Translations under genes and position numbers: made by a program | Notes under the pieces: model-generated | The model's database searches: none | What the model was told of the DNA's origin: nothing | The model's input: only the letters and a program-made list of their open reading frames with translations | Part shown: positions 1-42,075 of the stretch, in pieces | Numbering within the stretch: position 1 is the stretch's first letter | Layout: each line of letters opens with the position of its first letter | Assembly (NCBI GenBank): GCA_937859745.1 | Contig: CALMAQ010000200.1 | Location: 1 to 42,075 of the forward strand | DNA from: an uncultured Verrucomicrobiota bacterium | Lineage (GTDB): Bacteria; Verrucomicrobiota; Verrucomicrobiia; Chthoniobacterales; SZAS-18 | Length of the DNA stretch: 42,075 nt | Direction of reading: 5' to 3'

Positions 1-98
1 GGGTCCGCCCCCCCACCCGCGCAGGCCCCGAGGCCGAGCGCGAGCAGACAGGCAGCAGTGCCGTGCAACAGGAAACGGGAGGCGGATTTGATCTTCAT
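1..98 (-). CDS. Lipoprotein, N-terminal fragment (runs off the window)
   Basis: On the minus strand an ATG at 98 opens a frame that stays open to base 1, giving about 32 residues. It starts MKIKSASR, continues with a hydrophobic stretch (FLLHGTAACLLALGLG) and reaches a lipobox LGAC followed by glycines. This is a type II signal peptide: lysine- and arginine-containing n-region, h-region and an invariant Cys at about residue 26 for lipidation. The mature protein lies outside the window, so its function cannot be told. It is downstream of ispE on the same strand, separated by about 60 bases, so the two may be cotranscribed. Inference: exported and lipid-anchored protein. Confidence 0.6.
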   Translation of the reverse strand, partial: MKIKSASRFLLHGTAACLLALGLGACAGGGAD

Positions 99-157
99 GC
101 GTAGAATTCGCGCCACTCCTCCCGGCTGCATGTACGCCGACCTGCGGCATCTCGGGT

Positions 158-1003
158 TCAGACCGTGGCACAGGCGCAGGTCCACAGGTCGCCGTACCGT
201 TCTACTGCCCGTGCCACGACGCTCTCGGCCGCGGTGGCCTCGGTGAGCACGGCAACCATCGTCGAGCCCGAGCCGGACATCAACGCGCCTGCCACCTCGG
301 GCTGCGTCCGCAACCACGTTTTGATCTCCGGAAGAAGAAGATATTTTTCGAAGACCGGCCGTTCGAGGTCGTTGACCATCACGCCCCAACCGAAAGTCTG
401 CGGGTCATAATCCACTCCCGGCAGTTCGCGCGAGCGCGCCCATCGTTGGTAGGCCCAGGGTGTAGGCACAGGGAAAGACGGCTTGAGCAGCAGCAGCGGG
501 ATGGAAAGTGGCAATGCGGTCGGTTGCACGCGCTCGCCGCGCCCCCGGCACACCGCGGCGCTTCGATAGACAAAAAAGGGCACGTCCGAGCCGAGTTCCG
601 CCGCCATCGCCGCCAGCTCGGAAATACTCAGGCCGACCGAGAAATGATCGTTGAGCGCGAGCAGCACCGTGGCGGCATCGCTGCTGCCGCCCCCGAGGCC
701 CGCACCGTGGGGGATGTTCTTTTGCAGCCCCAGGCGGATTGGTGGCAAGTCGATGGAGGCGCGGGCGCGGAAAAGTTCCGCCGCTTTGAAGGCCAGGTTG
801 TCGAGCCCCGTGGGCAGCGTGGGGTCGGAACAGACCAACTCGGAGGCGGGGCCCCCGGGAGCAACAGCGGCGGCCGGCTCCAGCGTCAACTCGTCCGCCA
901 GATTCAACGGCACCATCAGCGTTTCGAGTTCGTGGAAGCCGTCGTCGCGGCGGCCGAGCACCCGCAAAGAAAGGTTGATTTTAGCGGGGGCGAGCCATTT
1001 CAT
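158..1003 (-). CDS. ispE: 4-diphosphocytidyl-2-C-methyl-D-erythritol kinase
   Basis: ATP-dependent kinase that phosphorylates the 2-hydroxyl of CDP-methylerythritol in the non-mevalonate (MEP) isoprenoid pathway; cytoplasmic. The 281-residue product has the family length. Family marks are the N-terminal APAKINLSLRVLGRRDDGFHE with the conserved Lys8, the GHMP-kinase glycine-rich ATP loop PHGAGLGGGSSDAA near residues 98-111, a following GSDVPFF motif with the catalytic-type Asp, and the C-terminal MSGSGST motif. The ATG at 1003 starts exactly at the conserved N-terminus. The gene is divergent from pyrF, whose start lies only 22 bases away, so the promoters of the two genes must overlap each other's coding sequence or 5' ends. 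Confidence 0.96.
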   Translation of the reverse strand: MKWLAPAKINLSLRVLGRRDDGFHELETLMVPLNLADELTLEPAAAVAPGGPASELVCSDPTLPTGLDNLAFKAAELFRARASIDLPPIRLGLQKNIPHGAGLGGGSSDAATVLLALNDHFSVGLSISELAAMAAELGSDVPFFVYRSAAVCRGRGERVQPTALPLSIPLLLLKPSFPVPTPWAYQRWARSRELPGVDYDPQTFGWGVMVNDLERPVFEKYLLLPEIKTWLRTQPEVAGALMSGSGSTMVAVLTEATAAESVVARAVERYGDLWTCACATV

Positions 1004-1025
1004 AACGGAAGAGCCATCTCATTTT

Positions 1026-1754
1026 GTGACAACTTCATCCGCCGCAACAGACAAAATCATCCTCCCGCTCGACGTGACCGACGAGGCCGCCGCGCTGCGC
1101 CTGATTGAGCGGCTGGGGGACGCCATCGCCTTCTACAAGGTGGGTCTGGAGCTTTTCACGCATTGCGGGCCCGAGGGCACGCGGCGCATCCGCGCGGCCA
1201 TCCGGGCAGCGAACCCGGAGCGCGGGGGTTTGTTCCTCGACCTGAAGTTCCACGACATCCCCAACACGGTGGCGGGAGCGGTGCGCTCGGCCGCGGCGCT
1301 CGAGGCCGACCTTCTGACGATCCACCTCGGTGGGGGCGGCCGGATGATCGCCGCCGCCGCAGCCGAGGCCCCTGCGGGGACGTTGATCCTAGGCGTCAGC
1401 GTCCTGACAAGCAGCGACGAGGGCACGCTGCGCGAAACCGGGGTGGCGGACACGGTGAACGCCCAGGTCCTGCGCCTGGCCCGTCTCGGCGTGGAAAATG
1501 GCCTCCGGGGTATCGTCGCCAGTCCGCACGAGACCGCCCCGTTGCGGCGGGAGTTCGGTCGCGCCCTGACCATCGTCACGCCGGGAGTTCGCCCCGCGTG
1601 GTCCGGCGGCGACGACCAACGCCGCACGATGACACCTTCCGAGGCGGTGCGCGCGGGTTCGGATTATTTGGTGATCGGCCGTCCCATCACGGCCAGCGCC
1701 GACCCGCGCGAGGCAGCGGCCCGCATCATCGAGGAACTGGCAGACGCCGCCTGA
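1026..1754 (+). CDS. pyrF: Orotidine 5'-phosphate decarboxylase
   Basis: Decarboxylates OMP to UMP, the last step of de novo pyrimidine synthesis; cytoplasmic TIM barrel. The product is 242 residues from the GTG at 1026. The catalytic motif LDLKFHDIPNT is at about residues 71-81, with Lys74 as the proton-donor lysine. Further marks are the early LPLDV strand, the phosphate-binding TPGVRP loop and the late DYLVIGRPI loop. The open frame extends far upstream of 1026, but that part is antisense to ispE; the GTG matches the expected start and is preceded by a weak purine-rich GGAAGAG. The stop codon TGA overlaps the ATG of the next gene, which suggests translational coupling. Confidence 0.95.
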   Translation: MTTSSAATDKIILPLDVTDEAAALRLIERLGDAIAFYKVGLELFTHCGPEGTRRIRAAIRAANPERGGLFLDLKFHDIPNTVAGAVRSAAALEADLLTIHLGGGGRMIAAAAAEAPAGTLILGVSVLTSSDEGTLRETGVADTVNAQVLRLARLGVENGLRGIVASPHETAPLRREFGRALTIVTPGVRPAWSGGDDQRRTMTPSEAVRAGSDYLVIGRPITASADPREAAARIIEELADAA

Positions 1755-2527
1755 TGCTCCCCGCCCGTGCCGGACCGTCTTCATCCGTGGTGAACCACCC
1801 TCCGCGTGCGCCGTTGCCGTTCGTGTCGTTGACCGTCATCGACGACCATACCCCTCGCCCCGCCGGGTTGAACATGGCGCTTGACGAAGTGCTGCTCGTC
1901 AGCGTGGACGACGCGGTAATCCTGCGCTGCTATCGTTGGTCGGTGCCCAGCGTTTCGTTCGGATGCTTTGGCCCGGTTACCCACGTGCGGCGTGACCATC
2001 CCGGCCGCTCCCTGGTGCGCCGCTGGACCGGCGGCGGGATCGTCGAGCACACGGCCGATTTCACCTTCTCGCTGCTCGTGTCCCGGCGGCAGCCGCTGGC
2101 AGCCATCCGTGCCCGCGACTCGTATGGGCTGGTTCACGAGGCGGTTGGCGGGGCGCTTTCCCGGGCGGTCGTCGGGGCGGTGTCCGCGGCTTCGCCCCCC
2201 CGGCCGTCCACGGATGTTCGTGATGCCTCTCATCTCCAACCCTGCTTCGCGCATCCAGTGGCGCACGATCTTCTGGTCGGCGGCCGCAAGGTGGCCGGAG
2301 GAGCCCAACGCCGGACCCGGCATGGAATGCTCCACCAGGGCAGCATCCAGGGTTTGTTCGGCGCGGGCGGGCCAGACGAGTCGATGCGCCGCACCTTGAG
2401 CCACGCCCTCGCCGCGGCCCTGGGTCGTACTACTACTGCCCGGCAGATCACGCCGGATGAACTGGCGAGAGCGGCGGAGCTGGCGGGACGAAAGTACGAT
2501 TCACCGGCGTGGACGGAACGCTTCTAG
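1754..2527 (+). CDS. Lipoyl/octanoyl transferase family protein (LplA/LipM-like)
   Basis: Member of the biotin/lipoate protein ligase fold that attaches lipoate or octanoate to E2 and GcvH proteins. The product is 257 residues. Visible marks are RRWTGGGIVEH at about residues 89-99 (RRxxGGG acyl-adenylate/acyl-binding loop) and GGRKVAGGAQRR with the conserved Lys179. A cysteine in QPCFAHP (Cys164) sits about 15 residues before that lysine, as in LipM-type octanoyltransferases, which use an acyl-cysteine intermediate. I therefore lean to octanoyltransferase over ATP-dependent ligase, but this is inferred from the Cys alone. The ATG at 1754 overlaps the pyrF stop (TGATG). No lipA or E2 gene is nearby, so context does not help. 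Confidence 0.8.
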   Translation: MLPARAGPSSSVVNHPPRAPLPFVSLTVIDDHTPRPAGLNMALDEVLLVSVDDAVILRCYRWSVPSVSFGCFGPVTHVRRDHPGRSLVRRWTGGGIVEHTADFTFSLLVSRRQPLAAIRARDSYGLVHEAVGGALSRAVVGAVSAASPPRPSTDVRDASHLQPCFAHPVAHDLLVGGRKVAGGAQRRTRHGMLHQGSIQGLFGAGGPDESMRRTLSHALAAALGRTTTARQITPDELARAAELAGRKYDSPAWTERF

Positions 2528-2528
2528 G

Positions 2529-3838
2529 CTAGCGCTTCAGCGGCAGTACCCGGCGCACGCTCGTCCGCGGCGTCACCACGAAGGCGACGGGGGCGGGCCG
2601 GTATTCCATGATGTCGAGCGCCCGGAAGCGGTACAGCAAGAGATAGGCGGCTTCCGCGGCAATTCCCATGCCCTTGGCGATCATGGGCAGATTGAGCCTT
2701 GCGCCGACGCGGCGGGCAAATTCCTTTTTCGTCGGCGTCAACTCCAGGAAGTTCAGCAGCGACTGGCCCTGCCGCGTGAACACCGGTGTACCGACGAGGC
2801 CCTTGTGCCTCGCGGTAGCCGCAATGTCTTCAAAGGTGAGACCGCGCAGGACAGCGAGCAGCCGTTCGTCCGTGGGCTCGCGCCTCGGTTCGAGCCGCAA
2901 CGCGAAGCCCGGCAGCGCATCCAGACGCACGAACTCACGCCGCGGCGGCGGGGCACGCAGTTCCCAGATCTGTGCGAAAAGCCGCTGACCGAACTGGTGC
3001 AAGAGGTCCACCGCGGCGGCTTTCGATAGCAACCCGCGTGAACCCTAAGTCAGGAAAAGCGGCACGCCGGTCGCTCGCTGCTCCTCCACCGCCGCCTCCA
3101 AGGTAGCCGGGCTGACTTTGGCTGGCAGCACCTGCGAAGCGCCGACGCTGTACGCTCCGCATCCCGGGTCGTCACGACCACGAGCTTGCCCGCCTCGAAA
3201 CGTACGTCCATCAACAATCGGTCCCGCCGGAACACGGAAAGCACGCCGCTGGCGTGTTCAGAGGCGACCTGGAGCAACGCTGCCCGCAACGAGGCTGACC
3301 CCTTGGGCGAACGCTGGACCCGTTGCCGGTCCGCCTCGTCCAGCGAGACGGACCGGGTATCGCGGGTGCTTCGGGTGTCGATGCCGCCGGGGGCCGGTTC
3401 CTGAACGGGGGACGGCTCTGCTCCCGGCGCGGCGTCCGCCATCCCGGGCCGGTCCACGAGCACGCCGTCGAAGCCGGCTCGCTCCCCGAGTCGGCGGCGG
3501 CTGCCTGCGAGCCCGCCATCCTGACGCCCGGCGCTCAGGATGGCGTTGACCGAAGACAGCAGTTGCTCCGGGGTGAAAGGCTTTGACAGGAGCTCAACGA
3601 CGTTGCGCGGTAATGCACCCGGAGCGGGCGGCGGTACCCCGCGCCGCGTCAGCAGGATCACCGGGATCGATGCCGTCCGTGGCTCGTCGAGCAGACGCTG
3701 GCATCATTCCGCTTTCGCCGTCCCGGCCAGTTGGGCATCGACCAAGATCAAGGTGGGACAGGCCGCGCACGCCCGGGCAAAACCTTCGGTCGCGCGGGTG
3801 GCAATCACCACCTCGCACTGCTCAGGCCTCCTGCCCGG
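2529..3838 (-). pseudogene. Decayed response regulator with DUF4388-type C-terminal region
   Basis: Read on the minus strand, several disrupted pieces line up as one former gene. From 3838 a frame encodes the middle of a receiver domain (EVVIATRATEGF, then TLILVDAQLAG with a phospho-acceptor-like Asp). It hits a TGA at 3706-3704 and continues in the same frame with PVILLTRRG and LLSKPFTPEQLL (receiver strand 4 and the conserved Lys-Pro). A linker and a GVLSVFRRDRLLMDVRFEAGKLV segment typical of DUF4388/PATAN domains follow. Around 3165 the frame shifts; the new frame has a TAG at 3047-3045 and ends at 2529. The first receiver strand (the DD motif) is not recognisable. Two stops plus a frameshift argue for decay; clustered sequencing errors are the alternative. 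The domain naming is pattern-based. Confidence 0.65.
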
Positions 3839-3967
3839 TCAAGAATTTACCCCAGTGAAAGACGGGCTTCTTGGATTCGAACTTGACTCATTTAGAGCCG
3901 AACACTTTCTCAAGTTCGATTGTCACCCTTGTGCCTTCGCGAACGAGCATTCTCAGAATTGTGGTGG

Positions 3968-5146
3968 TCAAACTCCGGCGCGATCCAGCATCGAGCCAAC
4001 CACTTTCTCCGCCTCGAACCACTCACGGGCGATTTCGGAAGCCGCACGGCTGTGCGCGGTGTAATCCGCGTTGATTTGCCGGACCGCTTCCGCCGCTTCC
4101 TCCAGCGACGCGAACGCGAACACCCCCCCCCGCCCGCCATAGAGACGGCTGAAACCCGTTTCCTGGGTGATCACCGGTCGCCCGGCAGCCAGATAACAGG
4201 CGCTGCGATCACTGAACCAACCCGTGTGCAGTCGCACATACTGATCCTTCGCCACCGTGAATTCGCCCTTCGCTGCCCGGATGTAATCGACGTATGCGTG
4301 GTGGTCCACGCTGATCGCGTCGGGCGACACGATCCGCCAGCCCTCCTGCCGGAACGCTTCACCGAGCGCCGGGTCTTTGAAGGTGGTAGCGAGTTCAAAG
4401 GGTTCGCCACAAACGCATGGCGCGGACCGAAACCTCTCAAACTCAGGCAGTTTGCTCCACAGGTAGGTCTCGCCGCGCCAAGCGATATCCTTCTTCCCAC
4501 CCGTGGCCAGGTTGGCGATGGAGGTAAATCGCCGACCGGTCATCCCGGCCGCGCGGTCCTCCCGCCAGAAGTCTGTCACGACGGGCTGCCGGGTAGGAAG
4601 CCATGCCAGACCGTGCAGCGGCACGGGGAATTCGGGGCGGCCGACGTTCTCCCCGAAAGTGAAACGGGCGCAGTGACGTGCCAGGAAGGCCCGCGTCGGT
4701 TCCGAGCCGAGGTCCACCTTGATCTGCTCGACGGCGGGGTCGCTTTCGACGTAGATGATGCGCTCGCTCCGCAGGAGATCGTCGTTCAACTCATGCGAGC
4801 CGCAGATGTTGAGCAGCGCGTCCGCCTCTGCGTACAGGGTGTTGAGGAAACCGCGGGAGAGGCCCGCACTCTGTTCCGGCGATTTGTAGCGGGGCGAGAA
4901 CGCCCACCGCCCCTCGAAGTCGAACTCCCCCGCGAGCCTGGCCAGGATGCTGGCGGCGTAGCTGTAATCCTCCGTGACCGTTTGGAGCACCGGATCGTAG
5001 GGAACCCTGGAAGTGTCCTCGACGTAATAAACTTCGTGGCCGAGGCGTTGCAGGCCGACGATGTAGTGGATGTGCTGCCAGATGACTCCCGCGATGGGAC
5101 AGTTGGCCATGAAGCCGAGCACGGCGATTTTCTTTCGGCGGTTCAT
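3968..5146 (-). CDS. CgeB/YkvP-like glycosyltransferase
   Basis: 392 residues, a GT-B-like architecture. The N-terminus KKIAVLGFMANCPIAGVIWQ and HYIVGLQRLGHEVYYVED look like the first Rossmann half, as in GT4-type enzymes. The C-terminal half has KGEFTVAKDQYVRLHTGWFSDRSACYLAAGRPVI, followed by TGFSRLYGG and FASLEEAAEAV. That pattern is typical of the CgeB (glycosyltransferase family 1-like, spore protein YkvP) C-terminal domain, where a nucleotide-sugar is bound. Acceptor and sugar cannot be told. The start ATG at 5146 overlaps the stop of the upstream ABC exporter by four bases (ATGA), so the two are probably made together and act in one export or glycosylation route. No signal peptide; likely cytoplasmic. 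Confidence 0.75.
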   Translation of the reverse strand: MNRRKKIAVLGFMANCPIAGVIWQHIHYIVGLQRLGHEVYYVEDTSRVPYDPVLQTVTEDYSYAASILARLAGEFDFEGRWAFSPRYKSPEQSAGLSRGFLNTLYAEADALLNICGSHELNDDLLRSERIIYVESDPAVEQIKVDLGSEPTRAFLARHCARFTFGENVGRPEFPVPLHGLAWLPTRQPVVTDFWREDRAAGMTGRRFTSIANLATGGKKDIAWRGETYLWSKLPEFERFRSAPCVCGEPFELATTFKDPALGEAFRQEGWRIVSPDAISVDHHAYVDYIRAAKGEFTVAKDQYVRLHTGWFSDRSACYLAAGRPVITQETGFSRLYGGRGGVFAFASLEEAAEAVRQINADYTAHSRAASEIAREWFEAEKVVGSMLDRAGV

Positions 5147-6966
5147 CGGCGGTCAGGCTCCGGGGGGGGGACGTTGGCGCAAGCAGTCGGCGAGGCAGCT
5201 TCGACGCCGTAGTTGCCCGAGCGGAACAACCCGGCGTAGACCCCGCCGAGCCGGAGGAGGTCCGTGCCCGCCCCGGTTTCGGCCACCGTGCCGTCCTGCA
5301 AGACGACGATTCGGTCGAGGTGGTGGACCGTGGCCAGGCGGTGTGTGATGATGAGCGTGGTCCGGCCGCTCATCAACTCTTCGAGGGTGTCCATGATCGC
5401 CCGCTCGGTGGAAGGATCCAGCGCGCTGGTCGGTTCGTCGAGCAGCAGGATGGGCGAATCCTTCAGGAAAGCGCGCGCGATGCCGATGCGCTGGCGCTGG
5501 CCCACGCTCAGGTGGCCGCCGCGTTCTCCCACGGGGCTGTCGTACCCCTTGGGCAGCTTGGCGATGAAACCGGCCGCCTGGGCGCGCTCAGCAGCGCGGA
5601 CGATTTCCGCTTCCGTGGCGTCAGGGCGGCCGTAGGCGATGTTCTCGCGGATGGTCGTCGAGAAGAGCAGGGTGTCCTGCAACACGAGGCTGATCTGGCC
5701 CCGGAGGGATTTCTTCGTCACGCTCCGCAGATCGTGCCCGTCCAACAGGACGCGCCCGGCCGTGGGGTCGTAGAAACGCGGCACCAGCGAGAGCAGCGTG
5801 CTCTTGCCCGCGCCGGTTCCCCCGACAAAGGCCACCTTCTGCCCCGCCCGGATGTCGAGCTCGATACCCCGCAAGATCGGGTGGTCCGCCGCGTAGCCGA
5901 AATCCACTCCCTCGAAGCGGATGTCCCCGCGCGCCGCGGTCAACACGGTGGCATCCGGACGGTCGCTGACATCGTTGGCATGGTCCAACACCTCGAAACA
6001 ACGTTGCGCGCCCGCCGTCGCCCCTTCCAACGCCCAGGCCGTCTGCGTTAGGGCTTCGATGGGCCCATAAAGCATGGCCAGGTAGCTGATGAAGACGGTC
6101 AGCGTTCCGAGACTCAGCTGTCCATTCAGGACGTGCAGCGTGCCTAGGTAGATCATTGCCGCCGTGCCCAGCGCCATGAGGGTGTTGACAACCAGGGCGC
6201 TGCGGACGTTGGTCATCGTGAGCTTGAGGTTCGCCGTGAGGCTTTCGCCTGCCTGCACCCGGAACTGGTCGACGGCGGCCTGTTCCTGCCCGAAGGCATG
6301 GACGACCTTGATGGAACTCAACCCTTCCTGCGCTAGGGTCAGCACGGCGCTCTCCTTCTCCTGGATCGAAGTGGAGTCGCGCCGGATGCGCGCCGAGTAG
6401 TGACAGATGGCCCAGATGACCAACGGCACGATGGAGACCGATAGCAACGTCAGCACCCAATCGAGCCTGAGCATGATGGCGAAGATGCCCAGGAGTGTGG
6501 TGCAGGAACCGAAGATGTTGGTGAACCCGCGGTTGTAGATGGTCTGGATGCTTTGGGAATCGTACGCGACGCGGAAGGAGGAATCGCTGGACCGTCGGGC
6601 GTCGTGGAACTTCAGCGGCAGGCTTTGGAGGTAGGCGAACAGGTCGGTCCGCAGTTTGAGCAAAGCCTGCAAGCCGACGCGCACGAACAGGAAATTGCTC
6701 CACAGGGCCAGCAAACCGGAAGCGAGCGTGACCGCCACCAAGAAAACGCACAGGGCCAGGACCGTGCGCGGCGCGCCGCCCAACGCAGCCACGAAGGCCG
6801 CCTCCCGCGGCGTCGCGGAACGCGCGAGGATGCTATCGACGATGACACTGAACGGCCACGGCTTGAGCAGGTTCAGCACGATGGTGACGAGGGAAATACC
6901 TAGCGCCAGCGCCGTTGGCGGGAAAAACGGCCGAAAGTACACGAGGACGCGCCGATAGAGGAACAT
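5143..6966 (-). CDS. ABC exporter, fused membrane and ATPase domains (MsbA-like)
   Basis: 607 residues from the ATG at 6966; a longer frame from a TTG at 7023 lacks family support. The first half is an ABC transmembrane type 1 domain with about six membrane segments, beginning near RPFFPPTALALGISLVTIV. The second half is an ABC ATPase: Walker A GGTGAGKST, Q-loop SLVLQDTLLFSTTIRENI, signature LSVGQRQR, Walker B ILLLDEPTSALD and the H-loop His in IITHRLA. Such half-transporters work as homodimers in the inner membrane exporting lipids, glycolipids or drugs. The substrate is unknown; coupling to the downstream glycosyltransferase favours a lipid-linked saccharide or glycolipid (inference). An inverted-repeat element lies 70-135 bases upstream. 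Confidence 0.93.
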   Translation of the reverse strand: MFLYRRVLVYFRPFFPPTALALGISLVTIVLNLLKPWPFSVIVDSILARSATPREAAFVAALGGAPRTVLALCVFLVAVTLASGLLALWSNFLFVRVGLQALLKLRTDLFAYLQSLPLKFHDARRSSDSSFRVAYDSQSIQTIYNRGFTNIFGSCTTLLGIFAIMLRLDWVLTLLSVSIVPLVIWAICHYSARIRRDSTSIQEKESAVLTLAQEGLSSIKVVHAFGQEQAAVDQFRVQAGESLTANLKLTMTNVRSALVVNTLMALGTAAMIYLGTLHVLNGQLSLGTLTVFISYLAMLYGPIEALTQTAWALEGATAGAQRCFEVLDHANDVSDRPDATVLTAARGDIRFEGVDFGYAADHPILRGIELDIRAGQKVAFVGGTGAGKSTLLSLVPRFYDPTAGRVLLDGHDLRSVTKKSLRGQISLVLQDTLLFSTTIRENIAYGRPDATEAEIVRAAERAQAAGFIAKLPKGYDSPVGERGGHLSVGQRQRIGIARAFLKDSPILLLDEPTSALDPSTERAIMDTLEELMSGRTTLIITHRLATVHHLDRIVVLQDGTVAETGAGTDLLRLGGVYAGLFRSGNYGVEAASPTACANVPPPEPDRR

Positions 6967-7036
6967 GATGAGCGGAGGACGGAGCGGGCGTCGGTGGTGC
7001 GTGGCTTTCCCGCGCAAATTCAAGCTCTGGCGTCGC

Positions 7037-7100
7037 GGAGAGTGCCAGCAAAATTACCTGAGAGCTGCAACGTGGGGGTTGCGCGAGACTGGCTTCTCTG
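7037..7100. other. Possible structured RNA element between ABC exporter and dedA
   Basis: The divergent intergenic space holds nested complementary segments. GAGA plus GCCAG (7038-7048, with two bulged bases) can pair with CTGGC plus TCTC (7089-7098). Inside, GCAAC (7067-7071) pairs with GTTGC (7078-7082). The loop includes CCTGAGAG at 7057-7064. Because pairing is symmetric, the fold could form in the leader of either the ABC exporter (minus) or the dedA-family gene (plus). It matches no riboswitch consensus that I can recall in full. The complementarity is seen directly; any function is inference. Confidence 0.3.
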
Positions 7101-7184
7101 TAACCCTGCCCGCCACCACCCCCGCGCCGGTCGCCCGGACCAGACACCCTCGTTAAGACGCATACCCGGCAAACTTCTTCAATC

Positions 7185-7823
7185 ATGATGCATCACCTCT
7201 TGGAAGTCTGGTATGGCTGGGTCGAACATGGCGGTTATTGGGGTATCGCCCTGCTGATGGCGATGGAAAGCTCCATCATCCCCGTGCCGAGCGAGATCGT
7301 CATCCCACCGGCCGCCTTCCTGGCCGCCCAGGGACAGTTGAGCTTTCCCGGCGTGATCCTTGCGGGCACGGCGGGGTCCTACCTCGGCTCGGCGGCGTCC
7401 TACTGGCTCTCGCTCTGGATCGGCCGTCCCTTGATCCTGCGTTATGGCCGGTACTTCCTCCTAGGCGAAGACAAGATCGCCCGCGCCGAAATCTGGCTGC
7501 AACGGTACGAGGCAGGCGGCATTTTCTTTGCCCGCCTGTTGCCAGTGATCCGCCACCTGATTTCCATTCCGGCGGGCCTGGTTCGGATGAACTTCACCGT
7601 GTTTTCCGCGGTGACGATCGCCGGCGCGGCGATCTGGTGCAGCTTCCTCGCTTATCTCGGCGACAGGCTCTACCACCTGCAACCCGACCTGATCCAGAAG
7701 CCCGAAGCGTTGGAGCAGTTGGTCAAGCACCAGTCACTTTCAATCATCGCGGTCATCTTCATCGCAGCGATCCTTTACTTTGTCATGCTGCGCCTCTCCA
7801 CCAGGAAGTCAGAAGCCGCGTAG
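7185..7823 (+). CDS. DedA family membrane protein
   Basis: 212-residue polytopic inner-membrane protein of the DedA/SNARE-associated (VTT) family, whose members act in lipid flipping and envelope homeostasis. Family marks are the early ESSIIPVPSEIVIPPAAF (conserved Glu and Pro-Ser-Glu motif), GSYLGSAASYWLSLWIGRP, and the motif FFARLLPVIRHLISIPAGLVRMN, matching the family's F-x-R-x-x-P and G-x-x-x-M signature. A further membrane segment (LSIIAVIFIAAILYFVM) is at the C-terminus. Two adjacent ATGs (7185 and 7188) are equally possible starts; no strong ribosome-binding site is seen. It is transcribed away from the ABC exporter. Confidence 0.93.
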   Translation: MMHHLLEVWYGWVEHGGYWGIALLMAMESSIIPVPSEIVIPPAAFLAAQGQLSFPGVILAGTAGSYLGSAASYWLSLWIGRPLILRYGRYFLLGEDKIARAEIWLQRYEAGGIFFARLLPVIRHLISIPAGLVRMNFTVFSAVTIAGAAIWCSFLAYLGDRLYHLQPDLIQKPEALEQLVKHQSLSIIAVIFIAAILYFVMLRLSTRKSEAA

Positions 7824-7880
7824 GGGCGGCGAATGCTGGCACGGATGTTTCTCGTCAGGTTCTTAGTCAGGGAATTCTGC

Positions 7881-7912
7881 GACAAAAGTGTCAGTTGGTG
7901 GACACTTTTGTC
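7881..7912. promoter_or_regulatory. Perfect 12-bp inverted repeat, candidate activator site
   Basis: GACAAAAGTGTC (7881-7892), an 8-base spacer and GACACTTTTGTC (7901-7912) form a perfect inverted repeat in an A+T-richer stretch downstream of the dedA-family gene. Its centre is about 120 bases upstream of the predicted start of the sigma-54 promoter at 7992-8008. That is a usual place for an enhancer-binding-protein dimer site. It is not followed by a T-run, so an intrinsic terminator for the dedA-family gene is less likely. The repeat is seen; the operator role is inferred. Confidence 0.55.
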
Positions 7913-7991
7913 ACAAAGTTCGGGGGAGTTTCTTCCAGGAAATGCAGCCATAAAACGCGGTTCTACTCTGGAAACTTGTCCTGCGGATCAG

Positions 7992-8008
7992 TTGGCACCG
8001 CGCTTGCT
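7992..8008 (+). promoter_or_regulatory. Sigma-54 (-24/-12) promoter
   Basis: The sequence TTGGCAC, five bases, TTGCT fits the RpoN consensus TGGCAC-N5-TTGCW without a mismatch. The invariant GG is at 7994-7995 and GC at 8006-8007, with the required ten bases between them. Transcription would start near 8019, leaving a leader of about 45 bases before the 60-residue gene at 8064. Sigma-54 promoters need an activator ATPase bound upstream, and the perfect inverted repeat at 7881-7912 is a good candidate site. Neither rpoN nor an activator gene is in this window. Confidence 0.7.
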
Positions 8009-8063
8009 TTTGAACGCTACGCCAATCGACAACGTCTGAACAAACCAGCCCGCACAATTTTTT

Positions 8064-8246
8064 ATGAAAAAGCAAGACCGCAAGCTTCACCGCCACACCA
8101 TGAACTTGGGTGACCTGATCATGACCGTCAGCTCCTGCGCCAAGAACAGCCGTGAGACGGTTGCGACGGTTGCCGACCTGCTGGCGAGCGGGCGCGTCCT
8201 CCTCCATGCGAACGGGCATGCATCCCGCGCTCAGGTAGTCCGCTAG
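8064..8246 (+). CDS. Small orphan protein of 60 residues
   Basis: Short frame beginning MKKQDRKLHRH and continuing with MNLGDLIMTVSSCAKNSRETVATVADLLASGRV. The body reads as two amphipathic helices around a single Cys, ending in a basic, polar tail. There is no signal peptide or membrane segment. An alternative start is the Met at 8100 (48 residues). I do not recognise a family. Support for a real gene: it sits about 45 bases behind a canonical sigma-54 promoter and is followed 25 bases later by a strong hairpin, so the transcript would be well delimited. No clear ribosome-binding site precedes either ATG. It could also be a leader peptide for purB. Confidence 0.55.
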   Translation: MKKQDRKLHRHTMNLGDLIMTVSSCAKNSRETVATVADLLASGRVLLHANGHASRAQVVR

Positions 8247-8270
8247 ACCGAACTACCTTCCCAAATCTTC

Positions 8271-8323
8271 CGCCAGTTGGAAGATCTCCGCCCGGAGATC
8301 ATTTCAACTGGCGTTTGCATTTT
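8271..8323 (+). terminator. Compound hairpin between small gene and purB (terminator or attenuator)
   Basis: Outer arms CGCCAGTTG (8271-8279) and CAACTGGCG (8305-8313) enclose an inner palindrome GATCTCCG (8283-8290)/CGGAGATC (8293-8300). The T-rich TTTGCATTTT (8314-8323) follows, so it resembles an intrinsic terminator. A competing hairpin ATCTTCC (8265-8271)/GGAAGAT (8279-8285) uses bases from both the outer and the inner 5' arms, so the two folds exclude each other, as in attenuators. It lies 30-80 bases before the purB start. Pairing is seen; regulation is inferred. Confidence 0.55.
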
Positions 8324-8352
8324 AAGAGCAGAGCAAGTTTCCTTCCGGTCCC

Positions 8353-9648
<1,296 letters not shown>

Positions 9649-9659
9649 GTTCCCTACCC

Positions 9660-9677
9660 CTAAGGAATCGCTGATTT
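9660..9677 (+). repeat. Left terminal inverted repeat of the IS
   Basis: CTAAGGAATCGCTGATTT; matches the complement of the right end at 16 of 18 positions, with mismatches at positions 9 and 18. It lies 43 bases before the transposase ATG and 12 bases after the purB stop codon. Confidence 0.85.
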
Positions 9678-9719
9678 AAGCGTAGGCGGTGGCTGGGGAA
9701 GTTTGGTAGGCTCGCGGGC

Positions 9720-10665
9720 ATGGGCAAGCAGAAGGTGACACGGCGCGAGCGGTTTCTGGACGAGATGGAGCAGGCCGTGCCGTGGGCACGACTGGTGGCC
9801 TTGATCCAGCCGTTCTATCCGCAGAGCAAGCGGTGCCGCCCACCGTTGGGAGTCGAGTTGATGCTGCGCGTGTACTTTTTGCAGCAGTGGTACGCGCTGG
9901 CGGATGAGGCCTTGGAAGATGCCATCCATGATAGCCGTGCCATGCGCGCCTTTGTCGGCGGTGACATCGTGCCCGATGTCACCACTTTGCTTGGCTTTCG
10001 CCACCTGCTCGAAGCGCACGATCTGACCCGCCAACTCTTTGCCGAGATCAACGCCGTGCTCTCCGAGCGCGGGGCGTTTTTGCGTGAGGGCACCATCGTG
10101 GTGGATGCGACCATCATCGCGGCGGCCCCCTCCACCAAAAACAAAGCGAAGGCACGCGCCCCCGAGATGCACCAGACCAAGAAAGGCAACGCGTGGCACT
10201 TCGGGATGAAGGCGCACATCGGCGTGGACCTGGGCAGCGGGTTGGTGCACACCGTTGTCGGAACGGCGGCCAACGTGGCCGATGTCAGCCAAGCCCACGC
10301 GCTGCTGCACGGCGAGGAGAAGCTGCGCCTCTGGGTGACGCGGGCTACCAGGGCGTGGAGAAACGTCCGGAGATGATCGCGCGCTTCGGGCCTCTGCCCT
10401 GGATCCGTGGCGGCCAAGCGCGGCAAGATCAAAGCCATGGCCGAGGGCAAACTCAAAAGAACTCACGCTGGCCCTGGAGAAGACCAAAGCGCAGCTACGT
10501 GCCCTGGTCGAACACCCTTTTCACGTCCTCCAAGAACCTCTTTGGGCCGCAAGGTGCGCTACCGGGGTCTGGCCAAGAACACGGCGCAACTCTACAGCCT
10601 CTTTTGCCTTGGCCAACCTCGTGCTCGTCGGGCGCACTCTGCACTCGCAGGAAGTGACGGCATAG
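9720..10665 (+). pseudogene. IS5-family transposase, frameshifted
   Basis: The N-terminal 200 residues are intact from the ATG at 9720. They hold a DUF772-like region (PQSKRCRPPLGVELMLRVYF) and the start of a DDE nuclease with the first Asp in TIVVDATIIAAAPSTKN, then WHFGMKAHIGVD. Near 10,330 one base appears lost in a G-run and the frame moves to GDAGYQGVEKRPEM (second Asp). Shifts near 10,400 (to AAKRGKIKAMAEGKLK) and near 10,455 (to ELTLALEKTKAQLRALVEHPF, carrying the Glu) follow, then several more between 10,530 and 10,610. The remnant ends HSQEVTA at the TAG at 10663-10665. At least five frame changes make it non-functional, unless the indels are sequencing errors. Confidence 0.85.
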
Positions 10666-10760
10666 CAGGAGCGCAAAAACCACCGCAACCATCCCTGCGC
10701 CGCCACACGCAGACCCTTCCAAAAACCCCGTAACTCACGACAAGATACGCGTCACCTCTC

Positions 10761-10778
10761 TAATCAGCGGTTCCTTAG
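10761..10778 (-). repeat. Right terminal inverted repeat of the IS
   Basis: Read on the minus strand this is CTAAGGAACCGCTGATTA, the partner of the left end at 9660-9677. It lies about 95 bases beyond the remnant transposase stop codon. Confidence 0.85.
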
Positions 10779-10899
10779 CGATTCTCTCCGGCGTTTGCTT
10801 GACAGAGCGCGCCGGGAGACCATCGTTGGCCTGTTTTCGAATCTGGCTGTTCGTGGCACTCAAGCACGGGTCTCGCCTCGCACCGTCCTCGCTACCCTG

Positions 10900-12243
10900 A
10901 TGAAGTCTTCCTTTCCGCACGTCCTACGTTGTACCGCTCTGGCCGCTGCCGCCGTGCTCTCGTTGACCGGCTGCAACAAAATAAAATCTCTCGTCGCGCG
11001 CAAGCCGGCTCAGCCGACTCCGGCCCTCGGCGATGCCGCGTCGGGAAAAATCGGCGCGCCCACGACCGCGGACGCCGGCAAGCCAAACACAAGCGTGGCG
11101 GCGGGTCCCACTCACCCCGCCGTTCCGGCCATCAACAAGAACGCGGCGGTGATGGTGCTTTGCTACCACCGCCTGGAGGAGCATCCCCGGGCGCATGATC
11201 CTCTGGCCATGACTCCGCAGGAGTTCGAGAAAGAGATGCAGACGCTCAAGGACAACAACTTCACGGTCATCCCGATGCAGGATTTCCTTGCCTGGCGGCG
11301 TGGAGAGAAGGAGATTCCGCCGAAGTGCTGCATCCTCACGATCGACGACGGCTACGTCTCGGGCTACGACACAGCGTGGCCCATCCTGAAGAAGTTCGGT
11401 TATCCCTTCACGATGTTCGTTTACATCAACTACATCGGCGCGGGCGGAAAGTCGATCAGCTGGGACCAACTCGCGGAGATGCGTGACGCCGGGGTAGACA
11501 TTGAGTGCCACACCTATTACCACTCCAACCTGCGAAGCCCCGGGACGGGGGTCGATAAACCGACTCGCGTCCTGGTCGATCGTGACATGCAGGCGCTTGG
11601 AGGCGCGGACGGCTTCTTGCGCAAGGAGATAGTCGAGTCGAAGCAAGTGCTCGAACAAAAGCTGGGCATCAAGGTCAGCTGCCTTGCCTACCCCTATGGC
11701 AACTGGTCGGCCAAAGTGCGCGACCTAGTCAAAGAAGCGGGCTACGAGGCCGCCTTCACGGTCTACGGCCAGCGCCTAGGATACAGCACAACCTACGACA
11801 TCATGGGACGCTACGCGGTAGAACAAGACAATCCGAAGATCTTCCAGGAGGCAGTGGCGATGCAAGGTGGCGGCGGCGGTCCGTCAGCCCAAAGCTCCAA
11901 TCTGGAGCAATTCGCGGCGGCGTCGATGATCACCCAGCCGATGCAGGGCGAGACGGTCAGCAATTCCAAGCCGCTCATCAAAGCCAACCTTGCCGCCATG
12001 GGCGACGTGGACCCGAAAACCGTCGAGATGCGCCTGAGCGGATACGGCAAAGTGCCCGCACAATACGACGCACAGACCAAAACGGTGACGTACCAGGTGG
12101 CGCAGCCTTTGAAAGACAAGAACTACAGCGTGATCCTGACGGCCAACGTCGGCGGCAAACCGGCGGAGACGCGCTGGGATTTCGCCTTCGACCCGACGAA
12201 GGCAGCCCCCGCCCCGCCGCCGAAGTTCACGCCGAAACCTTGA
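10900..12243 (+). CDS. Polysaccharide deacetylase-family lipoprotein
   Basis: 447 residues. Residues 1-23 are a lipoprotein signal peptide (MKSSFPHVLRC, Ala/Leu-rich core, lipobox LTGC). After a Pro/Ala-rich linker comes a NodB-type carbohydrate esterase 4 domain: MVLCYHRLEE, the metal-binding TIDDGYVSGYDTAWPIL (motif 1, Asp-Asp), FGYPFTMFVY, ECHTYYHSNL (motif 2, with His ligands in a slightly altered H-x-x-x-H form) and LAYPYGNW (motif 3). Such enzymes remove N-acetyl groups from peptidoglycan or exopolysaccharide. The last 100 residues look like an Ig-like beta domain (TVEMRLSGYGKVPAQYDAQT). The ATG at 10900 is preferred over the upstream frame because it opens the signal peptide. ffh follows 18 bases later. 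Confidence 0.85.
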   Translation: MKSSFPHVLRCTALAAAAVLSLTGCNKIKSLVARKPAQPTPALGDAASGKIGAPTTADAGKPNTSVAAGPTHPAVPAINKNAAVMVLCYHRLEEHPRAHDPLAMTPQEFEKEMQTLKDNNFTVIPMQDFLAWRRGEKEIPPKCCILTIDDGYVSGYDTAWPILKKFGYPFTMFVYINYIGAGGKSISWDQLAEMRDAGVDIECHTYYHSNLRSPGTGVDKPTRVLVDRDMQALGGADGFLRKEIVESKQVLEQKLGIKVSCLAYPYGNWSAKVRDLVKEAGYEAAFTVYGQRLGYSTTYDIMGRYAVEQDNPKIFQEAVAMQGGGGGPSAQSSNLEQFAAASMITQPMQGETVSNSKPLIKANLAAMGDVDPKTVEMRLSGYGKVPAQYDAQTKTVTYQVAQPLKDKNYSVILTANVGGKPAETRWDFAFDPTKAAPAPPPKFTPKP

Positions 12244-12261
12244 GGCAACCGCTCCAAGCCT

Positions 12262-13602
12262 ATGTTCTCCCAACTCGGCGACAAGCTGCAAGACATCTTC
12301 AAGGACCTGCGCGGCTACGGCTCGATTAGCGAGACCAACGTCAACGACGCAATGCGTCAGGTCCGGCTGGCACTGTTGGAGGCGGACGTGCATTTCCAGG
12401 TCGCTAAGACCTTCATCGCGCGCGTCAAGGAGAAGGCACTCGGCCAAGACGTGCTCCGCAGCGTCACGCCCGGCCAGCAGATCGTCAAAATCTTCCACGA
12501 TGAACTGACGACGCTGCTCGGTGGCGACGCGGCACCGCTTAACCTCGAAAAACCGGCCCGCATCATGATGGTCGGCCTTAACGGCGCGGGCAAGACCACC
12601 AGTTCGGCCAAGCTGGCCCGGCTGCTCAAGAAGCAGGGACGCAGTCCGGTGCTCATCGCCTGCGACCTCCAGCGTCCGGCGGCCATTGAGCAACTGGCGA
12701 CGCTGGCGGGCCAGATCGACGTGCCCATGTACCGGCCGACGACGGGCGAGACCGATCTGCTCAAGGTGGGCCGCGAGGCAGTGGCCTGGGCGGCGGAACA
12801 ACCCGGGGCGAACGTGCAGATCTACGACACCGCCGGCCGCCAGGAAATTGACGAGCCACTCGTGCAGGAACTCAAGCGGCTGCGCGATCTGCTCAAGCCG
12901 CAGGAGGTCCTGCTGGTCGCCGACGCCGCCACGGGCCAGCAGGCGGTCAGCGTCGCCACGCACTTCAACGATGCGCTGGGGATCACCGGCCTCGTCCTCA
13001 CAAAGCTGGACGGCGACGCGCGGGGCGGGGCAGCGCTTTCGTTGCGCGAGGTGACGCAGCAGCCGATCAAGTTCGCGGGCGTGGGCGAAAAGCTCGATCA
13101 GTTCGAGCCTTTTTACCCCGAGCGGCTGGCCGGACGTATCCTGGGCATGGGCGACATCGTTGGCCTCGTGGAGAAAGCCGCTGAGGCCATCGACGAGGAG
13201 GAAGCCAAACGCATGGAGGAGAAGCTGCGGACGGCCAGCTTCAACTTTGAGGACTTCCTCAACCAGATGCGCTTCATCAAGAAGCTCGGGCCGATGGAGA
13301 ACATCCTCGCCATGCTGCCTGGTATGAACAACGCCAAAGACCTGCCCACGGACGGCAAGGAACTGCAGCGCGCCGAGGCCATCGTGCTCTCCATGACGGT
13401 CAAGGAACGACGCAAGCCCGACCTGCTCGACGCCCGCCGCCGCCGCCGGATCGCCGCCGGGAGCGGCACCAGCGTCACGGAGGTCAACGATCTGCTCCAG
13501 CGTTTCCAGCAGATGCGCAAGATGATGAAGAACATGGGCAAGATGAAGAAGATGATGTCCCGCATGGGTGGGCTGCCTGGGATGTCCGGGGGACGGCGCT
13601 GA
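12262..13602 (+). CDS. ffh: Signal recognition particle GTPase Ffh (SRP54)
   Basis: 446 residues, full length. Binds 4.5S RNA and signal sequences and, with FtsY, delivers ribosomes to the SecYEG membrane channel. An N-domain helical bundle (1-90) is followed by the GTPase G-domain: G1 GLNGAGKTTSSAKL at 105-118, DLQRPAAIEQL, G3 DTAGRQEID and G4 TKLDGDARGG. The M-domain has LGPMENILAMLPGM and ends in a methionine-rich tail (MRKMMKNMGKMKKMM), which lines the signal-peptide groove. It leads the usual ffh-rpsP-khpA-trmD neighbourhood, although an inverted repeat and about 100 bases separate it from rpsP. Confidence 0.98.
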   Translation: MFSQLGDKLQDIFKDLRGYGSISETNVNDAMRQVRLALLEADVHFQVAKTFIARVKEKALGQDVLRSVTPGQQIVKIFHDELTTLLGGDAAPLNLEKPARIMMVGLNGAGKTTSSAKLARLLKKQGRSPVLIACDLQRPAAIEQLATLAGQIDVPMYRPTTGETDLLKVGREAVAWAAEQPGANVQIYDTAGRQEIDEPLVQELKRLRDLLKPQEVLLVADAATGQQAVSVATHFNDALGITGLVLTKLDGDARGGAALSLREVTQQPIKFAGVGEKLDQFEPFYPERLAGRILGMGDIVGLVEKAAEAIDEEEAKRMEEKLRTASFNFEDFLNQMRFIKKLGPMENILAMLPGMNNAKDLPTDGKELQRAEAIVLSMTVKERRKPDLLDARRRRRIAAGSGTSVTEVNDLLQRFQQMRKMMKNMGKMKKMMSRMGGLPGMSGGRR

Positions 13603-13623
13603 ACTGGACGAAGCCGCCGGAAA

Positions 13624-13656
13624 CACACTTTTCCTATCTTGCGGAGCAAAAGTGTG
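13624..13656. repeat. Inverted repeat upstream of rpsP
   Basis: CACACTTTT (13624-13632) and AAAAGTGTG (13648-13656) are perfect 9-base complements around a 15-base loop, placed between ffh and rpsP. An A/T-rich TATATAA (13658-13664) follows, which could be a -10 element or simply flank a hairpin. No T-run follows, so a classical terminator is not supported. The eight bases AAAAGTGT/ACACTTTT also occur in the arms of the inverted repeat at 7881-7912, in opposite orientation. Confidence 0.45.
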
Positions 13657-13700
13657 CTATATAACCGGCCTTAACGAAACACCGATAGGAACCAAGATTT

Positions 13701-13973
13701 ATGGCAGTGGCAATCCGTTTGAGAAGAGAAGGCAGCCTGAACCACCCTTACTACAAGGTCGTGGTGGCTGATAAGCGCAGCCCGCGTGACGGCAAGTTCA
13801 TCGAGATCATCGGCACCTACGATCCCAAGGTGCCGGGTAGCAATGCGACGATCAACGTGGCGCGCGCGGAATATTGGATGAAGTGCGGCGCACAGCCTTC
13901 CGACACCGTGCGCAGCATCATCAAGAAGGTCCGTCGTTCCGGCCTGTTGGCCGCGGAGACTACGGCTGCGTGA
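13701..13973 (+). CDS. rpsP: 30S ribosomal protein S16
   Basis: 90 residues, typical length. It starts MAVAIRLRREGSLNHPYYKVVVADKRSPRDG and continues FIEIIGTYDPKVPGS, both diagnostic of S16, a protein needed for assembly of the 30S 5' domain. Residues 60-90 match the family's WMKCGAQPSDTVRSIIKK helix. An AGGA about ten bases before the ATG is one of the better ribosome-binding sites in the window. khpA follows after 20 bases, consistent with one operon. Confidence 0.98.
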   Translation: MAVAIRLRREGSLNHPYYKVVVADKRSPRDGKFIEIIGTYDPKVPGSNATINVARAEYWMKCGAQPSDTVRSIIKKVRRSGLLAAETTAA

Positions 13974-13993
13974 GCGGGTGATGAAATTTAAGG

Positions 13994-14236
13994 ATGGAGC
14001 AATTCCTCGAATTTGTGGTCCGCCAGTTGACCGACTGCTCCGAAGAATCGAAGGTCGCTTCCAGCCTGCGCAGCGCGACGGAGCACGGCTACATTTTGAA
14101 CCTGCCTGCCTCGGAGGTGGGCAAGGTCATCGGTAAGCAGGGGCATACTATCCGCGCCATCCGCAGTTTGCTGGCGGCGGCGTCCCGGCGCGGCGCGACC
14201 GCCACTCTTGAGATCATCGAGCGGCCGGAACCCTGA
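13994..14236 (+). CDS. khpA: KH-domain RNA-binding protein KhpA (YlqC)
   Basis: 80 residues consisting of one type II KH domain: MEQFLEFVVRQLTD, then SEVGKVIGKQGHTIRAIRSLL, where GKQG (47-50) is the GxxG RNA-contact loop. The family acts with KhpB as a global RNA-binding factor in cell-envelope and division control in some bacteria and is regularly encoded between rpsP and rimM/trmD. It follows rpsP by 20 bases. It is about the family's normal size; nothing appears missing. Confidence 0.95.
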   Translation: MEQFLEFVVRQLTDCSEESKVASSLRSATEHGYILNLPASEVGKVIGKQGHTIRAIRSLLAAASRRGATATLEIIERPEP

Positions 14237-14355
14237 CGACATCCGGCATGGGGTGGCCGGAACGTCAGAAACGTCGAGTCGGGAAATTCTTTGCATCCGC
14301 GTAGCTTCCTGCCGACCAGTGACGGCTGCCTCGCGTCTACAGTTTGAGTGGCAAC

Positions 14356-15039
14356 ATGGAAATCGATGTGCTCACCCTGTTTCCGGCGCTTTGCACAGGA
14401 GCGTTCTCCGCCAGCATGATGAAGCGAGCGCAGGATGCCGGTGCTGCCGTGATCCGGGTGCACAACCTGCGAGACTGGGCGCGCGATAAACACCGGACGA
14501 CCGACGACACTCCCTACGGAGGGGGACAGGGTATGGTAATGAAGCCCGAGCCGATCTTCGAGGCGGTTGATAACCTGCGGCACCCGGGGAGTACGGTCAT
14601 TTTGATGAGCCCGCAGGGCCAAGTGTTCAAACAGGATCGCGCGGAGCAATTGGCTAATTTGCCGCACCTGATTTTTGTCTGCGGCCACTACGAAGGAGTT
14701 GATCAGCGTGTCAGCGAGCACTTGGTGGACTGCGAATTATCCATCGGTGACTTCGTGCTGACAAACGGGGCAATCGCCGCCGTCGTGATCATTGACGCCG
14801 TCGTACGTTTGCTGCCTGGCGTCCTCGGCGACAGCAACTCCGCCCATCAGGACTCGTTCAGCGGGGCTTGTACAGGGTTGCTGGAAGGTCCGCAGTACAC
14901 ACGCCCGGCCAACTACCGTGGCCACGAGGTTCCTGCGGTGTTACTCTCGGGCGACCACATGGCGATTGCACGGTGGCGTAGCCAGCAGGGCCGAGTCAAA
15001 ACGGGTGCGGTTCGTCCCGATTTGTTGTCCGAAGATTGA
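14356..15039 (+). CDS. trmD: tRNA (guanine37-N1)-methyltransferase
   Basis: 227 residues; transfers methyl from SAM to G37 of tRNAs reading CNN codons, preventing frameshifts. SPOUT-fold marks are MEIDVLTLFPALCTGAFSASMMKRA, DDTPYGGGQGMVMKPEPIFEAV, FVCGHYEGVDQRV and the knot region SIGDFVLTNGAIAAVVIIDAVVRLLPGVLG. In most bacteria the last motif reads VLTGGE; here it reads VLTNGA, a notable but probably tolerated change next to the SAM pocket. The ATG at 14356 fits the family start better than a TTG four codons earlier. A tRNA-Pro(GGG), itself a TrmD substrate type, lies just downstream on the other strand. Confidence 0.95.
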   Translation: MEIDVLTLFPALCTGAFSASMMKRAQDAGAAVIRVHNLRDWARDKHRTTDDTPYGGGQGMVMKPEPIFEAVDNLRHPGSTVILMSPQGQVFKQDRAEQLANLPHLIFVCGHYEGVDQRVSEHLVDCELSIGDFVLTNGAIAAVVIIDAVVRLLPGVLGDSNSAHQDSFSGACTGLLEGPQYTRPANYRGHEVPAVLLSGDHMAIARWRSQQGRVKTGAVRPDLLSED

Positions 15040-15061
15040 TCTTCAGGGAAAACGGTCTGCA

Positions 15062-15135
15062 TCGGGCTGACTGGATTCGAACCAGCGACCTCTTGAACCC
15101 CATTCAAGCGCTCTACCAAGCTGAGCCACAGCCCG
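15062..15135 (-). tRNA. tRNA-Pro (anticodon GGG)
   Basis: On the minus strand the sequence folds as a tRNA: acceptor CGGGCTG/CAGCCCG with discriminator A, D-arm GCTCAGCTTGGTAGAGC, anticodon stem CTTGA/TCAAG around loop ATGGGGT (anticodon GGG), and T-arm with GGTTCGAATCC. The C1-G72 pair is characteristic of bacterial tRNA-Pro. The 3' CCA is not encoded. It is 74 bases long, convergent with trmD. Confidence 0.95.
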
Positions 15136-15230
15136 TTTGCAAAAGCTGCCCGGATAGAACTCGTTCCGCAGCAACATGACCGAGCAGGAGATTAATAGGA
15201 CTCCCCTGTTAGGTCAAGGCTCTCTCAATG

Positions 15231-15719
15231 TTAATTCTTGCCGAGGTGTGAGGCAATCTGCGCGATTACCACCGCTCCCAATGATTTCACGAGCGTGGGA
15301 TGTTGAGCGTAAAACCCCATGGCTTCATGAAAGAGGTCAGGGTTGTTGGCTTGGGCATGTCCCGCCAAGGTCGCAACCTCGTCCGGGGTGGCACTTTGGG
15401 GATTGTTAGCGACCCCCTGATTAATCCCCAGTTGAGAAAGGAGCGAGCCCACGTTCATGCCCGACGAGGAGAATCCACTGAGCAGTTGCTGCATCAAACC
15501 GCCGCGTTGTTCAGGGGTCATCTGCTCTGCCGAAGTTGCAATTCGCTTCTGCGCTTCATCGCCGCCCAAAGCCTGTAAAGCGGGGCCCATCGCAGCTCCA
15601 AGGGTTTGTTGTGGGACGCTGCTGGCGATCTGGTCGTAGTGAGAGTGAATTTCCTGTTCACTCAAGTTGCCTCCCATGACGTTGTTGAGTACTCCGCTGA
15701 GTTGGTCGAGAATTGACAT
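15231..15719 (-). CDS. Conserved hypothetical protein (DUF937-like)
   Basis: 162 residues from the ATG at 15719; the longer frame from 15776 adds an unlikely N-terminus. It starts MSILDQLSGVLNNVMGGN and contains Gly/Gln/Met-rich helices (TLGAAMGPALQALGG, QRGGLMQQLLSGFSSSGMNV), then LAGHAQANNPDLFHEAMGFYAQHPTLVKSLG. It has no signal peptide or membrane segment. The repeated short Leu-Gly helices resemble DUF937/YidB-type proteins of unknown function, but the match is loose. The gene and its upstream neighbour are visibly less G+C-rich than the surroundings; one 60-base row at its start has 26 G+C. It lies between tRNA-Pro and a membrane-stress-type gene on the same strand. Confidence 0.7.
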   Translation of the reverse strand: MSILDQLSGVLNNVMGGNLSEQEIHSHYDQIASSVPQQTLGAAMGPALQALGGDEAQKRIATSAEQMTPEQRGGLMQQLLSGFSSSGMNVGSLLSQLGINQGVANNPQSATPDEVATLAGHAQANNPDLFHEAMGFYAQHPTLVKSLGAVVIAQIASHLGKN

Positions 15720-15806
15720 GAAGCTGGATGTTAATGGATTAGAAATGCAATCAGCAATTGCTCTGAGCAGCACCAACTGCCGAGAAAAGTAGCTGGGTTG
15801 CCAGAC

Positions 15807-16730
15807 TCAAAATATTTTCTTGGCGCGCTTGACGACCGGGTCGATATAATCGTTCACGTTAATGTTAGAAGCCTGCTTGTAGGCCTGCTGTACTCCTTTG
15901 CGCGAAGCCGCGTAGTTGGTGGAAAAGAATTTCACGACTGGCCAAAGGAAGGGCAGGAAAGCCGCTTTATAGTCATAGTCCCGCGCTTGCTGCACGGCCT
16001 TGGGGATCGGCACTTCGATGTGATCACGGTCAGGGCGTTCCAAGAGTCGGACCAGCAAACCCAAAGCAAACCCCACGCCCAGAGCTGTCAAGAGCGAAGG
16101 CAGAGGATTTTCTCGCACGTATTCTTCAGTCGAGCGCAGTACGTCGACGGAGCGAAGCTTCGTGTCCGACCAAACGTCCGTGGCCGAGGCACCGAACGCC
16201 TGTGCCTTACCCTGTAGCGAAGCCTGAACGTCGCTGGCAACCTGCCCTGCACTGCGCGAAGAGGGCTTCAGGGCGGCGAGCTGATCGCGCAATCCACGGA
16301 CGGAGTTGTGAGTGGCAAGCACCTCCTGAAATTGCTGCTGCACGGTTTCGAGCAGCGTTTCGGAAAGATGATGGGTATTGATCGCCTTGCGGTATTCGGC
16401 GACCGCACTGTCCTCGCCACGCTCACACTCGGCGAGAATGGCGTGGTTATCGTTGCCCGTCAGGGCCGCCTTCAGGTGAATCCATCCCCGATGCAGGGCT
16501 GACGTCATCGTGCTGGTCTCCGACGGTCCGGGCTGGCCCATGGCAATCACTTCATTCTGGAGCACGCCAGCGAACTTCGAACGTTGCAACGAGCAGGAGA
16601 AAAGAAAATCCTTGAGGTTCTCGTCGCCGGTGATCGCCTCGGCGGCCAGACGGAAGCCTTCCTGGCCGTCTTTACACGTCTCAATCAAGGTGTTAAGCGT
16701 CGAAATGGTTTCGGAGAGGGTGTTGCTCAT
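15807..16730 (-). CDS. DUF2383-like four-helix protein fused to a YqjD/ElaB-like membrane region
   Basis: 307 residues from the ATG at 16730. The N-terminal 150 residues (SNTLSETISTLNTLIETCKDGQEGFRLAAEAI, then FAGVLQNEVIAMGQ and TMTSALHRGWIHLKAALTGND) match the PA2169/DUF2383 four-helix bundle of ferritin-like appearance. The C-terminal part (DVWSDTKLRSVDVLRSTEEYVRENPLPSLLTALGVGFALGLLVRLLERP) matches the DUF883/ElaB-YqjD pattern, which anchors proteins, and in E. coli stationary-phase ribosomes, to the inner membrane. The combination in one chain is uncommon to my knowledge. It ends with a basic segment. Low G+C and a neighbouring hypothetical gene suggest a recent arrival or a fast-evolving pair. 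Confidence 0.75.
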   Translation of the reverse strand: MSNTLSETISTLNTLIETCKDGQEGFRLAAEAITGDENLKDFLFSCSLQRSKFAGVLQNEVIAMGQPGPSETSTMTSALHRGWIHLKAALTGNDNHAILAECERGEDSAVAEYRKAINTHHLSETLLETVQQQFQEVLATHNSVRGLRDQLAALKPSSRSAGQVASDVQASLQGKAQAFGASATDVWSDTKLRSVDVLRSTEEYVRENPLPSLLTALGVGFALGLLVRLLERPDRDHIEVPIPKAVQQARDYDYKAAFLPFLWPVVKFFSTNYAASRKGVQQAYKQASNINVNDYIDPVVKRAKKIF

Positions 16731-16880
16731 ACTATTGCTTGATTCGTCGTGGGAGAATTGATTGCGTCCCCCCCATTTCATGAAACGCCCCGATTTTGCG
16801 TCCGTGGAACGGAACGTTGCCCAGACAGGAACTCGGATCGATGTTCTGACCGTGTGGCAGCGACCAGCTTACAACCAGCC

Positions 16881-17612
16881 ATGATGAAACCCACCCTTGA
16901 GGCCGTCTTCTTCGATGCCGCCGGCACCTTGATCTACCTGCCGCGCCCCATCGGCGAGTACTATCGAGAAGTGGCTGGGAGGCAAGGATCGGATGTTTCC
17001 GCCGATATATTGGAACGAGAGTTCCGCCGCTGCTGGAAGACGGCTCCGGCGCGGCCCGCCACGCGCGGGGGCGCACGCCCCGACGACGACAAAGGGTGGT
17101 GGCGGGCGCTCGTGCGCGGTGTGCTCGACGCCGCGCTGAGCCCGGACGCGCGGCCGGGCTTCGACCACGAGACTTACTTCGAAGAGGTTTACACGCTGTT
17201 TGCCAAGCCCAGCATCTGGCACGTCTACCCCGAGGCGGAAGCGTTGCTCCGCGCCTTGCGCGGCAAAGGATTGAAGCTGGGCGTCATCTCCAACTTCGAC
17301 CGACGGTTGTACGATGTGCTCGAGCACTCCGGTCTGACGCCGTACTTTGCGAGCATTACGATTTCCAGCGAGGCCGGGGTCGAAAAACCGGCACCTTCGA
17401 TCTTCCTGCGCGCCCTGGATTCGCTGGGAGTGCGCGCGGAAGCGGCGGTGCACGTCGGCGACGATCCGGCGTGCGACCGGGGGGCCGCCGCCGTGGGGAT
17501 GGACGTGTACGAATTGGACCGTCCCGCACGCACGCTTGCCGGACTTCCGGGATGGTTGGAGTCGCGCGCGAGCGGCCAGAACGCACTTGCGCCACTGCGT
17601 GATTTGACGTAA
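16881..17612 (+). CDS. HAD-superfamily hydrolase
   Basis: 243 residues. Motif I FFDAAGTL at about residues 10-17 carries the nucleophile Asp, motif II is GVISNFDRRL (Ser/Asn), motif III Lys is in GVEKPAPSIF, and motif IV is HVGDDPACDRGAA. Order and spacing fit the HAD-IA/HDHD3-like phosphatases, which hydrolyse small phosphate esters. The substrate is unknown. Two ATGs in tandem (16881 and 16884) are equally likely; the longer open frame upstream is unsupported. It is divergent from the DUF2383 fusion gene across 150 bases, and a tRNA-Lys gene begins 20 bases after its stop on the same strand. Confidence 0.9.
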   Translation: MMKPTLEAVFFDAAGTLIYLPRPIGEYYREVAGRQGSDVSADILEREFRRCWKTAPARPATRGGARPDDDKGWWRALVRGVLDAALSPDARPGFDHETYFEEVYTLFAKPSIWHVYPEAEALLRALRGKGLKLGVISNFDRRLYDVLEHSGLTPYFASITISSEAGVEKPAPSIFLRALDSLGVRAEAAVHVGDDPACDRGAAAVGMDVYELDRPARTLAGLPGWLESRASGQNALAPLRDLT

Positions 17613-17632
17613 GAGGAAAGTCCGTTAAAAGC

Positions 17633-17705
17633 GGGCTGATAGCTCAATGGTTAGAGCACTCGCCTTTTAAGCGATTGGTTCTGGGTTCAAGTCCCAGTCG
17701 GCCCA
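17633..17705 (+). tRNA. tRNA-Lys (anticodon TTT)
   Basis: Folds as a tRNA of 73 bases: acceptor GGGCTGA/TCGGCCC with discriminator A (one T-G wobble), D-arm GCTC-AATGGTTA-GAGC, anticodon loop CTTTTAA (anticodon TTT), T-arm CTGGG-TTCAAGT-CCCAG. The outermost anticodon-stem pair (C27 against T43) is mismatched. CCA is not encoded. Its last 19 bases overlap the 3' end of the PAP2 phosphatase gene on the opposite strand. Confidence 0.93.
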
Positions 17706-18475
17706 TTCCCGCTGAAGGATTTCTCTTCCGAAAGCTGCTCCGCGCCCGGGACGAGACGGTGGGCAGCGATCAAGTGCGCCGCCAGACAACACAGCAGCGC
17801 CCAGACGCTGCCGAGGCACCATCCTGCCAGCACGTCCGTCGGATAATGTACGCCGAGGTACACGCGGCTGACCCCAATGAGCAAAACCAGAAAAGGCGCG
17901 ACGAGCAGAAAATAAACCTTGGTCCGCAGGTCTGGCACCACGCGGGCGAGCAAGGCGGCGAGAGTCAGGTAGGTGACGGAAGAAAGCATGGAGTGTCCAC
18001 TCGGAAAGCTCGCCGTCGAGATGTCCGTCAAATGGGGCACGATCTGCGGTCGGGGCCGCTGAAACAATGTCTTCAGCACCAAGGAAAGGACTGTGCCGCT
18101 GCCAACGGAGAGAAGCACGAAACCGAGCAGGCCGTAACGGCGTTGCAGAAAGAGGTAACCGGCGACGACTCCCGTCACCAGGCCGAGGCCTACTGCCCCG
18201 CCGAACGCCGTCAGGTCACGCGCCACCTGCACCGTCCAGGCCGGGCCGATGGGCACGGCAAGATTCCCTGGCTTGCGCAACGCGACGAGGAGGTGTTCGT
18301 CGAACTTCCGCGTGTCGCCCTCCATGACCTTGGTGGCGAGCACGCCGAAGGTCCACAGTCCCGCTACCGCCAGGATCAGGCCGGTGAGTACCGCCGCCTC
18401 CAGGCGGCCGGATTTTCGCAGCCATCCTTTGAGCTTCTGGATCATCGTAAGAAAAGACCCGCGGACTTCTCCCAT
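17687..18475 (-). CDS. PAP2-family membrane phosphatase
   Basis: 262 residues from the ATG at 18475, which has an AGGAGG four bases upstream and is therefore preferred over the longer frame. Polytopic membrane protein with the three phosphatase motifs: KTLFQRPRP (KxxxxxxRP), FPSGHS (PSGH) and SRVYLGVHYPTDVLAG (SRxxxxxHxxxD). Members dephosphorylate undecaprenyl pyrophosphate, phosphatidylglycerophosphate or lipid A. The best guess is a lipid phosphatase with its active site facing the periplasm; the substrate is not known. Oddly, its last codons and stop lie inside the antisense strand of tRNA-Lys, so the C-terminal residues NGPTGT are dictated by the tRNA T-arm and acceptor stem. The ABC ATPase gene is 55 bases upstream. 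Confidence 0.9.
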   Translation of the reverse strand: MGEVRGSFLTMIQKLKGWLRKSGRLEAAVLTGLILAVAGLWTFGVLATKVMEGDTRKFDEHLLVALRKPGNLAVPIGPAWTVQVARDLTAFGGAVGLGLVTGVVAGYLFLQRRYGLLGFVLLSVGSGTVLSLVLKTLFQRPRPQIVPHLTDISTASFPSGHSMLSSVTYLTLAALLARVVPDLRTKVYFLLVAPFLVLLIGVSRVYLGVHYPTDVLAGWCLGSVWALLCCLAAHLIAAHRLVPGAEQLSEEKSFSGNGPTGT

Positions 18476-18530
18476 CCGGCCTCCTGACGAAGCTGTCGGG
18501 GGAGGTTCAAACTGGTGGAAGCGGCCGCGC

Positions 18531-19310
18531 TCATGCGGAAAGCGGCAGCCGGGCATCGCGTTCCCCGACGACCTCGCGATGCCGGTCTTCCGCGTCGATC
18601 AGCGAAAGAAAGATTTTCTCCAGCGCCCCCCCGGCTTCCAGATTCTGCCGCCGCAGTTCGTCCACGGTGCCCAGCGCGATCAGCCGGCCGTGGTTGATGA
18701 TCCCGATGCGGTCGGCCATCTCATCGGCGACGGAGAGCGTGTGGGTAGACAGGAAGATGGTGCAACCGGCGAGGCTGCGGGCCTTGAACTCGTCCTTGAC
18801 CGCGCGGGCGTGCATCGGATCCAGGCCTACCATGGGTTCGTCGATGATGAGCACCCGGGGGTCGTGCAGCAACCCTGCGGTGATGGCGACCCGCTGGCGG
18901 GTGCCATGGCTGAGGTTCTCGATGAGTTCGTTGTGGTAGTCGGTCAGGTGGAACTGCTCGAACAAGGCACCGGTCCTGCGCCCAATCTGCGCTTTGTCCA
19001 TCTCGTAGAGTTCACCGACGAAGCGCAGGAACTCGCGCGGGGTCAGCTTGTCGTAAAGGAAAGGGAAATCGGGCACGTAGCTGATCAGGCGCTTCGCCGC
19101 CGTGGGGTGCTGCTGCATGTCATAGCCGGCCACCCGCGCGCTGCCACCGCTGGGTTTCAGGAGGCCGGTGAGCATCTTGATCGTGGTCGTCTTGCCCGCC
19201 CCGTTGGGCCCGAGGAAGGCGAAGAACTCGCCCTGAGCGATATCCAGGTCGAGGCCCTCGACCGCGCGTAAGCCGCCGAAGTTCTTGGAAAGGTCTCGCG
19301 TCTGGATCAT
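18531..19310 (-). CDS. ABC transporter ATP-binding protein (ABC-2 type)
   Basis: 259 residues. Walker A GPNGAGKTTT, the Q-loop region followed by SYVPDFPFLYDKLTPREFL, a signature in the variant form LSHGTRQR (usually LSGGQ), Walker B VLIIDEPMVGLDP and the H-loop His in FLSTHTLSVADEMADR. This is the layout of DrrA/CcmA-like ATPases that drive ABC-2 membrane partners. No multi-spanning permease gene is adjacent. The only coupled neighbour is the single-span protein immediately upstream, whose stop overlaps this start by four bases. The permease may lie elsewhere, or the anchored protein is its working partner. Substrate unknown. Confidence 0.92.
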   Translation of the reverse strand: MIQTRDLSKNFGGLRAVEGLDLDIAQGEFFAFLGPNGAGKTTTIKMLTGLLKPSGGSARVAGYDMQQHPTAAKRLISYVPDFPFLYDKLTPREFLRFVGELYEMDKAQIGRRTGALFEQFHLTDYHNELIENLSHGTRQRVAITAGLLHDPRVLIIDEPMVGLDPMHARAVKDEFKARSLAGCTIFLSTHTLSVADEMADRIGIINHGRLIALGTVDELRRQNLEAGGALEKIFLSLIDAEDRHREVVGERDARLPLSA

Positions 19311-20128
19311 CGGTCGGCCCCGGGCGCAACGCCCTCGTCATACAGATCGTAGCCCGTGAACGTCTTGATGGCGAGAATTTGGCCGAGCTGGTTGAAATGG
19401 ACGGAGGCTTCCTCCACGTCCCCTTGCCGCAGGCTGATGACGTAGGTATCGGCCGCCTCGCCGCCGAGCCGCAGGGTGTCCCGGTAAGCGGTCACGCTCG
19501 TGGAGGCCGCCGTCTGACGCTGCATCTGCTCGATCCCCTCGAAACTGATGCCGGGTAGATGCGGGTCGGCGTCGCGGAGGAGTTGGAGCATCGGCCCTGC
19601 GTCCTCGTGGACCACCGTCCCTGCCTGCCGGACCACGTAGTGCCAAGCGTCCGTCCCGGGCCGTCCTTCGAGGAAGAGCGTCAGCCCCGGACCGTTCTGC
19701 CTGGGTTCGTGGAGGCTCGCGGTCAGTTCCAGCCGCTGGCAACGCTGTTCGTCCGTGATCTCCGCCAGTCCCCGCAAGACCACCCGGTTCACATCCACGC
19801 CCGGCAGGTTCAAGGCGAAGCTGCCCGTCCAGGTGAGGCAGTCGAGCGCGACCGCTTGGTCCTGTCCCGCCGGGAGACGCCTGGGCTGCAGGTGCAGGTT
19901 GCCGTCCAGCCGGTGTCCGTGCGAAAACAAGGTCAGATCAGAGACTTCCTCGTGGTGGAACATGAGTCTTACCACGAAATCGACGGGCACCGGTTGGGAA
20001 CGCCTCCAACCCGACCACACCTCCTCGCGGACGAGTTGAGCCGTCATCGCCAGCCAGAAGAGCACGATGCCGACGACGATGAAGCGGTAGAACACGACGG
20101 GGGAACTAAAGCAAAGCTGTCCCTCCAT
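19307..20128 (-). CDS. Hypothetical membrane-anchored protein coupled to ABC ATPase
   Basis: 273 residues, no family recognised. One N-terminal membrane segment (VVFYRFIVVGIVLFWLAMTAQLV, about residues 11-33) is followed by a soluble region of about 235 residues. That region is rich in beta-type segments (SFALNLPGVDVNRVVLRGLAE, HYVVRQAGTVVHEDAGPMLQLL, ADTYVISLRQGDVEEASVHF), so it is probably periplasmic. Its stop overlaps the start of the ABC ATPase by four bases, which argues for a joint role, perhaps as an adaptor or substrate sensor. It is divergent from the histidine kinase gene with 114 bases between the starts. A shifted-frame reading of the same region gives no better candidate. Confidence 0.75.
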   Translation of the reverse strand: MEGQLCFSSPVVFYRFIVVGIVLFWLAMTAQLVREEVWSGWRRSQPVPVDFVVRLMFHHEEVSDLTLFSHGHRLDGNLHLQPRRLPAGQDQAVALDCLTWTGSFALNLPGVDVNRVVLRGLAEITDEQRCQRLELTASLHEPRQNGPGLTLFLEGRPGTDAWHYVVRQAGTVVHEDAGPMLQLLRDADPHLPGISFEGIEQMQRQTAASTSVTAYRDTLRLGGEAADTYVISLRQGDVEEASVHFNQLGQILAIKTFTGYDLYDEGVAPGADR

Positions 20129-20242
20129 GGCAAACCTTCGGGTGGCATCCGGCCAAAGGGGTCCTCGCCTACGTTTGTTGAAGGGATCGGCAGACGGTTG
20201 ACCGCGCCTTCAGCCTGCCGACGCGATGCCCGACCGTTCCCC

Positions 20243-21997
20243 GTGAAAGTCGAATCCAAGATCGCCGCTGCCTTTTGCATCGCTCTTGCTGCCCTGGTGC
20301 TCGTCGGCTCGGTGACTTACTCCGACTATTCGTCCCTGGTGGATCGTGAGGTCTGGGTCGTGCACACCTACCAGGTGCTTGGCCAGTTGGACCGCGTCTT
20401 TGACAGCATGAGCGAGGTCGAGAGCGGCGGCCAGGGCTACCTGCTGACCGGCCGGGAAGAATATCTCCAGCCGTACCAATCCGGGATCGACTCGGTAAGC
20501 AGCCAGATCGACGACCTGCAAAGATTGGTCTCCGACAATCCCACGCAGTTCAAGAACATCGAATCGTTGCGCACCGCGTTGAACCGCGCCATCGCCAACT
20601 TGCACGAGCGCGTCGATGCCCGGCAGACCGGTGGGTTGCCGGCGGTGCTCCCGCTGCTAGGGCTCGAAGGCAAGGAGAACATGGACCAACTGCGCTTCGC
20701 CATCGCCGCCATGAAGCGCCAAGAGAACGCCTTGTTAGAACGCCGCACGCAGCAATCCAGGCAGAGTGCCCGGCGCACGTTGGTCAACTTGGCCGCGCTG
20801 CTGGTGCTGGCCGTGCTGCTGCTGGGGGCGTTCCTGGTCTTCATCCGCCACGATCTCGCGGAACGGCGCCGGAAGGACGAGGCCTTGCGTCGAAGCGACA
20901 TGCGCTTCCGCGGGGTGATGGAAAGCGCCCCCGATGCGCTCGTGATCAGCGACGAGGCCGGGAACATCCAGATGGTGAACACCCAGGCGGAACGCCTCTT
21001 CGGCCTCGACCGGGAGGCGCTCTCGCAACGTCTTCTGCCCACCTTGTTGGTCGAGCGTGCACACGAAGTCACCGAGGAAACTGCTCACGACGACACCGTC
21101 CGGCAGGAACGGGACAAGGCGTTCGGAGCCCTGCGGGCCGTGGGCGCGAGGTACGACGGTGTGCGCGGCGACGGCGAAACGTTCCCGCTGGACATCAGCC
21201 GTAGCCCTGTGGAAGTCGGCGGCGAGCGTCTGGTGATCAGCGCGTTGCGCGACCGCACTGAGCAACAACACGCGGAAGACGCTCTACGCCGGTACTCACT
21301 CGATCTCGCGCGCTCCAACGCCGAGTTGGAGCGGTTCGCCTACGTGGCCTCGCACGACCTGCAAGAGCCATTGCGGATGGTGAGCAGCTACACCCAGCTT
21401 CTCTCGCGCCGCTACAAGGGGAAGCTCGACCCCACGGCGGACGAGTTCATCGGGTACGCCGTGGACGGCGCGAACCGGATGCAGAAGCTCATCAATGACC
21501 TGCTGGCCCTATCCCGCGTCGGTACCCAGGCCAAGCCAAGCGAGCCGGTGGACGCCCAGGAGACCCTGCGGCGCGTCTTGTCGGACGTGCGGCAGGTGAT
21601 CGAGGCGGCGGGAGCCGAGGTCGTGGTCGCCGCTCCCCTGCCCACGGTGATGGCCGATGGCACCCAACTCGGGCAACTCTTCCAGAACCTCGTGGGCAAC
21701 GCGCTCAAGTTCCGGGGCAGCGAGCCGCCGCGGGTCGAGATCAGGGCGACTCCGGTCAGCGAAGGCAAGTTCTGGCAGTTCTCGTTCAAAGACAACGGCA
21801 TCGGGATCGAACCGCAGTATTTCGAGCGTATCTTCGTGATTTTCCAGCGTTTGCACGCCAAGGAAGATTACGCCGGGACCGGCATCGGTCTGGCCATCTG
21901 CAAGAAAATCGTCGAACGCCTCGGCGGCCAACTGTGGGTGGAGAGCGAACCCGGCCAAGGCGCAAATTTCCTCTTCACACTGCCCGCCAGCCCATGA
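20243..21997 (+). CDS. Sensor histidine kinase with CHASE3 and PAS domains
   Basis: 584 residues from a GTG at 20243; the frame upstream is antisense to the preceding gene. First membrane segment at about 7-26, then an extracytoplasmic four-helix CHASE3-like region ([26 protein letters not shown], about 38-170), second membrane segment near 180-203 and a PAS domain ([27 protein letters not shown], about 220-340). A HisKA domain has the phospho-acceptor His371 in [14 protein letters not shown] HATPase domain follows with N-box [10 protein letters not shown]1 DNGIGIEP, F-box IFVIFQRLH and G2 [15 protein letters not shown]-box wording of the DLQEPL type is typical of phytochrome-like kinases that signal to single-domain regulators. 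One such regulator is encoded directly after it. Confidence 0.93.
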
Positions 21998-22029
21998 TAC
22001 AACCCTCGACGTTGGTAAAGATTTCCTCC

Positions 22030-22455
22030 ATGCGCCCCATCGAAATATTGCTCGTTGAGGACAATCCGGGGGACGTGAGGCTCACGCAGGAAGCACTTGG
22101 GGAAGCCAAGGTCCGCAACAACTTGGCGGTGGCCAAAGACGGCGTGGAAGCTCTGGCGTACCTTCGCCGGGAACCGCCGTTTGAGGCGGCGGCCCGGCCC
22201 GACCTGATCTTGCTCGACCTGAACCTGCCGCGCAAAGACGGGCGGGAAGTGCTCGCGGAGATCAAAGCGGACGCCGACCTGCGCCGCCTGCCCGTGGTGG
22301 TGCTGACGACCTCCTCCGCCGAAAAAGACGTCCTAGAGAGCTATAATTTGTACGCGAACTGCTACATCACCAAGCCGGTGGACCTCGACCAGTTCGTGCG
22401 GATCGTCAGTTCCATCGAGGATTTTTGGCTGACCATCGTCAAACTGCCCCAGTAA
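22030..22455 (+). CDS. Single-domain response regulator (Rcp1-like)
   Basis: 141 residues, only a receiver domain: acidic pair in [18 protein letters not shown], phospho-acceptor Asp63 in LILLDLNLP, switch Thr in VVLTTSS and Lys in CYITKPVDL. The NPGD signature after the acidic pair and the DLNLPRKDG loop are typical of cyanobacterial-phytochrome-type regulators that have no output domain. An upstream in-frame ATG at 21994 overlaps the kinase stop (ATGA) and would add 12 residues. I prefer 22030 because it starts exactly at the domain, but coupling suggests the longer form is possible. Its likely partner is the kinase upstream. Confidence 0.93.
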
Positions 22456-22551
22456 CCCGGCGGCGCTTCAGACGCGCACCGACCGTTGCGGCGTCTGGAC
22501 GCAGGAAACATTCCAACCGATAGTGCGTGCGATCCTGACAGAAGTCACCCC

Positions 22552-24306
22552 ATGACGGACCGCTCGCCCATCCGATTGTTGCTCGTCGAGGACAACCCCG
22601 GCGACGCCCGGCTGGTCCACGAACACCTCGCGGACGTGGAAGGCGGCCGGGCGCTCTCGCTGGTGGATGCCCCGACCCTCGCGGCTGCCATGGCGCGGCT
22701 CCGCGAGGACCCGGAACCCGACGTGGTGCTCCTTGATCTCAGCCTGCCCGATAGCTTCGGACTGGAAACGCTCGCCCGCTGGCAACTCGCCGCCCCGTCA
22801 CTCCCCGTCATCGTGCTCACCGGCTCTAACGACGAGGCCTTGGCGGTGGCGGCGGTCCGTGAAGGCGCTCAGGATTACCTCGTCAAAGGGCGCATCGACG
22901 GCGAACTCCTGCTCAAGGCCATCCGCTATTCCATCGAACGCAAGCTCGCGCAGGAGGATTTGCGGCGCGCGAAGGCGGACCTGGAACAGCGCGTGGAGGA
23001 ACGCACGGCCGAGCTGCGCCAGACCAACGGCCAGCTCGAAGCCGAGGTCGCCATCCGCACCCTCGCCCAGCAGCAGGCCGCCGAACTACTGGCGCGCGAG
23101 CAATCCGCCCGCCTGATGGTGGAAAGCGCCAACCGCAGCAAGGACGAGTTCCTAGCCATCCTGTCCCACGAACTGCGGACACCGCTCAACGCCATCCTGG
23201 GCTGGGCGGAAATCCTGCAGGGTGGCGAGCCGTCACGTGCCGAGGTCCGGGAAGGCATGGAGATCATCGAGCGCAACGCCCGCGCGCAGGCACGGCTGGT
23301 GGAGGACGTGCTGGAAGTCTCGCGGATCATCTGCGGAAAGGTCCGCCTGAACATCGCGCCGCTGGACCTGATGTCGGTGGTCGATGCGGCGCTGACCGGA
23401 GCGCGCCCGGCCGCCGCGGCCAAGGGCATTGCGCTGCGCCGGTTGGCCCCCGCGTCCGGCAAGCAGGTTTCCGGCGACGCGGACCGACTCCAGCAGGTGG
23501 TCTGGAACCTCCTGACCAACGCAATCAAATTCACCCCGCGCGGCGGCGAGGTCAGTGTGGCGGTCGCCTGGCAGAACGGGGAGGCCGAGATCCGCGTGAC
23601 GGACACCGGCATCGGAATCAGCAATGATTTTTTGCCTTACGTGTTCGACCGCTTCCGGCAATCCGACGCCTCCACGACCCGCTCGCACGGCGGCCTCGGC
23701 CTCGGGCTTTCCATCACCAAGCACCTCGTGGAAATGCACGGGGGAACGATCTCCGCCGCCAGCGAGGGTGAGGGGCGAGGCTCGGAGTTTGCCGTGCGGC
23801 TGCCCTATCAGGTCCCCGCCACGGCACCGTCTCCCGGCAAGGACGGTTCTGCCGTGCCACCCGGCCAGTCGACGACGGTGCAGGTTATGTCCCTGCCCTC
23901 ACTGGAAAAGAGGCGGGTGCTCGTGGTCGACGACGAGGTGGATTCCCGGAGATTGCTCGTCCACCTGCTCAACCGTGCGCAAGCCGAAGTCCGGGAGGCA
24001 GACAGCGTGGCCGCCGCCCTGGCGACCCTGCAAGGCTGGCCTGCCGACGTGTTGATTAGCGACATCGCCATGCCAAGCGAGGATGGCTACAGCCTGATCC
24101 GTCGCCTTCGGCAGTCGCCGGACGTGGAGTGGCGCACGTTGCCCGCCATCGCGCTGACCGCCTTTGCCCGCACCGAGGATCACGACCAGGCGATTGCGGC
24201 CGGTTTCCAGGTCCATCTCGCCAAACCCTTCCAGCCCTATGAATTGCTCCAGATGGTCGGCGTGCTCGCGGCGCGGGAGCCGGAGATGATCGCGAGCCCG
24301 CTCTGA
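22552..24306 (+). CDS. Hybrid histidine kinase (REC-HisKA-HATPase-REC)
   Basis: 584 residues, soluble. The N-terminal receiver has phospho-acceptor Asp62 (VVLLDLSLPDSF), then a coiled coil at about 130-200 (LEQRVEERTAELRQTNGQLEAEV). The HisKA domain carries His206 in ILSHELRTPLNAILGWAE. The HATPase domain has NLLTNAIKFTPRGG, DTGIGISNDFLPYVFDRFRQ and GGLGLGLSITKHLVE. A second receiver at the C-terminus has Asp504 (VLISDIAMPSEDGYSLI) and Lys in HLAKPFQPYE. The order suggests a phosphorelay hub that receives signal through the first receiver, possibly from the kinase/regulator pair just upstream (96 bases away). No DNA-binding domain occurs in this three-gene set. Confidence 0.93.
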   Translation: MTDRSPIRLLLVEDNPGDARLVHEHLADVEGGRALSLVDAPTLAAAMARLREDPEPDVVLLDLSLPDSFGLETLARWQLAAPSLPVIVLTGSNDEALAVAAVREGAQDYLVKGRIDGELLLKAIRYSIERKLAQEDLRRAKADLEQRVEERTAELRQTNGQLEAEVAIRTLAQQQAAELLAREQSARLMVESANRSKDEFLAILSHELRTPLNAILGWAEILQGGEPSRAEVREGMEIIERNARAQARLVEDVLEVSRIICGKVRLNIAPLDLMSVVDAALTGARPAAAAKGIALRRLAPASGKQVSGDADRLQQVVWNLLTNAIKFTPRGGEVSVAVAWQNGEAEIRVTDTGIGISNDFLPYVFDRFRQSDASTTRSHGGLGLGLSITKHLVEMHGGTISAASEGEGRGSEFAVRLPYQVPATAPSPGKDGSAVPPGQSTTVQVMSLPSLEKRRVLVVDDEVDSRRLLVHLLNRAQAEVREADSVAAALATLQGWPADVLISDIAMPSEDGYSLIRRLRQSPDVEWRTLPAIALTAFARTEDHDQAIAAGFQVHLAKPFQPYELLQMVGVLAAREPEMIASPL

Positions 24307-24348
24307 TGGCGTCGGCCCGTCGGTGGAGACGAGCGGGATGCGGTGGGA

Positions 24349-25050
24349 TCAGGGAATGATCAGCACCTGTCCGCGCTTGAGTTTCTTCGGGTCCGTGATC
24401 GCGTTCTGGTTGGCGTCTTGGATGTCCTTGGCGCGTTCCTTCGACTTGTAGAACTTGCGCGCGATGCTGGCCAGCGTGTCCCCGGCCTGCACCTGGTAGA
24501 TGCGCGTCCCGGGAGCCAACCGCCGCTGGGCCTCGCGCTCGGCGGCTTTGCCGGCCAGCGAACCGCTTGGCCCCGGGTTGTCCGCCACGGTGTTCGCGCT
24601 GGCGGCGAGGGAGGCCTTCAGCGCCGCGATCTGCGTTTTCTGGTCCGTGTTTTCCTGGCGCAGGCGCAAGGCCTCCGCGTGATTAATTAAAGTGCCGCCG
24701 TTGAGATTCGTGGCCAGGATGGGTTCGATCCGCGTGGTGTTGTCCTTGGCTTCCTTGGCGTGGAGCCCGTTCGGCGCGACTTCGACGTAACGCCGGAAAT
24801 GATGCACCGCGCTAAGCGGGTCCTTGAGGTTCTTGTCGTAGATAAGGCCCAGCCGGAAATGCGCGTCCGCCGTCCGTGCCGTGCCATCCAGGGCTTTCTC
24901 GTAGAGGGCTACGGCACCCCGGTAATCCTGCGCCGCCTGTTTCTGCTCCGCCTGTTCCATCGCGGCACCGCTCTGGTCGAACGGCGAGTGCCCGCAGCCG
25001 GACACGAACAACACCGCCAGACACGCACCGATCAACCGTTGTCGCATCAT
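24349..25050 (-). CDS. LysM-domain lipoprotein with TPR-like repeats
   Basis: 233 residues. Signal peptide MMRQRLIGACLAVLFVSGC with lipobox VSGC. Residues 30-110 contain TPR-like repeats (AAQDYRGAVALYEKALDG, TADAHFRLGLIYDKNLKDPLSAVHHFRRYVEV). A short coiled coil follows (LRLRQENTDQKTQIAALKASL), then a C-terminal LysM domain (YQVQAGDTLASIARKFYKSKERAKDIQDAN) that binds peptidoglycan or other GlcNAc polymers. Layout resembles YbgF/NlpD-like envelope scaffolds. A tandem ATG (25047) is an alternative start. It is on the same strand as ppk2 but separated by 173 bases, so it probably has its own promoter. Confidence 0.88.
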   Translation of the reverse strand: MMRQRLIGACLAVLFVSGCGHSPFDQSGAAMEQAEQKQAAQDYRGAVALYEKALDGTARTADAHFRLGLIYDKNLKDPLSAVHHFRRYVEVAPNGLHAKEAKDNTTRIEPILATNLNGGTLINHAEALRLRQENTDQKTQIAALKASLAASANTVADNPGPSGSLAGKAAEREAQRRLAPGTRIYQVQAGDTLASIARKFYKSKERAKDIQDANQNAITDPKKLKRGQVLIIP

Positions 25051-25223
25051 CGGGTGCGATAAGGTCACATGCCAAGGTTGGATCATCCGGAAAAAGCCTG
25101 ATGTAGCCCGAAAGCGGCGGCGCTGCCGAACGTTTTTTGAAACATTCGCGGCGGTCGCCGTTCCGAGCGGAAGACGGCATCCCGCTCTTACTGCACTAGG
25201 CAGCGCTCGTCCTGCCCGGAAGT

Positions 25224-26027
25224 TCAGAGCCCCAGGCTTTCGAGAGCCTTGATCGTCTCGCGCAGCATGACGAGCCGCGCATGCCATTTGTAGTTGCCTG
25301 CCACGAGGTGCCAAGGGGCCTGCGTCGAGTTGGTGCGGTCGAACATTTCCTCGGCTGCCGAGTTGTGTTCGTCCCACTTCTGCCGGTTGCGCCAATCCTC
25401 GTCGCTGATCTTCCAGCTCTTGTAAGGATCGCCCTCGCGTCGTTTGAACCGGTCCAGTTGCTCGGTCTTCGTGATGTGGAAGTAGAACTTGGCGATCACC
25501 GTGCCGTCGTCGAGCAGAACCCGCTCGAACTCGTTGAGTTCCCGGTACGCGCGGCTCCATTGCGCTTGGGTGGCAAAACCCTCCACCCGCTCCACCAGTA
25601 CCCGCCCGTACCAGGAACGGTCGAATACGGCCACCTGGCCGCGCGGAGGCAGCCGGGTCCAAAAGCGCCAGAGATAGTTGCGGGCGTATTCCTGCGGAGT
25701 TGGCTTGATCGTTGAATAGACTCGCACCGTGCGCGGATCGAGTTTTTCCACGAGGCGCTTGATGGCTCCACCTTTCCCGGCAGCGTCGGGACCCTCGGCC
25801 ACCACGATGAGAGAGTGCTCCTTGTTTGCCGCCAGCTTGAGCTGGAGTTTGATCAGACGAAGCTGGTATTCCTTTAACCGCGATTTGTAGTGCTCCTCGC
25901 CCACGGCCTGGTCCTGATCCAGTGCATCCAGGCGCAGCAATTTCGGCGGTGCGAGGGCGGGTTTAATGTCGTCGCGGTCCATGTCGGTGAACGTTGATGG
26001 CAGGTTCTCGCCCGGAAGGGCAGTCAA
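25224..26027 (-). CDS. ppk2: Polyphosphate kinase 2 family protein
   Basis: 267 residues, normal for a single-domain PPK2, which transfers phosphate between polyphosphate and nucleotides (ADP/GDP or AMP/NMP depending on class). Walker A-type loop EGPDAAGKGGAIKR at about 78-91, the lid arginine region with TPQEYARNYLWRFW, the DRSWYGRVLVERVEGF Walker B-like motif, then FYFHITKTEQLDRFKRRE and AEEMFDRTNSTQAPWHLV, all PPK2 hallmarks. The class cannot be assigned confidently by eye; a short N-terminal extension precedes the fold. The Trm112-like gene ends four bases before this start, so the two are cotranscribed. Confidence 0.93.
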   Translation of the reverse strand: MTALPGENLPSTFTDMDRDDIKPALAPPKLLRLDALDQDQAVGEEHYKSRLKEYQLRLIKLQLKLAANKEHSLIVVAEGPDAAGKGGAIKRLVEKLDPRTVRVYSTIKPTPQEYARNYLWRFWTRLPPRGQVAVFDRSWYGRVLVERVEGFATQAQWSRAYRELNEFERVLLDDGTVIAKFYFHITKTEQLDRFKRREGDPYKSWKISDEDWRNRQKWDEHNSAAEEMFDRTNSTQAPWHLVAGNYKWHARLVMLRETIKALESLGL

Positions 26028-26031
26028 AAGC

Positions 26032-26295
26032 TCACGGCGGCGGCAACGAGATCGCCTCGTCCGCGAGCAGCACCGGGATGCCGTCCCAGATCGGGTAGAG
26101 GGCCGTACCGTCCCGACGCACCAGTCCGCCGTCCAAGGTCCGGGCTACCGGATGGCCAGCCAGGGTTAGCACCCCGCTGACGGCGGGCTGGGCGATCACC
26201 TGATTGAGCCGTGCCAGCAAGTCCGGTTCGCAAGCCGTGAGCCGCTGTCCGGTTTGCGGGCAGCGGAGGATGTCGAGCAGATCAGCCGGGGTCAT
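26032..26295 (-). CDS. Trm112-like small protein
   Basis: 87 residues from the ATG at 26295; a GTG at 26328 gives 98 residues. It reads MTPADLLDILRCPQTGQRL, then VLTLAGHPVARTLDGGLVRRDGTALYPIWDGIPVLLADEAI. The C-terminal YPIWDGIPVLL motif and the N-terminal LLDILRCP are diagnostic of the Trm112/YcaR family, whose members activate methyltransferases or act as small folding factors. Only one N-terminal Cys and no C-terminal CxxC pair are present, so zinc binding is doubtful, as in many bacterial members. It lies between the MoeZ-like and ppk2 genes in a compact same-strand run. Confidence 0.85.
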   Translation of the reverse strand: MTPADLLDILRCPQTGQRLTACEPDLLARLNQVIAQPAVSGVLTLAGHPVARTLDGGLVRRDGTALYPIWDGIPVLLADEAISLPPP

Positions 26296-26332
26296 GGCCT
26301 TGGTGGGCTCGCGGGCCGATGCAAGCACGGAT

Positions 26333-27544
26333 TCAATACTTCGGCACGGTGGGATCCACCTCGTCGGCCCACGCTTCGATCCCGCCCGCCACGTTGACGA
26401 GCTTGGAAAATCCCGCCTCGCGCAGCAGGCGCAACGCCTGCGCGCTGCGCCGCCCCGTCTTGCATTGCAAGGCGATCTCCTGGGCGCTGTCCAGCTCGCT
26501 CATGCGGGCGGGCAGTTCTCCCAGCGGGATCAACTTGGCACCGGGCAGCCGGGCAATCTCGTATTCGTACTTCTCGCGGACGTCGAGGAGCAACAAGTCT
26601 GCCTTGGCGTCCATCTTCTCCTTGAGTTGCCGCACGGAAATGACGGGCACGGCTTCCTCGGCGGCCTCCGCCGCCGCAGCTTGCGGCACACCGCAGAACT
26701 GTTCGTAATCGATCAGTTCGGTGATCGTCGGATGCTCGCTGCAAACAGGGCACTTGGGGTCACGCCGCAGCTTGAACTCCCGGAACTTCATCTTGAGCGC
26801 GTCGAAGTGGACCAGCCGCCCCAGCAGCGGCTCGCCGATGCCGACGATCAGCTTCACCGCCTCGATGGCCTGCATGACACCGATAATCCCCGGCAGGACG
26901 CCCAGCACGCCGCCCTCGGCGCAACTCGGCACCATGCCGGGCGGCGGGGGCTCGGGGAACATGCAGCGGTAGCACGGGCCACCCAGGTGCGGAGCGAACA
27001 CCGTGCATTGGCCCTCGAACCGGAAGATCGAGCCGTAGATGTTCGGCTTCTTGAGGAAAACGCAGATGTCGTTGGACAGGTAGCGGGTCGGAAAATTGTC
27101 CGTGCCGTCGATGACGATGTCGTATCCCTCGACGATCCGCCGGGCATTGTCGCTGCTGAAGAGGCAATCGTGCAGATCGACCTGCACGTTCGGGTTTGCC
27201 GCACGGATGCGGTCCCTGGCGGAGTTGAGCTTCTTGCGGCCCACGTCCTCGGTCCCGTGGAGGATCTGGCGCTGGAGATTGGAATAATCGACCACGTCAA
27301 AGTCCACCAGTCCCAGCCGCCCGACCCCGGCAGCGGCGAGGTAGAGAGCGATAGGCGAACCGAGGCCGCCCGTGCCGATGCAGAGCACGCGCGCCGCCTT
27401 CAGGCGGCGCTGCCCTTCCATTGTCACCTCGGGCATGATGAGGTGCCGCGAGTAGCGGCTGATCTCGTCGTTGCTGAGGCGGATGGAGTCGAGGCGGCTG
27501 GAGTCGAGGATTCCGCCGGCAGGTACGGAGGGGTTCGGCGTCAT
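26333..27544 (-). CDS. moeZ: Sulfur-carrier adenylyltransferase/sulfurtransferase (MoeZ/MoeBR-like)
   Basis: 403 residues from the ATG at 27544. The N-terminal ThiF/MoeB domain has the ATP loop CIGTGGLGSP (55-64), VDFDVVDYSNLQRQ, YDIVIDGTDNFPTRY, and zinc-binding CYRC and CPVC pairs. The C-terminal rhodanese domain carries the persulfide Cys361 in QCKTGRRSAQA. This two-domain layout activates small ubiquitin-like sulfur carriers (MoaD, ThiS, CysO) by adenylation and then loads sulfur, supporting molybdopterin, thiamine, cysteine or tRNA thiolation. No carrier gene is in the window, so the partner is open. 23 bases separate it from the upstream superoxide dismutase gene. Confidence 0.92.
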   Translation of the reverse strand: MTPNPSVPAGGILDSSRLDSIRLSNDEISRYSRHLIMPEVTMEGQRRLKAARVLCIGTGGLGSPIALYLAAAGVGRLGLVDFDVVDYSNLQRQILHGTEDVGRKKLNSARDRIRAANPNVQVDLHDCLFSSDNARRIVEGYDIVIDGTDNFPTRYLSNDICVFLKKPNIYGSIFRFEGQCTVFAPHLGGPCYRCMFPEPPPPGMVPSCAEGGVLGVLPGIIGVMQAIEAVKLIVGIGEPLLGRLVHFDALKMKFREFKLRRDPKCPVCSEHPTITELIDYEQFCGVPQAAAAEAAEEAVPVISVRQLKEKMDAKADLLLLDVREKYEYEIARLPGAKLIPLGELPARMSELDSAQEIALQCKTGRRSAQALRLLREAGFSKLVNVAGGIEAWADEVDPTVPKY

Positions 27545-27567
27545 GGTTCCCCGAAGATGCCCCACGT

Positions 27568-28308
27568 TCAGGCGGCAGCAACCGCTTTCGCCAAGCGCAC
27601 GGCGACATCGTCGTAATTCACGACGGTCAGGAAAGCCTTGATGTAATCCGCGCGCTTGTTCTGGTACTTGAGGTAGTAGGCGTGCTCCCACACGTCAACG
27701 GCCAGGATCGGCGTGATGCTCTGGAGCGTCTGGTTCTGGTGCTTCTCGGCAGAGATGACCTGCAAACGGGCCGAGAGGGCATCATAGCCCAAGATCCCCC
27801 AGCCGCTACCTTGCACCGCGCCTGCCGTCGCGGCGAACACCTTCTCAAAGGCTTCCTGTCCGCCGAAAGCCGTCTTGATGGCATCGGCCAGTGCGCCCGC
27901 GGGCTTGCTGCCGCCCTTTTTCATGTTATTCCAGAACATCGTGTGCAGCGCATGCCCACTGCCGTGGAAGGCAAGTTCCTCGTTCCAATGGCCGATCAGC
28001 GTGGCATCGCCGCTGCCGGTGGCGATGGCCGCCAGGGCTTCCAGCGCGACGTTCGCGCCCTTGACGTAGGCGGCGTGGTGGATGTCGTGATGCAGCCGCA
28101 TGGTTTTCTCGTCGATTGCCGGCTCCAGCGCGGCGTAGTCGTAAGGGAGCGGCGGCAGCACGCACTTTCCATCCTTGAAACCGACCTCGCTTTCCTTGGC
28201 GACGGCGGATTTATGGTCCTCCGCCACGGCCAGGAGCGGCACCGCCGTGACTGCCAGGGCGCTAAGCCCGAGGGTTTTGAAGGCTTCGCGGCGTGGGATG
28301 GCGTTCAT
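27568..28308 (-). CDS. Exported Fe/Mn superoxide dismutase
   Basis: 246 residues from the ATG at 28308 (an ATG at 28335 adds nine). The N-terminus MNAIPRREAFKTLGLSALAVTAVPLLAVAED is a signal with an RR pair, consistent with Tat export of a folded metalloenzyme. The SOD fold follows: LPPLPYDYAALEPAIDEKTMRLHHDIHHAAYV (first His ligand), GHALHTMFWNNM (second), GSGWGILGYD, and DVWEHAYYLKYQNKRADYI with the Asp and third His ligands. It converts superoxide to peroxide and oxygen outside the cytoplasm. Metal choice (Fe or Mn) is not decided by the visible residues. It begins the minus-strand run with moeZ, Trm112-like and ppk2, and is divergent from the FAD oxidoreductase. Confidence 0.93.
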   Translation of the reverse strand: MNAIPRREAFKTLGLSALAVTAVPLLAVAEDHKSAVAKESEVGFKDGKCVLPPLPYDYAALEPAIDEKTMRLHHDIHHAAYVKGANVALEALAAIATGSGDATLIGHWNEELAFHGSGHALHTMFWNNMKKGGSKPAGALADAIKTAFGGQEAFEKVFAATAGAVQGSGWGILGYDALSARLQVISAEKHQNQTLQSITPILAVDVWEHAYYLKYQNKRADYIKAFLTVVNYDDVAVRLAKAVAAA

Positions 28309-28478
28309 AAGGGAATGGTCGGCAATGTTCTGCATTGCTAAACCCGGAGGTCTTGCTTTACAAGCAGGGCCAGTGAAACTGTCTGAGAAAGATTTGGCCG
28401 GTCTGCGGACGCCGTCCGACGGACATCCTCGCCCCCTGCGATCTGCCGCCGGACCGGTTTTCTACGCGGGATGTAACC

Positions 28479-29666
28479 ATGATTGAGCGCGATTATCTGG
28501 TGGTTGGCGCGGGCACGGCGGGCGTCAGCGTCTGCGAGGGCATCCGCCAGTACGACAAACGTGGCAAGGTCATGCTCGTCGGCAACGAGAACTACTCGCC
28601 CTACTCGCGCACCGCGCTTTCTAAGCGGTTCCTGAGCGACAAGGATTTTTCCCCGGAAGGTACGGCCTACCATCCGGCGGAATGGTTCCAGGAGCAGAAG
28701 ATCGACCTGCGCCTGAACACGGTGGTGACGCAGTTCAACATCGACCGCCACCTGGCCGTCCTGAGCAATGGCCAGACCGTCGAGTTCAAGAAGGCGTGCT
28801 TGGCGACTGGCAGCCGCCCCCTGCGCCCGCAGGTCGCGGGCACCAACTTGGGAAATATCATTTATCTCCGCAGCATGGGGGACGCCAAGGCGCTCAAGGA
28901 GATGGCGGCCATCGAGGGCAGCATCATGGTTGTGGGCAGCGGGTTTATCGCCGTGGAGGCCGCCGCCGCGTTGCGGACCACGCGCTGCAAGGTGTCCCTG
29001 CTCACCCGCGACGCCGCCCTGTGGAGCCAGATGCTCGACGCCGAGACCGCCACGTGGCTGACGAACCTCTTTCGCCACCACGGCGTGACGCTGCACCTCC
29101 AGGAAAATCTCAACGGTTTTGAAGGCAAGACCGTGCTGCGGAACATCCAGACCAAAAACGGCAACCGTTATCCCGCCTCGCTCGCGCTCGTCGCCGTCGG
29201 CGCGGAGATGAACCTCGAACTGGTCCGCAACACCCCGCTCAACAGCCCGAAAGGCACGCCCGTCAACGAATTCCTGGAAACCGACGAGAAGGGCATCTAC
29301 GCGGCGGGCGACATCGCCCTGTATCCCGACCGCATCTTCGGCGGCGTGCGCCGGACCGACCACTGGGACAACGCGCGGCAGCAGGGCTTGTTCGCCGGGG
29401 CGAACATGACCGGCAAGAAGCGGCAGCGCTACGACCACCTGCCCCAGTACACGAGCGAGTTGTTCGACCTCACGCTGGACTTCCTGGGCAACTTCGGCAA
29501 CGGCGCGCCGTTGCAGCCGGTGCTGGATGGCTCGCGCGAGAAGAAATCGTTCGCCGTGCGCTACCTCCAAGGGGACAAACTGCAGGCGGCGTTCCTTTGC
29601 AACCGCCCGGCCGACGAGGTGGCCGCGCTCGCGGACGACCTGCGGGCCGCTCACGTTAAAGGGTAG
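28479..29666 (+). CDS. FAD-dependent pyridine nucleotide-disulfide oxidoreductase (ferredoxin reductase-like)
   Basis: 395 residues. The N-terminal FAD-binding motif YLVVGAGTAGVSV is at about residues 6-18. The second dinucleotide motif, SIMVVGSGFIAVEAAAAL, is near 148-165 (GxGxxxxE type for NADH), followed by the family motif IYAAGDIALY and a C-terminal reductase domain. The conserved LATGSRPLRP loop is present. The layout fits the AIF/ferredoxin reductase group without redox-active Cys-x4-Cys. The electron acceptor is unknown; no ferredoxin or Rieske gene is adjacent. It is divergent from the SOD gene across 170 bases holding short GC-rich inverted repeats. Confidence 0.85.
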   Translation: MIERDYLVVGAGTAGVSVCEGIRQYDKRGKVMLVGNENYSPYSRTALSKRFLSDKDFSPEGTAYHPAEWFQEQKIDLRLNTVVTQFNIDRHLAVLSNGQTVEFKKACLATGSRPLRPQVAGTNLGNIIYLRSMGDAKALKEMAAIEGSIMVVGSGFIAVEAAAALRTTRCKVSLLTRDAALWSQMLDAETATWLTNLFRHHGVTLHLQENLNGFEGKTVLRNIQTKNGNRYPASLALVAVGAEMNLELVRNTPLNSPKGTPVNEFLETDEKGIYAAGDIALYPDRIFGGVRRTDHWDNARQQGLFAGANMTGKKRQRYDHLPQYTSELFDLTLDFLGNFGNGAPLQPVLDGSREKKSFAVRYLQGDKLQAAFLCNRPADEVAALADDLRAAHVKG

Positions 29667-29749
29667 CCGGCAGCCTTTGCCCGCCGGAACGCTCGCGGCG
29701 AGGCGGCCGGTGTGCTAACGGTCTTGGAACCAGCGCGCCGTTTTTCGCC

Positions 29750-31333
29750 ATGTCCCCTGCCCCTCGCATCACGCTCTACGATACCACCCTGCGCGACGGC
29801 ACCCAGGGCGAGGGGATCAACTTCAGCGTCCTGGATAAGCTCCGCATCGCGGAAAAGCTCGACGCCTTCGGCATGCATTACATTGAGGGGGGCTGGCCGG
29901 GCTCGAACCCGAAGGACGCTGCCTTCTTCGAGGAAGCGCGCAGGCACAGCTTTCGGCACGCCCGGCTGGCCGCCTTCGGGAGCACGCGCCGCGCGAACGT
30001 GCCGGTGGAGCAGGACCCGCAGATCGCGCTCCTCCTCGACGCCCGGACGCCCGTGGTGACGATCTTCGGCAAGAGCTGGCGGCTGCACGTCACCGAGGTG
30101 CTCGGCATCAATCCGGCCGAGAACCGGGCCATGATCCGCGACAGCGTCCAGCACCTCAAGCGCCACGGCCGGGAGACCGTCTACGACGCCGAACACTTCT
30201 TCGACGGCTACAAGGACGACGCCGAACACGCTCTGGGTACGCTCGCCTCGGCGCACGAGGGGGGCGCGGACCTCCTCGTGCTCTGCGACACGAACGGCGG
30301 CTGCCTGCCGGATGAAGTGGAAGCCATCTTCCGGGCCGCGACGGCGCACCTGCCCGCCGCCCGGCTCGGCATCCACACGCACAACGACTGCGGTCTCGGC
30401 GTGGCGAACGCCCTCGCGGCGGTCCGCGCCGGGGCCGTGCAGGTGCAGGGCACCATCAACGGTTACGGGGAACGCACCGGCAACTGCAACCTGACCACCC
30501 TCGTGCCGTGCCTGCAGGCAAAAATGGGCCTGCAAGTCGTCGCGGATCTGCCGCAACTGACGGAACTGGCCTTCTTCGTCGCCGAACTCGCCAACTGCCC
30601 GCACGACCCGCGCGCGCCGTTCGTCGGCTCGACGGCCTTCGCCCACAAGGGCGGGGTGCATGTCCACGCTGTCCAGAAGCTCGCGCGCAGCTACGAGCAC
30701 ATGGACCCCGCGGCGGTTGGCAACCGCCAGCACATCCTCGTTTCCGAGCTTTCCGGCCAGAGCAACGTGCTCGCCAAGACGCGCGCTCTCGGCCTCGACT
30801 TGGCCAAGGGCGGACCGGAGGTCACGGCGTTGCTGGCGGAGATCAAGCGGCTGGAAAAGGAGGGCTACGAGTTCGAGGCGGCGGAGGCGAGCTTCGAGCT
30901 GCTGGTCCGCAGGCGCCTCGGGCTGCACCAACCTCTGTTCACGTTGCAGGAGTACCACTGCAACTACCGCCGCACCGGCAACCGGCTTTACGAGACATGC
31001 GAGGCCACCGTCAAGCTGCGCGTCGGCAACACCCACGAGTACACCGTGGCCGAGGGCGACGGACCGGTGAACGCGCTGGACGCCGCCCTCCGCAAGGCCT
31101 TACGTCCGTTCTATCCCGCCATCGACGGGATCGCGTTGCACGACTACAAGGTCCGCATCATCGACAGCCATCAAGCAACGGCGGCGCGCACCCGGGTGCT
31201 GATCGTTACCAGCGACGGGTACAAAGCCTGGAGCACGGTCGGCGTTAGCGGCAACATCATCGAAGCCAGTTGGCTGGCGCTGATTGACGGGATCGAATAC
31301 AAATTGGCCGACAGCGTCCCAACGACACACTGA
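29750..31333 (+). CDS. cimA: Citramalate synthase
   Basis: 527 residues, the CimA length. It condenses acetyl-CoA with pyruvate to give (R)-citramalate, a threonine-independent entry to isoleucine. HMGL-like TIM barrel marks are ITLYDTTLRDGTQGEG, HYIEGGWPGSNPKD, CDTNGGCLPDEV and the metal ligands in LGIHTHNDCGLGVAN. HKGGVHVHAV, as in CimA/2-isopropylmalate synthases, follows. The GGWPGSNPKD loop separates CimA from LeuA. A LeuA-type allosteric domain is at the C-terminus (IALHDYKVRIID). It is 84 bases behind the oxidoreductase gene and nearly touches the next gene (TGA then ATG two bases later). Confidence 0.92.
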   Translation: MSPAPRITLYDTTLRDGTQGEGINFSVLDKLRIAEKLDAFGMHYIEGGWPGSNPKDAAFFEEARRHSFRHARLAAFGSTRRANVPVEQDPQIALLLDARTPVVTIFGKSWRLHVTEVLGINPAENRAMIRDSVQHLKRHGRETVYDAEHFFDGYKDDAEHALGTLASAHEGGADLLVLCDTNGGCLPDEVEAIFRAATAHLPAARLGIHTHNDCGLGVANALAAVRAGAVQVQGTINGYGERTGNCNLTTLVPCLQAKMGLQVVADLPQLTELAFFVAELANCPHDPRAPFVGSTAFAHKGGVHVHAVQKLARSYEHMDPAAVGNRQHILVSELSGQSNVLAKTRALGLDLAKGGPEVTALLAEIKRLEKEGYEFEAAEASFELLVRRRLGLHQPLFTLQEYHCNYRRTGNRLYETCEATVKLRVGNTHEYTVAEGDGPVNALDAALRKALRPFYPAIDGIALHDYKVRIIDSHQATAARTRVLIVTSDGYKAWSTVGVSGNIIEASWLALIDGIEYKLADSVPTTH

Positions 31334-31335
31334 AC

Positions 31336-31899
31336 ATGCTCAAAGAACCTTGCTCTCCGCTCAAACTCCTTGTCACTGGCCTGGCTGCCACCAGCCTGGC
31401 GGCGTTCGCTGCCACGTCGCCCGCCCAACAACCACCCGCCGCCACGGCCGTCGCGGCCCCCGCCCCGGCGGAAGATCTCTCTTTTCCCGTGGGGCGGTCA
31501 GTGGTGGAGTCCGCGACGTACACCGTCGCCGCGACGGCGGACTACGCCTCGAAGCAAAAAGGGGCCAAGCTCCGGTTCACGGCTGTCGAGACGAACGATG
31601 CCGGGAAGAACACCCATGTGCTGACCGTCAACACCGGCAAGCACAAGACGGTCGCGCAGCTGGGCGACACACTGGCCGGAATCTTCCGCCAGTACCTCGC
31701 GGCCGCTCCCGCCAACCAGGAGATCGGCAAGATCGGGGACCTCAACCACGGGGGAGAGGTCCGCTTCTACGCGGAGTCCCAAGAGAGTCTGCGCTACGAG
31801 TGGGAAGCGCCGGGTCAACCGGCGCAGTCCACCCATTTCAAGCGGGGCGACATCCAGGCGTTTCTCGGCATCCTCACGCATCCTGCCTCGGCACAGTAG
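31336..31899 (+). CDS. Hypothetical secreted protein
   Basis: 187 residues, no family recognised. It starts MLKEPCSPLKLLVTGLAATSLAAFAATSPAQQ, a Sec-type signal peptide with likely cleavage after the SPA or TSPAQ region; a Cys at residue 6 is in the n-region, not a lipobox. A Pro/Ala linker follows, then a domain with DYASKQKGAKLRF, AQLGDTLAGIFRQYLAAAPANQEIG and SLRYEWEAP. The ATG lies two bases after the cimA stop, so it is probably translated from the cimA message, but the link to isoleucine synthesis is unclear. It converges on hppA with 15 bases between the stops. Confidence 0.75.
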   Translation: MLKEPCSPLKLLVTGLAATSLAAFAATSPAQQPPAATAVAAPAPAEDLSFPVGRSVVESATYTVAATADYASKQKGAKLRFTAVETNDAGKNTHVLTVNTGKHKTVAQLGDTLAGIFRQYLAAAPANQEIGKIGDLNHGGEVRFYAESQESLRYEWEAPGQPAQSTHFKRGDIQAFLGILTHPASAQ

Positions 31900-31914
31900 G
31901 AGCGACACGTCGGC

Positions 31915-34008
<2,094 letters not shown>

Positions 34009-34174
34009 AGCGGGAGGGGAAAATCGTGGGGGTAAAGGGGTGCCGATACAGGGAGGCGGCCAATCTAGTGACTTCCTGCCGGGCCGCAATCCTTTTCCTG
34101 CCTAACGTGCAAACACCTTTTTGGATGGCCGAAAACGACCAAAATCCGAGCCTCGCCGGGCGCAAAACCTTTTG

Positions 34175-35089
34175 CTAACCGCCTTTCGCCACCAGCGAAA
34201 GGATCGCTTTCTGAACGTGCAGCCGGTTCTCCGCCTGGGTGAAGATCGTGTCTGCGTTCACCTCCAGCACGCCGGCGGTGATTTCCTTTCCCCGGTAGGC
34301 GGGCAGGCAGTGCATGACCAGCGCGCCCGGGCCAGCCCGCTTGACCAGCCGCTCGTCGATCCCGTAGCGACGCAGGTCCGCTAGCCGTTCGGCCGCCTCC
34401 GCTTCCATGCCCATGCTGACCCAGACATCCGTGTAGAGCACGTCCGCCCCGGCCGCCGCCGCAGCTGGGTCCTCCTCGCAGACCACGTTCGCGCTGGCCC
34501 CGAGCCGGGCAAGCAGTCCGGCGGAGGGCCGGTACTTCGCGGGTGCCGCGATGATCAGCCGGAAGTCGCCCAGCCTCGCCGCCGCCCACATCCACGAGGC
34601 AGGCACGTTGCACGCCCCGTCTCCCAGATAGCAGATCGTCTTGCCCCGCCACGTCCCCAGCCGCTCCTGGATCGTCAGCAGGTCGGCAAGGATCTGGCAG
34701 GGATGTTCGGCGTCCGTGAGCGCGTTGATGGTCGGCAACCCGCTGGTGCGGGCGAACGTCTCGACATCCTGTTGCGAGAAAGTGCGGATGACCGCGCCAT
34801 GGAGCATCCGCCCCATCACGCGCGCCGTGTCCTCGACCGGTTCGCCGCGGCTGCCCATGTGCAGGTCGCTGCCGTTGAAGAACAGGGCGTCGCCGCCGAG
34901 TTCCCGGATGCCGACCTCGAAGCTGACCCGGGTGCGCGTGGAACTCTTGCTGAAGATCAGGCCCCAGCAGCGGTGCCGCAGCGGGTGCTCCGCGTGCCGC
35001 CCGCGGCTGGCCTTCATGGCGGCCCCCAGCGAGACAACCTCCAAGATTTCCTCACGTGACAGCGATTCGATGGACAGCAGGTTCTTCAT
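34175..35089 (-). CDS. argF: Ornithine carbamoyltransferase
   Basis: 304 residues from the ATG at 35089. Forms citrulline from ornithine and carbamoyl phosphate; cytoplasmic trimer. Carbamoyl-phosphate loop SKSSTRTRVSFEVG, the QQDVETFARTSGLPTINAL segment, HPCQILADLLTIQE, ornithine/lysine-region VWVSMGMEAEA (SMG loop) and the HCLPA catalytic Cys motif (MHCLPAYRG) are all present. Its start is 35 bases behind the argD stop, forming an argD-argF arrangement on the minus strand. The stop is followed by a small GCAAAA/TTTTGC palindrome (34162-34175). Confidence 0.97.
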   Translation of the reverse strand: MKNLLSIESLSREEILEVVSLGAAMKASRGRHAEHPLRHRCWGLIFSKSSTRTRVSFEVGIRELGGDALFFNGSDLHMGSRGEPVEDTARVMGRMLHGAVIRTFSQQDVETFARTSGLPTINALTDAEHPCQILADLLTIQERLGTWRGKTICYLGDGACNVPASWMWAAARLGDFRLIIAAPAKYRPSAGLLARLGASANVVCEEDPAAAAAGADVLYTDVWVSMGMEAEAAERLADLRRYGIDERLVKRAGPGALVMHCLPAYRGKEITAGVLEVNADTIFTQAENRLHVQKAILSLVAKGG

Positions 35090-35124
35090 GGACGGCTGAA
35101 AAGCAGACCGGGAAAGCACGGGCC

Positions 35125-36411
35125 TCAGACCTCCGCCAACACCCGCTTCAGGATGGCGACCGCCCGTTCCACTTCGGTCCGGGTGACGTTGAGCGCGGGC
35201 AGCCAGCGCATGACGTGTGTCCCCGCAGGCACCGCCAGCAGCCCCGCGGCTTGCAAGCAGTCCACGAGCTGGAGGGAAGGCGCGCGCTCGCTCTTGCCAA
35301 GCGCCGTATCGCTCACCGTTCGGGCATCGAGTTCGACCCCGATCATCAGTCCGACGCCTCTGACCTCGCCGATCAAGGATGAACCGATCCCGCGCAACTG
35401 TTCCAGGGCGAATGCACCCACCTCGGCGGCGTGGGCCAGCAGGCCTTCGTCCGTGATGGTGTCCAGGGTGGCCAGCGCCGCCGCGCAGCCCAGCGGGTTA
35501 CCGCCGAAGGTAGTGCCGTGGCTGCCCGGCCCGTAGAGGTCGCCGAGCCGGGCCGCCTCGCCGGTGTGCATCGTCACGGGCCGGTCACGCACCCAAATTG
35601 CTCCCATCGGGAAACTGCCCGCCATCCCTTTGGCCCAACTGACCGCGTCGGGTTCAACCTCCGGCGCACCGAGCGAGCGCCAGCCGCACCAATCCCCCGT
35701 GCGGCCCAAGCCGCACTGCACCTCGTCAAACATCAGGAGCCACCCGCGCGCGTCGCACAGGCGGCGCAGCCCACATAGGAATTTGGCGGTGGCCGGTACG
35801 ATGCCGCTCTCACCTTGGATCGGCTCCAACAACACCGCGGCGGTGCGTTCCGTGGCGACGGACTCGACCGATGCCAAGTCGTTGTATACCGCCTGCACGA
35901 AGCCCGGCGTCAGCGGCTCGAACCCCTTGCGGACTTTCTCTTGTCCGGTCGCGGCAATGCTCGCCAGGGTGCGGCCGTGGAAGGATTGATGGAAGGTGAT
36001 GACCTCGTGGCGTCCGCCTGTTGAAGTAAGGTTGCCGAAGCGCCGCGCCAGCTTGTAGAGCGCCTCGTTTGCCTCGGCACCGCTGTTGCAGAAGAAGCAC
36101 CGGCCGGGTACGCCGACGAGTTCGACCAGCCGTTGCGCCAGTTCACCCTGGGGCCGCGTGTAGTAAAGATTGGACGTGTGGCCGAGGGTGCGCGCCTGCC
36201 GGGAGATGGCTTCCGTGAGTCGGGGATGCGCGTGTCCTAGGGAACAGACCGCAATCCCGGCCCCGAAGTCCAAGTATTCACGGCCCGCCTCGTCCCAGAC
36301 GCGGCTTCCCTCCCCACGCGCCAGACAGAGCGGGAAGCGGGCGTACGTCGGCAGGACGTATTGGTCGTAGAGTTCCCGGATCGGTGGCTGGTCGCGCTCG
36401 GAGTGGTGCAT
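35125..36411 (-). CDS. argD: Acetylornithine aminotransferase
   Basis: 428 residues from the ATG at 36411. PLP-dependent class III aminotransferase making N-acetylornithine in arginine synthesis (also able to serve in lysine synthesis in some bacteria). Marks: YLDFGAGIAVCSLGHAHP, NSGAEANEALYKLARR, TFHQSFHGRT, the Asp of LLMFDEVQCGLGRTGD, the PLP lysine in SWAKGMAGSFPMGA and GTTFGGNPLGCAAAL. argF follows after 35 bases in the same direction, so the pair forms an arginine operon. The upstream frame from 36480 lacks family support. Confidence 0.95.
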   Translation of the reverse strand: MHHSERDQPPIRELYDQYVLPTYARFPLCLARGEGSRVWDEAGREYLDFGAGIAVCSLGHAHPRLTEAISRQARTLGHTSNLYYTRPQGELAQRLVELVGVPGRCFFCNSGAEANEALYKLARRFGNLTSTGGRHEVITFHQSFHGRTLASIAATGQEKVRKGFEPLTPGFVQAVYNDLASVESVATERTAAVLLEPIQGESGIVPATAKFLCGLRRLCDARGWLLMFDEVQCGLGRTGDWCGWRSLGAPEVEPDAVSWAKGMAGSFPMGAIWVRDRPVTMHTGEAARLGDLYGPGSHGTTFGGNPLGCAAALATLDTITDEGLLAHAAEVGAFALEQLRGIGSSLIGEVRGVGLMIGVELDARTVSDTALGKSERAPSLQLVDCLQAAGLLAVPAGTHVMRWLPALNVTRTEVERAVAILKRVLAEV

Positions 36412-36483
36412 GGCCTGTGGAAAAAGAGAAGGGATGTATCTAGCGGAAAACTTCGTCCGGGCAACCGGCGATTCGGGCAAACC

Positions 36484-36840
36484 TCATTTTCCTCCGGTCA
36501 CGGTGTAGCCTTCCGCCCGCAAGTCCTCCGCCAGACCCTGTTCCATCTCCGCCGCCGCGTGGAAGGGCATCGGGTTGAAGCAGGCGTAGAGTTCGGGCAG
36601 CAGCCGGACGCCGTAGCGTTTGACGGTCCAAGCCGCCTTGTGGCCGTTTTTGTGGTTCTGGAAGCGTTCGGCGGGGTCCAGCCCCGTCATGCCCACGTAA
36701 ACGCAGGGCTTGGTGGGATCGCGAGCGGGATTGATGCGCAGGACCGAAGGATGGTCGGCCACTTTGGGGTCCAGCAGCACCACGTAGACGTTGTGGTGGT
36801 GCGCGTCCGCAGTGGATGGTTTTGGCTTGGCCCGCTTCAT
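36484..36840 (-). CDS. GIY-YIG-like small protein
   Basis: 118 residues from the ATG at 36840. It contains VYVVLLDPK, then PCVYVGMTGLDPAERFQNH, with the GIY-YIG pattern changed to VYV...VYVGMTG, and an Arg in AERF. A later MEQGLAEDLRAEGY holds a Glu where the nuclease metal ligand is expected. The lysine/histidine-rich HKNGHKAAWTVKRYG lies between. GIY-YIG proteins are DNA nucleases or repair factors (UvrC, homing endonucleases, Slx1-type). This short, free-standing form is probably chromosomal and of unknown task. It sits between ald and argD, both metabolic, so context does not explain it. Confidence 0.7.
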   Translation of the reverse strand: MKRAKPKPSTADAHHHNVYVVLLDPKVADHPSVLRINPARDPTKPCVYVGMTGLDPAERFQNHKNGHKAAWTVKRYGVRLLPELYACFNPMPFHAAAEMEQGLAEDLRAEGYTVTGGK

Positions 36841-36877
36841 CGCGGCAAGGCAACCCGACGCCGAGGCTCCGGCGGCG

Positions 36878-37984
36878 CTATAGCAGCGTCTTGGGATCGA
36901 CGTATGCCATGCCGTGCGCCTCGGCGACGGCATGATGCGTGATGTGGCCGTCGTAGAGGTTGACGCCGCCCAAGAACGTTGGTTGTTTCGCCACGGCGTC
37001 CTTGAGTCCTTGGTCCGCGAGCAGTTCGACGTACCGGTGGGTCACGTTCGTGAGCGCCTGGGTAGCGGTGCGGGCATAGGCACCGGGCATGTTCGCCACA
37101 CAGTAATGGGTGACACCTTCCTCGACGTACACCGGATCGTGGTGCGTCGTCGGGCGGGAGGTCTCGGCGCAGCCGCCCTGGTCGATGGCGATATCCACCA
37201 GCACGCTGCCCGGCCGCATCTGCTTGAGCATGTCGCGCGTGATGAGCTTGGGCGCGCGTGCCCCCGGCACCAGGACAGCGCCGACCAGGAGATCGACCGT
37301 GGGCAGCAGGCTCGTCAGGTGCGCCTCGCTGGAATACAGCGTGTGCGCCGTGTGCATGGTAATGTCGAGGAAGCGCATCCGTTCCAGGTCCACCTCCAGG
37401 ATCGTGACGTCTGCCCCGAGGCCCGTCGCCATGCGCGCCGAGTTGACCCCGCTGCTGCCGCCGCCGATCACGACCACCTTGCCCGGCAGCACCCCCGGCC
37501 CCCCCCCCAGGAGCCCCCCCGCGCCTCCCTGGTGCTTCGCCAGGAAATACCCGCCGACGATGATCGACATGCGCCCGGCAATCTCGCTCATGGGTTCAAG
37601 CAGGGGCAAGCGCCGGTTGACCTCGATGGTCTCGTAGGCGATGCAGGTCGCGCCGCTTTTGGCCAACGCCTCGGTCAGCGGCCGGTTGGCGGCCAGATGC
37701 AGGTAAGTGAAAAGAATCTGCGCTTGGCGCAGCAGCGGGTATTCCTCGGGCAGAGGTTCCTTGACCTTCACGATCATGTCGGCCCCCGCGAAGACCTCGG
37801 CGTGTTCGCCGACCATCGTCGCGCCCGCCTGCTCGTAGTCCACGTCAGGATAACCGGAACCCGCGCCGGCCCCGCGCTCGACCAGGACGCTGTGCCCGCG
37901 TTTGATCAACTGATAGGCGGCGGACGGCAGCAACGACACGCGGTTCTCCTGCTGTTTTACTTCTTTGGGTACTCCGATTTTCAT
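36878..37984 (-). CDS. ald: Alanine dehydrogenase
   Basis: 368 residues from the ATG at 37984. NAD-dependent oxidative deamination of L-alanine to pyruvate and ammonia. Family marks are MKIGVPKEVKQQENRVSLLP (substrate Arg/Lys), VKVKEPLPEEYPLL, LFTYLHLAANRPLTEAL with the catalytic His, the NAD loop VVVIGGGSSGVNSARMA, DQGGCAETSRPTTHHDPVY and YCVANMPGAYARTATQAL. A poly-G/poly-C tract lies within the QGGAGGLLGGGPG loop (37498-37520), a slippage-prone stretch, but the frame is intact there. The GIY-YIG-like gene is 37 bases downstream on the same strand. Confidence 0.96.
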   Translation of the reverse strand: MKIGVPKEVKQQENRVSLLPSAAYQLIKRGHSVLVERGAGAGSGYPDVDYEQAGATMVGEHAEVFAGADMIVKVKEPLPEEYPLLRQAQILFTYLHLAANRPLTEALAKSGATCIAYETIEVNRRLPLLEPMSEIAGRMSIIVGGYFLAKHQGGAGGLLGGGPGVLPGKVVVIGGGSSGVNSARMATGLGADVTILEVDLERMRFLDITMHTAHTLYSSEAHLTSLLPTVDLLVGAVLVPGARAPKLITRDMLKQMRPGSVLVDIAIDQGGCAETSRPTTHHDPVYVEEGVTHYCVANMPGAYARTATQALTNVTHRYVELLADQGLKDAVAKQPTFLGGVNLYDGHITHHAVAEAHGMAYVDPKTLL

Positions 37985-38105
37985 AAGCGATGTTTGGCTC
38001 GGCAGCGGTGAGGTCTCCAGCCGCGGGATTGTCTGGGCAATTGGAAAGGTGGCCGCCGGACACATCCTAACGCGCCTCGCCGGTTGTGCATGCGCGAATC
38101 CGCGA

Positions 38106-38678
38106 CTAATTCAAAGAGGGATCGTCCGGCACCGCCGCCAGGAGCTTGTACACCGGACCGAGCGAGTTCATCACCTTGTACCAGAGCCGGTGGTTCGGGT
38201 CCAGGGTGGCTCCCTGAACATCGGGTTTGACGAGCACCCACGCCTTCTGCGCCAGCTCGCTTTCGAGCTGACCGGCCGCCCACCCCGAATATCCGACGAA
38301 CGCCCGCACCCCGTCCGGGTCGGTCCGGAGGCGGTCCGCCACCTCGTCCAGCGACAGGTTCGGCTGGAACTCCGGCTTGACCTTGCCTAGCGAGAGGCTT
38401 GCGAAGCTCAACTGATCCTGACCCACCGGGCCGCCGATGTAGACGGGCACCCGTTCGAGGAGTTGCCACTGATCGTGCTCGGGCAACAGTTCCGAGGCGC
38501 TTTTACCCAGGGGACGGTTGAGCACGAAGCCGAACGCGCCCAGCGACGCCTCATGCGTGGACAGGAACAACACGCTGCGATGAAAATTCGGGTCCTTCAA
38601 CGAAGGGTGCGCGGCCAGCAGCAGGCCCTGGTAGTTCCCGTCGCCGGGAGAAATCGGGCCGGAGGAGCGCGTCGGCAT
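38106..38678 (-). CDS. YqgE/AlgH family protein
   Basis: 190 residues from the ATG at 38678; a TTG at 38699 is less likely. DUF179 marks are QGLLLAAHPSLKDPNFHRSVLFLSTHEASLGAFGFVLNRP, VYIGGPVGQDQL and AFVGYSGWAAGQLESELAQKAWVL. The family (AlgH in Pseudomonas) is widely conserved and of unresolved biochemical role, with proposed regulatory functions. It has no signal peptide. It lies on the same strand as ald (121 bases downstream of it) and the ChaN-like lipoprotein gene upstream (48 bases), so a shared transcript is possible. Confidence 0.94.
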   Translation of the reverse strand: MPTRSSGPISPGDGNYQGLLLAAHPSLKDPNFHRSVLFLSTHEASLGAFGFVLNRPLGKSASELLPEHDQWQLLERVPVYIGGPVGQDQLSFASLSLGKVKPEFQPNLSLDEVADRLRTDPDGVRAFVGYSGWAAGQLESELAQKAWVLVKPDVQGATLDPNHRLWYKVMNSLGPVYKLLAAVPDDPSLN

Positions 38679-38726
38679 CTCGGAGAAGGGTTCGTGCAAC
38701 CGCGTCTAACCGGATGTGGACAGCCT

Positions 38727-39659
38727 TCAACCTTCGCCGGGAAATCGACGCAGCCAGGCAATGGTGCCATGCGGTTTTTCCACCGGAGCCACTCCTTCCG
38801 GGAAAATCACCAACTGCGCGGCATCCGTCTTCTGGCTGACGTAGGCGGGCACGCCATAGCCGCCTTCGACGTGCCCGCGCCCGACGAGCACCACCAGTTT
38901 TCCGTCGGAATGCGACGCGAGGTAGTCGGCGATGCGCGAGGCCATGGTCTGATCCCAGAGCAACTGAGCCTTGTACATGTTCTCCAGGCTCGCGCCCCCG
39001 TGGGGACTGTGGGCCAACTGCTCGCCAAAATGCTCGTAGCCCCCCGCCAGCGGATGGAAACCGCTCGGCAGCAGGGCGCGCTCGCTTTCATCGAGGTCCA
39101 TCCCCTGGGCTAGCTTGTGGCTCAGCGACGCCGGGGCGTTGAGCGCGAGACTGGGCACGTTCTCAATCAACGTCCAGCGCAGGATCTTCTCGTAGAACAC
39201 CGAAAACCCGCCCCAGTGAGCCAGGAAATCGGTCTTCTGGAGAAGAGCGTCCGTGCTCAGATGTCGGTTATCCCAAGCGTCGAGCAGCGCCTGCTGGCTT
39301 GCGTCGAACATCTCCCAACCCACCGTAAACCGTGCCCCGCGGGCGTGGAGCCCCTTGAGCACGTCGAGCTGATATTCGTGGTCGGCGTCATTGTTGTGCG
39401 TTTCACCGATGTAGATCACGCGGGCCGGAGCGAGCTGGTCCCAGTACGCCCGTTCGGCGGCCGTTTCCTGCCGGGGCGCGTCCACGGGCACAGGTCCCGC
39501 CTCTCTGGGCAGCGTCAACCCGGCGTTCGGGTTCCTGCAACCTACCAACCACACGAGACAGCAGGCGGCCATCCAAAGGGCGGTGCCGTATGGATAGATT
39601 GGTCGCCGCGGCACGTTTCGAGCGGAGGAGCAGACACAACGTGAGGACGGCGCAGCCAT
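38727..39659 (-). CDS. ChaN-like iron-regulated lipoprotein (DUF399)
   Basis: 310 residues from the ATG at 39659. The N-terminus is long and basic (MAAPSSRCVCSSARNVPRRP), then WMAACCLVWLVGC with lipobox LVGC at about residue 41, so the protein is likely lipid-anchored. The core matches ChaN: ARVIYIGETHNNDADHEYQLDVL (Glu-His motif), FTVGWEMFDASQQALLDAW, ASRIADYLASHSDGKLVVLVGRGHVEGGYGVPAYV. ChaN from Campylobacter binds haem in pairs; the wider Erythromycin-esterase/TraB-like fold has varied roles. Metal or haem uptake is therefore an inference. The start is uncertain because an ATG at 39680 is also in frame and no ribosome-binding site is visible. Confidence 0.82.
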   Translation of the reverse strand: MAAPSSRCVCSSARNVPRRPIYPYGTALWMAACCLVWLVGCRNPNAGLTLPREAGPVPVDAPRQETAAERAYWDQLAPARVIYIGETHNNDADHEYQLDVLKGLHARGARFTVGWEMFDASQQALLDAWDNRHLSTDALLQKTDFLAHWGGFSVFYEKILRWTLIENVPSLALNAPASLSHKLAQGMDLDESERALLPSGFHPLAGGYEHFGEQLAHSPHGGASLENMYKAQLLWDQTMASRIADYLASHSDGKLVVLVGRGHVEGGYGVPAYVSQKTDAAQLVIFPEGVAPVEKPHGTIAWLRRFPGEG

Positions 39660-39797
39660 GAAGGGAGGACAGCCTATCATGGGGCTCTGGCACTTGCAAA
39701 AAGTCGCGCCCGCTCTTATCCGTCCATCCACCCGGCGTCGTGCGAAGTCCTTACACGCCGCCCCTGTTCGTTCCGTACCCCGCACTGCCCCGAAATC

Positions 39798-40397
39798 ATG
39801 TCTTCCAACGCTCATCGTTTTCTGCCGGTCCCGCTTGCGGCCTTGGTCGTCCCCCTGTCGTTATCCGCCGCCGCCTTGTATCTGGGCAGCGCGCTCTTTT
39901 CACCCCTAGATGCCCAGACTCCCGCCCCGGCGGCGACCTCAACCCCGGGGGCGACGGCGGCGTTGGCGGTCGCCTCTGTCGCGAAGGACGATCTCATCAC
40001 GACGGCGCAGGCCGCGGGAAACTTCAAAACGTTCCTGCGGGCCGTGGAAGCAGCCGGACTGACAAACACCCTCCAGAAGCCCGGGCCCTACACGGTTTTT
40101 GCACCCACGGACACAGCGTTTTCCAAGCTGCCTGCCGGGGCACTCGACGAAATGCTCAAGCCCGAGAACAAGGCGAAGCTCGTAGCCACGCTTTCCTACC
40201 ACATCGCCGCGGGCAAGTTCACCAACGCCGATCTCTCCAAGCTCGACGAGGTGAAAACGCTTCAGGGCACGGAGGTGGACGTGGACACCACCGCGGACGG
40301 CAAGATCATCGAACTGGACGAGGCGAAGATCCTCGGGGCCGACGTGGAAGCATCCAATGGCATCCTGCACGCCATCGACACGGTGCTCCAGCCCTGA
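39798..40397 (+). CDS. Fasciclin-domain secreted protein
   Basis: 199 residues. Signal or anchor MSSNAHRFLPVPLAALVVPLSLSAAALYLG (residues 1-30), Pro/Ala/Thr linker, then one FAS1 domain: FKTFLRAVEAAGLTNTLQKPGPYTVFAPTDTAFSKLPAG (H1-type motif), LVATLSYHIAAGKF (YH motif), and ILGADVEASNGILHAIDTVLQP (H2-type motif). FAS1 domains mediate adhesion or matrix contact in secreted or surface proteins. Divergent from the ChaN-like gene across 138 bases. No ribosome-binding site stands out. Convergent with the small lipoprotein at 40434. Confidence 0.94.
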   Translation: MSSNAHRFLPVPLAALVVPLSLSAAALYLGSALFSPLDAQTPAPAATSTPGATAALAVASVAKDDLITTAQAAGNFKTFLRAVEAAGLTNTLQKPGPYTVFAPTDTAFSKLPAGALDEMLKPENKAKLVATLSYHIAAGKFTNADLSKLDEVKTLQGTEVDVDTTADGKIIELDEAKILGADVEASNGILHAIDTVLQP

Positions 40398-40433
40398 GCC
40401 GTCCGGCGGTCGAGGTCGAGGTGCCCGCCCGCC

Positions 40434-40928
40434 TTACTGACCATCGACGAAGTAGGCGAACTTCCAGTTACCGTTAACCTGTTGGAGACCGGCGCGGTAG
40501 CTCGTGTAGGTCGTCGGGTTCGCCGCGAACTCGGCGGGAGCCACCATATAAGGTTCCTCCTTGCTGCCAAACGGGACGAAATGTTCCTTGATGACCATCT
40601 GCAATTCCGGCCAGAGGTTGTGCTCGTCCCAGTAGGCGAAAACGCCTGGACCCTCCTGACCGGGTTGGAGCCCGTAGCCGAAGTCGGTTGTCATCATGGA
40701 AGCGAGCGTATTCACGTCGTGCGCCGCGACGACCAGACGCAACCGGCCGATGAACGACTGGAAGGCTTGGTCGCGGTTCTGGTCCGCGAGCGTGTTCACC
40801 AGAGGTTTGGAAGGGGCGGTGGCCGCCGCTTTCGTGGCGGGCTTCTGTTCGGGCAGGCTGTTGCAGGCGGCGAGGAGCGCCAACACACAGGGCAACGCGA
40901 ACAGGACCGGACGTTTTGGGGTTTGCAT
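40434..40928 (-). CDS. Hypothetical lipoprotein
   Basis: 164 residues from the ATG at 40928: MQTPKRPVLFALPCVLALLAACNSLPEQKPA is a clean lipoprotein signal, with lipobox LAAC. The mature part, RDQAFQSFIGRLRLVVAAHDVNTLASMMTTDFGYGL and YMVAPAEFAANPTTYTSYRAGLQQVNGNWKFAYFVDGQ, has the helix-then-beta pattern of NTF2/SnoaL-like folds, but no family is identified. It is 14 bases downstream of the PHP-domain gene on the same strand, so they are probably cotranscribed. The larger frame that continues to 41429 is a shadow. Confidence 0.8.
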   Translation of the reverse strand: MQTPKRPVLFALPCVLALLAACNSLPEQKPATKAAATAPSKPLVNTLADQNRDQAFQSFIGRLRLVVAAHDVNTLASMMTTDFGYGLQPGQEGPGVFAYWDEHNLWPELQMVIKEHFVPFGSKEEPYMVAPAEFAANPTTYTSYRAGLQQVNGNWKFAYFVDGQ

Positions 40929-40942
40929 TGGGAAATCGGTGC

Positions 40943-41785
40943 TCAGGTGGAAGCGGCGCGGCGGCCTTTTTCGCCCGGGCCTCCACGGGCGGCCCCCAAG
41001 CGCTTGCGCGCTTCCATCCGCTTGGCTCCGGGCAGTCGCATCAGGATAGGATGCACGCAGAAAATGAAGAACAGGAGGCCTATGAACCGTGCCATGCCCC
41101 CGGTCGGACTCACCCGCCGGATGCGCCGGGCACGGATCGAGGCGAAGACGTTGTCGATGGTCAGCTCGGCCCCGCCCTCCAGCCCGAGCCAGGAATAGTT
41201 CTGGCCGAAGAAGCGCCGCTGGTGCGCGTCCGAGGTGGCCAGAAGCGGGATGTTGTGCGCTGCCGCCAGACGAACCGCCGAAGCGTTCGGATTCAGCAGC
41301 GGGATGTGGAAATGGCAGTATTCGATGGCGTCGAAGCAATCGAGATGATCCTTCAACCGCGCTCCGATGGAACCGCCCAGCCGGTAGAACGGATGCGGCG
41401 CGAACGTCAACAGTGAATTGCCCCGCCACTGCCGCAGGCGGCGCAGGTCATCGAAATCGCGCAAGCCCGCGGCTTCCTCGGGCGAGATGTTCAAGAGCAC
41501 CACGTCGGCTCCGTCGATCCGCATCTCCGCGGCCCGGATGAGGAGGATGCCCATCTCCGCGGCGCGCGCGAACACGCCCGGATCGTCAAACACCTTGTCG
41601 TGCAGCGTGACCGCCAGCACGCGGAAACCCTGGGTTGAGGCGAGGTCGAGCAGTTGCCGGGCGGTGTAGTCAATCTCGTCGAACGGGTCCTCGTCCGTGT
41701 GGAGGTGCAGGTCGGCTTTGACCCACGCGACCTGCTCCGTCGGCTGCCGGGCGGGATGGATGGGAGCTTCCACTGGAGGCATCAT
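40943..41785 (-). CDS. PHP-domain metal-dependent hydrolase with C-terminal membrane segment
   Basis: 280 residues. PHP motifs in order: KADLHLHTDEDPFDEID (HxH), RVLAVTLHDKVFD, the acid in RAAEMRIDG, LTFAPHPFYRLGG (His), IEYCHFH and LATSDAHQRRFFG (Asp/His). The active site would hold a trinuclear metal centre for phosphoester hydrolysis. Past residue 210 a hydrophobic stretch ARFIGLLFFIFCVHPILMRLP suggests a membrane anchor, followed by a basic, Gly-rich tail. Substrate unknown; similar enzymes cleave nucleotides or histidinol phosphate. ATGs at 41785 and 41782 are equivalent starts. The small lipoprotein gene follows 14 bases later. Confidence 0.88.
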   Translation of the reverse strand: MMPPVEAPIHPARQPTEQVAWVKADLHLHTDEDPFDEIDYTARQLLDLASTQGFRVLAVTLHDKVFDDPGVFARAAEMGILLIRAAEMRIDGADVVLLNISPEEAAGLRDFDDLRRLRQWRGNSLLTFAPHPFYRLGGSIGARLKDHLDCFDAIEYCHFHIPLLNPNASAVRLAAAHNIPLLATSDAHQRRFFGQNYSWLGLEGGAELTIDNVFASIRARRIRRVSPTGGMARFIGLLFFIFCVHPILMRLPGAKRMEARKRLGAARGGPGEKGRRAAST

Positions 41786-41936
41786 AGAGGAGCGCGGAAA
41801 GCGCGTGCAACTGTGAAAAGCAGCGCGCGGGCCAAGATTATCCCGTGCGGCGAGAACGGTGGCCGGCCACGCCCCGCCGGCGAAAGATCGCTTGCAACGT
41901 TTTGCGCTCGTGGTAGTGGTGGTTCCCTTTCAATCC

Positions 41937-42017
41937 GCTCGGGTGGTGAAATGGCAGACACGTACGTTTGAGGGGCGTATGCCGCAAGGCATGGGGGTTC
42001 AAGTCCCCCCCCGAGCA
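41937..42017 (+). tRNA. tRNA-Leu (anticodon GAG)
   Basis: 81 bases. Acceptor GCTCGGG/CCCGAGC with discriminator A, anticodon stem TACGT/GCGTA with loop TTGAGGG (anticodon GAG), a class II variable arm TGCC-GCAA-GGCA and T-arm GGGGG-TTCAAGT-CCCCC. The long variable arm and AATGGCAGAC D-loop fit leucine. CCA is not encoded. Promoter elements upstream are not clear. Confidence 0.94.
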
Positions 42018-42075
42018 TTTGACCCCGTCTTTTCAGGCGAGGACCTTCAACGCACGGCGCAGGCAACGTACCCGC

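Follow-up and report, generated by a model that had tools for sequence, protein, structure and literature searches.

A conserved predicted sigma-54 promoter with a fixed-distance candidate activator site upstream of an undescribed small gene in Chthoniobacterales

What controls the small gene located between a membrane protein gene and purB in an uncultured member of the Chthoniobacterales, and what kind of product does it encode? The window, that is the whole stretch of DNA analysed (42,075 nucleotides), contains the sigma-54 motif TGGCACCGCGCTTGCT at 7993-8008 with GG and GC spaced by ten bases, just as an earlier note on this DNA had described it. Further upstream lies a perfect 12-bp inverted repeat, the arms of which are GACAAAAGTGTC (7881-7892) and GACACTTTTGTC (7901-7912), with a loop of 8. 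It is located 152-183 bases 5′ of the ATG (8064) and approximately 105-140 bases 5′ of the sigma-54 start expected near 8019. No other perfect inverted repeat with arms of at least 12 and a loop of 3-20 is present in the window, and none occurred in six shuffles. A search of the 4.13-Mb genome for further copies, as proposed in the earlier note, found only this occurrence. Genome-wide motif work consisted of pattern searches, which gave nine strict sigma-54 motifs in the whole genome.

Both repeat arms are dyads in themselves with the form GACA-N4-TGTC, which occurs 25 times in the genome, the two arms included, versus 13 times for the reversed control. Relatives retain the proximal dyad and a TGTC located 8 bases 5′ of it, and the perfect 12-bp symmetry is confined to this genome. 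Here the TGTY half-site is extended to a second dyad, which results in the perfect repeat. Thus, the arms lie where the earlier note had placed them, but the conserved putative binding unit is GACA-N4-TGTC and not the 12-bp repeat.

Table 1. Features of the small-gene locus (window coordinates).
Feature	Coordinates	Strand	Basis or remark
DedA/VTT-domain membrane protein (UptA-like, below cut-off)	7185..7823	+	upstream neighbour
Distal candidate activator dyad GACA-AAAG-TGTC, second copy	7881..7892	.	mostly this genome only; relatives retain mainly the TGTC/TGTT half
Inner half-site pair TGTC-N8-GACA	7889..7904	.	N8 or N9 retained in relatives including Chthoniobacter flavus
Proximal candidate activator dyad GACA-CTTT-TGTC	7901..7912	.	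92 bases 5′ of the -24 element; conserved
Predicted sigma-54 -24/-12 promoter TGGCAC-N5-TTGCT	7993..8008	+	motif in window and conservation in relatives
Predicted ECF-type promoter TTGAACG-N16-CGTCTGA	8010..8039	+	motif and recurrence; absent from the earlier note
60-aa small protein gene, undescribed family	8064..8246	+	homologues, selection; predicted strand-helix-helix-strand-strand
Strong hairpin followed by T-rich tract, likely terminator before purB	8271..8313	+	folding -33.9 kcal/mol, z = -5.6
purB, adenylosuccinate lyase	8353..9648	+	downstream neighbour; adjoins the small gene in most relatives

Conservation was analysed in 97 non-redundant loci, with expected counts taken from dinucleotide shuffles. 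A -24/-12 score of at least 9 of 11 was reached at 79 of the 97 loci (0.9 expected) and a score of at least 10 at 59 (0.12 expected); the promoter was also found in the named strain Chthoniobacter flavus Ellin428 (L133). The activator site was analysed at the 79 loci having the promoter and enough upstream sequence, with positions measured from the TGG. RACA-N4-TGTC with at most one mismatch is present at -87 to -93 in 54 of these (0.26 expected) and the exact motif in 19 (0.02 expected), and the positions concentrate at -88 to -92. The consensus of the 54 sites is gTGTTcAAAAAttgRACAcAAGTGTCa, which includes a TGTY half-site 8-9 bases 5′ of the dyad. Columns outside the motif are nearly without information; therefore, the motif is not accounted for by shared descent of the entire region.

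The GG-N10-GC pair in a TGGCAC-N5-TTGCW context thus occurs together with an upstream site at a fixed distance and with rpoN in the genome. Since rpoN is present in all genomes that are at least 90% complete, this one included, loss of rpoN is not the reason why some families have no sigma-54 site. Altogether, a predicted sigma-54 switch is conserved across many genera, far beyond chance. The earlier note had made its reading, an activator-controlled unit for a small protein, depend on conservation of the GG-N10-GC pair and the repeat in relatives; with the promoter at 79 of 97 and the fixed-distance site at 54 of 79 loci, this reading stands.

Two versions of a combined site-plus-promoter pattern were run against the 57 genomes. 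The first matched ten times and the second eight times; in each case six matches are located at the small gene, and the reversed control gave 0. The other six matches lie within long ORFs and were therefore taken as chance. The activator site seems to serve the small gene almost alone in this search, which weaker sites would escape.

The best candidate for the protein acting at this site is EBP-A, an enhancer-binding protein (EBP) of the response-regulator type, which has a receiver domain, an AAA+ domain with GAFTGA and a Fis domain. The genes are arranged pgi - small kinase - EBP-A - glnD, with rpoN at a distance of three genes in this genome. The partner is a small histidine-kinase gene without sensor domain; its Pfam detection is weak in G051 and below detection here. 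In a quick tree of 77 EBPs from 16 genomes, the EBP-A orthogroup comprised all seven site-bearing genomes and G008, which carries a GACA-N3-TGTC variant of the activator site, and none of the eight others. EBP-A orthologues scored above 500 bits in a direct search of the 57 genomes, and all other EBPs at most 316. Among the 30 genomes with the upstream region read, the site was present in 8 of 13 with EBP-A versus 0 of 17 without (Fisher p = 0.0002, uncorrected for kinship and based on few independent lineages). All eight site-bearing genomes carry EBP-A; the five genomes with EBP-A and without a clean site are G004, G042, G034, G046 and G008, some of them with a degenerate one. Family f4, which groups with f3 within the f1/f3/f8 clade (one EBP subtree), has neither EBP-A nor the sigma-54 site nor the UAS. 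EBP-A is thus likely to be the activator of the small gene, and we infer that it binds the site; it could have further targets with weaker sites. Scores against known regulators were 293-310 bits for GlrR (cut-off 763), 361.5-384.5 for PrsR (TIGR02915, cut-off 502.6) and 386-396 for NtrC (TIGR01818, cut-off 558.6), and these three identities were rejected.

Alternatively, promoter and site might be real and be used by another EBP (for instance EBP-B, the PilR-like or the PspF-like one), with EBP-A simply occurring in the same lineages, which we regard as rather unlikely. All seven site-bearing genomes in the tree carry EBP-B as well, yet it occurs in f4, which has no site, and is absent from G008 with its site-like element; as an activator it is therefore disfavoured. 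The pilin promoter of this genome has TGTC-N8-GACA at -118, so the small gene is not the only one with TGTC/GACA half-sites; this promoter, however, does not contain GACA-N4-TGTC, and PilR-like and core EBPs are found in lineages without the site.

The genome survey also yielded observations on other EBPs and sigma-54 loci. In EBP-B (L037 and orthologues; families f1, f8 and f4), GAFTDA replaces GAFTGA in the sigma-54 contact loop. L038 (G000:C65:1251-1748) is an EBP frame with an in-frame TGA and is similar to L035; it is a possible pseudogene or contains a sequencing error. A receiver-less PspF-like EBP (L039/L064, G000:C225:35021-35705) adjoins a PspA/IM30-like gene, and nearby a sigma-54 promoter precedes the gene for an 83-aa membrane protein that may be a Psp component not recognised so far. 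The pilin promoter mentioned above is the sigma-54 promoter of a type IV pilin-like gene (L065, G000:C253:769-784, + strand). The sequences that come after the sigma-54 motifs at L061 (G000:C167:407-422, - strand) and L067 (G000:C326:22285-22300, + strand) resemble each other and contain no evident conserved ORF; the common sequence, cgttcgtgca...cgaacgggg...aaaggcagcctg...ggggg, might represent related sRNAs or leaders under RpoN.

Just downstream of the sigma-54 motif is a second, ECF-type promoter. A match of at least 11 of 14 was found at 48 of the 97 loci (1.4 expected) and of at least 12 at 28 (0.07 expected). It has a GAAC -35 and a CGTC-type -10 element, with a spacing within the 15-17 range of ECF promoters, an arrangement common to other envelope genes: in exact searches of five genomes TTGAACG-N15/16-CGTCTRA precedes skp-like chaperone genes that follow a bamA-like gene, and the motif is also found before phoB-like regulators (two genomes) and an L,D-transpeptidase-like gene (this genome), all these names being by-eye readings of translations. 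ECF-motif loci outside the small gene are L081-L085, L080, L092 and L087. This suggests that the motif marks a possible regulon for envelope stress in the order.

Both promoters are present at 34 of the 97 loci, only the sigma-54 promoter at 45, only the ECF promoter at 14 and neither at 4; some lineages have the ECF promoter in place of the sigma-54 promoter. The ECF promoter lies downstream in family f1, overlaps in f8, f3 and f6, and is located approximately 38 upstream in part of f8 and approximately 60 upstream in the Chthoniobacter group. In f8, f3 and f6 (offsets -8 and -10) it is the ECF spacer that the sigma-54 motif overlaps, and TGGCAC-N5-TTGCT might be a by-product of an ECF promoter that alone matters. 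This is highly improbable in view of the 45 loci that retain the sigma-54 motif without a good ECF promoter, the several relative geometries and the fixed-distance site that accompanies the sigma-54 motif.

Homologues of the 60-aa protein were found in 47 of the 57 genomes of the order. In a genome collection, homologues were also found at at least 80 loci from Verrucomicrobiota; most of these are of Chthoniobacterales/Spartobacteria type, with Chthoniobacter flavus Ellin428 and Ca. Udaeobacter among them. Between close relatives pN/pS is 0.10-0.36 (about 0.2), which indicates purifying selection, and eleven columns are invariant across 65 sequences (nine to eleven invariant residues). Judged by homologues and selection, the ORF is a real conserved gene. 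Two family f5 genomes have a tandem second copy (L011 and G010:C35:30961-31131; L029 and G019:C82:19513-19680).

A transcript acting mainly as a small RNA in the fashion of GlmY, with the ORF secondary, is very unlikely: the control layout resembles that of glmY and the short transcript would end in a strong terminator, but pN/pS and the invariant residues argue for a protein, and Rfam gave no match. The leader peptide suggested in the earlier note, or an attenuator of purB, is very improbable and was rejected. In most relatives purB does follow the small ORF directly, and a strong hairpin separates the two, but the amino acid sequence of the ORF is under purifying selection, the hairpin is likely to be a strong terminator, and the gene occurs without adjacent purB in seven genomes (G010, G011, G019, G020, G027, G034 and G054), with the tandem copies in G010 and G019. 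A simple terminator scan had overlooked this hairpin, its loop-and-stem limits being too narrow; folding reveals it. Directly after purB (window 9720-10376) an IS5-type transposase-like ORF is visible, with a 3′ end that by eye is possibly truncated or frameshifted. A plasmid search found nothing.

The earlier note had assigned the protein to no recognised family, and this was borne out: no family was found in Pfam, NCBIfam or PDB, and the profile matches of family members are weak and inconsistent. The AlphaFold model shows strand-helix-helix-strand-strand with a pLDDT of about 90 on the second helix and 76 overall, and a pTM of 0.56. This fold is predicted with only moderate confidence; its layout is that of a winged helix minus its first helix. 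WHB and DEP domains are winged-helix folds; a Foldseek comparison with solved structures gave nothing significant, the two weak matches being to WHB and DEP domains with E above 6. A small regulator of winged-helix type would be the likeliest reading of the protein, and we propose it tentatively.

Taken together, we think it probable that EBP-A with sigma-54 and, separately, an ECF factor control a one-gene small-protein unit that ends before purB. A signal from the partner kinase would activate a response-regulator EBP, for which EBP-A is the best candidate. Its dimers would bind RACA-N4-TGTC and the upstream TGTY half-site about 90 bases 5′ of the -24 element and switch on sigma-54 polymerase at 7993-8008. 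Independently, an ECF sigma factor of the envelope-stress type might use the promoter at 8010-8039; we infer that both promoters fire. Transcription would stop at 8271-8313, 5′ of purB, and the product would be a small cytoplasmic protein, possibly a minimal winged-helix-like regulator produced in response to nitrogen or envelope stress.

Members of the Chthoniobacterales, such as Chthoniobacter and Ca. Udaeobacter, rank among the most common bacteria in soil, and our literature search yielded no description of a sigma-54 regulon for this order. The analysis provides a conserved promoter, the consensus of its site, a probable activator and a new protein family. With ECF and sigma-54 promoters stacked in some lineages and swapped in others, the small gene offers a natural series for studying promoter exchange. 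It is possible, if doubtful, that a glnD-linked kinase/EBP pair with approximately one target per genome, a winged-helix-like micro-regulator, is combined here with envelope-stress ECF wiring through swapped or stacked promoters. If true, this would be a new verrucomicrobial stress switch linking nitrogen status and envelope stress.

How does this locus compare with known systems? With NtrB/NtrC and GlnD it shares a kinase and an NtrC-like regulator adjoining glnD, and a sigma-54 promoter also precedes glnB in this genome. The activator site is unlike an NtrC site, and the order-wide EBPs belong to orthogroups other than EBP-A. The PEP-CTERM system PrsK/PrsR has a similar plan, with a motif 5′ of the sigma-54 site found by phylogenetic profile, a kinase/response-regulator pair and single-gene units; its spacer averages 63 nt, it has many targets per genome, and its motif is confined to Proteobacteria (PMC1569441). 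In E. coli glmY, a sigma-54 promoter overlaps a second promoter and QseF/GlrR acts at TGT-N12-ACA; its other target is rpoE (PMC6075780; PMC8745638). Common to glmY/rpoE P2 and the small gene are a response-regulator EBP with upstream TGT/ACA-type half-sites, a sigma-54 promoter that overlaps another promoter belonging to the sigma-70 class, a link to envelope homeostasis, a small transcript and few targets. In contrast to TGT-N12-ACA, the site described here is RACA-N4-TGTC with TGTY 8-9 bases 5′ (N10/N11 and an added N4 dyad), the second promoter is of ECF type, the product is a protein and not an sRNA, and the EBP-A gene adjoins glnD and not its target. The control predicted for the small gene works like that of glmY but is neither the QseF/GlrR nor the PrsR system.
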